From: Actinocorallia herbida
GTDB lineage: Bacteria > Actinomycetota > Actinomycetes > Streptosporangiales > Streptosporangiaceae
Reading direction: 5' to 3'
DNA length: 64,000 bases
Assembly: GCF_003751225.1 (NCBI RefSeq)
Contig: NZ_RJKE01000001.1
Location: 7,564,001 to 7,628,000 of the forward strand
Below, piece after piece: positions 1 to 64,000 of this stretch. The stretch's first letter is position 1. Every line of letters starts with the position of its first letter. Made by a program: the position numbers and the translations under genes. Under the pieces are notes generated by a model. It was not told the origin of the DNA and did no database searches. It was given only the letters and a program-made list of their open reading frames with translations.

Positions 1-141
1 CACCACGACCACGGCTCGTCGTCCCACTCGTCATATTCCGACTACGGGAGCTCCAGCTCTTCGGACTCTTCCAGTTCCGCCGACTCCTCCGGCGGCTCGA
101 GCTCGTCGGACTCCGGCTCGTCCGGCGGTTCCTCCGACTGA
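1..141 (+). CDS. C-terminal tail of a Ser-rich protein (5' partial)
   Basis: An open frame enters from the left edge and ends at TGA 139-141, giving 46 residues. It starts His-His-Asp-His-Gly and is then almost entirely Ser, Asp and Gly. Such low-complexity tails close some actinobacterial membrane proteins, but the functional domain lies outside the window, so no function can be assigned. Serine codons TCG, TCC and AGC are mixed, which argues for selection on the amino acid composition rather than a simple DNA repeat. Confidence 0.6.
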   Translation, partial: HHDHGSSSHSSYSDYGSSSSSDSSSSADSSGGSSSSDSGSSGGSSD

Positions 142-189
142 TTCGGACGTGGAACGGAACCAGGATCAGGGCAAAGCCGTCAGAGGAGC

Positions 190-261
190 ATGATCGCCGT
201 TATCGTCGCCGTGCTCGTCGTCCTCCTCATCAACCGCCGCAGGGCCTGCGGGAGGAACTGA
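190..261 (+). CDS. possible 23-residue single-helix membrane peptide
   Basis: ATG 190 is preceded by an AGAGGAG ribosome-binding site and opens a 23-codon frame: Met-Ile-Ala-Val-Ile-Val-Ala-Val-Leu followed by further hydrophobic residues, then Asn-Arg-Arg-Arg and a basic end. One transmembrane helix with a positive C-terminal anchor is the obvious reading. It follows the Ser-rich gene by 48 bases and lies just before a strong terminator, so it could be the last gene of that operon. It is too short to be sure of from sequence alone. Confidence 0.3.
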   Translation: MIAVIVAVLVVLLINRRRACGRN

Positions 262-265
262 CGAG

Positions 266-297
266 AGAAGGCCGAGCCCCCAGGGGCTCGGCCTTCT
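266..297. terminator. bidirectional intrinsic-type terminator
   Basis: Perfect 15-bp inverted repeat: AGAAGGCCGAGCCCC at 266-280 pairs with 283-297 around a CA centre, and the sequence after it is CTTCATG. It separates the rightward genes at the window edge from the leftward PAC2 gene and can serve both strands. Confidence 0.8.
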
Positions 298-320
298 TCA
301 TGTCCGTGCGGGGAGTCCCC

Positions 321-1271
321 TCAGGAGTCGCCGTCCTGCTCGGCGAGGAAGCGCTCGAACTGGGCGGCGAGTTCGTCGGCCGTGGGCATCGGGGTCTCCT
401 CGGCGAGGAGCGACTCGCGGTCCATCGACCCGGCGAACGCGTCGTACTGCTGCTCCAGCGCCTCGACGACCTTCTTCACCTCTTCCGAGCCCGCCACCTG
501 CGAGGCGATCTCCCGGTCGGTCTCGGCGGCGGCGTCGCGCAGCGCGTCGCCGGGGATCGCCAGGCCGGTGGCGTTGACCACGGTCTCCAGGGCCGTCACC
601 GCGGCTCCCGGGTAGGCCGACTGGGCCAGGTAGTGCGGCACGTGGACGGCGAAGCCCATCGCGTCGTGCCCCGACTCGCCGAGGCGCAGCTCCAGCAGCG
701 CCGCGGCGCTCGCGGGCACCTGCACCTTGCCGAACGGCGACTTGGGCCAGGTCAGCAGCTCGGGCTTGGTCGCGTGCGCGGTGAGCCCGATCGGCCTGGT
801 GTGCGGCACGCCCATCGGGATGCCGTGCACGGTCACCGCGAGCCGCACCCCGAACTTCTCCACGAGGGACGTCACCGCGGACACGAAGGTGTCCCAGGCG
901 CGGTCGGGCTCGGGCCCGGCCAGCAGCAGGAACTCCTGGCCCACCGAGTCCTCGACGAGGTGGAGCCGAAGGACCGGCTTCTCGTAGTCGGTGTAGTGGT
1001 CTCCGTCGAAGGTCAACATGGGACGGCGGGCGCGGTAGTCGATCAGCTCGTCCAGGTCGAACGTGGCGAGCACCCGGTGCTCCAGCGTCTCCAGGATGTG
1101 GTCGCGCACCAGCCTGCCCGCCGATCCGGCGTCCATGAAGCCGTCAAGGCTGTGCAGCAGCACCGGGTGGTCGAGCGAGGGCAAATCCGCTTCCAGCCGG
1201 TACAGATCCTCGGGGCGCAGCGGACCCACCTCCCAGAAAAATCGCCGATGTCGGGTGTCCAACACCAACAT
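321..1271 (-). CDS. PAC2 family protein
   Basis: This 316-residue protein belongs to the PAC2 (proteasome assembly chaperone 2-like) family common in actinobacteria. Family hallmarks include an early LHSLDGFMDAGSAG segment (about residues 40-53), a central VTVHGIPMGVPHTRP stretch and the HVPHYLAQSAYP motif (about 208-219). The last 60 residues are charged and helical and probably form a coiled tail. The biochemical role in bacteria is not settled; a chaperone-like or ligand-binding role is assumed from the archaeal and eukaryotic relatives. It lies 81 bases downstream of prk on the same strand, so the two may be cotranscribed. No good ribosome-binding site precedes ATG 1271, and a later GTG (VGPLRPEDL) is possible. 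Confidence 0.85.
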   Translation of the reverse strand: MLVLDTRHRRFFWEVGPLRPEDLYRLEADLPSLDHPVLLHSLDGFMDAGSAGRLVRDHILETLEHRVLATFDLDELIDYRARRPMLTFDGDHYTDYEKPVLRLHLVEDSVGQEFLLLAGPEPDRAWDTFVSAVTSLVEKFGVRLAVTVHGIPMGVPHTRPIGLTAHATKPELLTWPKSPFGKVQVPASAAALLELRLGESGHDAMGFAVHVPHYLAQSAYPGAAVTALETVVNATGLAIPGDALRDAAAETDREIASQVAGSEEVKKVVEALEQQYDAFAGSMDRESLLAEETPMPTADELAAQFERFLAEQDGDS

Positions 1272-1352
1272 AGTGCAGGGAGCTTTTCATCCCGCCTGGA
1301 GAAACCCGCTGCCGGGGTGGCCCCCACGAGGGGTCGGGGGCCACCGGAACGG

Positions 1353-2300
1353 TCAGTCGCGCGGGCGGAGGCGGTCGGCGTTGATCAGGTGGTACAGCAG
1401 CAGGAGCTGGGTGATCGCCACGGGATCGCTCACCGTCCCGTCGGCGAGCGCGCCCAGGCCGTCGGGGCAGGGAGCGGCCACCTCGAGCCGCTCCCAGATC
1501 GCCTTCTTGACGATCTCGGCCTCGGCCGGGGCGACGTCGCCATGGACGTGCAGGGAGTCCACCGGCCTTCCGTCGGTGTCGCGCAGCAGCTTCAGGTGCA
1601 GCGCGTCGGCGTCGGCGACGACGTCGGTGAGCGGCGGGTGGTCGATCGTCGGGCGCAGCAGCAGCTCCGCCGACAGCGGCGCGTCCGGCGGGTCCGCGCG
1701 CCCGGCGAGCGGCCCGAAACGCACCACGATGTCGGCGTTGCGGCGCTGCGGCCGGATGAACGCCGCGCTCTCCCCCGCCCGCCTGCGCATCTCCTCGGCG
1801 ACCTGCTCGGGGGTGTAGCCGCGCTTGGTGGTGTCGCGCTGGACCTTCCAGGCGAACCGCTGCTCCTCGGGAGGGTCGAGGTAGACGGTGATGTCGAAGC
1901 AGGCCCGCGCCATCTTGCTGTAGAGCGGCAGCAGCCCTTCGACGATCACGAAGTCCTTCGGCTCGACCAGTTCCGGCCGCACCAGCCGTCCGGTGCCGTG
2001 GTCGTAGACGGGCTTGAGGATCGGCTCCCCCATCGCCAGGAGCTGGAGGTGCTGCTCCATCACCTCGATGTGGTTGCAGTCGGGGTGCAGCGCGGTGAAC
2101 GGCTTGTTCCTGCGCTCCTCCCGGTCGTAGCGGTGGTAGTCGTCGACGCACACCGCGGTCATCCGGTCCTCGCCGAGGCATTCGACGAGTCCCCTGGTCA
2201 GAGTGGTCTTCCCGGCGGCGCTGTCGCCCGCGATCGCGAGCATCACCGGGCGGCGTCCAGCGCCGCGGGCGCGCAGCATGTGCACGATGCGGTGGGGCAT
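1353..2300 (-). CDS. prk: phosphoribulokinase
   Basis: Phosphorylates ribulose 5-phosphate with ATP to make ribulose 1,5-bisphosphate, the RuBisCO substrate. The 315-residue protein has a Walker A loop GDSAAGKT at residues 25-32, the VDDYHRYDREERR region, an ALHPDCNHIEVM segment and IVEGLLPLYS, all in the order seen in phosphoribulokinases, with closer resemblance to the class II (cyanobacterial/plant) type than to the short class I type. I chose ATG 2300 because GAGGAGG precedes it; an in-frame ATG at 2396 would add 32 unconserved residues. A uridine-kinase-like enzyme is the main alternative, but cbbLSX in the same window supports the PRK reading. It is 11 kb from the RuBisCO genes and faces away from the two-component pair. 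Confidence 0.82.
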   Translation of the reverse strand: MPHRIVHMLRARGAGRRPVMLAIAGDSAAGKTTLTRGLVECLGEDRMTAVCVDDYHRYDREERRNKPFTALHPDCNHIEVMEQHLQLLAMGEPILKPVYDHGTGRLVRPELVEPKDFVIVEGLLPLYSKMARACFDITVYLDPPEEQRFAWKVQRDTTKRGYTPEQVAEEMRRRAGESAAFIRPQRRNADIVVRFGPLAGRADPPDAPLSAELLLRPTIDHPPLTDVVADADALHLKLLRDTDGRPVDSLHVHGDVAPAEAEIVKKAIWERLEVAAPCPDGLGALADGTVSDPVAITQLLLLYHLINADRLRPRD

Positions 2301-2380
2301 TCGTCCTCCTCGACGTCCGGGCCTCACCGCGAAGGTAGGACGCCTGTGAGAAGTGCCCCTCACCCCGGGGAGGGAACCGA

Positions 2381-2399
2381 GGGGTGAAGGGTTCACCCC
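2381..2399. promoter_or_regulatory. inverted repeat in the prk / response-regulator divergent promoter region
   Basis: GGGGTGAA-GGG-TTCACCCC is a perfect 8-bp inverted repeat with a 3-base centre. A further TCACCCC occurs upstream at 2360-2366. The repeat sits in the 141-base gap between the divergent prk and response regulator starts, so it is a natural operator candidate for the regulator at 2442 or for a Calvin-cycle regulator. Binding is inferred, not shown. Confidence 0.5.
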
Positions 2400-2441
2400 C
2401 GCTCACTACTGGCCGGTAACGAAGCTTGTTATGTTGCGGGG

Positions 2442-3098
2442 ATGGCCGCCCCAGTACGTGTCGTGCTCGTCGACGACCATGCGATGATCCTCGCCGGACT
2501 CCAGGCGATGCTGTCCGGTTTCAGCGGCCGGGTGCGGGTGATCGGCCAAGCCGCCGAACCCGCCTCGGCGACCCGCCTCGTCACCACGCTGCGCCCCGAC
2601 ATCGTGCTGCTCGACGTGCGGCTCGGCGCGCACAGCGGGCTCGACCTGTGCCGGTCGCTGTCGGCCGCCGCGCCCGCCTCCCGCGTCGTCTTCCTCTCGG
2701 TGTACGACGACGAGCAGTACGTCTTCGAGGCGTTGCGCGCGGGCGCCGCGGGCTACCTCCTCAAACGGGTGGACGGGATCGAGCTCGTCCGGCGGCTGGA
2801 GGAGGTCGCCGGAGGCGAGACCGTCGTGGACCCGACGCTCGCCGGGCGGATGGCCGCGAGCGTCGCCCGGCTGAACCGGGGCGAGTTCTGGCCGGGCGCC
2901 CACCGCGGCCTCACCCAGCGGGAGAGCGAAGTGCTCTCCCTGCTCGTCGGGGGGCTGTCGAACCGGGCCATCGCCGGACGGCTGCACCTTTCGGAGGAGA
3001 CCGTCAAAAGCCATCTGCGCACGCTGTACCGCAAGCTCGAGGTGGCCGACCGGGCCGCGGCGATCGCGGTGGCGCTGCGCGAGGGCCTGTTCCGGTGA
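2442..3098 (+). CDS. LuxR/NarL-family response regulator
   Basis: A 218-residue two-component regulator. The N-terminal receiver domain has the acidic pair Asp11-Asp12, phospho-acceptor Asp58 (IVLLDVR) and the Lys of YLLKR. The C-terminal GerE-type helix-turn-helix contains LTQRESEVLSLLVGG and SNRAIAGRLHLSEETVKSH. Phosphorylation is expected from the kinase encoded directly downstream, whose GTG start overlaps this stop. The gene is divergent from prk across 141 bases holding a strong inverted repeat, so prk is a plausible target. No clear ribosome-binding site is present and TATGTT lies about 7-12 bases before the ATG, so the transcript may be leaderless. Confidence 0.9.
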   Translation: MAAPVRVVLVDDHAMILAGLQAMLSGFSGRVRVIGQAAEPASATRLVTTLRPDIVLLDVRLGAHSGLDLCRSLSAAAPASRVVFLSVYDDEQYVFEALRAGAAGYLLKRVDGIELVRRLEEVAGGETVVDPTLAGRMAASVARLNRGEFWPGAHRGLTQRESEVLSLLVGGLSNRAIAGRLHLSEETVKSHLRTLYRKLEVADRAAAIAVALREGLFR

Positions 3099-3757
3099 GC
3101 GCCGAGGAGTTCGCCGAACGCGCCATCGAGGCGCAGGAGGCCGAGCGCGCGAGGCTCGCCCGCGAGATCCACGACGGCATCGCCCAGCGCCTCGCCAGCG
3201 TCGGCTTCCATCTCTCAGCCGCGCTAGGCGCCCTGCCGCCTTCGGGCGGGCCGTCAGCGCACGAGGCCCGACGGCAGATAGAGGCGGCAAGGGAACTCGC
3301 CGGACTCGCCTTCGCCGAGACCCGCGCCGCCATCGCCGGCCTGCGCCCGCCCGTCCTCGACGACCTGGGCCTGTCCGCCGCCCTCGCCGGGCTCGCCCGC
3401 GAGGCGAGCGCCCGCCAGCCTTCCCTCGACGTCACGGTGACCGTCTCCGGCGAACTGGACGCCCCCCTCCCCGACCACCTCCAGACGGCCCTCTACCGGA
3501 TCGCCCAGGAAGCCGTCGCCAACGTCCTCCGCCACGCCGCGGCCCTCTCGGCCTCCCTCCTCCTGGAGTTCGACCGCGACCGCGTCCGCCTCATCGTCAT
3601 CGACGACGGCCGCGGCTTCGACCCCCGCCTCATCCCCCCCGACTCCTACGGCCTCCGCGGCATGACCGAACGCGCCGAACTCCTCCGAGGCCGCCTCACC
3701 CTCCGCTCCCGCCCCGGCGACGGCACCACCCTCCGCACCGTCCTCCCCCTCCCCTGA
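3095..3757 (+). CDS. short cytosolic sensor histidine kinase (HisKA_3 type)
   Basis: Starts at GTG 3095, overlapping the regulator stop by four bases (GTGA), which indicates translational coupling. The 220-residue protein goes straight into the dimerisation box LAREIHDGIAQRL (phospho-acceptor His26), continues through LRPPVLDDLGLSAAL and the N-box ALYRIAQEAVANVLRHA, and ends with the G-box DDGRGFDP and GLRGMTERA. No transmembrane helix and no PAS, GAF or other sensor domain precede the kinase core, so the stimulus must be perceived by an unseen partner or by the core itself. Kinase and regulator form a complete NarL-type pair. Confidence 0.9.
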   Translation: MSAEEFAERAIEAQEAERARLAREIHDGIAQRLASVGFHLSAALGALPPSGGPSAHEARRQIEAARELAGLAFAETRAAIAGLRPPVLDDLGLSAALAGLAREASARQPSLDVTVTVSGELDAPLPDHLQTALYRIAQEAVANVLRHAAALSASLLLEFDRDRVRLIVIDDGRGFDPRLIPPDSYGLRGMTERAELLRGRLTLRSRPGDGTTLRTVLPLP

Positions 3758-3759
3758 CC

Positions 3760-4851
3760 TCAGGGCTCGACGGACGGGGGCGCCTCCTGCGCCAGGACGT
3801 CGTCCGGCCCGCCCTCCCGCTCCCTGCGCTCGCGCTCCTGCTGCCCGGCGAGGTCCCACAGCCGCTCGAAGCGATGCCTGCGCTCCAGGACCGCGCCCGG
3901 GTCACTGTGCAGGTGGGTCTTCAGGAACTCCCCCGGGGCCGACGGGTCGGGGATCACCTCGTAGCGGATCGCGTCGTCGAAGAGGATGAAGTCGATCAGC
4001 GAGCTGCGCAACGGCCGGGGCACCTCGTCGTGTTGGAGCGCCCGGACGTGGATGCCGGCGTTGCGCTGCAGTTGCACGATCGGCAGGAACTCGGGACTGG
4101 TGAACTCGGCGTAGTCGCGCATGATGAACAGCCGCCGGATCCGCACCCCGCGCTGATCGACCGCGTCCTCCTGCGCCTTGAGGTAGCGCTGGCCGAGGCC
4201 GCTGGTCCAGAACCCTCCGTCGAAGGTCGCCCCTACCCCGTCGACGTTGCTGGTGCTCGTCGCGTCGAGCGAGACCGCGCACCTGCGCGTCAGCTCGAGG
4301 ATCCAGTCCTGGTCCTCGCCGTCCACGTAGACGGCCTCCCCCTGGACGAGCTGCTGGATGAACCGCGAAGCCTGGTTGATCTGCTCCTCCGCCATCGCCG
4401 TCACCAGAGGCGGCGCCGGAACTCCCAGAGTGGCGGTGTGGTCCAGCAGCCGGGTGACGACCGCGTCGTCGACGGCCGAGGCCCGGACCGCCCCCAGAAG
4501 CCGGCTCGCTCGGTTGGACTGGGCGAACCTGTCATCGATCACCTCGGTCAGATGCGTGAAGCCGGCGTCGATCACCCGGGAGGCCTCGGCCAGCGACTTC
4601 TCCGCGTTCCCCAGCCTCCTGTCGAATTCAGCGAGCAGTTGGACGAGGAACCCGACGCTCCCGATCACCACGGCGAGGATCAGCGAGCCGACCGTGACCT
4701 TGCCGCCGCCCGCCAGTTCGACGGCCGCCGCCACTCCATAGCTGAAAGCGCCGAGGAGCAGCGCCACGAGCACCCGACGGACCACGCCTCCGTCGGAGGG
4801 CCCTTCCGGCGTGCCCGCAGACCCGTTCGGCGGAACCTGAACTCCGTCCAT
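3760..4851 (-). CDS. two-helix membrane protein with conserved actinobacterial C-terminal domain (copy A)
   Basis: A 363-residue protein of unknown function. Two hydrophobic helices lie near residues 25-47 and 53-72, then a helical stretch of about 100 residues, then a globular domain with DGEDQDWILELTR, a Ser-Thr-rich VDGVGATFDGGFWTSG region, GQRYLKAQEDAV, RGVRIRRLFIM and a C-terminal RLWDLAG. The same order of motifs recurs in the product of 18088-19041, so the two are paralogues. ATG 4851 is chosen because AGGAGG lies 5 bases upstream; it shares a base with the stop of the GNAT gene (TGATG), so the two are translationally coupled. The globular domain should face the cytoplasm. A nucleotide- or lipid-acting effector is possible but unproven. 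Confidence 0.7.
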   Translation of the reverse strand: MDGVQVPPNGSAGTPEGPSDGGVVRRVLVALLLGAFSYGVAAAVELAGGGKVTVGSLILAVVIGSVGFLVQLLAEFDRRLGNAEKSLAEASRVIDAGFTHLTEVIDDRFAQSNRASRLLGAVRASAVDDAVVTRLLDHTATLGVPAPPLVTAMAEEQINQASRFIQQLVQGEAVYVDGEDQDWILELTRRCAVSLDATSTSNVDGVGATFDGGFWTSGLGQRYLKAQEDAVDQRGVRIRRLFIMRDYAEFTSPEFLPIVQLQRNAGIHVRALQHDEVPRPLRSSLIDFILFDDAIRYEVIPDPSAPGEFLKTHLHSDPGAVLERRHRFERLWDLAGQQERERREREGGPDDVLAQEAPPSVEP

Positions 4852-5630
4852 CAAGTCCTCCTGTCGACGACGTAGGAGGAGCGACCGTGAAACCCCAAGA
4901 CCACGGCCCCGTCGGCCATCAGCGCCCCGAGCGTCTCCCGCAGTTCCTTGCGCCAGGCCGCGGCCTGGAGCGGGTCGGACGCCCTGAGGGCCTCGATGTC
5001 CTCCGGAGTCTGGACGAGCACCATCGCGGCGTCGGTCTCACGTCGCTCAGGCCAACCATCGCGCGAAACGAGCGCCGCCTCCGTGTCGGGTGCCACGAAA
5101 ACGGACATGGGTTCTCCCCGAGCCGCGGCGACCGCCTCGGGGCAGGAGAGGTCCCAGGTCGCGAAGATCCTGTCCGACTCGTCTCCCGCGTTGATGCCGT
5201 CGGCCATCCCGCCGTAGAAGTCGGGCATGTAGCTGGTCGCGCGAGCGCCCAGCTTCACGAGGTTGAAGTAGGCGTTGCGGCGGACCAAGGGATCGAAGGT
5301 CCAGATGATGCGGTCCAGGCCCTGGCGGAGCGCCCACTCGCGCTGGTGCCTCTTCAGCGCGGTGCCCGCGCCCGTTCCCTGCAGGGCTCCGGTCATGTGG
5401 GAGACGAACCCGCCGAATTCAGGAGCACAGCGGAACCCGACGGAGGCGCCGACCATTCGGGTACCTGCGAAGGCGCCCGAAACATAATTGCCGAAGTGCG
5501 CGAACGACAGCATCACCTCTGCGGACACCGGCTCCGTCCCCGGCTCGAAGGACCAGATCCGCTGGAAGATATCCAGCGCCTGGTCGAACTCTCGATGTTT
5601 TCGCAGCTCACGGACGATAATTGGCTCCAC
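4851..5630 (-). CDS. GNAT N-acetyltransferase (COG3375-like)
   Basis: Transfers an acyl group from acetyl-CoA to an unknown acceptor. The protein begins IIVRELRKHREFDQAL, has FAGTRMVGASVGF, SHMTGALQGTGAGTALKRHQ (the acetyl-CoA pyrophosphate loop, compare the family R/Q-x-x-G-x-G/A) and IIWTFDPLVRRNAYFNLVKLGA, a signature I associate with the COG3375 group. I prefer GTG 5630 because GGAGG lies 6 bases before it; GTG 5657 would add nine residues but has no such site. The stop overlaps the start of the membrane-protein gene downstream. It is divergent from the SCO2525-like operon across less than 100 bases. Confidence 0.78.
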   Translation of the reverse strand: MEPIIVRELRKHREFDQALDIFQRIWSFEPGTEPVSAEVMLSFAHFGNYVSGAFAGTRMVGASVGFRCAPEFGGFVSHMTGALQGTGAGTALKRHQREWALRQGLDRIIWTFDPLVRRNAYFNLVKLGARATSYMPDFYGGMADGINAGDESDRIFATWDLSCPEAVAAARGEPMSVFVAPDTEAALVSRDGWPERRETDAAMVLVQTPEDIEALRASDPLQAAAWRKELRETLGALMADGAVVLGFHGRSSYVVDRRT

Positions 5631-5683
5631 ACAGGCCTCCGCATCACTGTCCGCCACTGGTGCGACACTCTGTCAATGATTCC

Positions 5684-5689
5684 TATAAT
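5684..5689 (+). promoter_or_regulatory. -10 element of the SCO2525-like operon
   Basis: A perfect TATAAT, rare in DNA this GC-rich, lies 34 bases before ATG 5724, with the GAAGGGAG ribosome-binding site between them. No convincing -35 hexamer is seen at the expected spacing. The GNAT gene is transcribed in the opposite direction from the same gap. Confidence 0.55.
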
Positions 5690-5723
5690 GCTCCTTGGAT
5701 GCCCTCCGAAGGGAGCCCGGTTT

Positions 5724-6533
5724 ATGCCCTCACCAGCCGAAGATGACCGCATACGGCCAGTGCCGCGACGTTTCAATGCCGATCTGGAGTGGGATGCGTT
5801 GGATCCGGAGGACTACTGCCGGAAAAACTACGAAAATATCCATGAGAACGATGCGGTATTCATCGTCAAACTCCGGGACTTCTTCTCCTCGAGGCTGCGC
5901 GGGCGGACCCGGCTGCGCGGAGTCGACGTGGGCGCCGGAGGCAATCTCTATCCGGCGCTGTCGATGCTGCCGTACTGCGATGAACTCACCCTGATCGACT
6001 ACTCGAGGCCCAACATCCGCTGGCTTCTCGACCACACGACGGATTACGCCCCGGGACGCGTGGACATGACGGCCTGGCGCCAGTTCTGGAACGTGCTCGT
6101 CGAGGATGTGTCGTACGCCCGGGTGCCCGACCCCTGGCGGGCGCTTCGCGAACGCTCGCGCGTCCACAGGCAGTCGGTCTTCGGACTGCGCCCGGCCCAG
6201 TGGGATCTGGGCACGATGTTCTTCGTCGCCGAGTCGATCTCCGCCAGCGAGGAGGAGTTCAGGTCGGCTGTTTCCGGATTTATCGACGCGCTCAAACCCG
6301 GCGCACCGTTCGTCATGGCATTCATGGAGAAATCGGAGGGATGGCGGGTGGGAGAACGGGCCTTCCCGGCCGTTTCGGTCTGTGATAGTGATGTTCTCGA
6401 CTCCATGAGTCGGGGAGCCGAGGTGCACGAACTCATTCGGCTCGGTACGGGGAACCCGCTCCGCCCGGGGTACAGCGGGATGATTCTCGTCTGCGGTACC
6501 AAAAACCCGGATCACGAGGGGATGGGCGAATGA
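5724..6533 (+). CDS. SCO2525-family SAM-dependent methyltransferase
   Basis: A 269-residue class I methyltransferase. The SAM-binding glycine motif is LRGVDVGAGGNLYPAL (about residues 65-80), followed by LTLIDYSRPNI with the acidic residue expected at the end of strand 2; the later FFVAESISASEEEF and FVMAFMEKSEGW fit the NNMT/PNMT-like fold. The order of genes downstream matches my recollection of the Streptomyces families SCO2525, 2524, 2523, 2522 and 2521. Substrate unknown. ATG 5724 is supported by GAAGGGAG 8 bases upstream; earlier in-frame ATGs at 5676 and 5688 lack this. The first half of the gene is visibly richer in A/T than its neighbours. The stop overlaps the next start (ATGA). Confidence 0.75.
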   Translation: MPSPAEDDRIRPVPRRFNADLEWDALDPEDYCRKNYENIHENDAVFIVKLRDFFSSRLRGRTRLRGVDVGAGGNLYPALSMLPYCDELTLIDYSRPNIRWLLDHTTDYAPGRVDMTAWRQFWNVLVEDVSYARVPDPWRALRERSRVHRQSVFGLRPAQWDLGTMFFVAESISASEEEFRSAVSGFIDALKPGAPFVMAFMEKSEGWRVGERAFPAVSVCDSDVLDSMSRGAEVHELIRLGTGNPLRPGYSGMILVCGTKNPDHEGMGE

Positions 6534-8395
6534 GGATCGAGCCCCGAGAACGACTCCTCGAGGTGTGGCGGTCTGTCGCGCGGACCTCATTGCCCAAGGG
6601 TGAATGGACCTGGGGTGGGCGGCTGGAACGGAATTCCATCAGTGACGCCGAGCAACTCCTCACCATTCTCTACCCTTCTGCCTCACGCGAGTTCCTTTCT
6701 CTCGCCGACCCCAGCGCCACCCCGGATGACGTCCAGGAGGCGCTGCGGCCCATCGGCCGGGAGATCGAACTGCCGCGCACCATCGTCGAGTTGCTCATCG
6801 AGCACATCGAGTACTACTCCAACGAGGACGGCCCGTCCTTCTCCGGCGGCACCTACCTGTGGAGCAACGAGCCGGGCAAGGACCCCACCCCCGCCCAGCG
6901 CAAACTCGACGTCGTCGACTCGTTCTCGATGGCCGTCACGCTGATGCTCAGCACGCTCACCTTCACCCGCGACTTCCGCGCGGTGGCCCGCAACCCGGCG
7001 ACGGGCAAACGCCTGGACTACCTGGAGGAGATCGCGCGGCGGCGCCTCACCGCCGCGATGGTCGGCCTGCTGCGCAGCTTCGTCGTCAACGTCTTCGACG
7101 CCGACTCCGACGCCGGCGAGATCCTCGTCAACACCGTCAACCAGCAGCGTCAGCCCTCACGCCAGGTGCTCAGCAGCCTGCACCGGGAACTCCAGCGGGT
7201 CCGGGCCTCGCTCGGCGAGGTCAGCATCGGCTTCGCCAAGGAGAACCTGGAGTCGCTGGAAAGCCGCAGCAGGCTCTTCGAGGTCGGCTGGACCTGGGGC
7301 GTGGCGCGGGACTCCCCCGAGGTGCTGGGCATCGACAAGGACTTCCGGCAGCGCAAGGGAGTCGCCGAGGCGGCCCCTTACCTGTACTTCACCGTCAACG
7401 CGCTGGACGGCATCTCCGACCTCTTCTCCGACCGCACGATCCAGCTCAGCCTCCTGGACGACGAGCAGCAGCGGCTCGCGGCGGCGCTGCGCCTGCGCTG
7501 GGAGGCCGCCCAGCGCTACTGGAGCACCATCGCCACCTTCGGTGAAGGGAGCGGCGGTAAGGACTGGCCGCTCCAGGACATCCCGTGGCGGACCACCGAC
7601 GACCGCGAGTCGGAGTACTTCTCCCTCATGGTCAGCACCCTGGCCATCCAGGACCGGGAGAGCAACACCGCCCGCGTCTCCGAGGACGACCTCCTGCGCC
7701 TGGCGAACGCCCTCGACGAACTCGCGCAACGCGGCAGGATCACCCGCCGTGCCACCCGCAACGACCCCGCCATCTCCTTCCACCACCCGGGCCTGAGGCT
7801 GGAACTCGTCGGCAGCGCGGAACTCGACGGCGGCCCGTCCTTGCGGTGGCAGCTGTCGGACTACTCCGCCGTCCTTCTGAAGAACACCCTGCGCCTCACC
7901 GCGCTGACCCAGAACATCGCCTTGCGCGACCGCCTCATCCGGTTCTCCGAAAAGCTCTGGGACCACCTGTTCGACCGCAGGCTCAGGAGCGGTCTGGGCG
8001 AAGGGCTGTGGGACGACCCCGGGCTGGCCTACCGCGAGATCAGCGAGTCGTTCGACCGTCCGTCCTGGTACTTCACCGAACGGGTCGTGGAGTGCCTGAC
8101 CCTCGCCTCCCACGTCGCCAGCAGGAAGTCTCCGCAGAGCTCCGTCCTCGAGACCGTCGCACGCGACTCCCTCAGCGAGGCCCAGTCCCGCCTCAGCTAC
8201 ATCACCCTTGAGCTGACCAGCGCCGGCAGCAGCAGCCTGCACAGGAGCCTCAACAAGGCCCGGCTGGACCTGGACCACGCCCAGGGGATCATCTTCGACC
8301 GGCCGGCCACCGCTCACGCGATGGCCTCCGAGGTGCTGCGCCTCCTGGAGAGACTCGACATCGCCGGTGCCGACGCGCATGAAGGGGACTTCTGA
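6530..8395 (+). CDS. SCO2524-family protein, function unknown
   Basis: A 621-residue soluble protein without recognisable catalytic motif, signal peptide or membrane helix. It is mostly helical; residues 150-215 contain Arg-rich helices (EIARRRLTAAMVGLLRSF), and there are repeated aromatic motifs such as VGWTWGVARDS and YLYFTVNALD. ATG 6530 overlaps the methyltransferase stop by four bases. Size, position and neighbours match the family I remember as SCO2524; nothing in the sequence tells what it does. Its length and helical content would suit a scaffold or partner for the P-loop protein encoded next. Confidence 0.65.
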   Translation: MRIEPRERLLEVWRSVARTSLPKGEWTWGGRLERNSISDAEQLLTILYPSASREFLSLADPSATPDDVQEALRPIGREIELPRTIVELLIEHIEYYSNEDGPSFSGGTYLWSNEPGKDPTPAQRKLDVVDSFSMAVTLMLSTLTFTRDFRAVARNPATGKRLDYLEEIARRRLTAAMVGLLRSFVVNVFDADSDAGEILVNTVNQQRQPSRQVLSSLHRELQRVRASLGEVSIGFAKENLESLESRSRLFEVGWTWGVARDSPEVLGIDKDFRQRKGVAEAAPYLYFTVNALDGISDLFSDRTIQLSLLDDEQQRLAAALRLRWEAAQRYWSTIATFGEGSGGKDWPLQDIPWRTTDDRESEYFSLMVSTLAIQDRESNTARVSEDDLLRLANALDELAQRGRITRRATRNDPAISFHHPGLRLELVGSAELDGGPSLRWQLSDYSAVLLKNTLRLTALTQNIALRDRLIRFSEKLWDHLFDRRLRSGLGEGLWDDPGLAYREISESFDRPSWYFTERVVECLTLASHVASRKSPQSSVLETVARDSLSEAQSRLSYITLELTSAGSSSLHRSLNKARLDLDHAQGIIFDRPATAHAMASEVLRLLERLDIAGADAHEGDF

Positions 8396-8396
8396 C

Positions 8397-9311
8397 GTGT
8401 TGATCATCTCCACCTCGGACAAGGGTGGAACCGGTCGCACGGTGACCACCTGCAACGTCGCCTTCCGAAGAGCGTTGAGCGGCGACCACGTCTGTTACCT
8501 CGACTTCGACTTCGGCTCGCCCACGGCCGGGTCGATCTTCGCCATCGAACGCATCAGCCACGGCACCTTGAAGGGCGGGCTGCACAGCTACCTCAAGGGC
8601 GACGTCGAACAGGCCGAACGGATCAACGTCTGGTCGGAGAGCGCCGCCCGCGCCCTGGGGCTGAGACCCTCCGGCGTGGGAAGGCTCGTGCTTCTGCCCG
8701 GTGACCTCGGCGGCGGCGAGTTCAGCATCACCGACGAGGTCGTCGACAGGTGCAGCAGACTCCTCCAATCCCTCACCTCCGAATTCGACACCGTCTTCAT
8801 GGACCTGAGCGCGGGCCGCTCCCACGCCGCCGAACTCCTCCTGCGAGTGACCTCGCCCACCGAGAAGAACGGCATCAGCGCCCGCTGGCTCGTCTTCCAC
8901 CGCTGGACCCGCCAGCACGTCGCCGCGGCCGCGGGCCTCACCTTCGACGAGCGAGGGCTCCTGGACACGGGGGAACGCGTCGGGCACGACCGGACCGAGC
9001 TCTTGGAGTCGATCCGCTTCGTCCGCACCGCGGTCATCGACCCGGGGAGCAACGCCACCTCCGGCCTGTCGGCCGAGCAGGAGAACTGGCTGCACAAGGT
9101 GAACGACGAGCTCAACGACCGGGCCGTCTACCTCGAGCTGGGCGGTCAATCGGTGCTGGCCCGCATCCCGCTGGACCCGGTCCTGCAGTGGCGCGAGCAG
9201 ATCCTCACCGACGAGGACGTCTACCGGCGGATCGCCAACGAGAGCACGGTCGAGGCCTTCACGGAACTCGCGGCGTCCCTCGACGACGAGGCCACCTGGA
9301 GCCGCGTGTGA
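8397..9311 (+). CDS. SCO2523-family variant P-loop NTPase-like protein
   Basis: A ParA/MinD-like protein of about 304 residues. The N-terminus VLIISTSDKGGTGRTVTTCN is a deviant Walker A box: the family consensus KGGxGKT is KGGTGRT here, with Arg replacing the second Lys, while the signature first Lys is kept. CYLDFDFGSPTAGSIF fits the switch I/Walker A' region, and FDTVFMDLSAGRS the Walker B segment. The Arg substitution makes normal ATP hydrolysis doubtful, so it may be a nucleotide-binding or structural switch. I take GTG 8397, placed 9 bases after AAGGGG and directly after the SCO2524 stop; ATG 8379 and GTG 8367 are alternatives. Confidence 0.7.
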   Translation: MLIISTSDKGGTGRTVTTCNVAFRRALSGDHVCYLDFDFGSPTAGSIFAIERISHGTLKGGLHSYLKGDVEQAERINVWSESAARALGLRPSGVGRLVLLPGDLGGGEFSITDEVVDRCSRLLQSLTSEFDTVFMDLSAGRSHAAELLLRVTSPTEKNGISARWLVFHRWTRQHVAAAAGLTFDERGLLDTGERVGHDRTELLESIRFVRTAVIDPGSNATSGLSAEQENWLHKVNDELNDRAVYLELGGQSVLARIPLDPVLQWREQILTDEDVYRRIANESTVEAFTELAASLDDEATWSRV

Positions 9312-10282
9312 TCCGGCCCGAGGTCGAGGTCGAAGTCGAGACCGCGACGCCTCGTGTCGAACGGGTTCCGCGCTCGCACCTCTCCCTCGAACTCGGGCAC
9401 CTGTACATGGAGGACTTCGCAGGCGGACCCGAGGTGCTGAAACGGCACTTCGCCGCCGTGAAGCCGTGGCACGACTTCCTGATGGCGCAGCACAAGGGCC
9501 TCAGGGTGAGCACCTGCTTCCTCGTCGACGAGTACTTCAGCCAGCTGAGCGGCCCGGCCGACCTGATCCCCGACCTGCTCTCCGCCGCCGCCGAGGCGGG
9601 CCTGTCCATCGATTACGTGGCGCGCGAGTCGGCGTGCGCGGTGATCGACCAGGTCTCGCCCGCGAAGCTCCTGCTCGACAGCATCGTGCCCGTCCCGGCG
9701 CAGGGCAGCGACGGCTCCGTGCCCCCGCCGCAGTACAGCGGCTGGCTCACCAACAGCGAGCACGGCATCGGTCACCGGGGCATCAGTGAGGCCATGGCGC
9801 CGGCGGCGGCCTGGACCCCGCCTCGGGAGAACGGAGCGCGCGCCCATTCCATCAGCATGGACGTGGAACTCTGGGACAAGAAGGACGGCGCTCTCCAGTG
9901 GTCCTGCGCCCATCTGTCGGCGGTGTGGCAATTGCTGCGCCTCGGCCTCCTCCGGCACGAGGGAAAGGCGGTGGTCGAGCCCGAGGACTGGACCGGCGGT
10001 GCTCTCCCCTCCGAGTGGGCGGACCTGCCCGCGGTGATCCGTCTTCCGCGGCCCGGAGCGCCCCGGCAGCGGCACAGACCGTCCTTCGCCGCCTACCGGA
10101 CGCTGACGATCCTGGAGACGCGGTTCTCCAGCGTGGAGCAGGCGGTCCGGCTGATCCTCGAGCAGACGTCCATCGACCCTCTCGTCGCGGCGCAGGCCGA
10201 CGAGCAGGCACGCGCCGAGGGCGTCGAGCTTCCGCCCGAGACCGTGCGGAGGATCTCCCATGTCTTCACCGACCGGTCCTGA
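9308..10282 (+). CDS. SCO2522-family protein, function unknown
   Basis: A 324-residue protein opening with an acidic Glu-Val repeat (EVEVEVE) and then the conserved-looking LSLELGHLYMEDFAGG. Other distinctive segments are FLVDEYFSQLSGPADLIPDLL, a SACAVIDQVSPAKLLLDSI region, SMDVELWDKK and a C-terminal RRISHVF. No membrane helix or known catalytic motif is evident. GTG 9308 overlaps the previous stop (GTGTGA), indicating coupling, and the end overlaps the start of the next gene by 23 bases. The conserved acidic residues could bind metal, but this is a guess. Named from memory of the Streptomyces cluster. Confidence 0.65.
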   Translation: MIRPEVEVEVETATPRVERVPRSHLSLELGHLYMEDFAGGPEVLKRHFAAVKPWHDFLMAQHKGLRVSTCFLVDEYFSQLSGPADLIPDLLSAAAEAGLSIDYVARESACAVIDQVSPAKLLLDSIVPVPAQGSDGSVPPPQYSGWLTNSEHGIGHRGISEAMAPAAAWTPPRENGARAHSISMDVELWDKKDGALQWSCAHLSAVWQLLRLGLLRHEGKAVVEPEDWTGGALPSEWADLPAVIRLPRPGAPRQRHRPSFAAYRTLTILETRFSSVEQAVRLILEQTSIDPLVAAQADEQARAEGVELPPETVRRISHVFTDRS

Positions 10283-11321
10283 CGGCGGGATCGTCCTCGG
10301 CGAAGTGAGGACGGGCCTGATACGTCACGCGCGTTCCTTCACCGAATCGGAGGCCACGCGCCTGCTCACGCTGGTGCACGGCAAGACCGCGCGGTACACC
10401 GACTACCCTCGCCCGGTCGTGATCTCCCCCGAAAGCCTGACGGGGCTGGACTGCCCGCTGCCGACGGCCAGGGGCCGCAACGTCCGCGGGGTGGGGACCG
10501 CCGTGTCCGGCGCGGTGCTCAACGGCGGGCGCGTCCTGCAGTCGTACGCGCGAACGACCCTCGTCCCCGGTACCCACGGGCGCCGGCACAACTGGTCGCA
10601 CTACCTGGCCAGGCCTGGGATCGTCGAATCGCTCAAGAGGCTCGACGCCGACGACGTCGCCGCGGGATTCGCCGGTCAGGGCCGCGGCCGGCCCGGTATC
10701 GACCTGGGCGCGGTCGCGGCGCGCACGATGGCGTCGGTCCAGGCGTCGCGCGCCCTGGACGGCGACCCACCGGTGAACGCCGCGGTCGTGTCCTGGCGCT
10801 GGGCGCTCGTACGGGCCGCCCCGGGCTCCCGCGCGCCCGTCCGCCTCACCGTCGTGGACGACCACACCCGGCTGCTCCTGCTGAACTCCGACGAGCACGA
10901 CACCGACGACGTCATGGGCCTCATCCTGGACTTCGCCCTGCACGACTGGCTGCTCAGCACGGTCGAGGACGTGGTCGCCCGTGCCGACCTGGAATCCGAG
11001 GCGAGTGATCGGGCCCTGCGCCGGCTCCGCCCCGTGCTGGTCCACCTCCTCCACCACTGGATGCCCGCGGCCCGGGTGGGCGACGATCTGCTTCCCGTGT
11101 TCGAGGCGCTCGACCGGGCGCGCGGGCTCAGCCGCCGCTGGGACAACGCGGTGCGCCGGATCCGCGACAGGTTCCGGCTCGCCGAGATCCAGTCGGTGGC
11201 CGCCGCCACCGCCGAGAGCCGGGCGCTGCGCTTGAAGGTGGAGGAACTCCTCGTCCGTCCCGGTCGCGGATCGGCTCTCCCTGAGGGGATCAGGCGCGTA
11301 GGAAGCGGCGAGGATCGCTGA
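10260..11321 (+). CDS. SCO2521-family protein, function unknown
   Basis: A 353-residue soluble protein that ends the five-gene operon. It starts at ATG 10260 inside the previous gene, with GGAGGA about 6 bases upstream. Recognisable features are SFTESEATRLLTLVHGK, RPVVISPESLTGLDCPLPT, NAAVVSWRWALVR, VDDHTRLLLLNSDEHDTDDV and a helical, basic C-terminal third (RRWDNAVRRIRDRFRLAE). The last 32 bases overlap the convergent flavoprotein gene, which is unusual and suggests no room for a terminator. No domain of known function is visible. Confidence 0.65.
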   Translation: MSSPTGPDGGIVLGEVRTGLIRHARSFTESEATRLLTLVHGKTARYTDYPRPVVISPESLTGLDCPLPTARGRNVRGVGTAVSGAVLNGGRVLQSYARTTLVPGTHGRRHNWSHYLARPGIVESLKRLDADDVAAGFAGQGRGRPGIDLGAVAARTMASVQASRALDGDPPVNAAVVSWRWALVRAAPGSRAPVRLTVVDDHTRLLLLNSDEHDTDDVMGLILDFALHDWLLSTVEDVVARADLESEASDRALRRLRPVLVHLLHHWMPAARVGDDLLPVFEALDRARGLSRRWDNAVRRIRDRFRLAEIQSVAAATAESRALRLKVEELLVRPGRGSALPEGIRRVGSGEDR

Positions 11322-12456
11322 ACGCCAGGTCGCGCAGGTCCTGTGCGGTGGGCGCGCTTCCGGCGATGATGAGCCGCAGCAGCTCGGCCGTGCGCGGCGC
11401 GAGCGTGATGCCCAGCCCGTTGTGCCCCGATGCGACCAGGATGCGGCCGGCCTCGTCCAGCCGGCCGATCAGCGGAGCCTCGTCACGGGTCGCGGGCCGG
11501 ATCCCCGCGCGTGGGGTGGCCTCGCGGGCGCCGAGCTCGGCCAGGGCGGGCAGGACCCGCCTGAGGTTGGCGAGGATCTCGTCCCTGGCCCAGGGCATGC
11601 ACTTGGTGTCGGTCTCACCCTTCTCGAAGGTGACGCCCACCGCCACATGGCCTTCGGCGTAAGGGGAGGCGTAAACGACGTGCTCTTCTCCGTCGACCGT
11701 GAGCAGCGCGTCGCACTGGATCCCCAGACCGTGTCCCGGCGGCACGCTGAGGTCGAGGAGCTGCCCCTTGACCGGCTGGAAGACGTCCTCCGGGAGCATG
11801 CCCAGCAGCGCGCCGCTCTGGTGCCCCGCCGCCACGACCACCTTGTCGGCCATCAGGCGCGTCCCGTCCTCCAGGGACACCTCGGCGTGCCCGGAGGATG
11901 CCGTCACCGAGCGGACCTCGCCGATCCTCAGGTCGACCCCACGGTCCGATTCCAGGACCGTGTCCAGCGCGCCGTTGAGCGCCCGCGGGTCGATCGCCAG
12001 GTCGTGGGGCTGCTCCAGCGCCCCCACGACCTCGGGGCCCAGGAGGGGTTCGCGTTCACGGGCCGCGGCGGCGTCCAGGGTGACCACCTGGATGCCGCGG
12101 CGCCGCAGGCCGGGCAGGACGTGGTCGGTCAGCCTCCGGTGCTCCTGCTCGTCGACCGCGACCTGGAGGAGCCCCACCGAGCGCGGCGTGAGCGGCAGCC
12201 CCGCCTCCGCCGCGATCCGTTCGACCCATGCGGGATAGAGATCGCGACTGCGCTGGGCGAGCCCGGCGATGCCCTCGTTCTCCCCGTCGCCCAGGTGCGG
12301 GTTGATGCCGCCCGCTGCGGCGACGGTGGCCGAACCGCAGCGCTCCCGGCTGCGCTCCACCAGGCAGATCCGCCCCAGGTCGTGCCTCACCGCCTCGGCG
12401 ATGGCGGAGCCGATGACCCCGCCTCCCACCACGATGAGGTCATACCTGGGAGCCAT
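11290..12456 (-). CDS. FAD-dependent amine oxidase, glycine oxidase/DAO family
   Basis: A 388-residue D-amino-acid-oxidase-fold flavoenzyme. The N-terminus YDLIVVGGGVIGSAIAE is the Rossmann FAD loop, CLVERS supplies the strand-2 acidic residue, KVVVAAGHQSG is the second FAD contact, and AGIRPATRDEAPLIG plus SGHNGLGITLAPRTAELL are the C-terminal signatures of glycine oxidase/ThiO-like enzymes. It probably oxidises glycine, sarcosine or a D-amino acid to an imine with H2O2. AAGGAGAG precedes ATG 12456. No thiamine genes adjoin it, so a ThiO role is not supported; glycine to glyoxylate turnover next to Calvin genes is possible but speculative. It overlaps the SCO2521-like gene tail to tail. Confidence 0.8.
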   Translation of the reverse strand: MAPRYDLIVVGGGVIGSAIAEAVRHDLGRICLVERSRERCGSATVAAAGGINPHLGDGENEGIAGLAQRSRDLYPAWVERIAAEAGLPLTPRSVGLLQVAVDEQEHRRLTDHVLPGLRRRGIQVVTLDAAAAREREPLLGPEVVGALEQPHDLAIDPRALNGALDTVLESDRGVDLRIGEVRSVTASSGHAEVSLEDGTRLMADKVVVAAGHQSGALLGMLPEDVFQPVKGQLLDLSVPPGHGLGIQCDALLTVDGEEHVVYASPYAEGHVAVGVTFEKGETDTKCMPWARDEILANLRRVLPALAELGAREATPRAGIRPATRDEAPLIGRLDEAGRILVASGHNGLGITLAPRTAELLRLIIAGSAPTAQDLRDLAFSDPRRFLRA

Positions 12457-12945
12457 CGACTCGTCTCTCCTTCTTTTTCGGGCCTAGCAGGTCAGACGAT
12501 GGGCGCTCTATGCCGGTTCCGACAGAAAATGCGCAGAATCGCCCTACCCGAACAAGATTACTCCGCTACCGCACCGAAGATTTTACATCGCCGGAAATGC
12601 GGGGCAAGAGCAGCCGACCCGTTGACAGGCGCGCCCCACGCGAGCACCCGACATCCGTGGCACAGGACCCTCTGGGAGACCGAGAACCTCCCAGAGGATA
12701 GCGCCATCCTGCGTTTTCACCAGCACCGACATGTCCAGAATTACCCCGGCCGGCGGACCGAAAACCATTACCAGATGTGTTGGACGGTGTAGAGCTCGTC
12801 AAAAATATCCCTCCGGCGCACGCCGAATGAAGAGGTGAAAAGATGGACAATCATCACGAATACCAAATTCAATTCGACGGTATATAACAAAACGATCACA
12901 TCCGTGCACTGGTATGGACCGGTACTGCCGGGAATGCGGTCGGCA
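12457..12945. other. 489-base gap without a confident gene
   Basis: The stretch between the flavoprotein and cbbR is less GC-rich than its surroundings, especially 12780-12905, and may be a remnant of transferred DNA. It holds a 10-bp inverted repeat (listed separately), an isolated TTGACA at 12622-12627 with no partner -10, and a 14-codon frame at 12843-12887 (MDNHHEYQIQFDGI) with a GAGG ribosome-binding site 7 bases upstream. A leftward frame 12583-12768 ends in a Cys-containing segment (CQRVGCSCPAF) but has no good start site. None of these is secure. Confidence 0.5.
12669..12697. repeat. 10-bp inverted repeat with 9-base loop
   Basis: CCTCTGGGAG at 12669-12678 pairs perfectly with CTCCCAGAGG at 12688-12697. 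No T-run follows on either strand, so it is either a weak terminator or an operator. It lies in the gap between the flavoprotein and the cbbR gene. Confidence 0.5.
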
Positions 12946-15315
<2,370 letters not shown>

Positions 15316-15329
15316 GAAGGAACGGCGAC

Positions 15330-15746
15330 ATGAGAATCACCCAGGGAGCCTTCTCCTACCTGCCTGACCTGACGGACGCCGAGATCACCCTCCAGATCGC
15401 GTACGCGCTGGACAACGGGTGGCCCTGCTCGATCGAGTACACGGACGACCCCCACCCGCGCAACAGCTACTGGGAGATGTGGGGCCTGCCCATGTTCGAC
15501 CTGAAGGACCCGGCGGGCGTCCTGCTGGAGCTGAACGAGTGCCGCAAGGCCTTCCCCTCGCACTACGTGCGGCTCAACGCCTACGACGCCCGTTACGGCC
15601 GCCAGACGACGGCGATGCAGTTCCTCGTCCAGCGGCCGGCCAAGGAACCGGGGTTCAGGCTGACCCGCGAGGAGTCGGCCGACCGGCAGGTCCGCTACAC
15701 CCTGCACGCCTACGCCGTCGACCGCCCTGAGGGCGAGCGGTACTAG
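15330..15746 (+). CDS. cbbS: RuBisCO small subunit, red-type
   Basis: Forms the L8S8 holoenzyme with CbbL. The 138-residue sequence begins [19 protein letters not shown] and contains [19 protein letters not shown] and a long C-terminal extension ending [17 protein letters not shown]; this extension, which forms the beta-hairpins of the central solvent channel, is diagnostic of red-type small subunits. AGGAAGG precedes ATG 15330. The TAG stop shares a base with the GTG start of cbbX. Confidence 0.96.
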
Positions 15747-16702
15747 TGACGGGAGCTCCCGCTGTGACGACCTTCGGCATGCGCCCTCCCGCCCTGGAGC
15801 CGGAAGCGACGCGGGAGCTCCTCCCCCATGACGCGGTCGTGGACCTCGCCGGGGAGCGGGCGGCCTCCGGCACCGAGGACGTCCTCACCGCCCTCGACGC
15901 CGACCTCGTCGGGCTGGCCCCGGTGAAGACCCGGATCCGCGAGATCGCCGCGCTCCTGCTCGTCGACCGCGTCCGGGCCCGGTTCGGCGTCGCGACGGGC
16001 CGGCCGAACCTCCACATGTGCTTCACCGGAGGCCCCGGGACGGGCAAGACGACCGTCGCCACGAGGATGGCCGAGCTGCTCCACCGGCTCGGCCACGTGC
16101 GCAAGGGCCATCTCGTCTCCGTGACGCGGGACGACCTCGTCGGCCAGTACGTCGGCCACACGGCGCCCAAGACCCGCGAGGTGCTCAAGCGGGCCATGGG
16201 CGGCGTCCTGTTCATCGACGAGGCGTACTCGCTGTACCGGGCGGAGAACGAGCGCGACTACGGCGTCGAGGCCATCGAGATCCTTCTCCAGGTGATGGAG
16301 AACCAGAGGGAAGACCTCGTGGTGATCCTCGCCGGGTACCGCGACAGGATGGACGCCTTCTTCTCCTCCAACCCCGGGATGGGCTCCCGCATCGCCCATC
16401 ACATCGCGTTCCCCGACTACAGCACTGCCGAGCTGGAGGAGATCGGAAGGCTCATGCTCGCCTCCGAGGGCTACACACTGTCCCGTGAAGCCGAGGAGGC
16501 CTTCCGCGAGTACATCGGACTTCGCCGCGAGCAGCCCCGGTTCGCCAACGCGAGGTCCGTGCGCAACGCCATAGAGCGGGCCCGGCTACGGCACGCTGGA
16601 CGGCTCGTCGAAGGCTCCGACCGCGTCGGGCTCTCCGAGCTGACGACCCTGCTTCCCTCGGATTTCAGGGCGTCCCGCGTGTTCCAGGGAGGAGCCACCT
16701 GA
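15746..16702 (+). CDS. cbbX: red-type RuBisCO activase CbbX (AAA+ ATPase)
   Basis: Removes inhibitory sugar phosphates from red-type RuBisCO by pulling on the extended CbbL C-terminus. The 318-residue protein has Walker A GGPGTGKT (95-102), the pore-loop segment [11 protein letters not shown] (133-143), Walker [13 protein letters not shown] (about 154-165) and the sensor/arginine region [19 protein letters not shown] 15746 overlaps the cbbS stop by one base; a second GTG at 15764 is an alternative start. Its position directly behind cbbLS confirms the red-type assignment of the operon. Confidence 0.94.
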
Positions 16703-16776
16703 AACGGACGGCTCCAGTCCGACCCGTTGGGCATGTCCGCCCCCTGGCCGGTGTCCGCGCGTCTACCCTCCGGATC

Positions 16777-18078
16777 ATGGCCGACCGTCCACCGAAGCTC
16801 CCGCTGGAGGCCCGCGTCTACGTCGCGGGGACCGTCGTGCTGGCCTGCGCGGTGATCGCGACCGCCGGGCCGATCGACTGGGACGTGTACGCGATGCTCG
16901 CCGTCCTCTTCCTCATCTGCGACGCGATGCCCGCGCGGCTCGGCGTCGACCGGGCGAAGGTGTCGATGAGCTACGCCGCGACCCTCGCCGCGGTGGTGCT
17001 GCTCGGTCCCGGCGGCGCGGCGCTCGTCGCGGTCAGCGCGGTCGCCTCGCCGCAGCCCGTGCCGCCGGTCAAGCGGCTGTTCAACGCGGCCCAGTTCGCG
17101 GTGTGCGGCTGGACGGCGGGGCTGGTCTTCGAGGCGCTCACGCCGTCCGGCGAGGACTTCGGCGCCGGGCAGATCCTGCCGTTCGCGGTGGCGCTCGGCG
17201 TGTTCGTCGTCGTGAACCTCACCCTCATCACCGGGGTGCTGCTGCTCACCGAGCCGGCCGCGGTCCGCGACCTGCTCCGCGAGATCGGCGCACTGTGCGC
17301 GGGATGTCTGGGATTCGGGTGGTTCGGCCTGCTCATCGCGGCGTCCTGGGACGTCATCGGCCTCGCCGCGCCCGTCCTCGTGCTGCTGCCCTTGTTCATC
17401 GCCACCTGGGCGATGGCCCAGGTGGCCGAGCAGAAGGCCGCTCAGGAGGCCACCCTCGCCGTGCTCTGCCAGGCCGTAGAGACGAAGGACCCTTACACCC
17501 GGGGGCACAGCGAACGCGTCTCGCGCGGCTCGGTCATGATCGCCGAGGAGCTCGGCCTCAGCGCCTCCCGCGTCGAGGCGATCCGCTTCGCGGGCATGCT
17601 GCACGACGTGGGCAAGCTCGGCGTCTCCACCAAGGTCCTCCAGAAGGACGGCAAACCGACCGACCGCGAGTTCGCCGAGATCCAGCTCCACCCGATGCGC
17701 GGACTGGAGATCGTCGGCCGCATCGACTTCCTCGACGAGGCGCTCGGCGGCATCATGCACCACCACGAACGCCTCGACGGCCAGGGCTACCCCCTCGGCC
17801 TCGTCGGCTCGGAGATCCCGGAGTTCGCCCGCATCATCGGCGTCGCCGACACCTTCGACGCCATCACCAGCACCCGCTCCTACCGCAAGGCCCGCACCGT
17901 CGAGGAGGGCATCGCCGAACTCCGCCGCTGCTCCGGCTCCGAATTCGACCCCGCCATGGTCGCCGCCTTCCTCCGCTCCCTCGCCCTCAAAGGCTGGGAA
18001 CAGCCCGCCGACCCACCCGCCCCGTCCCCCTCCGCCGTCCCCGCCCCCCGAGACCACGACGACCCGGAACCCCGCTGA
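16777..18078 (+). CDS. membrane-anchored HD-GYP domain phosphodiesterase
   Basis: A 433-residue protein with about six or seven hydrophobic helices in residues 15-215, then an HD-GYP domain. The metal motif is GMLHDVGKLGV, the GYP motif is RLDGQGYPLGL preceded by HHH, and the C-terminal signature is DTFDAITSTRSYRKA. HD-GYP proteins hydrolyse cyclic di-nucleotides (c-di-GMP, cGAMP), though actinobacterial members are mostly untested. The tail after residue 405 is Pro-rich and disordered. It starts 74 bases after cbbX on the same strand and could be read from the cbb transcript, since I see no terminator between them. Confidence 0.85.
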   Translation: MADRPPKLPLEARVYVAGTVVLACAVIATAGPIDWDVYAMLAVLFLICDAMPARLGVDRAKVSMSYAATLAAVVLLGPGGAALVAVSAVASPQPVPPVKRLFNAAQFAVCGWTAGLVFEALTPSGEDFGAGQILPFAVALGVFVVVNLTLITGVLLLTEPAAVRDLLREIGALCAGCLGFGWFGLLIAASWDVIGLAAPVLVLLPLFIATWAMAQVAEQKAAQEATLAVLCQAVETKDPYTRGHSERVSRGSVMIAEELGLSASRVEAIRFAGMLHDVGKLGVSTKVLQKDGKPTDREFAEIQLHPMRGLEIVGRIDFLDEALGGIMHHHERLDGQGYPLGLVGSEIPEFARIIGVADTFDAITSTRSYRKARTVEEGIAELRRCSGSEFDPAMVAAFLRSLALKGWEQPADPPAPSPSAVPAPRDHDDPEPR

Positions 18079-18087
18079 CCAACCCCG

Positions 18088-19041
18088 TCAGTCTTCCACC
18101 TGGTGGGGCTCGGCCAACGCCCACAGGTCCTCGAAGGTCTTCCTGCGGTCCAGCACGTGCTCGCTGCGCGCGTTGAGGTTGGTCATCAGGTAGCCGCGCT
18201 GCGGACCGGACTCAGGGGACGGGAGCAGCTCGTACACGATCGTCCCGTCATAGATGATGACGTCGAGGCGGCTGCGCAGGACCTCGGGGATCCGGCCGAT
18301 GTGCAGGGTCCTGACGTCGATGCCCACGGCCGCCTGGGACTGGAAGATCGCGAGGAACCCCGGCTCCGTGAGGTCACCGGTCTTCTCCAGCACGAACAGG
18401 CGCCGCACGGCCACTCCGCGGGACTGGATGACGTCGGCCTGGAGCTTCAGATAACGCCTGCCCTTGTCGCTCGCCCAGTACCCGTGCGAGAGCCCCGATC
18501 CGTGGCCGTCGACGGTGGCGGTGCTGATCGCGTCGATCGAGCGCCTGGCCACCCGGGTCAGGCCGAGGATCCAGTACTGGTCCTCCCCGTCCTCGTAGGT
18601 CGCCTTGCCCTTGCTGAGCTCCTCGACGAGATCCGCGGTCCGCGCGATCTCGTGCTCCACGAAGGTGAGGACGACCTCACCCGTGTCGTCGCGCAGGAGC
18701 GCGGTCTTGGCCAGCAGATCGGTGACGGACTTCGTGCTCACCCCGCAGGCGTCCACCGCGCGCAGCAGCTGGGCCGCCTCGTGGTCCTGGCTCTGCCTGA
18801 CCTGCCACTCGTGCATTCCGTCCATGCGGCGTTCGAAGTCCATGAGGCGGTCGTCGAAGTCGATGAGGAGTTTGGCGAGGAAGGTGATGCCGCCGACGAC
18901 GATGGACAGGGTGAGGCTGGTCGCCGGATCCTGTTCGGCGAGCAGGGAAAGGGCGAAGGTGAAGGTGCCCGTCGCACCCGCGTGAACGATCCTGCGGGCC
19001 ACCTCGTTCATGCGCAGCCGCCCGCCGTCGCGCTCCACCAA
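18088..19041 (-). CDS. two-helix membrane protein with conserved actinobacterial C-terminal domain (copy B)
   Basis: A 317-residue paralogue of the protein at 3760-4851. It shares two hydrophobic helices (about residues 24-40 and 43-62), an internal helical linker, and the globular domain with DGEDQYWILGLTR, STATVDGHGSG, KGRRYLKLQADVIQ, RGVAVRRLFVL, DVIIYDGTIVYELL and a C-terminal FEDLWALAEP. Unlike copy A it has no adjacent GNAT gene. The start is uncertain: TTG 19041 lies 9 bases after GAGG, GTG 19038 follows at once, and ATG 19011 is also in frame. Function unknown; it converges on the HD-GYP gene with only nine bases between the stops. Confidence 0.68.
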   Translation of the reverse strand: MVERDGGRLRMNEVARRIVHAGATGTFTFALSLLAEQDPATSLTLSIVVGGITFLAKLLIDFDDRLMDFERRMDGMHEWQVRQSQDHEAAQLLRAVDACGVSTKSVTDLLAKTALLRDDTGEVVLTFVEHEIARTADLVEELSKGKATYEDGEDQYWILGLTRVARRSIDAISTATVDGHGSGLSHGYWASDKGRRYLKLQADVIQSRGVAVRRLFVLEKTGDLTEPGFLAIFQSQAAVGIDVRTLHIGRIPEVLRSRLDVIIYDGTIVYELLPSPESGPQRGYLMTNLNARSEHVLDRRKTFEDLWALAEPHQVED

Positions 19042-19279
19042 GGTCGATCACCTCGTTTCCCGTCCGCCGCACCACCCTGTCCGTCACCGCCCGGTGCTCT
19101 TACCGGACGGCAAGCGGCGTGTGACTTTGATGATGCGGTCAGAAACAGGGACGAGATCACCCACATGACAACATTCCAGCGATGCGTCCACTTAAGGTCA
19201 GCGGACCGTCTCCACGGATCCGGGGGCGGCGGAGAGAGGTCGCGAAGGTGCCTTCGACCGGTTGTGCGAGGATTCCCGG

Positions 19280-19885
19280 GTGAGTGTTTCGCGGGAGTTG
19301 GAAGAGGTCGGGCGGATGCTGCTCGGCGAGCAGCTGGCGCATCCGACGGTGCGGGGGATCGCCGACGGGACGCTGGACGAGGCGGTGTTCCGGTCGTGGT
19401 TGGAGCAGGACTACCTGTTCCTGCTCGACTACGTGCGGGTCTTCTCGCGGCTCGCCTGGCAGGCGCCCGCAGCCCATCTCGGGGATCTGGTCGACCTCGC
19501 GCACGCGACGTTCCACGAGGAGCTGAGCCTCCACCGGGGGCTGTCGGCGGAGTTCGGTGCGGATCTCGACGGCGCCGTCAAAGGCGGGCCCTGCGCCGCG
19601 TACACGGCGTTCCTCCTGGAGGCGGCGGCCGACTACGCGGGAGGTCTCGCCGCGCTTTATCCGTGCATGTGGGGATACGCCCAGATCGGCAGGGTGCTCG
19701 CGGAGAACCCGCCCGCCGACCCCCGCTACAAGAAGTGGGTCGACTCCTACGCGGACCCTGGCTTCGCCGCCCTCGGCCGCCGCATCGCCCAGATGATCGA
19801 TGAGGCCGACCCCGACCTGTCCCGTGCCCGCGCCCTCTTCACCGAGGGCATGCGCCACGAACTCGCCTTCTGGTCCGTCCCCTGA
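19280..19885 (+). CDS. tenA: TenA/thiaminase II family aminohydrolase
   Basis: TenA-type enzymes hydrolyse aminopyrimidine products of thiamine breakdown for salvage. The 201-residue all-helical protein shows FRSWLEQDYLFLLDYVRVF with the substrate Asp, ATFHEELSLH, the ALYPCMWGYAQIG motif, YADPGF and a C-terminal MRHELAFWS with the catalytic Glu. I chose GTG 19280 because GAGGA lies 7 bases upstream; a TTG at 19262 would add six residues. No thiamine riboswitch or other thi gene is nearby, so a related salvage role cannot be excluded. Confidence 0.85.
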   Translation: MSVSRELEEVGRMLLGEQLAHPTVRGIADGTLDEAVFRSWLEQDYLFLLDYVRVFSRLAWQAPAAHLGDLVDLAHATFHEELSLHRGLSAEFGADLDGAVKGGPCAAYTAFLLEAAADYAGGLAALYPCMWGYAQIGRVLAENPPADPRYKKWVDSYADPGFAALGRRIAQMIDEADPDLSRARALFTEGMRHELAFWSVP

Positions 19886-19989
19886 CGCGACCGGACGGGT
19901 CCCTGCCGCCGTCCCTGCGCGCCGGGGTGGTGACCGGGTGTTCGTGGGAAATCACGGTTCGTGGAGGTCGGGGCTGGTAGTTTCGGGCC

Positions 19990-20583
19990 GTGCCTCGTCC
20001 CGTTCTCGGCCGGCCCGCGGTGCTGGCGGTGCTCGGTCTGCTGGCGGAGCGGAACGCGCATCCGCATCTGATGCTCGATGACCTGCGGAGACGTGGTCCC
20101 GTTCATGCCGCCGCGATCTCGCGCAGCGCGGTGTACCACGCCGTCGGCACGCTCACCGAGGAGGGCTGGATCGAGGCGGTCGGGCATGAGCCCACGGGTA
20201 CCGGGCAGGTGAGGACGGTGTACGCGCTCACCGACGCGGGCCGCGCCCAGCTCGTCCGCCGCCTCGACGCCGAGGTCCGCACCCCGCAGCGGGAGTTCTC
20301 GCGCTTTCTCGGCGCGCTCGCCCGCCTCGACGCGCTGGGTGCGCGCGGGACGGTCGAGGCGCTCGCCGAGCGGGTCGCCCGGATGCGCCGCAGCGCCGCC
20401 GTCGACCGTGCCCGTCTCGCGGCCGCCCGCACCGCCGGGGTTCCTCGGATCCGGCTCCTGGAGGCCGAGTATCACCTCCGGCTCACCGAGGCCGAGGCCG
20501 CCTGGGCCGAGGAGCTCGCGGATGACATCCTCGGCGGGGCCGTCCGCTGGCCGTCCCCGGCGGGCCCGCAGAACCCGGAGTAG
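19990..20583 (+). CDS. PadR family transcriptional regulator
   Basis: A 197-residue winged-helix regulator. The N-terminal domain contains GRPAVLAVLGLLAERNAHPH, SRSAVYHAVGTLTEEGWIEAV and the wing TVYALTDAGRAQLV; the C-terminal helical half resembles the dimerisation domain of PadR subfamily s2 (Vir_act_alpha_C-like). It starts at GTG 19990 and converges on the MFS transporter gene, whose end is 41 bases away. PadR proteins often control drug efflux, so that transporter is one possible target, but its own TetR regulator is the stronger candidate. Confidence 0.85.
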   Translation: MPRPVLGRPAVLAVLGLLAERNAHPHLMLDDLRRRGPVHAAAISRSAVYHAVGTLTEEGWIEAVGHEPTGTGQVRTVYALTDAGRAQLVRRLDAEVRTPQREFSRFLGALARLDALGARGTVEALAERVARMRRSAAVDRARLAAARTAGVPRIRLLEAEYHLRLTEAEAAWAEELADDILGGAVRWPSPAGPQNPE

Positions 20584-20624
20584 CCCGGCGTCCTTCCTGG
20601 ACGGCCGGGCCACGCCGGGGCGGG

Positions 20625-22031
20625 TCAGGCGACGAGGTCGAGGTCGGGCCTGGCGGGGGTGCGGTCGGGGCGGAGGGCGCGGAGGCTCAGGGGGACGCCG
20701 AGCGCGATGACGATGCCCGCGATGATGAGGGCGAGGCGGTAGCCGTCGAGGAAGGCCGCCGTCGGGCCGAGCGCGGCGTGCGCGGCGGTGCGCGCGCTGA
20801 CGATGGCGCCGAGGACCGTGACGCCGAGCAGACCGAACACCTCGCGGGAGACGTTGAGCACGCTGGAGGCGATGCCTTCGCGGCCCGCGGGCATGGTGCC
20901 GACGATGGCGTTGGTGAGCGGGCTGAGCGCGCCGCCGCCGACGCCGTACAGCAGCAGCCACGGCATGAGGTCGGCGACGGTGCCGTCCGCGCCGATCCGG
21001 GCGAGGCCGAGCACGGCCACCCCCATCAGCGCCAGACCGCCCGCGACGAGCCGGTGCGTCCCGATCCGGGCGGCCAGCCGGGGGGAGGTCGCCGAGGCGA
21101 CGACGAGCACCAGCGCCATCGGCACGAACACCAGGCCGGACTTCAGCGGCCCGAAGCCCAGCACGTTCTGGAGCCAGAGCGCGGTGTAGAAGTAGATCCC
21201 GAAGATCGCGAACGCCCAGATCCCCATGGTGAGCAGACCTCCGCCGAAGACGCGGCCGCGCAGCAGCGCGAGGTCCACCATGGGCTCGGCCGCCGCCCGC
21301 TCGACGAGGACGAACGCGACGGCCCCCGCCAGTGCCACGGCGAAGGCGCCGAGGATGAGCGGCGAGCTCCAGCCGCGCCCCTCCCCTTCGATGAGCGCGT
21401 AGGTGAGCGGGAACAGCGCGGCCGCGGAGGCGGCGAGGCCCGGCAGGTCGAGGCGGCGCCGCGATCCGGGCACCGTGCCGAGCGCCCAGAGGGCGAGCGC
21501 CATGGTCACCGCGCCGACGGGCACGTTGATGAGGTAGATCCAGCCCCAGTCGGTGTTCTCGGTGATCCAGCCGCCGGTCACCGGGCCGAGCGCCATCGCC
21601 AGCGCGCCGATCGCGCCCCACAGGCCGATCGCGGTGGCGCGCTCGCGCTTGTCGGTGAAGGTCGCCGGCAGCAGCGCCAGAGCGGCGGGGGCCAGCAGCG
21701 CCGCGCCGACGCCCTGCACGGCCCGCGCGCCGACCAGCACCTGCACGTTCTGGGCGAGCCCGGCGGCGGCCGAGGCGACGGTGAAGACGGCGATCCCGGC
21801 GAGGAAGATCCGCCGCCGGCCGTAGACGTCGGCCAAGCGGCCGCCGACCAGGGTGAGGCCCGCGAAGACCAGGATGTAGCCGCTCACGATCCATTCGAGC
21901 CCGGACATGCTCAGCCCGAGTTCGCGCTGCACCGTCGGGAGCGCGACGTTGACGATGTTGTTGTCGAGGTACGTCATGAACGTGCCCAGGCCGAGCGCCA
22001 CCAGCGCCCACCACCTGCGTTCCGTCCGCAT
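20625..22031 (-). CDS. MFS drug:H+ antiporter, DHA2 (14-helix) family
   Basis: A 468-residue EmrB/QacA-type efflux transporter. Motif A of the family appears as GGRLADVYGRRRIF, motif C as ALAMALGPVTGGWITE, and hydrophobicity supports about 14 helices; VDLALLRGRVFGGGLL after helix 8 is typical of DHA2 proteins. It should expel a toxic compound across the plasma membrane. GAGAAGGA precedes ATG 22031. The gene is divergent from the TetR gene, and palindromes GTACATGTAC cover its presumed promoter. Confidence 0.92.
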   Translation of the reverse strand: MRTERRWWALVALGLGTFMTYLDNNIVNVALPTVQRELGLSMSGLEWIVSGYILVFAGLTLVGGRLADVYGRRRIFLAGIAVFTVASAAAGLAQNVQVLVGARAVQGVGAALLAPAALALLPATFTDKRERATAIGLWGAIGALAMALGPVTGGWITENTDWGWIYLINVPVGAVTMALALWALGTVPGSRRRLDLPGLAASAAALFPLTYALIEGEGRGWSSPLILGAFAVALAGAVAFVLVERAAAEPMVDLALLRGRVFGGGLLTMGIWAFAIFGIYFYTALWLQNVLGFGPLKSGLVFVPMALVLVVASATSPRLAARIGTHRLVAGGLALMGVAVLGLARIGADGTVADLMPWLLLYGVGGGALSPLTNAIVGTMPAGREGIASSVLNVSREVFGLLGVTVLGAIVSARTAAHAALGPTAAFLDGYRLALIIAGIVIALGVPLSLRALRPDRTPARPDLDLVA

Positions 22032-22059
22032 GTCGGTTCCTTCTCTCGCGCTACAGGGC

Positions 22060-22127
22060 TATACGGGGTACATGTACGGCGTACATGTACGTTGTACATG
22101 AAAACTTGTACGTCGTATAGTTGTCAA
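22060..22127. promoter_or_regulatory. TetR/MFS operator-promoter with repeated GTACATGTAC palindromes
   Basis: Two identical 10-bp palindromes GTACATGTAC lie at 22068-22077 and 22081-22090, followed by a partial copy GTACATG at 22094-22100 and GTAC at 22108-22111; TATACG at 22060-22065 and CGTATA at 22114-22119 frame the block symmetrically. On the plus strand TTGTAC (22092-22097), an 18-base spacer and TATAGT (22116-22121) form a good promoter whose start would fall on GTG 22128. The palindromes lie over the region where the leftward MFS promoter must be, so one bound TetR protein could repress both genes. Confidence 0.75.
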
Positions 22128-22784
22128 GTGGCACCCGAGAAGCTGAGCCGAGACACCGTCTGCGAGCACGCGCTGGCGCTCGCCGACCGCGAGGGCCTGG
22201 AGGCCGTCACCATCCGGCGCCTGGCCAAGGAGCTGGGCGTCACGCCGATGGCGCTCTACTGGCATTTCAAGAACAAGGACGAACTGCTCAACGCGCTCAC
22301 CGAGCACGCCCTGCGGCATGTCACGGCGAACCTGAGCCCGGACGATCCCTGGGACGTCCGGCTTCACGCCATCGTCGACACGGTCCTCACCGCGATGCGC
22401 GCGCACCCCTGCCTGCCCGCGCTCCTCGGCGTCGCCGACAAGCACAAGGTCGAGAGCTTCCAGCGCGCCACGGAGGCCTCCCTGGGCGTCCTGGGCGAGG
22501 CGGGATTCCCCATGCGGCGGCGCTACTGGATCGCCACCTACCTGCTCAACGGCTGTATCGCCCTCGTCCAGAACAATCCGGCGCCGCCCGACCTCACCGC
22601 GCAGGAGCTGGCCGAGCACCGCAGGCTCCGCCGCCTGGAGATCGAGTCCCTGCCCGCCGACCGCTTTCCCTGCACGATCGCCTACGCCCGGACGATGGCC
22701 GAGCCGGCCGACCCCGAGGACTTCTTCGCCTTCGGCGTCGAACTGCTCATCTCCGGCGTCCGGGCCATCGCGCCCCAGCCGTAG
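22128..22784 (+). CDS. TetR family regulator (TetR_C-type) of the divergent MFS pump
   Basis: A 218-residue repressor. The helix-turn-helix is VTIRRLAKELGVTPMALYWHFKNKDELL (about residues 24-51, given as two motifs: VTIRRLAKELGV and ALYWHFKNKDELL). The ligand domain contains LTAMRAHPCLPALL and the Tet-like C-terminal helices. GTG 22128 has no ribosome-binding site; the -10 TATAGT ends 7 bases before it, so the mRNA is probably leaderless. It is divergent from the DHA2 transporter and very likely represses both genes, with release by a drug substrate. Confidence 0.88.
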   Translation: MAPEKLSRDTVCEHALALADREGLEAVTIRRLAKELGVTPMALYWHFKNKDELLNALTEHALRHVTANLSPDDPWDVRLHAIVDTVLTAMRAHPCLPALLGVADKHKVESFQRATEASLGVLGEAGFPMRRRYWIATYLLNGCIALVQNNPAPPDLTAQELAEHRRLRRLEIESLPADRFPCTIAYARTMAEPADPEDFFAFGVELLISGVRAIAPQP

Positions 22785-22819
22785 CGAAGGCCCCGGACCG
22801 AAGCGGTCCGGGGCCTTCG
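22785..22819. terminator. bidirectional terminator
   Basis: A perfect 16-bp stem: CGAAGGCCCCGGACCG at 22785-22800 pairs with 22804-22819 around AAG. It begins directly after the TetR stop and ends 10 bases before the stop of the convergent accD gene. Confidence 0.85.
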
Positions 22820-22829
22820 GGAAGCCCGG

Positions 22830-24245
22830 CTACAGCGGGATGTTGTTGTGCAGGCCGCGCGCGGGAGTCGCCTCGGCGATCGCGCGGGCCAGCGCCGCGC
22901 GGGTGGCCGCCGGCGAGACCACCTCGTCCACGACGCCCAGGTCCATGGCGCGCTGGAGGCCGCCCGCGATCTCCGCGTGCTCCACCGCGAGTCGCTCCTC
23001 GAACGCGGGGCGCTCCTCCTCCGGAACCGCGGCGATCTTCTTGCGATGCAGCACGCGGACCGCGGCGAGCGCGCCCATCACGGCGACCTCCGCGGTGGGC
23101 CAGGCGAAGACCTTCGTGGCGCCGAGCGAGCGCGAGTTCATCGCGATGTAGGCGCCGCCGTAGGCCTTGCGGGTGACGAGGGTGACGCGCGGGACCGTCG
23201 CCTCGGCGAACGCGTGCAGGAGCTTCGCGCCCCGCCGGACGACCCCGCCGTGCTCCTGTCCGACGCCCGGGAGGTACCCGGGGACGTCCACGAGGACGAC
23301 GAGGGGCACCCCGAACGCGTCGCAGAGCCGGACGAACCTGGCGCACTTCTCGGCCGAGATGCTGTCGAGGCACCCGCCCTTGCGCAGCGGGTTGTTGGCG
23401 ATGACGCCGACGGTACGCCCGCCGAGCCTGCCGAAGGCCGTGACGATGTTCGGGGCCCACTTGGCCTGGAGTTCGATGACCTCGCCGTCGACCACGCCCT
23501 TGACGAGCGGGAGCACGCTGTAGGCGCGGCGCACGCTTTCCGGGAGGAAGTCGGAGAAGTCGCGCTCCTCCACCTCGTCCTGGCGGATCCGGCCCTGGTG
23601 CCCGAGCAGGACGGCGAGCTTGCGCGCGGTCGTGACGGCCTCGGCGTCGCCGGAGGTCGTGATGTGCGCGACGCCCGACTTCGTGCCGTGGGCGTCGGCG
23701 CCGCCGAGCCCCGCCATGTCGATCTCCTCGCCGGTCACGGACTTCACGACGTCCGGTCCGGTGACGAAGATCTTGCCGTTCTCCGAGAGCACGACGATGT
23801 CGGTGAGCGCCGGGCCGTAGGCGGCGCCGCCCGCGGCCGGGCCGAGCACGACGGAGATCTGCGGGACCACCCCGGAGGCGCGCGTCTGCTGGGCGAAGAC
23901 CAGGCCGACGGCGTGGAGCGACTCCACGCCCTCGGCCAGCCGCGCGCCGCCGGAGTGCCACAGGCCGATGATCGGGAGCCGCTCGCGCAGCGCCAGATCG
24001 TAGGCGGCGACGACCGCCGCGCAGCCTTCCGTCCCCATGGCGCCGCCCATCACCCGCGGGTCGCTGGCGAAGGCCACCACCGGCAGTCCCTCGATCCGCC
24101 CCCGCCCGGCGAGCTTGCCGCTGCGGTCGCCGCCGGCGAGGGGGCGGAAGGTCCCCTCGTCGAACAGCGACTCGAGACGGACCCGCGGATCACGCGGGTC
24201 CGTCTCGATGGTCGGCTGGGCCGGAGCGGTGTCGAGGACGGTCAC
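22830..24245 (-). CDS. accD: acyl-CoA carboxylase beta subunit (carboxyltransferase), AccD6-like
   Basis: Transfers CO2 from carboxybiotin to acetyl- or propionyl-CoA to supply malonyl- or methylmalonyl-CoA. The 471-residue protein has both oxyanion-hole Gly-Gly-Ala motifs (GPAAGGAAYGPALTD and KAYGGAYIAMNSRS), IISLW-like IIGLWHSGGARLAEG, and ends RGLHNNIPL, an ending I associate with AccD6. It is 16 bases downstream of fabF, the last gene of the leftward fatty-acid operon, which supports a role feeding FabD with malonyl-CoA. AGGAG precedes GTG 24245. The biotin-carboxylase subunit is not in the window. Confidence 0.88.
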   Translation of the reverse strand: MTVLDTAPAQPTIETDPRDPRVRLESLFDEGTFRPLAGGDRSGKLAGRGRIEGLPVVAFASDPRVMGGAMGTEGCAAVVAAYDLALRERLPIIGLWHSGGARLAEGVESLHAVGLVFAQQTRASGVVPQISVVLGPAAGGAAYGPALTDIVVLSENGKIFVTGPDVVKSVTGEEIDMAGLGGADAHGTKSGVAHITTSGDAEAVTTARKLAVLLGHQGRIRQDEVEERDFSDFLPESVRRAYSVLPLVKGVVDGEVIELQAKWAPNIVTAFGRLGGRTVGVIANNPLRKGGCLDSISAEKCARFVRLCDAFGVPLVVLVDVPGYLPGVGQEHGGVVRRGAKLLHAFAEATVPRVTLVTRKAYGGAYIAMNSRSLGATKVFAWPTAEVAVMGALAAVRVLHRKKIAAVPEEERPAFEERLAVEHAEIAGGLQRAMDLGVVDEVVSPAATRAALARAIAEATPARGLHNNIPL

Positions 24246-24261
24246 GGAGACTCCTAGAGGC

Positions 24262-25527
24262 TCATAGGGCCCGCTCGAACGCCAGGGTCACGTTGTGACC
24301 GCCGAATCCGAACGAGTTGTTGAGAGCGGCGGCCGGGCCCTCAGGCAGCTTGCGCGGCTCGCCGCTGATGATGTCGAGGTCGACCTGGTCGTCGAGGTTC
24401 TCCAGGTTCACCGTCGCGGGGATGACCCCCTCGCGCAGCGACAGCACGGTGATGAGCGATTCCAACGCCCCCGCGCCGCCCAGCAGGTGACCGGTCATCG
24501 ACTTGGTCGCGGTGATGCTCAGGCGGTAGGCGTGGTCGCCGAACGCCTTCTTGATGCCCTGCAGCTCGGCGACGTCGCCCTGCGGGGTCGACGTGCCGTG
24601 CGCGTTGATGTGGACGATCTGGTCGGGCTCCAGGCCGGAGTCCGCCAGGCACCGCTGCATCGCCTTGGCCGCGCCGCGCCCGTCCTCGGGCGGCTGGACC
24701 ATGTCGTGGCCGTCGGCGGAGTAGCCGACGCCGGAGGCGATCGCGTAGATCTTCGCGCCGCGTGCGCGCGCGTGCTCCTCGGACTCGAGGATGAGGACCG
24801 CAGAGCCCTCGCCGAGCACGAAACCGTCCCGCGCCTTGTCGTACGGGCGGGACGCGAGCTCGGGGGCTTCGTTGCGGGTGGACATGGCGCGCATCGCGCC
24901 GAAGGAGGCCATCTGGAGCGGGTGGATGCAGGCCTCGGTGCCGCCGGCGATGACGACGTCCGCGCGGCCGGCGCGGATCATGTCGATGCCGTAGCCGATG
25001 GCCTCGGCGCTGGACGAGCACGCCGACACGAGGGCGTGGATGCCCGCGGTGGCGTTGAACTCCAGGCCGACGTACGCGGCCGAGCCGTTCGGCATCAGCA
25101 TCGGGACGGTGAACGGGGAGACCCGGTTCCAGCCCTTCTCCCGGAAGACGTCGTAGCTGTTGAGGGCCGAGTGCAGGCCCCCGATGCCGGAGGAGACCAC
25201 GACGCCGAGCCGGTCGGGGTCGACGGTGAGGCCCTCGGTGTCGCCGTGCGCGTAGCCGGCGTCCTTCATCGCCTCGATCGCGGCGATGAGGGCGAACTGC
25301 TGGCAGCGGTCCATGCGCCGCATGCGGGGCTTGGCGAGCACGCCGGAGTCGGCGGGCTCGACCGCGGCCTGCGCGGCGAACTGGACGGGCAGCCGATCAA
25401 GATCATCCCAGGGCAGAGTGCGCGAACCGGACTTGCCGGCGAGTAGGGCGTCCCATGTGGACGCGACGTCGCCCCCGAGCGGGGTCGAGGCTCCCAAACC
25501 GGTCACAACAACACGGGTCTTGCCCAT
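24262..25527 (-). CDS. fabF: 3-oxoacyl-[acyl-carrier-protein] synthase II
   Basis: Condenses malonyl-ACP with a growing acyl-ACP. In the 421-residue protein the nucleophile is Cys170 in ALVSACSSSAEA, and the two catalytic histidines sit in HINAHGTSTPQGD and TKSMTGHLLGGAGALES; the glycine-rich NNSFGFGGHNVTLAF closes the chain. GGAGTAG precedes ATG 25527. It follows acpP after 105 bases that contain a strong hairpin, and is followed closely by accD. Confidence 0.96.
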   Translation of the reverse strand: MGKTRVVVTGLGASTPLGGDVASTWDALLAGKSGSRTLPWDDLDRLPVQFAAQAAVEPADSGVLAKPRMRRMDRCQQFALIAAIEAMKDAGYAHGDTEGLTVDPDRLGVVVSSGIGGLHSALNSYDVFREKGWNRVSPFTVPMLMPNGSAAYVGLEFNATAGIHALVSACSSSAEAIGYGIDMIRAGRADVVIAGGTEACIHPLQMASFGAMRAMSTRNEAPELASRPYDKARDGFVLGEGSAVLILESEEHARARGAKIYAIASGVGYSADGHDMVQPPEDGRGAAKAMQRCLADSGLEPDQIVHINAHGTSTPQGDVAELQGIKKAFGDHAYRLSITATKSMTGHLLGGAGALESLITVLSLREGVIPATVNLENLDDQVDLDIISGEPRKLPEGPAAALNNSFGFGGHNVTLAFERAL

Positions 25528-25563
25528 TGCGCTACTCCTATTTACCTGGGGGGGTATCTCGAG

Positions 25564-25595
25564 GTCGCGCGGGCCTCTGCAGCGGCCCGCGCGAC
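25564..25595 (-). terminator. hairpin between acpP and fabF
   Basis: GTCGCGCGGGCC at 25564-25575 pairs perfectly with 25584-25595 over an 8-base loop. A second, smaller hairpin (GCTCCGGA at 25601-25608 with 25616-25623) lies between it and acpP. In a leftward operon these would lie after acpP and could partly terminate transcription or protect the acpP mRNA end, giving more ACP than FabF. The effect is inferred. Confidence 0.45.
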
Positions 25596-25632
25596 CGCGC
25601 GCTCCGGATCCGGACTCCGGAGCGGGTGAGGA

Positions 25633-25890
25633 TCAGGCCTTGGCCGCGAGGTTCTGGACGTAGTTGACGACGTCCTGCACCGTGCGGAGGTTCTTCAGCT
25701 CGTCGTCGGGGATCTCGACGCCGAACTTGTCCTGGGCGGCGACGGCGATCTCGACCATCGACAGGGAGTCGATGTCGAGGTCGTCGATGAAGTTCTTCTC
25801 GGGGGTGACGTCGGCGGCCGGGATGCCGACGATCTCTTCGACGATCTCGCCGAGGCCGTCGAGGATGGTCTGGGTGGTGACTTCAGCCAT
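25633..25890 (-). CDS. acpP: acyl carrier protein
   Basis: An 85-residue acidic four-helix carrier. Ser42 in DDLDIDSLSMVEI receives 4'-phosphopantetheine; the rest matches bacterial type II fatty-acid ACPs in length and charge. AAGGAGC precedes ATG 25890. It lies between fabH and fabF as in other actinomycete fab operons. Confidence 0.96.
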   Translation of the reverse strand: MAEVTTQTILDGLGEIVEEIVGIPAADVTPEKNFIDDLDIDSLSMVEIAVAAQDKFGVEIPDDELKNLRTVQDVVNYVQNLAAKA

Positions 25891-25935
25891 GGCTGGTGTG
25901 CTCCTTGATTCCGATAGGGATGTTTCGCCCAGACC

Positions 25936-26898
25936 CTAGGGGATCTGGATGACCTGGGCAGCGTAGGTCAAACCTGCGCCGAACCCGATAATGAGAGCCG
26001 GTTCTCCCGACTTGACGTCGCCGCGCTCGATCATGCGCGAGAGCGCCATCGGGATGGACGCGGCAGAGGTGTTCCCGGCGTTGACGATGTCCTCGGCGAT
26101 CACCGCGTTGGGCGCGTTGAGCTTCTTCGCGATGCCGCGGATGATCCTGAGGTTCGCCTGGTGCGGCACGAACGCCGCCAGCTCGGACGGGTCGATGCCC
26201 GCCCGCCGGCACGCCTCCAGCGCCACCGGGTGCAGCGCGGTGGTCGCCCACCGGAAGACGGCCTGGCCGTCCTGGGACAGGAACGAGTTGCGGTCCTGCA
26301 CCATGATCTTGTCGGCGTTCTCGCCGTCGCTCCCCCACACCACCGGACCGACCTGCGGGACGTCCGCGCCGGTCACCACCGCGGCGCCCGCGCCGTCGGC
26401 GAAGATGATGCAGGTCGTGCGGTCCGTCCAGTCGATCCACGGGGAGAACTTCTCCGCGCCGACCACCAGGACGTTCTTGGCCGAACCGGCGCGGATCGCG
26501 TCGCTGGCCGTGGACAGCGCGTAGGCGAAGCCCGCGCAGGCCGCGTTGACGTCGAACGCGCCGGGCGCCTGGATGCCGAGGCGGAACGCCACGGTCGCCG
26601 AGGCGTTCGGCACCTGGGTCTCGGCCGTGCAGGTCGCGACGATGACGAGGTCGATGTCGGCGGCGGTCAGTCCGCTGGCGGCCAGCGCCTTGCCCCCCGC
26701 GGCGACCGCGAGGTCGAGCATCGACTCGTCCTCCAGCGCGATCCTGCGCTCGACGATGCCGACGCGGGAGCGGATCCACGCGTCGTTGGTGTCGACGCCG
26801 CGTGCGGCGAGGTCGTCGTTGGTGACGACGTTGTCGGGCTGATAATGGCCGAAGGCCAGGATGCGGGCGCCGTTGCGCCCTTCGGACAGCCGGATCAT
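25936..26898 (-). CDS. fabH: 3-oxoacyl-ACP synthase III
   Basis: Starts fatty-acid synthesis by condensing an acyl-CoA primer with malonyl-ACP; in actinomycetes it usually prefers branched primers. The 320-residue protein has Cys121 in FDVNAACAGFAYAL, His in FVPHQANLRI, and Asn in IVNAGNTSAAS. ATG 26898 overlaps the fabD stop by four bases (ATGA), so the frames are coupled; a longer upstream extension in this frame is just antisense-free overlap with fabD and is not used. Confidence 0.96.
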   Translation of the reverse strand: MIRLSEGRNGARILAFGHYQPDNVVTNDDLAARGVDTNDAWIRSRVGIVERRIALEDESMLDLAVAAGGKALAASGLTAADIDLVIVATCTAETQVPNASATVAFRLGIQAPGAFDVNAACAGFAYALSTASDAIRAGSAKNVLVVGAEKFSPWIDWTDRTTCIIFADGAGAAVVTGADVPQVGPVVWGSDGENADKIMVQDRNSFLSQDGQAVFRWATTALHPVALEACRRAGIDPSELAAFVPHQANLRIIRGIAKKLNAPNAVIAEDIVNAGNTSAASIPMALSRMIERGDVKSGEPALIIGFGAGLTYAAQVIQIP

Positions 26899-27800
26899 GC
26901 GAGCTCCCGTGCCTTTTCGATGTCCTCGGGGGTCTTCAGGCCGAGTAGCGCGACGCCCTTGAGGTCGCGGCGGGCCAGGCCCACCAGCGTGCCGCCGGGC
27001 GCGAGTTCGATGAGCGCGGTGACGCCCAGGTCGGCGAAGGTCCGCGTGCACAGGTCCCAGCGGACCGGCGAGCTGACCTGGCCGACGAGCCGGGCGAGGA
27101 AGTCCGCGCCGGACTCGACCACCGCGCCGTCCCTGTTGGAGACCAATGTGATCTCCGGGTCCTTCGGGGTGACCGAGGCGGCCGCGGCGTCGAGCGCGGC
27201 GACGGCCGGGGCCATGTGCTCGGTGTGGAAGGCGCCGGCCACCGCGAGGGGACGCAGCCGGGCCTTGGCCGGAGGCTCCTCGGCGAACGCCGCGAGCTGC
27301 TCCAGGGTGCCGGCCGCGACGATCTGGCCGTTGCCGTTGATGTTGGCGGGGGTGAGCCCCTGCTTGGCGATCGCGGCGAGCACCTCGTCGACGTCGCCGC
27401 CGAGGACCGCGGTCATGCCGGTCTGCGTGACGGCGGCGGCCTCGGCCATGCCGCGGCCGCGAACGGCCACCAGGCGCATGGCCTCCTCCTCGGTGAGGAC
27501 CCCTGCCATCGCGGCCGCGGCCAGCTCGCCGACGCTGTGCCCGGCGACCGCGTCGGGCCGCAGGCCCAGCGCCTGGAAGGTGACGAGCGCCGCGGCGACC
27601 AGCAGGGGCTGGGCGACCGCGGTGTCCTTGATCTCGTCGGCGTCCGCGGTCGTGCCGCAGCGGATCAGATCCAGACCGACGATGTCGGACCAGGCACCGA
27701 GCCGATCCGCAACGCCGGGGACCTCGAGCCACGGGGCGAGGAATCCGGGGGTCTGGGCGCCTTGGCCGGGAGCTGTGATGAGAAGCACGGGACCAACCAT
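26895..27800 (-). CDS. fabD: malonyl-CoA:ACP transacylase
   Basis: Moves malonyl from CoA to ACP. With ATG 27800 the protein has 301 residues, begins LLITAPGQGAQTPGF, has the nucleophile Ser89 in AVAGHSVGELAAAA and the catalytic His in AGAFHTEHMAPA. An in-frame start at 27890 would add 30 basic residues not typical of the family, so the later ATG is used although no clear ribosome-binding site precedes it. First gene of fabD-fabH-acpP-fabF-accD, 114 bases after fasR. Confidence 0.94.
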   Translation of the reverse strand: MVGPVLLITAPGQGAQTPGFLAPWLEVPGVADRLGAWSDIVGLDLIRCGTTADADEIKDTAVAQPLLVAAALVTFQALGLRPDAVAGHSVGELAAAAMAGVLTEEEAMRLVAVRGRGMAEAAAVTQTGMTAVLGGDVDEVLAAIAKQGLTPANINGNGQIVAAGTLEQLAAFAEEPPAKARLRPLAVAGAFHTEHMAPAVAALDAAAASVTPKDPEITLVSNRDGAVVESGADFLARLVGQVSSPVRWDLCTRTFADLGVTALIELAPGGTLVGLARRDLKGVALLGLKTPEDIEKARELA

Positions 27801-27914
27801 GCCGTGGAGCAGGGGGTCGGGGTCATGCCGACAGGGACGAAGTTTGCTCCGCGGTCTTTGTAGGACCCTGACAACGGTGATGCGGGCCACAGGGGTCCCG
27901 GGTTGGAGAACTCC
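27801..27914 (-). promoter_or_regulatory. fabD upstream region, candidate FasR target
   Basis: The gap between fasR and fabD contains TTGTAGGACCCTGACAA at 27858-27874, an imperfect dyad (TTGT...ACAA). In Streptomyces coelicolor FasR activates the fabD promoter from the equivalent gap. Which bases are the binding site here is not known; the dyad is the best candidate I see. Confidence 0.4.
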
Positions 27915-29099
27915 TTAAAACGAACCGCTCCGATCGGTGAATCTTCCGAGCACGAGGGCGATCCGGAGAGTGAACGCGCCGCGCCCGTCCGTCGGGGTCA
28001 GGCCGGTCAGTTCGCTCACCCTGCGCAAGCGGTATCGGACGGTGTTGGGGTGGACGTACAGGAGCCGGGCCGTCGCCTCCAGGGACGACCCCTGTTCCAG
28101 GTACGTCGTGAGGGTGTCCAGCAAGGGGGCGCCCGCCGCCTGGATGGGCGCGAAGACCTGCTCGACGAGGTATTTGCGGGCCGCCTCGTCGCCGTCCAGG
28201 GCCCGCTCCGGCAGCAGCTCCGACGCCGCGACGGGCCGGGGCGCGTCCGGCCAGCCGACCGCGGCGCGCAGTCCCGCGAGCGCCGCCTTGGCCGAGGCCG
28301 TGGCCCCGTACAGGTCGGGCGCCTCCGGGCCGACGACCACGGGGCCCTGCCCGAACTTAGCCGAGAGCTGCCGGGCCGCGGCCAACGGATCCTCGGCGCC
28401 ACCGACGATCACGATGAGCCGGCTGCCCTGCACCCCGGACAGGACGTCCACGCGCAGCCGCCGGGCCGCGAGCTTGATCTGGTCGGCGATCGCCTCCGAG
28501 CTGTCCTCGGGGGCGTGCCCCGCGATGACGACGACGGGCTTGGTCGTCCAGCCGAGCGCGGCGGCCCAGGAGTGCAGGCCGTCGTCGCCGTCGCCGCGCA
28601 GCAGCGAGTCGACCACCAGCGCCTCCAGGCGGGCGTCCCAGGCGCCGCGGGTCTCCGCGGCCCGCGCGTAGACCTGGGCGGCGCTGAACGCGACCTCGCG
28701 GGTGTAGCGCAGGATCGCCTCGCGCAGCTGCGCCTCGCCGCCGGGGGCGGCCAGGTCGTGCAGCCGCGTCTCCACGACCTCGCTGATCACCCGGATCATG
28801 TCGACGGTGTGCTGGAGCCTGATCGTGCGCATCATCTCGCGCGGGGCGGTCGCGAAGACCTCGCCGCCCAGCGCGACCCTGGTCCGCTCGCCGTTGCGGA
28901 ACCAGTCGACGAACGCCGCGATCGACGTCTGCGCCACGAGCCCGATCCAGGACCGCTGCTCGGCGGGCATCCGCCGGAACCACGGGAGCCGCTCCTCCAT
29001 CCGGCCGAGCGCCGCGACACCGAAGGTGCTCAGTGCGGTCTCCAGCCGGCGGGTGGTCTCCTCCCGCAGCGCGCGGCTTTCCGCGCTCTCGTTCGTCAC
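27915..29099 (-). CDS. fasR: FasR-type transcriptional activator of the fab operon (PucR-like)
   Basis: A 394-residue regulator with an N-terminal helical domain (LGRMEERLPWFRRMPAEQRSW split here as MEERLPWFRRMPAEQ), a central GGDEF-like ligand-binding region and a C-terminal PucR-type helix-turn-helix: LLDTLTTYLEQGSSLEATA and LYVHPNTVRYRLRRVSELTG. In S. coelicolor the orthologue in the same position activates fabD-fabH-acpP-fabF. The gene is on the same strand as fabD, 114 bases upstream. Confidence 0.9.
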   Translation of the reverse strand: MTNESAESRALREETTRRLETALSTFGVAALGRMEERLPWFRRMPAEQRSWIGLVAQTSIAAFVDWFRNGERTRVALGGEVFATAPREMMRTIRLQHTVDMIRVISEVVETRLHDLAAPGGEAQLREAILRYTREVAFSAAQVYARAAETRGAWDARLEALVVDSLLRGDGDDGLHSWAAALGWTTKPVVVIAGHAPEDSSEAIADQIKLAARRLRVDVLSGVQGSRLIVIVGGAEDPLAAARQLSAKFGQGPVVVGPEAPDLYGATASAKAALAGLRAAVGWPDAPRPVAASELLPERALDGDEAARKYLVEQVFAPIQAAGAPLLDTLTTYLEQGSSLEATARLLYVHPNTVRYRLRRVSELTGLTPTDGRGAFTLRIALVLGRFTDRSGSF

Positions 29100-29297
29100 G
29101 GGGTCAAGGGTGCCATCCCCGCGGACGGTGGTCGTACCCCTGTCCCGCCATCACGCCCCGGTCCACGGCCGTTGACCCCTGCGGAGTAAGCCGCAGGTCA
29201 ATTCTCGATCACGGACCGCTACGTTGCGTGCCAGAAAAATGCACGCTCCGTAATATCCCCAGGGTAAGCGCCCTCATGACTACGGAAAGGTCAGGGA

Positions 29298-30293
29298 GTG
29301 GAACGCCCCATCTTCGTCGTCGGCTGCCCACGATCGGGTACCACGCTCCTCCAGCTCATGCTGCACGCCCACCCCAGGATCGCGCTCCCTCCCGAAACCC
29401 GGTTCCTCCTCCCGGCCTACTACGGCCGCGAAATGTTCGGCGACCTGGCCGACCGCGGCAACCGGCGCGCCCTCGGCGTCTGGATCACCGGGACGAAGGG
29501 GCACAAGTTCCCCGACCTCGGCCTTGACCGCCACGCCGTCGTCGACGAGATCGAGGCGGGCCCGCCGACCCTCGGCTCCGCCGTCGGCACCGTCTTCCGC
29601 GCCTACTCCCGCGGGCACGGCAAGCCGCGCTGGGGCGACAAGCGGCCCGGATACGTGCGCTACCTGCCCGAACTGTTCAGGCTCTTCCCCAACGCGCAGA
29701 TCGTCCATCTGATCCGGGACGGCCGCGACTGCGTCGGCTCGCTCAAGGGCATGCCGTGGTGGCCGCACGACAGCGCCTTCGCGATGACGACCTGGGCCGC
29801 GGCGATCGACGCGGGCGTCCGCGCCCGGCGCTACCTGCCGCCGAACTCCTACCACGAGCTCCAGTACGAGCGGCTGGTCACCGACCCCGAGTCGGAGCTG
29901 CGACGGCTCTGCGGCTTCCTGCGCGAGGACTTCGACCCGGCGATGCTGCACCCGCGCGCGGTCGCCTCGGTGACCCCGCGCCGCAAGAGGCACCACGCCC
30001 GCACCCACCAGGCGGTCGACGCGCTCGCGGTGCACTCCTGGCAGACCCGGCTGGACGAAGCCGAGATCGGCCTCGCCGAGTACTTCCTGGCCGCCCGCCT
30101 GCGCCGGTACGGCTACCCGCTCGGCGACGCCCCGCGCCCGTCGGCCAAGGCGGTCACCCACTACCTGGCGACGGCCGCGGCGATGCGGCGCAGCCGGATG
30201 GCCCGGGAGGCCAAGGACGCGGTGCGCAGGCTGCGCGAACACGGCGACCTGGCCTGCCGGCTCGACCAGGACGTGCTGGTGCTCGGCCGCTGA
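29298..30293 (+). CDS. PAPS-dependent sulfotransferase family protein
   Basis: A 331-residue sulfotransferase-fold protein. The 5'-phosphosulfate loop is VVGCPRSGTTLLQLMLH at the N-terminus, and the 3'-phosphate motif is QIVHLIRDGRDCVGSLKG in the middle (Arg and Ser contacts). LQYERLVTDPESELRRLCGFL is typical of the Sulfotransfer_3 group. Acceptor unknown; related actinobacterial proteins modify lipids or secondary metabolites. The start GTG 29298 follows AGGTCAGGGA. It faces fasR (divergent) and converges on aceE. Confidence 0.85.
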   Translation: MERPIFVVGCPRSGTTLLQLMLHAHPRIALPPETRFLLPAYYGREMFGDLADRGNRRALGVWITGTKGHKFPDLGLDRHAVVDEIEAGPPTLGSAVGTVFRAYSRGHGKPRWGDKRPGYVRYLPELFRLFPNAQIVHLIRDGRDCVGSLKGMPWWPHDSAFAMTTWAAAIDAGVRARRYLPPNSYHELQYERLVTDPESELRRLCGFLREDFDPAMLHPRAVASVTPRRKRHHARTHQAVDALAVHSWQTRLDEAEIGLAEYFLAARLRRYGYPLGDAPRPSAKAVTHYLATAAAMRRSRMAREAKDAVRRLREHGDLACRLDQDVLVLGR

Positions 30294-30348
30294 CGTCACC
30301 AGGCCCGCTGTGGGCCGTACAGACCGCGGGACAGTCCCCGGGAACACC

Positions 30349-30380
30349 GGAGGGGGCCGGACGGATCCGGCCCCCTCCTT
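30349..30380. terminator. bidirectional terminator
   Basis: GGAGGGGGCCGG at 30349-30360 pairs perfectly with 30367-30378 over ACGGAT, followed by TT. It lies between the convergent sulfotransferase and aceE genes. Confidence 0.8.
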
Positions 30381-30429
30381 GGCGTTCAGGCCCGTGCAGC
30401 GCCACTGTCGGCGCCGCGGAGCCGCCTTC

Positions 30430-33228
30430 TCAGGCCGCGCCGCCCGACTCGGCCGGGGCGTTGGCGCCCGAGACCGCCGCGACGCCCTGGTCCAGGCCGT
30501 AGCGGGCGATCGCCTGCTGGAGCACCTCGTGCTTCAGCTCGCCGCGCTTCACCAGGCGGGTGAGCACCTGGAGCACGATCGACTGGGCGTCGACGTGGAA
30601 GAAGCGGCGGGCCGCGGCGCGGGTGTCGGAGAACCCGAACCCGTCGGTGCCGAGCGAGGTGAAGTCACCCGGGACCCACGGCGCGATCTGGTCCTGCACC
30701 GCGCGCATGAAGTCGCTGACCGCGACGATCGGGCCCGGGACGTCGGCCAGGCGCCGCGTCACGAACGGGATCAGCTGCTCGCGCTCGGGGTTGAGCAGGT
30801 TGAAGGTGTCGCAGTTCATCGCCTCGCGGCGCAGCTCGGTCCAGGACGGCACCGACCACAGGTCCGCCGACACGCCCCAGTCCTCGGCGAGGATCCGCTG
30901 GGCCTCGACGCCCCAGGGCCCGGCCACGCCGGACGAGAGGATCTGCGCCTTGGGCGCCTCCGACCCGAGGTCCGGTCCGTCGGCGAACTTGTACAGGCCG
31001 CGCAGCAGGTCCTTGACGTCCAGGCCGGCCGGCTCGACGGGCTGTACGTAAGGCTCGTTGTACAGCGTCAGGTAGTAGTTGATGTCCTCGCCCAGCGGGT
31101 GCTCGGGGGTCGCCGAGTACATCCTGCGGAGCGCGTCCTTGACGATGTGCGACAGCTCGAACGACCAGGACGGGTCGTAGCTGACCGTCGCCGGGTTGGT
31201 CGAGGCCAGCAGGTGCGAGTGCCCGTCGGCGTGCTGGAGGCCCTCGCCCGTCAGGGTCGTGCGGCCCGCGGTGGCGCCCAGCATGAACCCGCGGCCCATC
31301 TGGTCGGCCATCGCCCACATCTGGTCGCCGGTCCGCTGCCACCCGAACATCGAGTAGAAGATGTAGATCGGGATCATGTGCTCGCCGTGCGTGGCGTAGG
31401 CCGTGCTGGAGGCGATCAGCGACGCCATGGAGCCGGCCTCGGAGATGCCCTCGTGCAGGATCTGGCCCTGCTCGGACTCCTTGTAGGACAGCATCAGCTT
31501 GCGGTCGGCCGACTCGTACGTCTGCCCGTGCGGCGAGTAGATCTTCGCCGTCGGGAACATCGCGTCCATGCCGAAGGTGCGGGCCTCGTCCGGAATGATC
31601 GGCACGAAGCGCTGGCCGATGTTCTTGTCCTTCATGAGGTCCTTGAGCAGGCGGACGAAGGCCATGGTGGTGGCCACCGACTGCTTGCCCGAGCCCTTGC
31701 GCAGCTCGTCGTACGGCGCGTCGCCGGGCAGGGTGAGCGGCTTGGCGCGGTTGATCCGCTTCGGCAGGAAGCCGCCCAGCGCGGCACGGCGCTCCTGCAT
31801 GTACTGGATCTCTTCGGAGTCCTGGCCCGGGTGGTAGTAGGGCGGGAGGTCGGCCTCGAGGGCCGAGTCCGGGATGTCCAGGTAGAGACGGTCCCGGAAC
31901 TCCTTGAGCTCGTTCTTGGTGAGCTTCTTCATCTGGTGGCTGGACATGCGGGCCTCGAAGTCGGGTCCGAGGGTCCAGCCCTTGATGGTGTGCGTCAGGA
32001 TCACGGTCGGCTGGCCGACGTGCTCACGCGCTGCCTTGAAGGCGGCGAAGAGCTTGCGGTAGTCGTGGCCGCCGCGCGAGAGCTTGGTGAGGTCGTCGTC
32101 GCTCAGGTGCTCGACGATCTTGCGCAGCCGGGGGTCGTCACCGAAGAACTGCTCGCGCGTGTAGGCGCCGGGCTCGACGGTGAAGGTCTGCATCTGGCCG
32201 TCGGGGGTGTTGTTCATCTTGTTGACGAGCACACCGTCCACGTCCTTGGCCAGCAACGGGTCCCAGTCGCGGCCCCAGATGACCTTGATGACGTTCCAGC
32301 CGGCGCCGCGGAAGTAGGACTCCAGCTCCTGGATGATCTTCCCGTTGCCCCGGACCGGCCCGTCGAGCCGCTGGAGGTTGCAGTTGATCACGAAGGTGAG
32401 GTTGTCCAGCTCCTCGCGGGCGGCGAGGCCGATCGCGCCGAGCGACTCGGGCTCGTCCATCTCGCCGTCGCCCAGGAAGGCCCAGACGTGCGAGCGGGAG
32501 GTGTCCTTGAGCTCGCGCGAGAGCAGGTAGCGGTTGAACCGCGCCTGGTAGATCGAGTCGATGGCGGTGAGGCCCATCGAGACGGTCGGGAACTCCCAGA
32601 AGTCGGGCATGAGCCGCGGGTGCGGGTACGACGACAGACCGCCGCCGGGGTGCGAGACCTCCTGGCGGAACCCGTCGAGCTGCTGCTCGCTCAGTCGGCC
32701 CTCGAGGAACGCGCGCGCGTACACGCCCGGGGCCGCGTGGCCCTGGATGAACACCTGGTCACCGGACTCGCCGTGGTCCTTGCCGCGGAAGAAGTGGTTG
32801 AAGCCGACCTCGTAGAGGGAGGCGGCCGAGGCATAGGTGGCGATATGGCCGCCGACACTCAGCTCCGGACGGTTCGCCCGGGAGACCATGATCGCGGCAT
32901 TCCACCGGATATAGGCCCGGATGCGACGCTCGATGTGCTCGTCGCCGGGGAACCAGGGCTCCTTCTCCGGGGGGATGGTGTTGATGTAGTCGGTGCTGCG
33001 CAGGCCGGGCACCCCGACCTGCTGTTCCCTGGCTCGCTCAAGCAGCTTGAGCATCACATAGCGGGCCCTGGTACGGCCCTCGGTCTTGATGACCGTGTCC
33101 AGTGATTCGAGCCACTCCCTGGTCTCGTCCGGGTTGATGTCCGGGAGCTGGCTCGGCAGGCCGTCGCTAATGATCGAGAAGCGTTGGCGTCCGGAAGGCA
33201 CTGGTGTCCCCTTGTCACGCGGGTACAT
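30430..33228 (-). CDS. aceE: pyruvate dehydrogenase E1 component, homodimeric type
   Basis: Thiamine-diphosphate-dependent decarboxylation of pyruvate in the pyruvate dehydrogenase complex. The 932-residue protein has the homodimeric E1 layout: [33 protein letters not shown], the TPP/Mg motif [12 protein letters not shown]...[24 protein letters not shown], and HDHE-like [23 protein letters not shown] 33228 gives a normal length. E2 and E3 are elsewhere. The neighbours yjbQ, DUF3052 and ahpE on the other side resemble the aceE-Rv2240c-Rv2239c-ahpE region of Mycobacterium tuberculosis. Confidence 0.96.
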
Positions 33229-33440
33229 CGGCTGTTTGTCGACGTTCAGTGCCCATCCTGCCGCCGCCGGAGCGCCATCGCATCTCTACTGCCCGGTAAC
33301 AAGACGCAGGTCACAGCACTGTCAGACCCCATGTTAGGCCGGTCAGGGTGCAGGTAAACACACCGTGTCGGCGCTGCGTGACGAGAAAGCGGCAAAGCCT
33401 TCCCCGGCCCGTATTGGTCTACACCTGTGATGATCCTCTC

Positions 33441-33848
33441 ATGAAGACGACTCTCCTCTCGGTGACCACCGGACGCCGCGACACCGTTCACGACATCACC
33501 GGCGAATGCCGCGATTTCATCAGCGGCGAAGGCGACGGGCTCCTGCACGTCTTCGTCCCGCACGCGACCGCCGGGATCGCGGTCCTCGAACTCGGCGCCG
33601 GCAGCGACGACGACCTGCTCGCCGCGCTCCGCGACCTGCTCCCGGCCGACGACAGGTGGCGCCACGCCCATGGCACCCGGGGCCACGGCCGCTCCCACGT
33701 ACTGCCCGCCCTCATCCCGCCTTATGCAACGATTCCCGTTATCGGGGGAAGACTTGCCCTCGGCACCTGGCAGTCGATCGCCCTCGTCGACATCAACGTC
33801 GACAATCCCGACCGGAACGTGCGCCTGTCGTTTCTGGGAGGAGCATGA
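33441..33848 (+). CDS. YjbQ/UPF0047 family protein
   Basis: A 135-residue protein of the YjbQ fold. Key segments are LLHVFVPHATAGIAVLE, the metal-type histidines in RWRHAHGTRGHGRSHVLPAL, and LGTWQSIALVDINVDNPDRNV. Some relatives show weak thiamine-phosphate synthase activity in vitro, but the cellular role is unsettled. ATG 33441 is divergent from aceE with 212 bases between. The stop TGA overlaps an ATGATG that opens a small frame described next. Confidence 0.88.
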   Translation: MKTTLLSVTTGRRDTVHDITGECRDFISGEGDGLLHVFVPHATAGIAVLELGAGSDDDLLAALRDLLPADDRWRHAHGTRGHGRSHVLPALIPPYATIPVIGGRLALGTWQSIALVDINVDNPDRNVRLSFLGGA

Positions 33849-34060
33849 TGGGAAGGCGAAACCGCATGTGGGGCACGTGTGGATCATGCTTATGGGGTAT
33901 GGGCACTTGCGCAAGGGGCCGTCCTTTGTGTGGACTGTCCCGCAATACCTTGAGGTGCACCCGACGCCGGGGCGTCGAATCGCAGGTATCGCATCGAACG
34001 GTGTCGAGCCAGGCGGTGTCGAGCCGGGACGCTGGAGAGCCAGTACGGTGCATCCCATGA
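33845..34060 (+). CDS. doubtful 71-residue frame coupled to yjbQ
   Basis: ATG 33845 overlaps the yjbQ stop (ATGA) and is preceded by GGGAGGAGC, a better ribosome-binding site than most real genes here. The predicted peptide is rich in Cys, Arg and Trp (MWGTCGSCLWGMGTC near the start) and has no recognised family. Third-position GC bias is weak and the end runs into the presumed promoter of the DUF3052 gene, which also contains CGGTGTCGAGCC twice (33999-34010 and 34014-34025). Probably not a gene, but the coupling is worth noting. Confidence 0.15.
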   Translation: MMGRRNRMWGTCGSCLWGMGTCARGRPLCGLSRNTLRCTRRRGVESQVSHRTVSSQAVSSRDAGEPVRCIP

Positions 34061-34082
34061 ATACGACACAGGGAGGACGTCA

Positions 34083-34511
34083 GTGAGCGCGACCGCGGGC
34101 CAGGCGCAGACGGAGCGCAGCCTGGCCGAAAGGCTCGGTTTCAAGCCGGGCCAGGTGGTGCAGGAGCTCGGCTGGGACGAGGACGTCTCCGAGGAGCTGC
34201 GTGCCTCCATCGAGGCCGTCATCGGCAACGAGATGGTCGACGAGGATTACGAAGACGTCGCGGACGTCGTCGTGCTGTGGTGGCGCGACGAAGACGGCGA
34301 CCTCGTCGACGGCCTGGTCGACGCCCTGTCCTCCATCGCCGGCGGCGGGCACATCTGGCTGCTCACCCCCAAGGCCGGCCGTGAAGGCCATGTGGAGCCC
34401 AGCGACATCTCCGAGGCGGCGCCCACCGCGGGCCTCGCCCAGACCAAGAGCGTCAGCGCCGCCCCCGAATGGTCGGGTTCACGGCTCGTCGCACCGAAGG
34501 GCCGCATGTAA
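34083..34511 (+). CDS. DUF3052 family protein
   Basis: A 142-residue actinobacterial protein of unknown function. It begins with a helical segment (SLAERLGFKPGQVVQELGWDEDVSEEL, quoted as LGFKPGQVVQELGWDED), has an acidic DEDYEDVADVVVLWWRDEDGD stretch and ends EWSGSRLVAPKGR, all conserved features of the family. The M. tuberculosis member is Rv2239c, next to ahpE and close to aceE, matching the order here. GGGAGGAC precedes GTG 34083. It lies 84 bases upstream of ahpE and may share its transcript. Confidence 0.85.
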   Translation: MSATAGQAQTERSLAERLGFKPGQVVQELGWDEDVSEELRASIEAVIGNEMVDEDYEDVADVVVLWWRDEDGDLVDGLVDALSSIAGGGHIWLLTPKAGREGHVEPSDISEAAPTAGLAQTKSVSAAPEWSGSRLVAPKGRM

Positions 34512-34595
34512 AGGCGGGTGCCCCTTCGGCGGCGGACAGGTGGCAGACTTGGCCTGCCCAGGCATGATCTCAAGTCTCCTCGAAGGGAAATCCAC

Positions 34596-35057
34596 ATGGC
34601 CGTTGAGGTCGGAGACAAGGCGCCGGACTTCGAACTGAAGGACCAGCACGGCACGCCCGTCAAGCTGTCGGACTTCGCGGGCGAGAAGGATGTCGTCCTG
34701 GTCTTCTACCCGCTGGCGTTCAGCGGCATCTGCACAGGTGAGCTGTGCGCCATCCGGGACGAGCTGCCCACCCTGGGCGGCGACGACGTCCAGGTGCTCG
34801 CGGTGTCCGTCGACTCGGTCTTCACGCACCGCGCGTGGGCCGAGCAGGAGGGCTACCAGTTCTCGCTCCTCTCGGACTTCTGGCCGCACGGTGGCGTCGC
34901 CGCCGCCTACGGCGTGTTCGACGAGGAGAAGGGCCTGGCGCGCCGTGGCACCTTCATCATCGACAAGGCGGGCGTCGTGCAGTGGAAGGTCGACAACGAC
35001 ATTCCCAACGCGCGCGACCTCGACGCGTACCGCAAGGCACTCGCCGAGATCGCCTGA
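34596..35057 (+). CDS. ahpE: AhpE-type peroxiredoxin
   Basis: Reduces hydroperoxides with a peroxidatic cysteine. The 153-residue protein has the catalytic motif FYPLAFSGICTGELCAIRDE: Cys46 with the Pro and Thr of the PxxxT/SxxC signature, and an additional Cys51 five residues on. Mycobacterial AhpE is a one-Cys enzyme, so Cys51 may act as an internal resolving residue here. LARRGTFIIDKAGVVQW is the conserved C-terminal strand. GAAGGGA precedes ATG 34596. A strong terminator follows. Confidence 0.92.
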   Translation: MAVEVGDKAPDFELKDQHGTPVKLSDFAGEKDVVLVFYPLAFSGICTGELCAIRDELPTLGGDDVQVLAVSVDSVFTHRAWAEQEGYQFSLLSDFWPHGGVAAAYGVFDEEKGLARRGTFIIDKAGVVQWKVDNDIPNARDLDAYRKALAEIA

Positions 35058-35079
35058 AACCGTCCGTCCCACGTGACGT

Positions 35080-35116
35080 GTGAAGGGCCGGACCCTGCCG
35101 GGGTCCGGCCCTTCAC
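35080..35116 (+). terminator. intrinsic-type terminator after ahpE
   Basis: A perfect 16-bp stem: GTGAAGGGCCGGACCC at 35080-35095 with 35101-35116 around TGCCG, followed by GTTC. It ends the DUF3052-ahpE unit. Confidence 0.82.
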
Positions 35117-35178
35117 GTTCACCGGATGGCCATCTGGCGTTCGCCTCCTCCGGGGGTCCCTCACGCGTCCTAACCGCC

Positions 35179-36726
35179 ATGAGAAGGATCTTCGCGGCGA
35201 TCACGGCCGCCGCCCTCCTGGCGGCGGGATGCTCCCCCTCCGAGCCCCCCGAAGGCTCCGTCCTCCACGTCCTCGCCGGCAGCGAGCTCGCGGACCTCGA
35301 CCCCGTGCTCAAGGACGCGGCCAAGGCGACCGGCGTGAGCGTGCAGTTCACCTACGCGGGGACGCTCGACGGCGTCCGCCGGGTGGTCTCCGGCGAGGCG
35401 GGACGCGATCACGAGGCGATCTGGTTCGCCTCCAACCGCTACCTGGAGCTGCAGAAGAGCTCCGCCGCCGGCACCGCCACCCCGATCATGTCCTCGCCCG
35501 TCGTGCTGGGCGTCCGGCCCGAGGCCGCGCAGCGCCTGGGCTGGACCGGCCGGCGACCGTCGTGGGCGGACATCGCGAAGGCCGCGGTGAACCGCGACTT
35601 CACCTACGGGATGACCAGCCCCGCCGCGTCGAACTCCGGGTTCTCCGCGCTCGTCGGTGTGGCCACGGCGCTCAACGCCGGGCAGGACCTCGACCCGGCG
35701 AGCGTCGAGAAGGTGGCCCCGGGCCTTCGGGACTTCTTCTCCGCCCAGACCCTGACGGCGGGGTCGTCCGGCTGGCTGTCGGAGGCGTTCGTGCGCAAGG
35801 GCGCCGAGGTGGACGGACTGGTCAACTACGAGTCGGTCCTGAAGTCGCTCAACGCCTCCGGGAGGCTCCCCCAGCCGCTGACGCTCGTCTACCCGTCGGA
35901 CGGCGTCGTCACCGCCGACTACCCGCTGACGCTCCTGCCCGGGGCGTCCGAGGCCACCCAGAGCGCCTACAAGAAGATCACCGAGTACCTCCTCAAGCCC
36001 GAGACCCAGCGCCGGATCGTGGAGACGACCCATCGCAGGCCGAAGGCCGAGGGCGTCCCGTTCGAGGGCGTGGCCGACGTGAAGGAGCTCCCCTTCCCCG
36101 GCGCTCCCCAGACCGTCGACGGGCTTCTGGCGGCCTTCTACGACGAACTGCGCAGGCCGTCACGGACCGCTTACGTCGTCGACCTCTCCGGCTCGATGAC
36201 GGGCGACAGGATCGAGGACCTCAAGCGCGCGTTCGTCTCCCTGACGGGAGGGGACACCGCGGCCTTCGACAGGTTCCACAACCGGGAGGAGGTGACCGTG
36301 GTCCCGTTCAGCACCAAGCCGCACGCCGCCAAGGAGTTCACCGTCCCCGCCGACGATCCGGACTCCGCGCTGCTGCAGATCCGCCGCTACGCCGAGGACC
36401 TCCAGGTCGGCGGCGGCACCGCGATCTACGACGGCCTGACGAGCGCGTACCAGCTGCTCAACGGCAAGATCGCGGCGGACCCCGACAGGTTCACCTCGAT
36501 CGTGCTCATGACCGACGGGGAGAACACCGGCGGCATGGACTTCGCCAAGTTCAAGGCGCGCTACTCCGCCTTCGCCGAGCTCGGGGTGCCCGTGTACCCC
36601 GTGCTGTTCGGCGAGGCCAAGGAGGACGAGATGAAGGCGCTCGCCGACCTCACCGGCGGCAGGTCGTTCGACGCGCGCAAGCAGTCGCTGCAGGAGGTCT
36701 TCAAGGAGATCCGCGGCTACCAGTGA
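35179..36726 (+). CDS. lipoprotein with substrate-binding domain fused to a VWA domain
   Basis: A 515-residue exported lipoprotein: signal peptide with lipobox LLAAGC (acylated Cys18), then a periplasmic-binding-protein-like domain to about residue 310 (VLHVLAGSELADLDP, PIMSSPVVLGVRPEA, TSPAASNSGFSALVG), then a von Willebrand factor A domain. The VWA metal site is complete: DLSGSMTGD near residue 335 (DxSxS), a Thr in GGGTAIYDGL, and the Asp of VLMTDGENTGG. It would sit on the outer face of the membrane and could capture a ligand while binding a partner through Mg. No transporter permease is nearby. ATG 35179 is the only start that gives a signal peptide. Confidence 0.85.
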   Translation: MRRIFAAITAAALLAAGCSPSEPPEGSVLHVLAGSELADLDPVLKDAAKATGVSVQFTYAGTLDGVRRVVSGEAGRDHEAIWFASNRYLELQKSSAAGTATPIMSSPVVLGVRPEAAQRLGWTGRRPSWADIAKAAVNRDFTYGMTSPAASNSGFSALVGVATALNAGQDLDPASVEKVAPGLRDFFSAQTLTAGSSGWLSEAFVRKGAEVDGLVNYESVLKSLNASGRLPQPLTLVYPSDGVVTADYPLTLLPGASEATQSAYKKITEYLLKPETQRRIVETTHRRPKAEGVPFEGVADVKELPFPGAPQTVDGLLAAFYDELRRPSRTAYVVDLSGSMTGDRIEDLKRAFVSLTGGDTAAFDRFHNREEVTVVPFSTKPHAAKEFTVPADDPDSALLQIRRYAEDLQVGGGTAIYDGLTSAYQLLNGKIAADPDRFTSIVLMTDGENTGGMDFAKFKARYSAFAELGVPVYPVLFGEAKEDEMKALADLTGGRSFDARKQSLQEVFKEIRGYQ

Positions 36727-36781
36727 CCGGTGCCGTCCGGCCGCCGCCCTGCCCGTGGGCGGCGGCCGGACGCATGCCTGC

Positions 36782-37276
36782 TCAGCCTGCGGCGTGCAGC
36801 CAGCGGACGGGGGCGCCGTCGCCGGCCCGGCGGAACGGTTCGAGCTCGTGGTCCCACGGCGTGCCCAGCAGTTTGTCGAGTTCGAGCTCCAGCGTGGTCC
36901 GGCCGTTCGCGGCGTTCGCCATCACATGGCGCAGCCGGTCCTCGGGGATCATGATGTCGCCGTTCGCGCCGACCGTCGCGGTGAAGACGCCGAGGGTCGG
37001 GGTGAAGCAGTAGCGCATGCCGTCGGCGCCCGGAGACGCCTCCTCGGTCACCTCGAAGCGCGCCAGCTTCCAGGCGCGCAGGGAGGAGGTGATGGCTGCG
37101 GCGATGCCGGCTTTGCCCTCCCAGCACAGTTCGGCCCGCTGACTGCCGGGGGCAGCGGGCTGGTCTGTCCACAGTAGTTTGACGGGCACGCCAAGCACAC
37201 CCGCGGTCGCCCATTCGATGTGCGGGCACAGCGCAGGTGGCGCGGAGTGGACGTGAAACACACCGCGTACGGTCAC
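36782..37276 (-). CDS. DUF3145 family protein
   Basis: A 164-residue actinobacterial protein of unknown function, recognised from GVFHVHSAPPALCPHIEWA at the N-terminus, RAELCWEGKAGIAAAITSSL and LDKLLGTPWDHELEPFRRAG. AGGAGG precedes GTG 37276. In Streptomyces a DUF3145 gene lies by the fab operon as I recall; here it is about 9 kb from fasR, which suggests rearrangement of an otherwise conserved neighbourhood. Confidence 0.88.
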   Translation of the reverse strand: MTVRGVFHVHSAPPALCPHIEWATAGVLGVPVKLLWTDQPAAPGSQRAELCWEGKAGIAAAITSSLRAWKLARFEVTEEASPGADGMRYCFTPTLGVFTATVGANGDIMIPEDRLRHVMANAANGRTTLELELDKLLGTPWDHELEPFRRAGDGAPVRWLHAAG

Positions 37277-37440
37277 TCGGTCCTCCTGGTGGTGCTTTTC
37301 TAGGCGCGTCTTCCCCTACGGCCTGGAGCAGCGGTGGCCAAGATGGACCGTGCGTCCCTCATTGTGCCCGATGGGCCCCCCGTGCACCAGCGCCATTGAC
37401 CAAACGAAACCTCATGGCAACAATCCGCGACCTTGCCCCC

Positions 37441-38469
37441 TCAGGAGTGTCCTGTGGCCGCGCGGAGATGGCCGTCTATCTCCGCGGTCAGCCGTGCCTT
37501 GTCGGCCTCGCCGAGGAACGACGCGCGCACGGCGTTCTTCGCCAGCCCGGTGACGCCCGCCTCGTCGAGGCCGAGCAGCCGGGCCGCGACGAGGTACTCG
37601 TTCGTCAGGTCGGTGCCGAACATCGGCGGATCGTCGCTGTTGACGGTCACCAGCACCCCCGCGTCGACCAGCTCGCGCAGCGGGTGCTCCGCCAGGGTCG
37701 CGACCGCGCGGGTGGCGATGTTGGAGGTGGGGCACACCTCCAGCGCGATGCCGTGCTCGCCGAGGTGGTCGAGCAGCCGGGGGTCGCGGGCGGCGGCGAT
37801 GCCGTGCCCGATCCGCTCGGCGCCGAGGTAGGTGAGCGCGTCCCAGACCGTCTCGGGGCCGGTGGTCTCGCCCGCGTGCGGGACGCTGTGCAGCCCCGCG
37901 GCACGGGCCCGGTCGAAGAACGGCTTGAACTGCGGCCGGGGCCACCCGGCCTCGGGACCGCCGAGGCCGAAGCTCACCAGCGCGTCGGGGGCGTGCTCGA
38001 CCGCGAAGCGCGCGGTGGCCTCCCCCGCCGGCAGGCCCTCCTCGCCGGGGATGTCGAAGCACCAGCGCAGCACGATGCCGAAGTCACGCTCGGCGGTGCG
38101 CCGCGCGTCCTCGATCGCCTCGATGAACGCCGGCTCGGGGATGCCCTTCATCAGGGTCAGGTAGGGGGTGACGGTCAGCTCGGCGTAGCGGATGTGCTGC
38201 CTTGCCATGTCGCGGGCGACGCCGTAGGTGAGCGCGCGGATGTCCTCGGCGTCGCGCAGCAGGTCGACGACCGCGACGTAGACCTCGATGAAGTGGGCGA
38301 AGTCGCGGAAGTCGAAGAAGTCGCGCAGCAGGTCGGGATCGGCCGGGACCGCGGTGCTGCCCTCGTGGCGCGCGGCGAGCTCGGCGACCACCTCGGGCGA
38401 CGCGGAGCCCACGTGGTGGACGTGCAGCTCGGCCTTGGGCATCCCGGCGATGAAGTCGCGCAGCGACAT
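37441..38469 (-). CDS. add: adenosine deaminase-like amidohydrolase
   Basis: A 342-residue TIM-barrel metal-dependent deaminase. Zinc ligands are His16 and His18 in KAELHVHHVGS, the His of SVPHAGETTGPE (with the catalytic Glu), IGHGIAAARD, and Asp in VTVNSDDPPMFGTDL. The usual HLHLEGS reads HVHHVGS here, a variant I associate with one actinomycete subgroup. The substrate may be adenosine or a related nucleoside such as aminofutalosine; neighbours do not decide. AAAGGAAGG precedes ATG 38469. It is 26 bases downstream of a TetR gene, probably in one operon. Confidence 0.85.
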   Translation of the reverse strand: MSLRDFIAGMPKAELHVHHVGSASPEVVAELAARHEGSTAVPADPDLLRDFFDFRDFAHFIEVYVAVVDLLRDAEDIRALTYGVARDMARQHIRYAELTVTPYLTLMKGIPEPAFIEAIEDARRTAERDFGIVLRWCFDIPGEEGLPAGEATARFAVEHAPDALVSFGLGGPEAGWPRPQFKPFFDRARAAGLHSVPHAGETTGPETVWDALTYLGAERIGHGIAAARDPRLLDHLGEHGIALEVCPTSNIATRAVATLAEHPLRELVDAGVLVTVNSDDPPMFGTDLTNEYLVAARLLGLDEAGVTGLAKNAVRASFLGEADKARLTAEIDGHLRAATGHS

Positions 38470-38495
38470 CCGACCTTCCTTTCGTCGGAAAGATC

Positions 38496-39047
38496 CTATG
38501 CCGTCAGCAGCCTGCGCAGGGCGGCGTCGACGGTTTCGCGGGTCCGCCCGGCCGGGTCGAGGGCGCCGCTCACGGCCGCGGCGTCGCGCAGCAGGAGCAG
38601 GAACCTGGCGCCCCCGCCGGGGTCGCGGTGACCCGCCTCCTCCAGCAGCCGGCGCATGAGGGACTCGAACCAGGCGCGGTGCTCGGTGACGATCGCGCGG
38701 ACGGGATGTCCGGGGTCGGCGAACTCGGCCGCCGCGTTGAGGAACGGGCAGCCGCGGAACCCGGGCTGCTCGCTCACCTCCGCGATGCGCGCGAAGACGT
38801 CCTCGATCTTCTCCCTGCCCTGGCCGGGCAGCGCGGCGAACGCCGTGCGCTGGAGCTCGTACTGCTCGGTGAGGTACGCGCAGACCAGGGCGTCCTTGGA
38901 CTTGAAGTGGTGGTAGAACGTCGCCTTCGCGACGGCCGCCTCGGCGATGATCCGGTCGATCCCCACGGTGTGGACGCCCTCGGCGTAGAAGAGCCGGGTC
39001 GCGGTGTCCAGGATGCGGGCGCGGGCGCCGGGGGCCGTGGGTGCCAT
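38496..39047 (-). CDS. TetR family regulator, divergent from ohr
   Basis: A 183-residue repressor with the helix-turn-helix VGIDRIIAEAAVAKATFYHHF and a C-terminal domain containing GFRGCPFLNAAAEF; the Cys in this segment could be redox-active. It is transcribed away from the Ohr-type gene across 76 bases containing two CAGACAGGTCTG palindromes, and is followed by the deaminase gene. The palindromes overlap both promoters, so autoregulation and control of the peroxidase are likely. Confidence 0.88.
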   Translation of the reverse strand: MAPTAPGARARILDTATRLFYAEGVHTVGIDRIIAEAAVAKATFYHHFKSKDALVCAYLTEQYELQRTAFAALPGQGREKIEDVFARIAEVSEQPGFRGCPFLNAAAEFADPGHPVRAIVTEHRAWFESLMRRLLEEAGHRDPGGGARFLLLLRDAAAVSGALDPAGRTRETVDAALRRLLTA

Positions 39048-39050
39048 GTG

Positions 39051-39106
39051 TTGACAGTACCAGACAGGTCTGTCTAGGGTGGGGCGTGTTCATACAGACA
39101 GGTCTG
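39051..39106. promoter_or_regulatory. ohr promoter with two TetR operator palindromes
   Basis: TTGACA (39051-39056), an 18-base spacer and TAGGGT (39075-39080) form the rightward promoter. The palindrome CAGACAGGTCTG occurs at 39061-39072, exactly between -35 and -10, and again at 39095-39106, just past the expected start. The copies are 34 bases apart. AGGAGG at 39110-39115 is the ribosome-binding site. Dual occupancy would block RNA polymerase efficiently. Confidence 0.75.
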
Positions 39107-39123
39107 TTCAGGAGGTCTTTCCC

Positions 39124-39537
<414 letters not shown>

Positions 39538-39621
39538 ACCCCGGCGGCGTGCGGTAAACGCGCGGGAAAGGTAGCGCCAGGTCGGGCGGCCCGGTCCTTC
39601 CGGGGCGGCACACTGTGCGCC

Positions 39622-40710
39622 ATGTTCGATCAGGGGGCACGGGTGGAGCGGCTGCTCGCCCGCCATCGCGACGTATCGGTCGTGCAGACCGGGGCGCTGC
39701 TGCGCCGGGACGAGGTCCTCGTCGCCGACTCCGACGTGGGCCGCGCCGCGGACCTGCTGCGCCGGTGGACCGCGGGAAGCGAGCCCGGGCCCGGACTGAC
39801 CCGGCTGCGGCTGAACCGCTCGGCCAGGGTCGACGTCTGCGAGCTGAGCCTGCTCGCCCGCGACCGCGGCCTGAGCGTCTCGCCCAACCACCTCGTCTAC
39901 GGCCAGCCGATGTGGTGGACGGGCCCGGCCGACCGGCCGCTGCCCGTCCCGCCGCTCCCCGTCCCGGACGCCGCGGCGACGGGCGGCGGCGCGCACGGCG
40001 TGACCGTGGCGATCCTCGACACCGGCCTCGACCCGCACCCGTGGTACGCGGCGGCCGACTGGTTCGCCGAGCACGCCGAGGCCGACCGCGAGGTCCTGGA
40101 CGCCGACCTCGACTACGAGCTGGACGCCCAGTCCGGCCACGGGACGTTCATCGCCGGCGTCGTCCTCCAGCGCGCCCCGTCCGCCCGCCTCGTCGCGCGC
40201 CGGGTCATCGGCGGCGACGGGGTCGGCGACGAGCTCCACGTGATCCGGGCGCTGCACGGGCTCAAGGCCGACGTGGTCAACCTGTCGCTCGGCTGCCACA
40301 CCTTCGACGACCGGCCTTCCCCGCTGCTCCAGCGGGCCGTCGCCGCGCTCGGCCGCGGCACCGTCGTCATCGCCTGCGCGGGCAACACCGCGTCCGACCG
40401 GCCCTTCTGGCCCGCCGCGCTCAAGCAGGCCGTCGCGGTCGCCGCGCTCGACGGCGCGGAGCGCGCCTGGTTCTCCAACCACGGCTGGTGGGTCGACGCC
40501 GCGGCCCCCGGCACCGCGGTGCACAGCACCTTCGTGCGGTTCGGGGAGTTCGAGGGCTACGCCGCCTGGTCGGGGACCTCGTTCGCGGCCCCTGCCGTCG
40601 CCGGGGAGGTCGCCGCCCGAGTCGCGCGGGGCATGGCGCCCGCCGACGCCGCCGACGCCGTGCTCGGCTCCGGGCCCGTGCGCCCCGGTCTCGGCACGCT
40701 CGTCGCATGA
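39622..40710 (+). CDS. subtilisin-like serine protease (S8), cytosolic
   Basis: A 362-residue S8 peptidase with an intact catalytic triad: Asp133 in VAILDTGLDPH, His173 in SGHGTFIAGVV and Ser320 in WSGTSFAAPAVAGE, with oxyanion Asn255 in ACAGNTAS. There is no signal peptide or membrane helix. Residues 1-110 form an additional N-terminal domain without recognised family that could act as a prodomain or partner-binding module. First gene of a four-gene operon; its stop overlaps the sigma-factor start (ATGA). No ribosome-binding site is evident before ATG 39622. Confidence 0.88.
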   Translation: MFDQGARVERLLARHRDVSVVQTGALLRRDEVLVADSDVGRAADLLRRWTAGSEPGPGLTRLRLNRSARVDVCELSLLARDRGLSVSPNHLVYGQPMWWTGPADRPLPVPPLPVPDAAATGGGAHGVTVAILDTGLDPHPWYAAADWFAEHAEADREVLDADLDYELDAQSGHGTFIAGVVLQRAPSARLVARRVIGGDGVGDELHVIRALHGLKADVVNLSLGCHTFDDRPSPLLQRAVAALGRGTVVIACAGNTASDRPFWPAALKQAVAVAALDGAERAWFSNHGWWVDAAAPGTAVHSTFVRFGEFEGYAAWSGTSFAAPAVAGEVAARVARGMAPADAADAVLGSGPVRPGLGTLVA

Positions 40711-41234
40711 GCGAACCCGTCACCGCCACGTCGGGCGCGCTCTTCGAACGCGCCCGGGACGGCGACACCGCCGCCTGGGAGGCGCTGGTCGCCCGCTACC
40801 ACCCGATGCTCTGGTCGATCGCCCGTGCCCACGGGCTGTCCGGGCCCGCCGCCGAGGACGTCGTCCAGACGACGTGGCTGCGGCTCGTCCAGCACCTCGG
40901 GGACCTGCGCTCGCCGGACGGGGTCGGGGCGTGGCTGGCCACGACCTGCCGCCGCGAGTGCGTGCCCCGCGTCCCGGTGCCCGCGCCCCGTCCGCCGCTC
41001 GACCGGCCCGATCCGCGGCCGGGGCCCGAGCCGGTGTGCGTCGCGCGCGACCAGGTCTCCCGGGTCGCCGCCGCGCTGGAGTCGCTGTCCGAGCCCTGCC
41101 GAAGGATGCTCCGGCTCCTCGCCGCCGCGGCGCCCTATGCGGAGGTCGCCGCCGCGCTCGGCCTGGCGCCGGGCGGCGTCGGCCCCGCGCGCGCCCGCTG
41201 CCTGCGCGCTCTGCGGGCCGCCCTGGGCGACTGA
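40707..41234 (+). CDS. ECF-like RNA polymerase sigma factor
   Basis: A 175-residue sigma-70-like protein with region 2 (LVARYHPMLWSIARAHGL, AEDVVQTTWLRLVQHL) and region 4 (LESLSEPCRRMLRLL, AEVAAALGLAPGGVGPAR), joined by a Pro-rich linker. Region 4 departs from the usual ECF consensus at the recognition helix. ATG 40707 overlaps the protease stop by four bases. No anti-sigma factor gene is present, so activity may be controlled by the neighbouring proteases or by an unlinked factor. Confidence 0.85.
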   Translation: MSEPVTATSGALFERARDGDTAAWEALVARYHPMLWSIARAHGLSGPAAEDVVQTTWLRLVQHLGDLRSPDGVGAWLATTCRRECVPRVPVPAPRPPLDRPDPRPGPEPVCVARDQVSRVAAALESLSEPCRRMLRLLAAAAPYAEVAAALGLAPGGVGPARARCLRALRAALGD

Positions 41235-41278
41235 GCCGCACCCTCACCTCCGCCGCGACGGCGGCTCTCCATCCGCGG

Positions 41279-41303
41279 CCGGCCGGTGCGACGCACCGGC
41301 CGG
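41279..41303. repeat. inverted repeat between sigma factor and downstream gene
   Basis: CCGGCCGGTG at 41279-41288 pairs with CACCGGCCGG at 41294-41303 over CGACG. It sits 22 bases before ATG 41325 with the AAGGGA ribosome-binding site just after it, so it could attenuate read-through into the last two genes or mask translation. Confidence 0.5.
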
Positions 41304-41324
41304 GAGCCGAAGGGACCTTCTGCC

Positions 41325-41753
41325 ATGAACGACCTGCTGCACGAGATCCAACGCGCGTTCGCCCTGCTCGACCCGCCGCCCGACCGCTCCTTCGAGGCGG
41401 CGCGCGCGGCCCTGGCGTTCCGCGACCCCGACGCGGCGCTCGCCGAACTCGTCGCGTCGCTCACCCCGGCCGCCGCGGGGCTCCGCGGCGCGGCCCGGAT
41501 GCTGACGTTCGACGCGCCGGGCCTCGCGGTCGAGGTGGAGGTCTCCGCGGGCGCGCGCCGGCTGTGCCTGACCGGGCGGGTGACCCCGGCCCGTCCGGCG
41601 CGCCTCACCGTGCGGCACGCGGGCGGCGAGACCGCCGCCCCGGTGGACGCGACGGGCTCCTTCCTCGCGGACGGCGTCGCGCCCGGCCCGGTGATGCTGC
41701 ACTTCGCCCTGCCGGACGGGGCGTCGATCGTCACGAGCTGGACCACCTTGTGA
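41325..41753 (+). CDS. small carboxypeptidase-regulatory-like (beta-sandwich) protein
   Basis: A 142-residue protein. Residues 1-60 are helical with Ala-rich segments (FEAARAALAFRDPDAALAEL). The rest is a beta-rich repeat-like domain: LCLTGRVTPARPARLTVRH, AAPVDATGSFLADGVAPGPV and MLHFALPDG resemble the carboxypeptidase regulatory-like fold. Genes of this size and type recur between sigma factors and CHAT genes in actinomycetes as I recall. AAGGGA precedes ATG 41325; the stop overlaps the GTG of the CHAT gene (GTGA). Probable adaptor; function unknown. Confidence 0.6.
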   Translation: MNDLLHEIQRAFALLDPPPDRSFEAARAALAFRDPDAALAELVASLTPAAAGLRGAARMLTFDAPGLAVEVEVSAGARRLCLTGRVTPARPARLTVRHAGGETAAPVDATGSFLADGVAPGPVMLHFALPDGASIVTSWTTL

Positions 41754-43957
41754 TCGACACCCTCCTCGCCGGTGCGCTGGACGCCAAGGAGACGGGCGAC
41801 CTCACCGAAGGCCACCGGCTGCTGGGAACCGCGCTCCGCCATTGCGCGGGCGACCCGGCGCTGACGGCCCGGGTCCAGGCCGTCATGGTCGCGCTGCTGA
41901 CCGCCTCGGGCCGGACCGCCGAAGCGCTCGTCCTGGCCGACCGCGCCGAGCCGCACCTTGCGGGCGCCGACCTCGAGCGGCTGTCTCTGCACCGCAGTTA
42001 CGCGCGCGCCAGCCAGGGCAAGGTCGACCGTCCGGCACGGCCCGGGAGCGACGACCCCGTATGGCGGGCCGCGCGGTTCATGGCGAACGGGATCTCCCTC
42101 GCCCAAGCGGGCCGCTTCCAGGCCGCAGAAAGCGCGCTAGGGGCGGCCGCGTCCTTGGCCGCGCGTACCGGGCCGCGCCGCCTCGAGCTGATGGTCCGCC
42201 ACAACGAGGCGCATCTGGCGGGCCTGCGCGGGCAGTTCTCGCGCGCGCTCGGGATCTTCGCGGAGATCGCGCCCGAGTTCACCGGGGAGCGCCGCGCCCA
42301 GCACCGGCTCGACCACGCCTCGGCGCTGCTGGCGGCCGGACTGTGCGGCGACGCGCGGGAACTGCTCGCCGAGACCGTCGGGGCGGCGGCCCGCGCGGGC
42401 TTCGCCGCCGATGCCGCGACCGCCCTGCTCGCCCGGGCCGAGGCCGAACTGGCCTGCGGGGACGCCGCCCTCGCCGCCGAGTCGGCGCGAGAGGCCGAGC
42501 TGGCGTTCGCCGCGCAGTCCAGGCCCGGCTGGGAGGCCCAGGCCCGCAGCGTGCTGCTGCGCGCCCAGGCCGCCCGCGGAGAGCGCTCGGCCTCGCTGCT
42601 GGTCTCGGTGCGCACCACCGCCGCGCGGCTCGAGGCGTTCGGCTGGACCGACCCCGCGCTGCGGACAAGGGTGGAGGCCGCCTTGGCCTTCCCCGCCGAA
42701 CCCGATCTCCTCCCCCGGCCGGTCACCGCGGCCTCCGCGGCGCTGAGGCTGCGGGCCTACCGCACGACGGCGCACGTGCACTGGGCTCGGGGTGAGGAGA
42801 CGCAGGCGCGCAAAGCCCTGCGTGACGCGCTGCGCACGGCGGCGTCCCTCGGGGCCTCCGGCGACTCGGTGGAACTCCGCGGCGTCCTCGGCGGCGCCTG
42901 CGCGGACCTGTCTCCGCTCGCCGTACGCCTCGCCCGCACGGACCGGGAACTCCTGGAACTCGAGGAGCTCCGCCGGAGCATCCTGTTCCCCGCGCCGGCA
43001 CGCCGCCCGCCGACGGGTCGGCTGTCCGGCCGCGCCAGGGCGCTGAGCACCGGGGCCGCCACCACGCGCCCCACGGTGACGACGTCCGACCTGCTGGCCG
43101 GGCTGCACGGGATCGGCCTGCTGGAGCTCGTCCGGGCCGGAGACCACCTCCTCGCCCTGGCCGTGCGCGACGGCCGCGTCCGGCGGGCGGCCCTGGGCTC
43201 CTATGACGCGGCCGTGCGGGAGACCCGCCTGATCTGCGCCGCCCTGACCCGGGCCATGACGGACGGCTCTTCCCCGGCCACCCCGATCGCGTCCCTGCGC
43301 ACCCGGTTCGCACCCGCCCTCACGCTCCTCGACGGACTGGAACTCGTCATCGCGCCTACGGGATCCCTGTACGGGCTGCCTTGGACGACGGTCACCGAAG
43401 CGCCCTTCACCGTCGTGCCTTCGGCCACGGCCTGGCTGCTCGCCCAAGAACGGCGTGCTGAACCCGGCCCGGTCGTCCTGCTCTCCGGGCCCGGCCTGCG
43501 GCACACCGACTCCGAGCTCGCCTCCATCGCGGCCCTCTACCCCGACGCGCGGATCCACACCGACGCCGGGGCGCTCGCCGGAGCACGCCTCGCCCACATC
43601 GCGGCCCACGGCGTCCACCTTCACGACGACCCCATGGGCTCCCACCTGGACCTGTGCTCCGGCCCCCTGACCGGCCACGACCTCAACACCCTGGAACCTC
43701 CCCCGTCCGTCATGGTCCTGTCGGCCTGCGACACCGGCCAGGGCAACGACCTGCCAGGTCTCCCCGGCATCCTCCTGTCGGTGGGCGTCCGCACCGTCAT
43801 CGCCTCGGTCACGCCGCTGCCCGACGCCGCGGCCCCGGCCCTCATGGCCGACCTCCACCGTCACCTCTCCGACGGAGCCACCCCCACCGCGGCCCTGGCC
43901 GCCCTTCCCCGGACACCCGGCCGCCTGGGTCTCCAGTCCTACGGCGCCGGCACCTGA
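41750..43957 (+). CDS. TPR-like repeat protein with C-terminal CHAT (caspase-like) protease domain
   Basis: A 735-residue protein. Residues 1 to about 430 are helical repeats of TPR type (for example ANGISLAQAGRFQAAESALG and EAELACGDAALAAESAREA). The C-terminal third is a CHAT domain, a caspase/separase-like cysteine protease: His620 in HIAAHGVHLHDD and Cys660 in VMVLSACDTGQGNDLPGL form the dyad, and LELVIAPTGSLYGLPWT is the conserved strand before them. It starts at GTG 41750, coupled to the previous gene. No membrane helix is visible. In other systems CHAT proteases are activated by a partner and cleave a specific target. Confidence 0.88.
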   Translation: MIDTLLAGALDAKETGDLTEGHRLLGTALRHCAGDPALTARVQAVMVALLTASGRTAEALVLADRAEPHLAGADLERLSLHRSYARASQGKVDRPARPGSDDPVWRAARFMANGISLAQAGRFQAAESALGAAASLAARTGPRRLELMVRHNEAHLAGLRGQFSRALGIFAEIAPEFTGERRAQHRLDHASALLAAGLCGDARELLAETVGAAARAGFAADAATALLARAEAELACGDAALAAESAREAELAFAAQSRPGWEAQARSVLLRAQAARGERSASLLVSVRTTAARLEAFGWTDPALRTRVEAALAFPAEPDLLPRPVTAASAALRLRAYRTTAHVHWARGEETQARKALRDALRTAASLGASGDSVELRGVLGGACADLSPLAVRLARTDRELLELEELRRSILFPAPARRPPTGRLSGRARALSTGAATTRPTVTTSDLLAGLHGIGLLELVRAGDHLLALAVRDGRVRRAALGSYDAAVRETRLICAALTRAMTDGSSPATPIASLRTRFAPALTLLDGLELVIAPTGSLYGLPWTTVTEAPFTVVPSATAWLLAQERRAEPGPVVLLSGPGLRHTDSELASIAALYPDARIHTDAGALAGARLAHIAAHGVHLHDDPMGSHLDLCSGPLTGHDLNTLEPPPSVMVLSACDTGQGNDLPGLPGILLSVGVRTVIASVTPLPDAAAPALMADLHRHLSDGATPTAALAALPRTPGRLGLQSYGAGT

Positions 43958-43984
43958 CCGCGAAGCCTTACCGCACCATGCCCT

Positions 43985-44021
43985 GAAGCCGCGGGCGCGT
44001 CGTGGACGCGCCCGCGGCTTC
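43985..44021. terminator. bidirectional terminator
   Basis: A perfect 17-bp stem: 43985-44001 (GAAGCCGCGGGCGCGTC) with 44005-44021 around GTG. It separates the CHAT operon from the convergent sulfurtransferase gene. Confidence 0.85.
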
Positions 44022-44035
44022 GGCGACGCGCGGTG

Positions 44036-44911
44036 TCAGGCGCCCTTGGCCACGGGACGGGACGGGTCGGTGATCCAGCCGGACCAGGACGGCGGGTAGA
44101 GCGCGGCGGGGACGCCCGCGAGGGTCAGGGCGAGGATCTCGTGGGCCGCGGTGACGCCGGAGCCGCAGTAGACCGCGACGTCGGCGGCGTCGGTGGCGCC
44201 CAGGGCGGCGAACCGCTCGCGGAGCACCGCCGGAGGCAGGAACCTGCCGTCGCCGCCCACGTTGGCCCAGGTGGGCGCGTTGACGGCACCGGGGATGTGG
44301 CCCGCGACCGGGTCGACCGGCTCGACCTCGCCCCGGAACCGCTCGGCGGCGCGCGCGTCCAGCAGCACCCCCGCCTTGGCGAGCGCGGCCGCGCCCTCGG
44401 CGTCGACCACCGGCAACGTGCCCGGCCGGGCGGTGAAGCCGCCGGGCTCCGGCGCCGCGGACTCGGTCGCCACCGGCAGGCCAGCCCTGGTCCAGGCGGT
44501 GAAGCCGCCGTCCAGGACGCGCACGCGCGGGTGGCCGAAGTAGCGCAGGCACCACCACGCGCGGGCGGCGCTCGTGGCGTCGGCGTCGTCGTAGACCACG
44601 ACGAGGGAGTCGTCGGAGACCCCGGCCCGCCGCATCGCCGCCTGGAAGTCCGCGGCGGCCGGCAGCGGGTGCCGCCCGCCCGCGCCGGGCCGCGCGGCCA
44701 GCTCGGTGTCGAGGTCCACGTAGGCCGCGCCGGGGATGTGCCCGGCGCGGTAGGCCTCGACGCCGGGCGGGCCGCCCAGGCGCCACCGGACGTCGAGGAT
44801 CACTGCCTGGTCGCGCAGGCGGGCGAGCCCCTGCGCGTCGATGAGGGGGCGCACCTCGTCAGTGTGACCGCTGCCGTCCCGTTCGGGGAGGGGCTGATGT
44901 CCCGTGCTCAT
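44036..44911 (-). CDS. thiosulfate/3-mercaptopyruvate sulfurtransferase
   Basis: A 291-residue tandem rhodanese. The N-terminal inactive domain has VILDVRWRLGGPPG and AGHIPGAAYVDLD; the C-terminal domain has the active Cys in VAVYCGSGVTAAHEI. The loop CGSGVTA is closer to mercaptopyruvate sulfurtransferases than to the CRKGVT of thiosulfate enzymes. ATG 44911 overlaps the stop of the upstream phosphodiesterase gene by four bases, so it is the last gene of the DUF5998 - phosphodiesterase - sulfurtransferase operon. Confidence 0.92.
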   Translation of the reverse strand: MSTGHQPLPERDGSGHTDEVRPLIDAQGLARLRDQAVILDVRWRLGGPPGVEAYRAGHIPGAAYVDLDTELAARPGAGGRHPLPAAADFQAAMRRAGVSDDSLVVVYDDADATSAARAWWCLRYFGHPRVRVLDGGFTAWTRAGLPVATESAAPEPGGFTARPGTLPVVDAEGAAALAKAGVLLDARAAERFRGEVEPVDPVAGHIPGAVNAPTWANVGGDGRFLPPAVLRERFAALGATDAADVAVYCGSGVTAAHEILALTLAGVPAALYPPSWSGWITDPSRPVAKGA

Positions 44912-46026
44912 CGCGCCTCCCACAGCAGCGGCACCAGTTGCTCCTCGGGCACGAGCGAGCCGTGCATGCCGACCATGAGGCCGTCGATCGGGTCGACCGC
45001 GGTACGGACGATCGCCAGGCCGCCGCGCGCGACGGCGACGACGTCGCCGATGCGGGGCAGCATCGCCGGGTCGACCGGGCCGAAGCAGCCCGCGGCGACC
45101 GCCTGCGCGCGGGACATGACCCACGCGCGGTCGCCGAAGAACTCCGTGTAGGCCGCGAGGACGTCGTCGGCGGCGCCGTCGACGGTGTAGACGTGCCGGG
45201 CCCTGGCCTCGCCGCCGAACAGCGCGACGCCCTCGGTCAGCGCCGGGTGGTCGTCGATGTCGACCTTCTCGTCCGGGTTCGTCATGCCGTGGTCGGCGGT
45301 GACGTACAGGCCGGTCCCCGCCGGGACGACCTCGGCGAGCCGTTCGGCCAGCAGGTCGACGAACCTGAGCTGGTGCCGCCAGGTCTTGGAGCCCGCGCCG
45401 TACATGTGGCCCGCGGTGTCCAGGTCGGAGTGGTACACGGTGACGTGCGCGCGCTTGCCCTCCAGGGCCTCCTCGGCGCGCGCGACGAGCTGGCCCATGC
45501 CGTCGGCGGGGACGTACTTCACGCCCCGGGTGATGGCCGAGTTGAAGCCGCTGCCCATGTACGCGCCGGAGGCGATGTAGCTGGAGGTGATGCCCGCGTC
45601 GGCGGCCCGGGAGTAGACCGTGCGGCGGGGCTGGAAGGACTCGGGGTCGGTCTGCCCGTTGTCCCAGCGGAGGCAGTTGAGCAGCCTCCCTTCCCCGGGA
45701 ACGGCGACCTGGTAGCCGAGCATCCCGTGCGCGCCCGGAGGCAGGCCGGTGGACAGGGAGCTGAGGCTCGTCACGGTGGTGGCCGGGAATCCGGCGGTGA
45801 GAGCCCGGCCGGGAAGGGAGCTCAGGAAGGGCGTCTCCTCCGGATGCGCCTTGAGCAGCTCCCAGCCCATGCCGTCGATGAGCAGCACGCAGGCGCGCGG
45901 CAGCTCCGGCAGGTCGAGCACGTTCGCCGCGCCGGCCACGCCCAGCGAGCCCAGCACCGACGAGGAGAGGTCGGCGAGCGCCGTCTCCCCGTAGCGGGGG
46001 ACCGGGATCTCCCCGAGGCCCGTCAT
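44908..46026 (-). CDS. alkaline phosphatase-superfamily phosphodiesterase (NPP type)
   Basis: A 372-residue type I phosphodiesterase/nucleotide pyrophosphatase. Metal and nucleophile motifs: CVLLIDGMGWELLKAH (Asp), FPATTVTSLSSLSTGLPPG (nucleophilic Thr), HSDLDTAGHMYG and YVTADHGMTNPDEKVDID (Asp-His). There is no signal peptide, so it acts in the cytoplasm on an unknown nucleotide or lipid phosphodiester. ATG 46026 overlaps the DUF5998 stop and its own stop overlaps the sulfurtransferase start. Confidence 0.87.
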   Translation of the reverse strand: MTGLGEIPVPRYGETALADLSSSVLGSLGVAGAANVLDLPELPRACVLLIDGMGWELLKAHPEETPFLSSLPGRALTAGFPATTVTSLSSLSTGLPPGAHGMLGYQVAVPGEGRLLNCLRWDNGQTDPESFQPRRTVYSRAADAGITSSYIASGAYMGSGFNSAITRGVKYVPADGMGQLVARAEEALEGKRAHVTVYHSDLDTAGHMYGAGSKTWRHQLRFVDLLAERLAEVVPAGTGLYVTADHGMTNPDEKVDIDDHPALTEGVALFGGEARARHVYTVDGAADDVLAAYTEFFGDRAWVMSRAQAVAAGCFGPVDPAMLPRIGDVVAVARGGLAIVRTAVDPIDGLMVGMHGSLVPEEQLVPLLWEAR

Positions 46027-46607
46027 ACGGTCGTCACCGCCGTGAGCGCCTCGGCGAACGCCAGCACCTGGCTGACGGCCTCCGCGCCGTCCGCCGCCTC
46101 GCTGACGCGCAGGGACAGGTCGTCGGACGTGACCGCGCCGGTGTAGCCGTGGTCGGCGTCGCAGTTCTCGTCGCCGCAGCCGGCCGGCTCCAGGTCGATC
46201 CGGGAGTTCACGCCCCAGCCGAGGGTCAGCACGACCTCGGTGGGCGGCACGCCCGGCACATAGCGCTCCGGGCGCGGCACGACCCTGGTGACGGCGACCG
46301 AGGAGATGCGGTCGAGCTTGACCGCCTCGGTCGTGGTCGAGCAGTGCGGCTGCGGCACGAGGTCGCTCGGCGGGTGCTCGTCGGTGTGGCAGAACAGCAG
46401 CCGCGTCGGCGACAGGACGAGGACGGTGACGTGCCTGCGCACCTCCATGCCGGGGTCGAACGCCGCCTCGTGGTGGACCACGTAGGCGAGTACTTCCTCG
46501 GTGCCCATTGCCGACTCGACGGCTCCGGCGACCAGCTCCGGGTAGTAGCCGCTGCGCTCGATCGCGCTGCGCAACCCGTGGTCGTCCTTCGCTCGGGTTT
46601 CCCTCAT
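46023..46607 (-). CDS. DUF5998 family protein
   Basis: A 194-residue actinobacterial protein of unknown function. Conserved-looking parts are LRSAIERSGYYPELVAGAV, VVHHEAAFDPGMEVRRHVTVL, LLFCHTDEHPPSD and CGDENCDADHGYTGAV, the latter with two Cys and acidic residues that might bind metal. GGGGGA precedes ATG 46607; an in-frame start at 46664 would add 19 residues without a ribosome-binding site. Translationally coupled to the phosphodiesterase downstream. Confidence 0.82.
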   Translation of the reverse strand: MRETRAKDDHGLRSAIERSGYYPELVAGAVESAMGTEEVLAYVVHHEAAFDPGMEVRRHVTVLVLSPTRLLFCHTDEHPPSDLVPQPHCSTTTEAVKLDRISSVAVTRVVPRPERYVPGVPPTEVVLTLGWGVNSRIDLEPAGCGDENCDADHGYTGAVTSDDLSLRVSEAADGAEAVSQVLAFAEALTAVTTV

Positions 46608-46660
46608 TCCCCCATCCTGCCCTGTTCCAGAGCCCGAGCGCATCCCGGCGGCCCGAGGCG

Positions 46661-49111
46661 TCACATCCGGCGGGGCTCCAGGGGCAGGCGCGGGCCCGGC
46701 GGTTGGGCCAGGGTGAGACGGGCGTCGGTGACCGTGACGCCCGTGGCGTCGACCATGACCGGCTCCAGCTCCAGCCTTGCCGCCTCGGGCAGGTCGCTGG
46801 CCAGCCGCGCGACCCGGATGAGCAGTTCCTCCAGGGATTCGACGGCGACCTTGTCCGCGCCCTGGTGGCCGAAGAGCAAAGGGGCCATCCGGATGGCCCG
46901 GACCATGTCGGCGGCCTCAAGATCGGTCAGGGGGGCGAGGCGGTAGGCGCGGTCGTCGAGGAGCGCCGCGGCGATGTCCGACAGGCGGAAGGACACGACC
47001 GCCCCGAAAGACGGGTCCTCCTGCGTGACGATGTGGACCGCGACGCCACCGCGCTGTCCCCCTACGGAGACGCCGTAGCAGGCGAGGAGTTCTTCGGCGT
47101 CTCCGCGTTCGCCCCTGGCCAGCCACCCTGCGACGAGATCACGCGCCCGTTCCTGGTCGATCCCTTCCAGGTCGGGGACGTGGCCGTGCGGACGGCGCCG
47201 CCAGGACGCGTAACGGGACGCGTAGGACAGGGCGCGAACCGCGTCGTCGGGGGCGGAGTAAGAAGGCACGGAGCCCGGACCGGGTTCCCCCGTCGGCGAC
47301 AGCACCCGCAAGGCGCGCGGCATGCCCTTCTGGCCGAGGTAGGTCGCCAGGATGGGCTTGGAGGACTCCCGGGCGACGGCGGAGATCGCCTCGGCGACGG
47401 GCTCGGACTCGCGTACGCCGGACAGCATCAGCTCGGCCCCTCCGAGGACCGGGGGCGTGTACATGACGATCACCGCGTCGCAGGACTTGTCTTCCAGGGC
47501 CTCGGTGAGCGCGCGGGTGTAGTCGGCCGCCACCGCGTTCGGGCCGAGCGAGGCGAGCGGGCCCGCGACGAGCCCGTGGGCCGCGGCGGAGTCCTGGGCG
47601 AGCAGCCCGAGGGAGTCGGCGTTGTCGATGATCGCGACACGGTTGCCCGCGGGCAGCGGCTGGTAGGCGAGCAGCTGGGCGACGTCGAACATCTCGCCGA
47701 GGTCCTCCACCCGCAGCATGCCCGCCTGCTCGAAGAGCGCGCTGACCGCGTGGTCGGGCAGCTCGATCCGGCGGACCGAGTGGCCGAGGGGCACGCCCTG
47801 GAGCGACCGGCCCGTCTTCACCGCGACGATCGGCTTGCTGAGGGAGACGCGGCGGGCCAGGCGGGTGAACTTGCGGGGGTTGCCTATCGACTCCAGGTGG
47901 AGCATGACGGCGGTGGTCGAGGGGTCGGCCTCCCAGTACTGGAGGAGGTCGTTGCCCGAGACGTCGGCCCGGTTGCCCGCGGAGATGAACGTGGAGAGGC
48001 CGAGGCCGCGCTCGGCGGTCCGCTGGAGGATGGCGATGCCGAGGGCGCCGGACTGGGAGAAGAAGCCGACGGGCCCCCGGTAGGGCAGCACGGGGGCGAG
48101 GCTGGCGTTCAGCCGCACCGCGGGGTCGGTGTTGGCGATGCCGAGGCAGTTGGGGCCGACCACGCGCATGCCGTTGGCGCGGGCGACCCGGACGAGGTCC
48201 TGCTGGGCCGAGCGGCCGGTCTCGCCCATCTCGGCGAAGCCGGAGGAGACGACGACGAGGCCGTGCACGCCCTTGGCCGCGCACTGGGCGATCACGTCCT
48301 GGACCGCCGAGGAGGGCACCGCGACCACCGCGAGGTCCACCTCGTCGGGGATCTCGGCGACCGCCCGGTAGGCGCGCACGCCGGCGACGGCGTGCGCCTC
48401 GGGGTGCACCGGGTAGACGGGTCCGGTGAAGTCCGCGCCGAGGAGGTTGCGCAGGACCGTCTGGCCGACGCTGTGCGAGACGCGGCTGGCGCCGATCACC
48501 GCGACCGACGCGGGGTGCAGCAGCCGCCGGATGGACCGGGACTCCGCCCGGTGCTCGCGGGCGGCCATGACCTCCACGGAGGTCTCGGTGGGCGAGAGGT
48601 CCAGGGTGAGCTGGATGATCCCGTCCTCGAACCGCTGGACCGCGGCGTACCCGGCCTCCTTGAAGACCTTGGTCATCTTGCGGTTGTCGGGCAGCACGTT
48701 GGCCTCGAAGCGGGCGAGGCCGCGCTCCCTGGCCGCCGCGGCGAGGTGCTCCAGCAGGACCGAGCCGACGCCGCGGCCCTGGTGGGCGTCCTCGACGAGG
48801 AACGCCACCTCGGCCTGGTCGGGATCCTTTGTCCTGTCATAACGGACCACGCCCACCATTTGCTGACCAATCGTGGCGATCAACGCCACCCGGTCGGAAT
48901 AGTCGACCGTGGTGAAATGCCGAATCTCCTTCTCGCTCAGGTGGGGACGCGGGGAGAAGAACCGGTAGTAGATCGACTCGGCCGAGACCCGCGAGTAGAA
49001 AGCCCGCAGCAGCTCCGCGTCCTCGGCTTTGATGGGGCGCAGGTGGGCGGTCCCGCCGTCGGAGAGGACGACGTCGGCCTCCCAGTGATCGGGATAGGGA
49101 TGATCGGTCAC
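46661..49111 (-). CDS. GNAT acetyltransferase fused to acyl-CoA-synthetase-like domains (Pat type)
   Basis: An 816-residue fusion. Residues 1-165 are a GNAT domain (VEDAHQGRGVGSVLLEHL is the acetyl-CoA loop). Then follow a CoA-binding Rossmann domain (SVAVIGASRVSHSVGQTVL, about 205), succinyl-CoA-ligase-like domains (GPNCLGIAN, GFFSQSGALGIAIL) and a C-terminal region corresponding to a reduced ATP-grasp domain. Such proteins act as lysine acetyltransferases (Pat) that inactivate acyl-CoA synthetases, with the ligase part sensing CoA or nucleotides; an active ADP-forming synthetase is less likely. GTG start at 49111. The order GNAT first, ligase after is one of the known arrangements. Confidence 0.85.
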   Translation of the reverse strand: MTDHPYPDHWEADVVLSDGGTAHLRPIKAEDAELLRAFYSRVSAESIYYRFFSPRPHLSEKEIRHFTTVDYSDRVALIATIGQQMVGVVRYDRTKDPDQAEVAFLVEDAHQGRGVGSVLLEHLAAAARERGLARFEANVLPDNRKMTKVFKEAGYAAVQRFEDGIIQLTLDLSPTETSVEVMAAREHRAESRSIRRLLHPASVAVIGASRVSHSVGQTVLRNLLGADFTGPVYPVHPEAHAVAGVRAYRAVAEIPDEVDLAVVAVPSSAVQDVIAQCAAKGVHGLVVVSSGFAEMGETGRSAQQDLVRVARANGMRVVGPNCLGIANTDPAVRLNASLAPVLPYRGPVGFFSQSGALGIAILQRTAERGLGLSTFISAGNRADVSGNDLLQYWEADPSTTAVMLHLESIGNPRKFTRLARRVSLSKPIVAVKTGRSLQGVPLGHSVRRIELPDHAVSALFEQAGMLRVEDLGEMFDVAQLLAYQPLPAGNRVAIIDNADSLGLLAQDSAAAHGLVAGPLASLGPNAVAADYTRALTEALEDKSCDAVIVMYTPPVLGGAELMLSGVRESEPVAEAISAVARESSKPILATYLGQKGMPRALRVLSPTGEPGPGSVPSYSAPDDAVRALSYASRYASWRRRPHGHVPDLEGIDQERARDLVAGWLARGERGDAEELLACYGVSVGGQRGGVAVHIVTQEDPSFGAVVSFRLSDIAAALLDDRAYRLAPLTDLEAADMVRAIRMAPLLFGHQGADKVAVESLEELLIRVARLASDLPEAARLELEPVMVDATGVTVTDARLTLAQPPGPRLPLEPRRM

Positions 49112-49368
49112 AAGTCGAGCGTAGGCGACAACCGAATAACGGTCACGCGAGGGTCACGGGGTGGACCTGACCGGTTCGGGCCCCCGGGTTCCGGGGTTTA
49201 CTGGAGTGGGCGCATGTGAACGGTCCGGACAAGAGGTCGGGCCGTTACCCGTTTCGCTGCGCGTTCGAGACCAAATCCGAGCGTGGAAGCTGTTACGGTC
49301 GTCGCCACGCCCAGGCAGAATGGTGCGGGTCTGTCGTAAGGCGGAGCTGCGTAAGAGCGAGGTGAATC

Positions 49369-50262
49369 ATGACACGCGTGGTCGTGGTCGGCGATCTGAT
49401 GACCGACGCCGTGGCACGAGCCGCGTACCCCCTGGCCAAGGGGAGCGACACCCCGGCCAGCGTGACGATGCACGGCGGGGGTTCGGGGGCGAACGTCTCG
49501 GCCTGGCTCGCGGTCGAGGGGGTCGACGTAGCGTTCGTCGGCCGCCGCGGCTCCGACATCAACGGCCGGAACCGGGACATGGAACTGATGGGCTACGGCG
49601 TCGACGCCCGGCTCGTCATGGACCCGGAGCGGCCGACCGGCACCTGCGTGATCCTGATCACGCACAAGGGCGACCGGACCATGATGTCCGACCCGGGGGC
49701 CAACGGCGCGCTGCTGCCGGACGACATCCCCGCGGACCTCTTCACGCCCGGCGGCCATCTGCACGTCTCGGGGTACTCGCTGCTCAACGAAGGCTCCCGC
49801 AACGCCGCGCTGCACGCGCTGCGCCTCGCGGGCAAGGCCGGCATGTCGGTCTCCGTCGACGGAGCCTCCTCCTCGCCGCTCAAGCGCGCGGGGGCCGAGC
49901 CCTTCTTCGAGTGGACCCACGGCACCAAGCTGCTGATCGTCAGCACCTCGGAGGCCGAGGCGCTGACCGGCAGGGACGAGCCCGAACTCGCCGCCAAGGT
50001 GCTCACCGCCTGGTACCCGCAGGTCGTCATCAAGATGGCCGACGAGGGCTCCCTGTGGTACACCAACGGCCGCCCCGAGCCGATCGTGGTGCCCGCGGAA
50101 CCCGTCGAGAAGGTGGTCGACGGCACCGGCGCGGGCGACGCCTTCACCGCGGGGTTCCTGCCCGCGTGGCTCGACGGCAAGCCCCCGGCCGAGGCGCTCG
50201 CCGCGGGCAACCGCCTCGCCGCGCGCGCCATCACGCACCTGGGCGCGCGCCCGGCTCTGTAA
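49369..50262 (+). CDS. PfkB family carbohydrate kinase
   Basis: A 297-residue ribokinase-fold sugar or nucleoside kinase. Signature 1 is MHGGGSGANVSAWLAVEGV near the N-terminus, and signature 2 is VDGTGAGDAFTAGFLPAWL, with catalytic Asp in GAGD. VSTSEAEALTG is the usual inter-domain segment. The sugar substrate cannot be told from sequence. GCGAGGTG precedes ATG 49369. It is a single-gene unit with a terminator 15 bases after the stop. Confidence 0.9.
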   Translation: MTRVVVVGDLMTDAVARAAYPLAKGSDTPASVTMHGGGSGANVSAWLAVEGVDVAFVGRRGSDINGRNRDMELMGYGVDARLVMDPERPTGTCVILITHKGDRTMMSDPGANGALLPDDIPADLFTPGGHLHVSGYSLLNEGSRNAALHALRLAGKAGMSVSVDGASSSPLKRAGAEPFFEWTHGTKLLIVSTSEAEALTGRDEPELAAKVLTAWYPQVVIKMADEGSLWYTNGRPEPIVVPAEPVEKVVDGTGAGDAFTAGFLPAWLDGKPPAEALAAGNRLAARAITHLGARPAL

Positions 50263-50276
50263 GCACCGGCTTCATC

Positions 50277-50308
50277 AAGGGCGGGACCTTCGGGTCCCGC
50301 CCTTTCGG
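50277..50308 (+). terminator. intrinsic-type terminator after the PfkB gene
   Basis: AAGGGCGGGACC at 50277-50288 pairs with 50293-50304 over the stable tetraloop TTCG, followed by TTCGG. It ends the kinase unit and insulates the metNIQ leader. Confidence 0.82.
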
Positions 50309-50385
50309 CATGCCGTATTAGATCACCGTGGGTGATGATCGACTACGGTCCGATTTGGCGGACATGACCGTCTTGTGATTAGCTC

Positions 50386-50463
50386 ATGTCCATGACCGCC
50401 GACCCGAGAGACCGCCGCCCCTTGCGGGCCGTGCGCGTCGCGTGTCGGCGAATGTGCGGTTGA
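50386..50463 (+). CDS. putative regulatory leader peptide upstream of metNIQ
   Basis: ATG 50386 (or ATG 50392) opens a 25-codon frame, MSMTADPRDRRPLRAVRVAC then RRMCG, that stops 105 bases before metN. Short actinobacterial leader frames with a run of Arg and C-terminal Cys often precede sulfur amino-acid genes and work by ribosome stalling when cysteine is scarce. The Cys-Arg-Arg-Met-Cys-Gly end would sense both Cys and Met supply. The rest of the 306-base gap (50263-50568) holds the kinase terminator and, apart from this frame, no clear riboswitch. Confidence 0.5.
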   Translation: MSMTADPRDRRPLRAVRVACRRMCG

Positions 50464-50568
50464 GGCCCTGACGCGGTCCCGGTCCACCGGTGCTCCGCGC
50501 GCTCCCGCCCCTGTAAGCCCCACTACCGCGGTGCGCCCGAACGCGGCCCTGCCCGGGAATGAGAACCC

Positions 50569-51552
50569 TTGATCAAGCTCGACGACCTCACCAAGGTGTA
50601 CCGCGCCCGCGGCCGCACCGTGACCGCGCTGGACGGCGTCAGCCTCGACGTCGCCGAAGGCGAGATCCACGGGGTGATCGGCCGCAGCGGCGCCGGCAAG
50701 AGCACCCTCCTGCGCAGCGTCAACGTGCTGGAGCGGCCCGACACCGGCCGCGTCTTCGTCGACGGCGCCGACCTGCTCGCCCTGCGCGGCGACGACCTGC
50801 GCAAGGCCAGGCAGCGCATCGGCATGATCCACCAGCACTTCGGCCTGCTCGGCTCCCGCGACGTCACCGGCAACGTCGCGTTCCCGCTGGAGGTGACCGG
50901 AGTGCCCCGCCGCGAACGCCTGCGCCGCGTCGCCGAACTCCTGGAGCTCGTCGGCCTCACCGAGCACGCCCGCGCGCACCCGGCGCAGCTGTCCGGCGGC
51001 CAGAAGCAGCGCGTCGGCATCGCCCGCGCGCTGGCCGCCGACCCCAAGGTGCTGCTGTCCGACGAGGCCACCTCCGCGCTCGACCCGGAGACCACCGACT
51101 CCGTCCTCGACCTGCTGCGCGACCTCAACCGCGACCTCGGCCTGACGATCCTGCTGATCACGCACGAGATGGGCGTCGTCAAGAAGATCTGCGACTCCGC
51201 CTCGATCATGCGCGACGGCGCGATCGTCGAGACAGGCCCGGTGCTCGACCTGCTGGCCAGTCCCGGCTCGGAACTCGCGCGCGGCCTGTTCCCGCTGCCC
51301 GCGCCGACCGTGCGGCCCGACACGACGGTCCTCGACGTCACCTTCATCGGCGACGACGCCTCGACGCCGTTCATCTCCTCCCTCGCCCGCACGTACTCCA
51401 TCGACGTGAACGTGCTCGGCGGCGCCATCGAGGAGGTCGGCGACACCCGCGTCGGCAGGCTGCGCATCGAGCTGCCCGGCACCCCCGAACTCAACGCCCC
51501 GCAGATCGCGCACCTGCGCGAGAGCGGCCTGACCCTGGAGATCGCGGCTTGA
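50569..51552 (+). CDS. metN: methionine/sulfur-compound ABC transporter ATP-binding protein
   Basis: A 327-residue ABC ATPase: Walker A GVIGRSGAGKSTLLRS, Q-loop after, signature LSGGQKQRVGIARAL, Walker B VLLSDEATSALDPET and H-switch ITHEMGVVKKI. The C-terminal 90 residues form an ACT-like (NIL) regulatory domain, the site of methionine feedback in E. coli MetN. The start is TTG 50569, and the stop overlaps the TTG start of metI. First gene of metNIQ. Confidence 0.93.
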   Translation: MIKLDDLTKVYRARGRTVTALDGVSLDVAEGEIHGVIGRSGAGKSTLLRSVNVLERPDTGRVFVDGADLLALRGDDLRKARQRIGMIHQHFGLLGSRDVTGNVAFPLEVTGVPRRERLRRVAELLELVGLTEHARAHPAQLSGGQKQRVGIARALAADPKVLLSDEATSALDPETTDSVLDLLRDLNRDLGLTILLITHEMGVVKKICDSASIMRDGAIVETGPVLDLLASPGSELARGLFPLPAPTVRPDTTVLDVTFIGDDASTPFISSLARTYSIDVNVLGGAIEEVGDTRVGRLRIELPGTPELNAPQIAHLRESGLTLEIAA

Positions 51553-52190
51553 GCGCCGACCTCGTCCTCGCGCTGCAGGAGACCTTCCAGATGGTCTGGG
51601 TCTCCGCGGTGCTCACCGCCTTGGGCGGGCTCCTGCTGGGCGTCCTGCTCATCCTCACCGACCGCGGCGGGCTCGCGCCCTGCGTCCCGGTCAACCGGGT
51701 GCTCGGCCTCGTGGTCAACGTCGGCCGGTCGCTGCCGTTCATCATCCTCATGGTCGCGGTCCTGCCGCTGACCAGGGCGGTCGTCGGCACCACCATCGGC
51801 ACCGAGGCGGCGATCGTGCCGCTCACCATCGGCGCGATCCCGTTCTTCGCGCGGCTCGCCGAGACCGCCCTGCGCGAGGTCGACCCCGGTGTGGTCGCCG
51901 CGGCCCGTGCCATGGGCGCCTCACGCGGCCAGATCGTCGGCAAGGTCCTGCTGCGCGAGGCGCGGCCCGGTCTCGTGGCCGGCCTGACCGTCACCGTGAT
52001 CACCCTGATCGGCTACTCGGCCATGGCCGGGGCGATCGGCGGCGGCGGCCTCGGCGACCTCGCCATCCGCTACGGCTACCAGCGCTTCGAGACCGGCACG
52101 ATGATCGCCTGCGTGGCGGTGCTGGTCGTGCTGGTCCAGGTCATCCAGATGCTGGGCGATCTCCTCGTCCGGCGGCTCTCCCACAAGTAA
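51549..52190 (+). CDS. metI: methionine/sulfur-compound ABC transporter permease
   Basis: A 213-residue MetI-type permease with about five helices. The coupling (EAA) loop reads EVDPGVVAAARAMGASRGQIVGKVLL, quoted in part as AARAMGASRGQIVGKVL, and GYSAMAGAIGGGGLGDLAIRYGY is the family signature. TTG 51549 overlaps the metN stop; both metN and metI therefore use the rare TTG start, which should keep translation low and dependent on coupling. Confidence 0.92.
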   Translation: MSADLVLALQETFQMVWVSAVLTALGGLLLGVLLILTDRGGLAPCVPVNRVLGLVVNVGRSLPFIILMVAVLPLTRAVVGTTIGTEAAIVPLTIGAIPFFARLAETALREVDPGVVAAARAMGASRGQIVGKVLLREARPGLVAGLTVTVITLIGYSAMAGAIGGGGLGDLAIRYGYQRFETGTMIACVAVLVVLVQVIQMLGDLLVRRLSHK

Positions 52191-52211
52191 GAAACCCGAA
52201 AGGCACAGCCC

Positions 52212-53018
52212 GTGCTCCGTAAGATCACCGTTGCCCTGTCCGCCGCGGCCCTGGCGCTCACCGCGGCCTGCGGCGGCGCCGCCGAGTCGAACGACGACGC
52301 CCTCGTCATCGGCGCGAGCCCCTCCCCGCACGCCGAGATCCTCACCTTCGTGAAGGACAACCTCGCCGCGGACGCGGGCCTGGACCTGGAGATCCAGGAG
52401 TTCTCCGACTACGTCCAGCCGAACATCGCGCTCAGCGACGGCACGCTCGACGCCAACTACTTCCAGCACAAGCCCTACCTCGAGGACTTCAAGGCCGAGA
52501 AGGGCCTCGACCTCACCTGGGTCGGCGACGTGCACCTGGAGCCCCTCGGCGTCTACTCCGAGAAGGCCAAGTCCCTCGACGCGCTCAAGAGCGGCTCCGT
52601 CGTGGCGATCCCCAACGACGCCACCAACGGCGCCCGGGCCCTGACCCTGCTCGCCGACCAGGGCGTCATCACCCTCAAGGACGGCGCGGGCGTCACCGCC
52701 ACCGAGAAGGACGTCACCGCCAACCCCAAGAACCTCGAGTTCAAGGCCCTGGAGGCCGCGCAGCTCCCGCGCTCCCTCCAGGACGTCGACGCCGCCGTCA
52801 TCAACGGCAACTACGCCATCGCGGGCGGCCTGGTCCCGTCCGAGGACGCCCTCGCGCTGGAGTCCGCCGACGGCAACCCGTACGCCAACGGCCTCGTGGT
52901 GAAGACCGGTGACGAGACCGACCCGCAGATCACCAAGCTGATGGAGCTGCTCCGCTCCCCCGAGACCCGCGCCTTCATCGAGAAGCAGTACAAGGGCTCG
53001 GTCCTGCCCGCGAGCTGA
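52212..53018 (+). CDS. metQ: methionine/sulfur-compound binding lipoprotein
   Basis: A 268-residue NlpA/MetQ-type binding lipoprotein. Signal peptide ends at lipobox LTAAC (Cys20). The mature part has VIGASPSPHAEILTFVKD, DYVQPNIALSDGTLDANYFQ and VAIPNDATNGARAL, as in MetQ. Ligand is probably methionine or cysteine; the leader peptide upstream hints at cysteine control. GTG 52212 follows GAAAGGC. A strong hairpin follows the gene. Confidence 0.92.
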   Translation: MLRKITVALSAAALALTAACGGAAESNDDALVIGASPSPHAEILTFVKDNLAADAGLDLEIQEFSDYVQPNIALSDGTLDANYFQHKPYLEDFKAEKGLDLTWVGDVHLEPLGVYSEKAKSLDALKSGSVVAIPNDATNGARALTLLADQGVITLKDGAGVTATEKDVTANPKNLEFKALEAAQLPRSLQDVDAAVINGNYAIAGGLVPSEDALALESADGNPYANGLVVKTGDETDPQITKLMELLRSPETRAFIEKQYKGSVLPAS

Positions 53019-53060
53019 CCTTCCCCATCCGCGCCGGGGTCTCCCCCGGCGCCCCCAGCC

Positions 53061-53100
53061 ACATCGAGGCCCCGCGCTCGCCCGCGCGGGGCCTCGATGT
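53061..53100 (+). terminator. terminator after metQ
   Basis: A perfect 17-bp stem: ACATCGAGGCCCCGCGC at 53061-53077 with 53084-53100 over TCGCCC. It closes the metNIQ unit. Confidence 0.83.
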
Positions 53101-53175
53101 GCTTCCGGGCGGATTTCTCCGGCCGCCCCGTCCGCGGGGCCGGATTCTGTCAGTGGCGGCGGTTACGTTCGGCCC

Positions 53176-53508
53176 ATGTACCGCCAGGGAGACATCCTCA
53201 TCCGCCCGGTCGACGGCGCGGCCGTGCCGCCGTCCGTCCTCGCGCTGCCGCCCGTCGCGCGCGATTCCCGGGGCCGCGTCGTGCTGGCCCTCGGTGAGGC
53301 CACCGGCCACGCGCACGCGCTCACCGGTCCGGGCACGCTGTACCGGACCCCGCAACCGATGAGCCCCGACTACCTCCACCTGTCGGAGGGCGGGCGGCTC
53401 GTCCACGAGGAGCACGGGCCGATCACCCTGCCGGCGGGCTGGTTCCAGGTCGTCCGGCAGCGCGAATACGTGGCCGCGTCCCTCACCGCCCGCGCCGTCG
53501 CCGACTGA
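53176..53508 (+). CDS. small conserved protein upstream of DUF6745 gene
   Basis: A 110-residue protein with the pattern YRQGDILIRPVDG, VVLALGEATGHAHALTGPG, YLHLSEGGRLVHEEHGPITL and VVRQREYV. The conserved His residues in TGHAHA and HEEH look like a cupin-type or metal-binding set. I recognise the pattern as a recurrent small partner of DUF6745 proteins, without a known activity. No ribosome-binding site precedes ATG 53176; TTACGT just upstream may be a -10 element, giving a leaderless mRNA. The DUF6745 gene follows after 50 bases. Confidence 0.65.
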   Translation: MYRQGDILIRPVDGAAVPPSVLALPPVARDSRGRVVLALGEATGHAHALTGPGTLYRTPQPMSPDYLHLSEGGRLVHEEHGPITLPAGWFQVVRQREYVAASLTARAVAD

Positions 53509-53558
53509 CGCCGGCCCCTCCCCTGCTCCCCTGCCCTGAGAGAACGGCGATCCCGACG

Positions 53559-54662
53559 ATGCCCTTCACCGCGACCCCCGCAGACCGCCCCCGCGCCGAG
53601 GCCGGGGCGGCCGCCGCCTACCGCGCGGCGGGCCTGCCCGAGCCGTCCCACATCCTGTGGGTCCCCTCCCCGTTCACCGGGGCGGTCCTCGCCGCCCTGC
53701 TCGATCCGGAACTGCCGGAGACGCGGGCGGAACTCGCCTCCCTGATCCCGGCGGGCACCTGCACGCTGCGCTCCCCGGGCGTCCCCGAGCGCGCGCTACC
53801 GTCCGCCGAGGCGGCCGAGCTCCTTCCCCGGCTCGGCGCCGGCGCACCCGTCCGCGAGCGGGTGCGCTCCCTGCCCTGGGAGGCCGAACGGGCCGCCGCC
53901 TACGCCGAGCTGGGCCCGGCGGGCTGGGCGGAGACCTGGGCGCGGACGGGCGGGCCCACCTGGGAGCCGGTGAACGGGCTCGTCGCGCGGATCCGGGCCG
54001 CCCTCGGCGAGCTGGGCGGGGAGGAGCACGGCAGCCGGCTGCGCGGCGCGAGCCTGGACGCCGTCCTGGGCCAGCACGACGCGCCCTGGCTCGGCCTGTT
54101 CGCCTCCCTCGGCCGCCTCGCGCCGCTGCACGGCCTCGCCGAGGTCGCCGCGTCGGCGGGCTGGTGGTGGCCGCGGGAGAACCTGGTGATCCTCTCCGAG
54201 CGCCCGTCCCGGCTGTGCCGCGACGAGCCGGGCCGCCTGCACAGCGGCGACGGCCCCGCCCTGGCCTATCCCGACGGCTTCGCCCTGCACGCGTGGCGCG
54301 GCATGCCCTTCCCCGCCGGGTTCGTCGACACGCTCGCCGCGCTCACCCCGGCGAAGATCCGCGCGGAGGACAACACCGAGCTGCGCCGGATCATGCTGGA
54401 GCACTTCGGCTACGACAGGTACCTCGCCGAGTCCGGCGCGGCTCCCGTGCACAAGGACGAGACCGGCACCCTGTGGCGGATCGAGCTCCCCTTCGACGAG
54501 CCCGTCGTCATGGTCGAGGTGCTGAACTCCACCCCGGAGCCGGACGGCTCGGTGCGCACCTACTACCTGCGGGTGCCACCGGAGGTCCGGACGGCCCGCG
54601 AGGGCGTCGCCTGGACCTTCGGCCTGACCGCGCAGGAGTACCACCCGGAGAAGGAGACCTGA
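53559..54662 (+). CDS. DUF6745 family protein
   Basis: A 367-residue protein of unknown function. It has an N-terminal helical half with Trp and Ala-rich segments, a WWWPRENLVILSERP motif, RLHSGDGPALAYPDG and a C-terminal third with EHFGYDRYLAESGAAPVH, LWRIELPFDEPVVMVEV and a final AWTFGL. The conserved Trp, His and Asp residues suggest a ligand-binding or enzymatic role. It forms a unit with the small gene upstream and converges on the radical SAM cluster. Confidence 0.75.
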   Translation: MPFTATPADRPRAEAGAAAAYRAAGLPEPSHILWVPSPFTGAVLAALLDPELPETRAELASLIPAGTCTLRSPGVPERALPSAEAAELLPRLGAGAPVRERVRSLPWEAERAAAYAELGPAGWAETWARTGGPTWEPVNGLVARIRAALGELGGEEHGSRLRGASLDAVLGQHDAPWLGLFASLGRLAPLHGLAEVAASAGWWWPRENLVILSERPSRLCRDEPGRLHSGDGPALAYPDGFALHAWRGMPFPAGFVDTLAALTPAKIRAEDNTELRRIMLEHFGYDRYLAESGAAPVHKDETGTLWRIELPFDEPVVMVEVLNSTPEPDGSVRTYYLRVPPEVRTAREGVAWTFGLTAQEYHPEKET

Positions 54663-54735
54663 TCGGCATCTGATCCCGAATCCAGCCGGGGCGCCCCGCA
54701 ACAGGGGCCGGGGCGCCGCGGACGTCGAAGGCGGG

Positions 54736-54751
54736 CCGCCCTGCCGGGCGG
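54736..54751. terminator. weak hairpin between convergent units
   Basis: CCGCCC at 54736-54741 pairs with GGGCGG at 54746-54751 over TGCC, directly before the stop of the radical SAM gene. It is the only hairpin I see in the 90-base gap between the DUF6745 gene and the cluster and is weaker than other terminators in the window. Confidence 0.35.
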
Positions 54752-54752
54752 T

Positions 54753-55592
54753 CTACAGGTGTGCGGGTATGCGCTCCAGAAGGCCGTCGGTGAACACGTC
54801 GTAGAGGCCGAGCGGCTCCAGGTGCAGGTAGCCGATGTGGCAGTCGCACAGCGTGTTGGGGCAGGCCGAGGGCGCCCTGTCCGGGATGAAGGTGCCGTCG
54901 TAGAGGTTGCCGAGCGGCGTCTTCACGAAGTGGCAGCGCCGGACCGTGCCGTCCCCGGCGACGGAGACGACGTCGTGGCCGGTCCGGCAGGGCAGGCCGA
55001 GGCTGCGGTGGGGGTGGCGGCTGTAGGAGAACAGGGGGTCCAGGGCCGTCCAGTCGGCGGCCTCGGCATCGGTGTAGCTCAGGCCCTCGGCGGCGTTGAT
55101 CCACAGATAGGTCTCCCCCGGCAGGTCGGCGCGCATGCGCCGGGCCGCCTCCAGGTGCTCCGGCTGCCCGACGACGCCGACGCTGTGCCGTACGCCCAGG
55201 GCCGTGAGCTCACGGCTCTTGGCGAGGAACCTTTCGTGGGACACCTGTCCGGGGTGGTACGTCGTCCACAGGGCGAGGGCGTCGAGGTCGGCGCGGGCGG
55301 TCCAGGCCGTCCGGCCGCCCAGATTGGTCTGGATCGCCACCCGCCGCACCTGCGGCAGATGGCTCAGCTCGATCATCGTCTCCCGGTACCAGGAGCGGAC
55401 CAGGCCCTCCCCCCACGGCGTGAACAGGACCGCGGTGTCGCCCTCTCGGGCGGCGACCCAGGCGGCGAACCTGGCCAGGGCGGCCCGGTCGGCGCGCAGT
55501 TGCGCACGGCTGTCGCGGCGCTTGGCGAACGGGCAGTAGGGGCAGTCGTAGTCGCAGCTGGCCAGGGGGCCGCGGTAGAGGATCGTCAGCAT
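54753..55592 (-). CDS. STM4011-family radical SAM enzyme
   Basis: A 279-residue radical SAM protein. The [4Fe-4S] motif is CDYDCPYC (CxxxCxxC) near residue 14. Further cysteines near the end (LPCRTGHD, RRCHFVK, ACPNTLCDCHIGY) resemble a SPASM-like auxiliary cluster. The core is short and belongs to the group I know as STM4011. ATG 55592 shares a base with the stop of the STM4012-like gene (TGATG). Radical SAM enzymes with auxiliary clusters commonly modify peptides or proteins, but no substrate is known here. Last gene of the five-gene leftward cluster. Confidence 0.8.
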   Translation of the reverse strand: MLTILYRGPLASCDYDCPYCPFAKRRDSRAQLRADRAALARFAAWVAAREGDTAVLFTPWGEGLVRSWYRETMIELSHLPQVRRVAIQTNLGGRTAWTARADLDALALWTTYHPGQVSHERFLAKSRELTALGVRHSVGVVGQPEHLEAARRMRADLPGETYLWINAAEGLSYTDAEAADWTALDPLFSYSRHPHRSLGLPCRTGHDVVSVAGDGTVRRCHFVKTPLGNLYDGTFIPDRAPSACPNTLCDCHIGYLHLEPLGLYDVFTDGLLERIPAHL

Positions 55593-56890
55593 CAGCGCAG
55601 TTCGTAGGTGTCCATGAGCCGCCGCGTCTCCGGGGAGAAGAGGGCGGGGCCGATCGCGTCGGAGTGGGCGAGTCCCTCGGGGGTCAGCGCGATCCTTCCC
55701 GAGATGCGCTCGAGCCACCCCTTCTCCGCGAAGGGCGTCAGGTCGGCGTCGGCCGCGGGGTCGGTGCCGAACCTGCGGGTGTAGGCGGCGGTGTCCACAC
55801 CCTCGGCCTGGAGCAGGGACTGGAGCAGGTGCCTGCGGCGGCGTTCCGTGCCGTCGAGGCGGAACCCGACCCGGGCGCGGCCGAAGTCCTCGGCGCGGAC
55901 GTACTCGTCGATGATCGCGCGGACCTCGGCGGCGTGCACCGCGTACTCGAAGGAGTAGTGGAGCCGCGAGGTGTAGGAGCGGGCGCCGCAGCCGAGGCCG
56001 ACCATGCCGTCCTCCTGGCAGGAGTATTCGGTGCCGCCGCCCCCGCCCGGCCGCCGGAACATCCGCATGGACACCTGCTCGTACCCGAGGGACAGCAGGT
56101 GGTCGCGTCCCGCGCGGTACAGGCCGAGGCGCTGGTCGTCCCAGTCTCCGGCGAGCCTGCCGAGGCCCGTCAGCGGCCTGACGTACAGCGGGTAGAGGTA
56201 CAGCTCCTCCGGCTTCCACTCCAGCGCGCGGTCGATCGAGGCGATCCAGGTCCGCTCGGTCTGCCCCTCGATGCCGTAGATCAGGTCGATGTTCAGGACG
56301 GGGAAGCCCGCGTCGCGGATCGCGTCGAGGGCCGTCACGACCTCCGCGGCGCGCTGCGGGCGGACCGCGGCGCGCGCCTCGGCCTCCACGAAGCTCTGCA
56401 CGCCGATCGAGACGCGGGTGGTGCCGAAGTCGCGCAGGACGGCGAGCCTGTCGGGGGTCGCCGTGCCGGGCGAGGTCTCGACGCCCAGGGGCACGCCGAT
56501 CCCGTCCCGTGTCCCATCGCGCGCGGCGAGCCTGCGGGTGAGCAGGCAGAGGCGTTCCAGCTCGGCGGCGGTGAGGTAGGTCGGGGTGCCTCCGCCGAAG
56601 GCCGCCTGGGCGAAGGCGGCGTCGCCGAGCGCGTCCAAGGTCGCGTCCGCCTGGCGTTCGAGGGCGGCGAGGTAGGCGGAGGTGAGGTCTTCGGGCGCGC
56701 CCGTGCGGGTGAACAGGTTGCAGAAGCCGCAGCGGATCTCGCAGAACGGGATGTGCAGATAGAGGAACAGCGCGGAGGTGTCCTCGCCCGCCCAGACGTC
56801 GGCGAGGGCCGGGGCCGGGTCGAGGGGACGGTAGGCGGTCTTGTGCGGATAGGCGTACACGTAACCCTGGTAAGGACCTGAGGGCGTCAA
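55592..56890 (-). CDS. STM4012-family radical SAM enzyme (HemN-like)
   Basis: A 432-residue radical SAM protein with the HemN-like layout: LYLHIPFCEIRCGFCNLF carries the CxxxCxxC cluster motif, followed by GGGTPTYLTAAELE, VSIGVQSFVEAEARA and NIDLIYGIEGQTERTW, and a HemN_C-like domain at the end. HemN relatives include coproporphyrinogen dehydrogenases and haem or methyl transferases. GTG/ATG start at 56890 overlaps the hydrolase stop by four bases. Family name from memory of the Salmonella STM4009-4015 region. Confidence 0.82.
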   Translation of the reverse strand: MTPSGPYQGYVYAYPHKTAYRPLDPAPALADVWAGEDTSALFLYLHIPFCEIRCGFCNLFTRTGAPEDLTSAYLAALERQADATLDALGDAAFAQAAFGGGTPTYLTAAELERLCLLTRRLAARDGTRDGIGVPLGVETSPGTATPDRLAVLRDFGTTRVSIGVQSFVEAEARAAVRPQRAAEVVTALDAIRDAGFPVLNIDLIYGIEGQTERTWIASIDRALEWKPEELYLYPLYVRPLTGLGRLAGDWDDQRLGLYRAGRDHLLSLGYEQVSMRMFRRPGGGGGTEYSCQEDGMVGLGCGARSYTSRLHYSFEYAVHAAEVRAIIDEYVRAEDFGRARVGFRLDGTERRRRHLLQSLLQAEGVDTAAYTRRFGTDPAADADLTPFAEKGWLERISGRIALTPEGLAHSDAIGPALFSPETRRLMDTYELR

Positions 56891-57663
56891 GCGATCACGA
56901 ACTCCCCGTACGGCACGGTCCAGACGACCTCGTGCCCAAGTCGATGCCCGACATATCCGTCTTCGCCGTAGGCGGTCCCGTGGTCGGCGCAGACGATGAC
57001 GAAGGACGGCCTGCGCAGCATCGCGAACAGCCGGCCCATCCTCGCGTCCACGTACTCCAGGGCCGCCGCGTGGGTCTCCAGCGAGTCGCCGGAAGCGCCG
57101 GGCAGGTAGAAGTGGTTAGGCTGGTGCAGCGAGGCCACGTTGAGCAGGAGGAACAGCCGCTCGGAGGTGCGCGCCAGCACGTCGGCGACGGTGTCGAGCT
57201 GGTGGTCGAGGCCCTCCCGGCAGGTCACCCCGAACTCGCGCGTCCAGTGCGCCTCGGCGAACATGCCGGGCAGCACCGAGCCGAGCGGCGTCAGCCCGTT
57301 GAAGAACCCGACGCCGCCGACGCACACCGTGCGGTATCCGGCCGCGGCGAGCCCTGCGGGCAGATCCGCCTGCTCGTACGTCCAGGTGCCTTGCGCGGTG
57401 GTCTCGCTGCCCGGGAACGCCCCGGCGAACAGCCGCGGATGCGGTCCCGGGCCGGCGGGGGTCGGCAGGAACCCGCTCAGCATCGCCATGTGCGAGGCGA
57501 ACGTGAAGTTCCCCGGGGCGTGCCGCTCCTGCCAGGCGAACCGCTCGGCCATGCGCGGCGTGCGGCCTTCGGCGGCGAGCCGGACCGCGACGTCGTGGCG
57601 CAGCGTGTCGAGGGTCACCAGCACGATGTCATGGGTGCCGACGACCGCGTTCATGTCGGGCAC
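56887..57663 (-). CDS. STM4013-family hydrolase (alkaline phosphatase superfamily)
   Basis: A 258-residue sulfatase/phosphatase-superfamily protein. DIVLVTLDTLRHDVA supplies the first metal Asp and a Thr/nucleophile region, MAMLSGFLPTP follows, and VIVCADHGTAYGEDGYVGH is the second metal site. It is shorter than classical sulfatases and matches the STM4013/SEN3800 group. Substrate unknown. The start may be ATG 57663 or ATG 57654 (MNAVVGTHD). The stop overlaps the STM4012-like start, so the two are coupled. Confidence 0.78.
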   Translation of the reverse strand: MPDMNAVVGTHDIVLVTLDTLRHDVAVRLAAEGRTPRMAERFAWQERHAPGNFTFASHMAMLSGFLPTPAGPGPHPRLFAGAFPGSETTAQGTWTYEQADLPAGLAAAGYRTVCVGGVGFFNGLTPLGSVLPGMFAEAHWTREFGVTCREGLDHQLDTVADVLARTSERLFLLLNVASLHQPNHFYLPGASGDSLETHAAALEYVDARMGRLFAMLRRPSFVIVCADHGTAYGEDGYVGHRLGHEVVWTVPYGEFVIA

Positions 57664-57716
57664 AGGCGGCCTCCGGGGTTGACGGAATTCCCCGTTCTAC
57701 CAGGCATACCGACATC

Positions 57717-58769
57717 TCACCCATTCACCGGTACCGAGTGGCGGGTCTGGAGATAGGCCGCGACCTGGGCGTCATAGGTGTCCATGCCCTCCGCGGGGGT
57801 GCCCGGCAGGCCGGGCAGGCCCGGGAGCAGATCGCCGAACGCGTTGACCTCGGCCACCGCGAACCTCCGCAGGCCGACCCCGACGAGGAGGTCCACGCCG
57901 ACCATCGTGCTGCGCGGGAAGCAGGAGGCGGCCCGGACGCACACGTCCATCGCCTCCGCCCACGGCAGCGCCGCCCGGACCGCGGCGAGATCACCGCGGC
58001 GGCCGCCGAGGTGAAGGTTGGTCATCGGCGCCCGCGCGGTGCGCGCCACCACGTGGGTCGGCACGCTCGCGACGAGCACCACGCGCAGGTCGAAGACCCG
58101 GCCGCCCAGCGCGGCCTTGGGGAACCAGCGTTCGACGTGCAGCCCGTCCGGCGCGAGGGCGTCGACGAGCGCCGCCACCTCGTGCTCGCCGGTGTAGGCG
58201 CGCACGCCGAGCGCGTTGTACCAGCCCGCCGCGTCGCGCGCCGCCGACGTCTGCGCCCGGATCCTGCCGCCCGCCGCCTGGAGCGCGATCACCCCGGCCG
58301 CCGACGACCCGTGCGCGGGCTTCACGAAGACCCGGTGGAACCCGGACTCGGCCATCCGCTCCCGCAGCTCCGCGTACCCGCCGACCGGCCCGAGCGCGGG
58401 CGGCACCGGCACCCCGGCGGCCGCGAGCCTGGCATGGGTCGCCCGCTTGTCGAACAACACCGCGATCTCGTCGACGTCGCCGGACGACGGATAGGGCCGC
58501 AGGCGTTCCAGGCCGTCGAGGAAGGTGCGGTACCAGCGCGCTCCCCCACCGAGCCTCGACGGGTCGCCGGGGCCGCGCAGCAGCGTGTTGGCCTCGGCGT
58601 CCTCTCCCGGCGAGTCGATCCGCAGCATCCCTTCGACGGCGAGGGGACGTCCCGTGAGGACGTCCCGCCAGGGGACGACAGAGGGCGCCGCGAGCCCTGC
58701 CCGGGCGCAGGCCGCCGCGAAGAGGCCGACGCGGCGGTCGCCCGGGGTGCCGACGACGGTGAGGCGCAC
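57717..58769 (-). CDS. STM4014-family protein, ATP-grasp-like
   Basis: A 350-residue protein with ATP-grasp features: an N-terminal fold (LTVVGTPGDRRVGLFAAACA), VFVKPAHGSSAAGVIAL as the ATP-binding Lys and Gly-Ser loop, FDLRVVLVASVPTHVVART, and VAEVNAFGDLLPG as the metal-binding Glu-x-Asn. ATP-grasp ligases join carboxylates to amines or thiols, and some modify peptides. GTG 58769 is chosen because GGAG lies about 9 bases before it; a longer frame to 58844 has no support. It follows the STM4015-like gene by four bases. Confidence 0.75.
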   Translation of the reverse strand: MRLTVVGTPGDRRVGLFAAACARAGLAAPSVVPWRDVLTGRPLAVEGMLRIDSPGEDAEANTLLRGPGDPSRLGGGARWYRTFLDGLERLRPYPSSGDVDEIAVLFDKRATHARLAAAGVPVPPALGPVGGYAELRERMAESGFHRVFVKPAHGSSAAGVIALQAAGGRIRAQTSAARDAAGWYNALGVRAYTGEHEVAALVDALAPDGLHVERWFPKAALGGRVFDLRVVLVASVPTHVVARTARAPMTNLHLGGRRGDLAAVRAALPWAEAMDVCVRAASCFPRSTMVGVDLLVGVGLRRFAVAEVNAFGDLLPGLPGLPGTPAEGMDTYDAQVAAYLQTRHSVPVNG

Positions 58770-58773
58770 CCGG

Positions 58774-59706
58774 CTACTCCGAGACCTCGACGAAGCGCCA
58801 TTCGTCCTCGGCGTCGTTCTGGTCGGCCACGTCGACCGCGACACCGGGCAGCGCCGCGACGACCCGCGCCATCATCGGGGTGGACATGTAGTGGTGGTGC
58901 AGGTCGAGCCGGGCGAGATGGCCGAGCGGCTGGCCGGACAGCAGAGCCTCGGCGCCCGTGTCGGTGAGCGAGCCCATCGACAGCGACAGCGCCTCGAGCC
59001 GGGCCACGACCGGGGCGCCCGCGACGGCGGCCGCGATCGGGTCCTGGAAGTCGGAGTTCTGGATGCCGAGGGCGCGCAGCGAGGGCAGGCGCTCGCCGCT
59101 GAGGATCCCGGCGAGGTCGGGCACCGTGGTGTCGCCGCCGTAGTCGTCGACGCCGAGCCACAGCTCCAGGGACTCCAGCGCGGGCAGCTCGGAGGCGGCC
59201 ACCGCGCGCACGACCCGGCCGGGCAGGCCGCCCGCCTCGAACCGCAGCGACTTCAGCGCGGGCGCCTTCAGCGGCTCGAGCGCGAGGTCGGACCCACCCC
59301 GGACGACCACCTCCTCAAGTCCCTCGAAGGCGGTGAACAGGGTTGTGATGTCGCCGTGCATGATCCAGGAGATCTCGGACTCCTCCTGGAGGTACTCGCC
59401 GAGGAAGAACGCCTTGAGGTCCGGGAACCGCACGGCCGCGTCGGTGAGCAGGGCGAGCGGCCTGGTGGAGGTCACTTCGTAGGTCGGGCCCCAGTTCCCG
59501 AAGATCAGCGCCCGCACCCGGGCGGTGTCGACGTGCTCGAGGAAGCCGGCGAACAGGGTCTCGAAGGGTTCGAACGCCTCGACATAGTCGTCGATGCGCA
59601 GGCGCCACGCCACGGACGCCGGATCGGGCAGCCCGGTGAACTCGCTCTCCTCGGTGATGTCGAACACCGGGAGACCGGCGAAGGACTCCGTGAATCCGTT
59701 GATCAT
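58774..59706 (-). CDS. STM4015-family leucine-rich-repeat-like protein
   Basis: A 310-residue protein. After an N-terminal domain (residues 1-110: [17 protein letters not shown]), repeats of LRR type follow: [57 protein letters not shown] and [12 protein letters not shown]. The C-terminus is acidic ([15 protein letters not shown]). LRR folds usually bind proteins, so this could be the recognition subunit or target of the cluster. GAGAGG precedes ATG 59706; an in-frame ATG at 59838 adds a basic tail with no support. First gene of the leftward cluster. Confidence 0.78.
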
Positions 59707-59882
59707 CGTCGATCGGCCTCTCTGGGGGAACTGACGCGAAAGGTCTATCAGCAGGGGCCGACAGACCGCAGTCGGACGCGTGGCCGGCGCATAACGGATC
59801 AATCGCCGGTTCTCCGGGCGTGCCGGAGAGTTGTCCACAGGCTCGTCCGCGGGTGTCGGCGCGGGCTGGTAGTCATGGGGAT

Positions 59883-61943
59883 ATGGAACTGCGCGAGGAA
59901 GCCGAGAGGTGTTTGCGGGCGCTGGCCGGGGAGGGCGCCCGGCTGCGCGAGGACCAGTGGCGGGCGATCTCCGCGCTGGTCTCCGACCGCCGCCGGGCGC
60001 TGGTCGTCCAGCGCACCGGGTGGGGCAAGTCCGCCGTCTACTTCGTCGCCACCGCGCTGCTGCGGGCGCGCGGCGCGGGCCCCACGGTGATCGTCTCCCC
60101 GCTCCTGGCCCTCATGCGCAACCAGATCGAGGCCGCCGCGCGGGCGGGGATCACCGCCCGCACCGTCAACTCCGCCAACATCGAGGATTGGGAGGCCGTC
60201 TACGGCGAGGTCTCCTCCGGCGCGGTCGACGTCCTGCTCGTCAGCCCGGAACGGCTGAACAACCCCGAGTTCCGCGACCGGGTGCTGCCTAAGCTCGCCG
60301 TCGACGCCGGGCTCGTCGTCGTCGACGAGGCGCACTGCATCTCCGACTGGGGCCACGACTTCCGGCCCGACTACCGGCGGCTGCGCACCCTGTTCGACGA
60401 ACTGCCCCCGGGCGTCCCGGTGCTGGCCACCACCGCCACCGCCAACGCCCGTGTCACCACCGACGTGGCCGAGCAGCTCGGCGAGGGCACCCTGGTACTG
60501 CGCGGCACCCTGGAGCGCGACTCCCTGCGGCTCGCGGTGGTCAAGCAGCCCACCCCCGAGCGGCGGCTGGCCTGGCTGGCCGAACGCCTGGCCGAGCTGC
60601 CCGGCTCGGGGATCATCTACACCCTCACCGTCGCCGCCGCGCACGAGGTGGCCGCGCTGCTCCGCGAACGCGGATACGAGGTCTCCGCCTACACCGGGCA
60701 GACCGAGCAGGCCGAACGGCTGCGCGCCGAGGAGGATCTACTCGGCAACCGGCTGAAGGCCCTGGTCGCCACCAGCGCCCTCGGCATGGGGTTCGACAAG
60801 CCGGACCTCGGCTTCATCGTCCACCTGGGCGCGCCGGCCTCGCCCGTCGCCTACTACCAGCAGATCGGCAGGGCCGGGCGCGGCGTCGACCGCGCCGAGG
60901 TGATCCTGCTGCCGGGCGCGGAGGACAAGGCGATCTGGGCCTACTTCGCCTCGCTGGCCTTCCCGCCCGAGCCGCTGGTGCGCGCCACCCTCGGCGCGCT
61001 CGGCGAGCGCCCGCTGTCCACGATCGCGCTGGAACCGCTGGTGGATCTCTCCCGGTCCCGGCTGGAGACCATGCTGAAGGTGCTGGACGTCGACGGCGCG
61101 GTCCGCCGGGTGAAGGGCGGCTGGATCGCCACGGGCGAGCCCTGGGAGTACGACGCGGAACGCTACGCCCGCGTCCAGGAGGCGCGGGAGCGCGAGCAGC
61201 GGACCATGCTCGCCTACGCCGACACCGACGAGTGCCGGATGGTCTTCCTGCGCCGCACCCTCGACGACGCCTCCGCCGAGCCGTGCGGCCGGTGCGACGT
61301 GTGCACCGGCGAGCCGTGGTCCGCCGAGGTCGCCGAGGACTCCGTCGCCGGGACCAGGGAACGGCTGGCCCGGCCCGGGGTCGCCCTCGCGCCGCGCAAG
61401 ATGTGGCCCACGGGCCTCAAGGACGACCTGGGGCTCGCCGGGCGCATCCCGGCCTCCGCGCAGGCCGAGGAGGGCCGCGCGATCGGGCGGCTCACCGGGG
61501 TCGGCTGGGGGCCGCGCCTGCGCGCCCTGCTCGATCCGCACGCCCCGGACGGCCCCGTGCCCGACGACATCCTCGCCGAGGCCGTCAAGGTGCTCGCCTC
61601 CTGGAAGTGGGCCGAGCGCCCCGTCGCGGTCGCCTCGATCGCCTCCCGCACCCGTCCCGAGCTGGTCGGCTCCCTGACCGAGCACATCTGCCGCGTGGGC
61701 CGCCTCCCTTACCTGGGCGCCCTCACCTCCACCGGCCCCGTCCCACCCGTCCAGCACAACAGCGCGATGCGCCTGCGCGCCGTCCTCGCCTCGCTCACCC
61801 TCGACTTCCCCGCCCCGACCGGCCCCGTGCTCCTCATCGACGATCTCTCCGACACCGGCTGGACCCTCACCGTCGCCGCCCGCCTCCTCCGCGGATCCGG
61901 CGCCACGGCCGTCCTGCCCCTGGTCCTCGCCACACCGACCTGA
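59883..61943 (+). CDS. RecQ-family helicase with C-terminal phosphoribosyltransferase-like domain
   Basis: A 686-residue ATP-dependent 3'-5' DNA helicase of the RecQ family. Walker A is RTGWGKS (44-50, an atypical loop with Trp), the DEAH box is at 148-151, then [17 protein letters not shown] (motif III region), [18 protein letters not shown] (V) and [11 protein letters not shown] (VI). Zinc ligands are CGRCDVC near residue 475. After about 600 the sequence changes to a PRTase-like domain ending [20 protein letters not shown], a PRPP-binding signature. There is no HRDC domain. ATG 59883 is divergent from the STM4015-like gene. Confidence 0.85.
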
Positions 61944-62537
61944 CCCGCGCCTCGCCCGCCGGCCCCGAACCGCCCACCCGGCCGTCCGGGGCCGAGCCGC
62001 CACGCGCCCGGCACCGCGGATCCGGGCCGAGCCGCGCACGCCCGGTGAGACTCGGCCGAGGCGGGCGGAGGCCGCCGGACGCCCCGGTCAAGGGCGTCGC
62101 GGGGCCCGGCTGGACCACGCAGAGGTCACACGCGGGGCAGGGCGAGCGCGGGGCCGACCGGAGCACGCGGGGAGTAACGGGCGCAGGGCTCGACTGGTCA
62201 GGGCGGGCGCGGGCCTGGCTGGAGCACGCAGAGCGGACGCGGGGCAGAGCGGACACGGGGCAGAGCGGACGCGGGGCAGAGCGGACGCGGGGCAGAGCGG
62301 ACACGGGGCAGAGCGGACGCGGGGCAGAGCGGACGCGGGGCAGAGCGGACGCGGGGCAGAGCGGACGCGGGGCCCGGCTGGAGCGCGCGGGGGTCAAGGG
62401 CGGGCACGGGGGTCCGGGGCCGGAGCGGGCCGGGGAATTCGGGTGGAGGCGCGGTGGCGGGGGACGGGTTCGGGAGCGGGGCAGGGAATTCGCGGGGAGG
62501 GGTGGCGTGGGGGGCGGGTGTGGTGGAAGGTGGCGGG
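61944..62537. other. gene-poor GC-rich gap with minisatellite
   Basis: 594 bases between recQ and the next membrane gene. Open frames on both strands here are products of the repeated GC-rich composition: the 16-base period is not a multiple of three, so no single frame can be coding across it. Outside the tandem array the same motif (GCGGGGC and GGACGC blocks) is scattered in decayed form at 62050-62230 and 62380-62520. I see no gene, RNA or promoter. Confidence 0.6.
62233..62373. repeat. 16-bp tandem minisatellite, about 8.8 copies
   Basis: Unit GCGGACGCGGGGCAGA repeats head to tail eight times (62233-62360) and a truncated ninth copy ends at 62373. Units 2 and 5 read GCGGACAC instead of GCGGACGC; the others are identical. 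There are no spacers, so this is not a CRISPR array. The near-perfect identity points to recent expansion by slippage or unequal exchange. Confidence 0.9.
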
Positions 62538-63128
62538 ATGCGTGGATGGCGGGTGGTCTCGGTCGGGCTGAAGGTCGCGCTGGTGATCTTGCTGGGGATG
62601 GCGGTGGCCTTCCCCGAGTGGGAGAGGTTCGCCGACAAGGCGATGGGTGCGCGGGCCGTCGCGTACCCGCTGGCGGCGCTCCTGGTTCCGGCGGTGTGGT
62701 GGGTGCGGAAGGCGCTGCGCAAGGCCGGGCCGTTCCCGTGGGATGTGGACGCGCTGCTGACCGCGCCGTTCGTGATCGACGTGGCGGGGAACGCGGCCGA
62801 CCTCTACGACTCGGTCTCCTGGTTCGACGACTTCTGCCACTTCTTCAACTGGGTGCTGCTGGTGTCGGCGGCCGGGGTCGCGCTGCGCCGCGCGTCGCTC
62901 GACCTGCCGCGGTGGACCCATGTGCTGCTGTGCGCGGGGATCGGGGCGATCGCCGCGATCGGCTGGGAGATCGCCGAGTACGGCGCGTTCATCCTCGACA
63001 CGCCCGAGAGCGTCGGGATCTACCGGGACACCCTCGGCGACGAGGCGCTCGGCACCCTCGGCGCGCTCTGCGCGGGCCTGATCACCGCGTGGATCCCCCG
63101 TCGGGAGCCCGAACAGACCTCCGCTTGA
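62538..63128 (+). CDS. membrane protein, DUF2238/YjdF-like
   Basis: A 196-residue protein with four or five hydrophobic helices. Between them are polar motifs DVAGNAADLYDSVSWFDDFCHF, quoted as NAADLYDSVSWFDDFCHF, then GWEIAEYGAFILDTPESVG and YRDTLGDEALGTLGAL, which resemble the DxxxH and DTxGD motifs of the YjdF (DUF2238) family. The conserved acidic and His residues inside the membrane suggest metal binding or catalysis; function unknown. GGAAGGTGGCGGG precedes ATG 62538. Confidence 0.72.
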   Translation: MRGWRVVSVGLKVALVILLGMAVAFPEWERFADKAMGARAVAYPLAALLVPAVWWVRKALRKAGPFPWDVDALLTAPFVIDVAGNAADLYDSVSWFDDFCHFFNWVLLVSAAGVALRRASLDLPRWTHVLLCAGIGAIAAIGWEIAEYGAFILDTPESVGIYRDTLGDEALGTLGALCAGLITAWIPRREPEQTSA

Positions 63129-63275
63129 CGGTCTTTCGTCGGTTTTGTTCTCTGTTGACTCGGTCACGCTGAGTAGTTTTGGAAGGGTCTTCCGGATAGG
63201 GTGGAGGTGTTTGCCGCTGCTTGGCAGCACCGTGACGGAAGTCGCGGCGACCCCGACCCGCCGAGGAGACCGCCC

Positions 63276-64000
63276 GTGCGCGCCCCACGCATCACCCGGC
63301 TGTCCGACGACGCCCATTTCGTGGAGGCCGCCGCCGTCAACTGGACCATCCTCGCCGAGGGCGACGACGTCACCCTGATCGATGCGGGCTACCCCGGCGA
63401 TCTGGAGACCGTGCGGTACAGCCTTGAGGCGGTCGGGCACCGGCCGGAGCAGATCACCGCGATCCTCGTCACGCACGCCCACGTCGATCACATCGGGGCG
63501 ATCCCGGCGCTGCTGCGGCTGGCGCCCAAGGCCCAGGTGATCACTTCGGCGGAGGAGGCGCCGCACGTCCGGCGCGAGTACCTCCAGCAGGCCGCGCCGA
63601 AGGACGTCGCGGCGAACCTGTGGCGGCCCGGCTTCCTCGGCTGGACCCTGCACATCCTGCGCGCCGGGGCGCTCAGCGACCCGCGCGTCCCCGAGGCCCG
63701 CCCGCACACGCACGACGACCTCGTCCGCGACCCGGTCTCCGGCCTGCCCACCACCGGCGCCCTCGACGTGCCGGGCCGCCCCGTGCCCGTGCTCACCCCC
63801 GGGCACACCTCGGGCCACACCTGCTACCACCTGCCCGACCTCGGCGCCGTCGTCACCGGCGACGCCCTGGCCACCGCGCACCCCACCTCGCGCCGCCGCG
63901 GCCCCCAGCTCCTCCACCCGATCTTCAACCACGACGAACGCGCCACCCGCGCCGCCCTCTCCCTGCTCGCCCCCCTTCCCGCCGACACCGTCCTGCCCGG
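63276..64000 (+). CDS. metallo-beta-lactamase-fold hydrolase (3' truncated by window)
   Basis: GTG 63276 follows GAGGAG and opens a frame that runs off the right edge after 241 codons. Metal motifs are THAHVDHIG (HxHxDH), the His of TPGHTSGHTC and the Asp of VVTGDALAT. ITRLSDDAHFVEAAAVNW and LIDAGYPGD are the usual N-terminal strands. It belongs to the glyoxalase II-like/RNase Z-like MBL group; the substrate cannot be told. Upstream is the DUF2238-like gene on the same strand, 147 bases away. Confidence 0.88.
   Translation, partial: MRAPRITRLSDDAHFVEAAAVNWTILAEGDDVTLIDAGYPGDLETVRYSLEAVGHRPEQITAILVTHAHVDHIGAIPALLRLAPKAQVITSAEEAPHVRREYLQQAAPKDVAANLWRPGFLGWTLHILRAGALSDPRVPEARPHTHDDLVRDPVSGLPTTGALDVPGRPVPVLTPGHTSGHTCYHLPDLGAVVTGDALATAHPTSRRRGPQLLHPIFNHDERATRAALSLLAPLPADTVLP

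Follow-up and report, generated by a model that had tools for sequence, protein, structure and literature searches.

Among ATP-grasp ligases, RimK acts on the C-terminal glutamate of a protein, as in the glutamylation of ribosomal protein S6, and it is not known to have radical SAM partners. Two radical SAM enzymes together with an ATP-grasp protein are common tools of RiPP pathways, and leucine-rich repeat (LRR) folds are often protein-binding. In the amino-group-carrier system, LysX attaches an amino group to LysW, at the gamma-carboxyl of its C-terminal Glu; the LysW tail has the sequence EDWGE, and LysW/AmCP proteins are defined by this motif and by zinc-binding cysteines in a protein of about 54 aa (PMC10433800).

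The locus compared here with these systems lies in a 64,000-nucleotide stretch of DNA from Actinocorallia herbida, the whole of which is called the window. On its minus strand, positions 54753-59706 hold five full-length NCBIfam members in the order STM4015-STM4014-STM4013-STM4012-STM4011, which is also that of the Salmonella records; two plus-strand neighbours are listed with them:

53176..53508, plus strand: His-rich protein of about 100 aa, partner of the DUF6745 gene (phrog_27831, 1.1e-9)
53559..54662, plus strand: DUF6745 protein, convergent neighbour and frequent partner (PF20530, 341 bits)
54753..55592, minus strand: STM4011-family radical SAM enzyme with a SPASM-like C-terminal part and five invariant Cys (NF038073, 382 bits, cut-off 200)
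55592..56890, minus strand: STM4012-family HemN-like radical SAM enzyme with HemN_C, matching HemN and NocN (NF006067, 607 bits, cut-off 380)
56887..57663, minus strand: STM4013-family hydrolase of the alkaline phosphatase superfamily, Thr at the nucleophile position; alternative start ATG at 57654 (NF038075, 373 bits, cut-off 250)
57717..58769, minus strand: STM4014-family ATP-grasp ligase, RimK/LysX-like by profile kinship, GTG start (NF038074, 391 bits, cut-off 175)
58774..59706, minus strand: STM4015-family LRR protein, 310 aa, E310 invariant, proposed covalent acceptor (NF038076, 349 bits, cut-off 275)
58777..58797, minus strand: C-terminal island RFVEVSE with Glu last, conserved over the last seven residues and sole tail match in the genome; proposed attachment site
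58798..58866, minus strand: variable, mostly acidic linker, residues -30 to -8, delimited by charge and low conservation

An earlier note on this DNA had matched five leftward genes to the STM4011-4015 families, and all five proteins do score above the NCBIfam cut-offs. Its description of the genes as mostly overlapping holds for STM4013/STM4012 (4 bases) and STM4012/STM4011 (1 base) but not for STM4015/STM4014 and STM4014/STM4013, which are separated by gaps of 4 and 53 bases. The CxxxCxxC motifs it had reported are found in both radical SAM proteins, and STM4014 has the E-x-N end of an ATP-grasp protein; the leucine-rich repeats of STM4015 can be seen by eye, but Pfam gives no LRR match on the window copy and weak ones in relatives.

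The names of the NCBIfam models carry no pathway, and no paper on the function of the STM4011-STM4015 families was found in the literature searched. The additions made here are the STM4015 tail, the ligase kinship of STM4014 and the DUF6745 partners. The linkage of the five genes is real, in line with the linkage and co-occurrence that the earlier note proposed to check. Of 80 named loci, 63 have the complete order, with a variable number of STM4015 copies, and several of the remaining 17 lie at contig ends; STM4011 occurs in 80/80 by construction, since the loci were fetched with it. Above cut-off, STM4014 and STM4015 coincide exactly: 12 of 60 relatives have both, as do 5 of 198 genomes from the phylum. 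In nine genomes where STM4015 has left its usual place before 4013-4012-4011, it still adjoins STM4014 (L173, L176, L177, L183, L185, L187, L188, L190, L191). There are other arrangements: relative G029 has STM4014 apart from 4015-4013-4012 (L003, L125), relative G006 has a second STM4015 beside 4013-4012 (L136), and the genomes from which L067 and L101 come showed no STM4014 beside STM4015.

The conserved tail of STM4015 is new here. At its C-terminus the protein has a linker, variable and mostly acidic, followed by a seven-residue island, approximately R-[YF]-x-A-V-[SGA]-E. An alignment of 39 sequences contains 17 invariant columns, and the final residue, E310, occupies one of them. Information per position reaches 2.87 bits over the last seven residues versus 0.93 for -9 to -30; no such island was found in STM4011-STM4014 (last seven, 0.91 to 1.97 bits, versus 0.98 to 2.39). 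Over residues -30 to -9 the linker has a median net acidic charge of 5 (range -1 to 12, 97 sequences).

Counting matches with an assigned locus, Glu is last in 102 of the 104 closed STM4015 ORFs of the window and the 80 named loci, the remaining two being frameshift fragments (L069 4606-5568, L096 5094-5408) whose other pieces end in Glu. The 97 full-length rows yield 31 representatives that share less than 60% identity, all of them Glu-ended as well, and Glu closes 134/138 ORF ends of a wider locus set that includes at least one piece of an ORF already counted. Five closed ORFs, all Glu-ended (L044, L054, L096, L101, L103), received no start from the start finder, so that 99 of 104 were carried on; with L069:4774-5568 and L096:5124-5408 also dropped, 97 rows entered the representative and information counts. 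The terminal Glu is found in Actinomycetota, Deinococcota, Planctomycetota, Verrucomicrobiota, Myxococcota, Cyanobacteriota, Melainabacteria and Pseudomonadota, as well as in Bacillota and Bacteroidota, by one record each. True losses occur in L137 and L138, both STM4015 copies away from the cluster. Among the eight loci examined in which STM4015 is apart from 4011-4014, Glu is kept in six (L131, L178, L192, L195, L197 and L204, the last counted as away by its 100 kb distance); therefore tail loss does not simply follow leaving the cluster. An IS3-type insertion interrupts the STM4015 of L186, close to the end of its contig.

A gene-overlap artefact as the source of the Glu was rejected because both Glu codons and all three stops are in use and 45 of 97 copies do not overlap the next cluster gene. 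A tail pattern with Ala fixed at -4 gave no match in the host because the window tail has Glu there; a relaxed DNA pattern, with arginine encoded by CGN only, matches nothing in the 9.8 Mb genome other than STM4015. About one third of the named loci have between two and six LRR copies, divergent in the body and alike in the tail, and the comparable copy pairs, at least one in 26 of 80 loci (42 pairs), have a median identity of 57% in the body, 38% in the linker and 71% in the last seven residues.

As to the enzyme that might act on this tail, STM4014 is, by profile comparison, closest to RimK/LysX-type ATP-grasp ligases, the kinship being remote. Its best PDB match is LysX (6e-6), then biotin carboxylase (4e-5), with the RimK structures 5zct and 4iwx at 0.0038 and 0.0044; the RimK, LysX and MptN models are matched by 35, 32 and 23 of 40 family members, and hhalign against Deinococcales LysX gives 83% and 8.9e-6 over 187 columns. 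Residues D227, R229, R243, T250, D293, E307 and N309 are invariant in 40 sequences, N251 nearly so, and they align to LysX; the D-x-R, R, T-N, D and E-x-N residues presumably have the catalytic roles that they have in RimK/LysX-type ligases. Biotin carboxylase and D-Ala ligase also weakly match STM4014, and the ATP-grasp fold alone leaves its acceptor unfixed.

The likeness to LysW/LysX (ArgW/ArgX) thus consists of an acceptor with an acidic end and a C-terminal Glu, and of a RimK/LysX-type ligase; with RimK itself, STM4014 shares the ATP-grasp clan, at a remote similarity. There are also differences. STM4015 is a 310-aa LRR protein, whereas LysW is a zinc-binding carrier of about 54 aa, and its family tail reads R[YF]xAV[SGA]E (RFVEVSE in the window) instead of EDWGE; having the terminal Glu alone in common with the definition, it is not a LysW member. 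The GSWGR motif by which LysX/ArgX recognise EDWGE is absent from STM4014, where the aligned stretch is GSSAAGV. Lastly, the LysW system uses a kinase, a reductase, an aminotransferase and a peptidase, the STM cluster radical SAM enzymes instead.

Of these, STM4011 resembles SPASM/twitch RiPP enzymes in its radical SAM core and Cys-rich C-terminal part, in which C202, C220, C244, C249 and C251 are invariant in 29 sequences; it differs in that Pfam SPASM gives no match on the window protein and appears, sub-cut-off, in one relative only (L036, 18.3 bits against 21.5), and in the lack of a short precursor (see below). STM4012 shares a radical SAM core and HemN_C with HemN, HemW and NocN (a HemN-like class C methyltransferase), matching HemN at 8.7e-57 and NocN at 9.8e-38, but has Asn after CxxxCxxC and falls far under the equivalog cut-offs of HemW and HemN proper (126 bits against 205 and 110 against 325). 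STM4013 has as its best solved relative an NPP phosphodiesterase, Thr aligning with Thr. D16, T51, H177, D224, H225 and H237, invariant in 29 sequences, recall the Asp/His/Thr set of the NPP/alkaline phosphatase superfamily, although STM4013 is compact (about 260 aa), remotely similar and without the sulfatase Cys. A formylglycine-type sulfatase was dropped because Thr, not Cys or Ser, is invariant at the nucleophile position in all 29. The Salmonella and Bacteroides clusters have an added HAD phosphatase. Against the models of known anti-phage defence systems, PADLOC returned one weak STM4012 match (20 bits) and none for the six other proteins scanned.

The near-invariant, Glu-ended tail suggests the place where the cluster enzymes build something. 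By analogy with LysX, I give about an even chance to the proposal that the C-terminal Glu of STM4015 receives a group ligated by STM4014, that the radical SAM pair and the NPP-like phosphodiesterase remodel it, and that STM4015 is the covalent substrate. The body of STM4015 would fold as an LRR domain, a flexible acidic linker presenting the fixed, Glu-ended tag; STM4014 would activate the terminal carboxylate (the gamma one, if LysX is a guide) and attach an amine-bearing small molecule; STM4011, with its SPASM-like auxiliary iron-sulfur part, and STM4012, with HemN-type chemistry, might then remodel the conjugate or the tail, and STM4013 cleave or transfer a phospho group during assembly. 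The end product may be the modified LRR protein itself, i.e. a protein-tethered group, to which I lean because of the multi-copy LRR proteins with a common tail and because, among the largest ORF groups of the loci, no peptidase or exporter was seen to recur across taxonomic groups. The families, their linkage and co-occurrence, the tail, the ligase kinship and the conserved active-site residues are observed; the ligation at Glu, the group attached, the order of steps and the fate of the product are inferred. The earlier note had proposed a toolkit for peptide or protein modification, which agrees with a RimK/LysX-like ligase and the Cys-rich, SPASM-like end of STM4011, and had left the LRR protein as either recognition subunit or modified substrate; the latter role gains strong, if indirect, support from the tail. 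More tentatively, and with the chances somewhat against it, the shared enzyme set may arm several LRR 'address' proteins that differ in binding, with a novel prosthetic or signalling group on the C-terminal Glu.

The same tail and ligase evidence would serve an amino-group-carrier-like STM4015, whose Glu is loaded by STM4014 with an amino compound that the radical SAM enzymes and STM4013 process before a small molecule is released; LysW is a precedent and the acidic linker recalls its acidic end. This seems unlikely, for several diverging LRR copies exceed the needs of a carrier, and an all-against-all search of 5125 ORFs (90 aa or longer, from 90 loci) gave, among the groups listed (the largest), no peptidase or exporter recurring across taxonomic groups. 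Those groups comprised local synteny in Streptomyces, Actinomadura and Actinoplanes, unrelated ABC ATPases (in at least 15 loci, apparently mixed, about half being one Actinomadura gene in common) and numerous ORFs that lie out of frame in high-GC DNA and were discounted; one large group among the genes after STM4011, with many such ORFs, was not taken as a gene family. A TauE-like exporter lies beside the Streptomyces cadmiisoli cluster (L031), in 1 of 91 sources. An invariant C-terminus can also be a docking or stability tag, and STM4015 might be a recognition subunit, its LRR body binding an outside target that is modified while STM4014 or one of the radical SAM enzymes receives the docking tail. 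The protein-binding habit of LRR folds, the greater divergence of bodies than of tails among tandem copies and the persistence of STM4015 beside STM4014 in most rearranged clusters are in keeping with this; yet a docking tag has no obvious need for an identical last residue across some ten bacterial groups, the nearest ligases work on a C-terminal Glu, and there is no common extra target gene but DUF6745 and the ~100-aa protein, so that I regard it, too, as improbable.

These two neighbours deserve attention of their own, for the usual neighbourhood of the cluster includes them and the five-gene set, called self-contained in the earlier note, stops short of it. They occur together in 52 of 80 loci and are both unseen in 25 (some being short contigs), and cluster-type DUF6745 is present in 10 of 12 cluster-positive and 0 of 48 cluster-negative relatives (60 in all). 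The ~100-aa relatives share GHxH, H[ED]EH, QREY and a C-terminal Asp. Last residues are near-fixed in both (T in 55/61 DUF6745 proteins, D in 59/59 of the ~100-aa family), so that STM4015 does not stand alone in having its last residue fixed; neither has an island, their ends being plain continuations of conserved domains. That one of them is the real substrate and STM4015 a helper is, on these grounds, a distant prospect: neither gene was seen in the Paenibacillus, Salmonella and Bacteroides cluster regions, and the ~100-aa family is also found in Microcystis phages, whereas STM4011, searched against the phage collection, gave two matches only, both Salmonella records that I take for host DNA. 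Least probable of all is a conventional RiPP pathway whose short precursor peptide is encoded, unannotated, near the cluster, a reading for which the enzyme set and the sole, weak PDB match of STM4011 (SkfB, E 0.067) might speak. The conserved short peptide gene that had been suggested as a check was sought among 2009 short ORFs (20-79 aa, up to 2 kb from the cluster) from 81 sources, and none was common to taxonomic groups, the only cross-group families being pieces of STM4015 and STM4012; peptides farther out, or kept within one group, would escape such a search.

Mobility of the cluster, which had been supposed from its presence in enterobacteria and actinomycetes, is not supported: a tree built from 44 STM4011 proteins puts all 15 rows labelled as actinobacterial into a single clade (100/100), well away from Salmonella and Bacteroides, whose own placement is unsure because of long branches. 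Megablast against 5,426 E. coli genomes found no near match to the Salmonella cluster. Some transfer is possible, given Cyanobacteriota with Myxococcota and the patchy distribution.

To sum up, a gene order that Salmonella and Paenibacillus share with Actinomycetota and Planctomycetota, and for which no function was found in the literature searched, acquires in the Glu tail a single measurable prediction in place of 'function unknown', namely that the C-terminal residues of STM4015 should shift in mass in an STM4014-dependent way. If covalent modification of STM4015 is borne out, the idea of a carrier built on glutamate would be carried over from the biosynthesis of amino acids to a large folded protein worked on by radical SAM enzymes, and STM4015 itself would stand in for the short precursor that is usual in RiPP pathways.

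The five leftward genes that the earlier note had read from the DNA are real; each is full length on the minus strand and scores above the cut-off of its curated NCBIfam model (5/5):

58774-59706, minus strand: STM4015, leucine-rich repeat (LRR) protein
57717-58769, minus strand: STM4014, ATP-grasp protein
56887-57663, minus strand: STM4013, phosphodiesterase-like protein
55592-56890, minus strand: STM4012, radical SAM protein
54753-55592, minus strand: STM4011, radical SAM protein

The host genome measures 9.80 Mb in a single contig. The families are already named, and the function of the cluster is unexplained within the literature searched: queries on the STM4011-4015 family names, DUF6745 and SEN3800 found no paper, nor did one combining ATP-grasp, radical SAM and leucine-rich repeat with a fourth term. 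Two papers name STM4013 or STM4015, each a single time and in a table, one such table placing a sigma-54 site at STM4013 of S. Typhimurium LT2 (PMC3844500).

Linkage of the five genes, on which the earlier note's reading depended, is conserved. An STM4011 profile scan of one genome per species (84,980 species) gave at least 422 confirmed loci; among the best 80 of these, 63 keep the full order 4015(n)-4014-4013-4012-4011, and within the fetched stretch, contig ends cutting several, 4014 is found in 71 and 4015 in 70. This order is also seen in annotated records of a plasmid collection, from Streptomyces, Deinococcus, Methylobacterium, Paenibacillus and Salmonella. The record from Bacteroides retains 4015, 4014 and 4011, with most of 4013 and 4012 gone. 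In Bacteroides finegoldii (L036 9626-9992) only remnants of STM4013 and STM4012 lie between an intact STM4014 and the STM4011-HAD fusion, and a Prescottella defluvii cluster (L096 4745-7629) has STM4015 and STM4013 each broken across two frames. STM4014 and STM4015 pass their cut-offs in the same 12 of 60 related genomes and in the same 5 of 198 drawn from the phylum, samples known to share two genomes. In nine genomes 4015 has left its usual place before 4013-4012-4011, yet adjoins 4014; in the relative G029 STM4014 is separate from 4015-4013-4012, in G006 a second 4015 copy adjoins 4013-4012, and the genomes behind L067 and L101 showed no 4014 next to 4015.

In the STM4011 tree (44 proteins, rooted at the midpoint only), one clade (100/100) unites the window with the 15 labelled actinobacterial rows, the Cyanobacteriota group with Myxococcota, the Planctomycetota fall in several places (4 changes), and the branches of Salmonella and Bacteroides are very long and unsure in their placement. 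This pattern argues for the cluster being an old set, kept patchily and with some transfer. The earlier note had called the pathway mobile from its presence in enterobacteria and actinomycetes; the tree argues against a recent exchange between the two.

An alignment of 13 STM4015 proteins revealed an invariant feature at their very end. The final residue is Glu in 102 of 104 closed ORFs from the window and the 80 named loci (the other two being frameshift fragments), in 134 of 138 closed ORF ends in a larger set, and in all 31 representatives below 60% identity. The last seven residues carry 2.87 bits per position, against 0.93 in the variable linker before them, which is mostly acidic (median net 5 acidic charges per 22 residues, range -1 to 12, against about 2 in the body; 97 sequences). 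Such an island was sought in the other four cluster proteins and none has one. The tail is not a by-product of overlapping starts, since STM4015 genes use either Glu codon and any of the three stops, and 45 of 97 are free of overlap with the cluster gene that follows. A relaxed tail pattern occurs once in the host genome, at STM4015. Divergent relatives in two Gemmataceae genomes (L190, L191; 44-62 bits) adjoin 4014 and end in Glu; of eight STM4015 loci examined at a distance from 4011-4014, the Glu persists in six and is lost in two. Actinomadura rifamycini (L085 1-5741) has six tandem STM4015-like genes ahead of STM4014, each with the final Glu. A WGR domain is fused N-terminally to the LRR protein in Bacteroides (L036 7552-8625) and in Gemmata (L044 9785-11299), the latter copy being the same as that of L190, and in a Jannaschia genome (L186 2230-2728) STM4015 is apparently interrupted by an IS3-type element close to the contig end.

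A PDB search with a 40-sequence STM4014 profile placed LysX (1uc9) at the top (6.4e-6), followed by biotin carboxylase (3.9e-5), RimK (0.0038 and 0.0044) and ArgX (3vpb, 0.013). Taken singly, the members match the NCBIfam models of RimK (35/40), LysX (32/40), MptN (23/40) and D-Ala ligase (7/40), far under those models' cut-offs where shown; hhalign against one LysX of a Deinococcales genome gave 83% probability (8.9e-6, 187 columns). Arginines R229, R243 and R258 of STM4014 are invariant. LysX couples alpha-aminoadipate, through its amino group, to the gamma-carboxyl of Glu54, the C-terminal residue of LysW, whose end, EDWGE, is read by the GSWGR of LysX-type enzymes (PMC10433800). At the same place STM4014 has GSSAAGV, and STM4015 has a different tail; the likeness is therefore one of logic, not of membership.

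STM4015 may be a covalent substrate whose terminal Glu is the acceptor for STM4014, a proposal with about an even chance of being right. STM4014 would act first, on that Glu, and radical SAM remodelling would follow. The other enzymes are as follows: STM4013 most resembles NPP phosphodiesterases, with whose nucleophilic Thr its invariant T51 aligns; STM4012 is HemN-like; STM4011 carries the radical SAM motif and, within the C-terminal part, five invariant Cys, while SPASM was matched in one relative only and below threshold. A HAD hydrolase gene overlaps STM4011 in Salmonella and is fused to it in Bacteroides, which would fit a phosphorylated intermediate. A PADLOC search of the cluster gave nothing strong.

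Across 42 pairs of STM4015 copies (26 of the 80 named loci), median identity is 57% in the body, 38% in the linker and 71% in the last seven residues, and from this pattern we lean towards an end product that is the modified LRR protein itself; a released metabolite is unlikely. The argument is modest, since 71% is little above the body, and the invariant final Glu weighs more. That the tail merely docks, the modified target lying outside, appears equally unlikely.

Still less probable is that the substrate is one of two neighbours, a DUF6745 protein or a His-rich protein of about 100 aa. Of the 80 loci, 52 have both beside the cluster, 3 show one and 25 neither. Cluster-type DUF6745 proteins (over 340 bits) occur in 10 genomes, all within the 12 cluster-positive relatives and in none of the 48 negatives; weaker paralogues are present independently of the cluster. 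The last residue is Asp in 59 of 59 of the ~100-aa proteins and Thr in 55 of 61 DUF6745 proteins, and these ends simply continue conserved domains and form no islands. GHxH and H[ED]EH are retained in the ~100-aa protein, which looks cupin-like. A second DUF6745 type (L154-L167, 56-129 bits) is found in related genomes independently of the cluster, 11 of the 13 tails shown ending in RRT, and the ~100-aa family (phrog_27831; 53176-53508, plus strand, in the window) also occurs in phages, a Methylobacterium member matching 10 records, 8 of them Microcystis phages. A hidden short peptide is the most improbable substrate of all; the earlier note had proposed looking for such a gene near the cluster, and among ORFs of 20-79 aa up to 2 kb from it none is shared across taxonomic groups, apart from pieces of STM4015 and STM4012.

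Neither the tail of STM4015 nor its match to a LysX/RimK-type ligase is described within the literature searched; together they open the function of the cluster to direct test.
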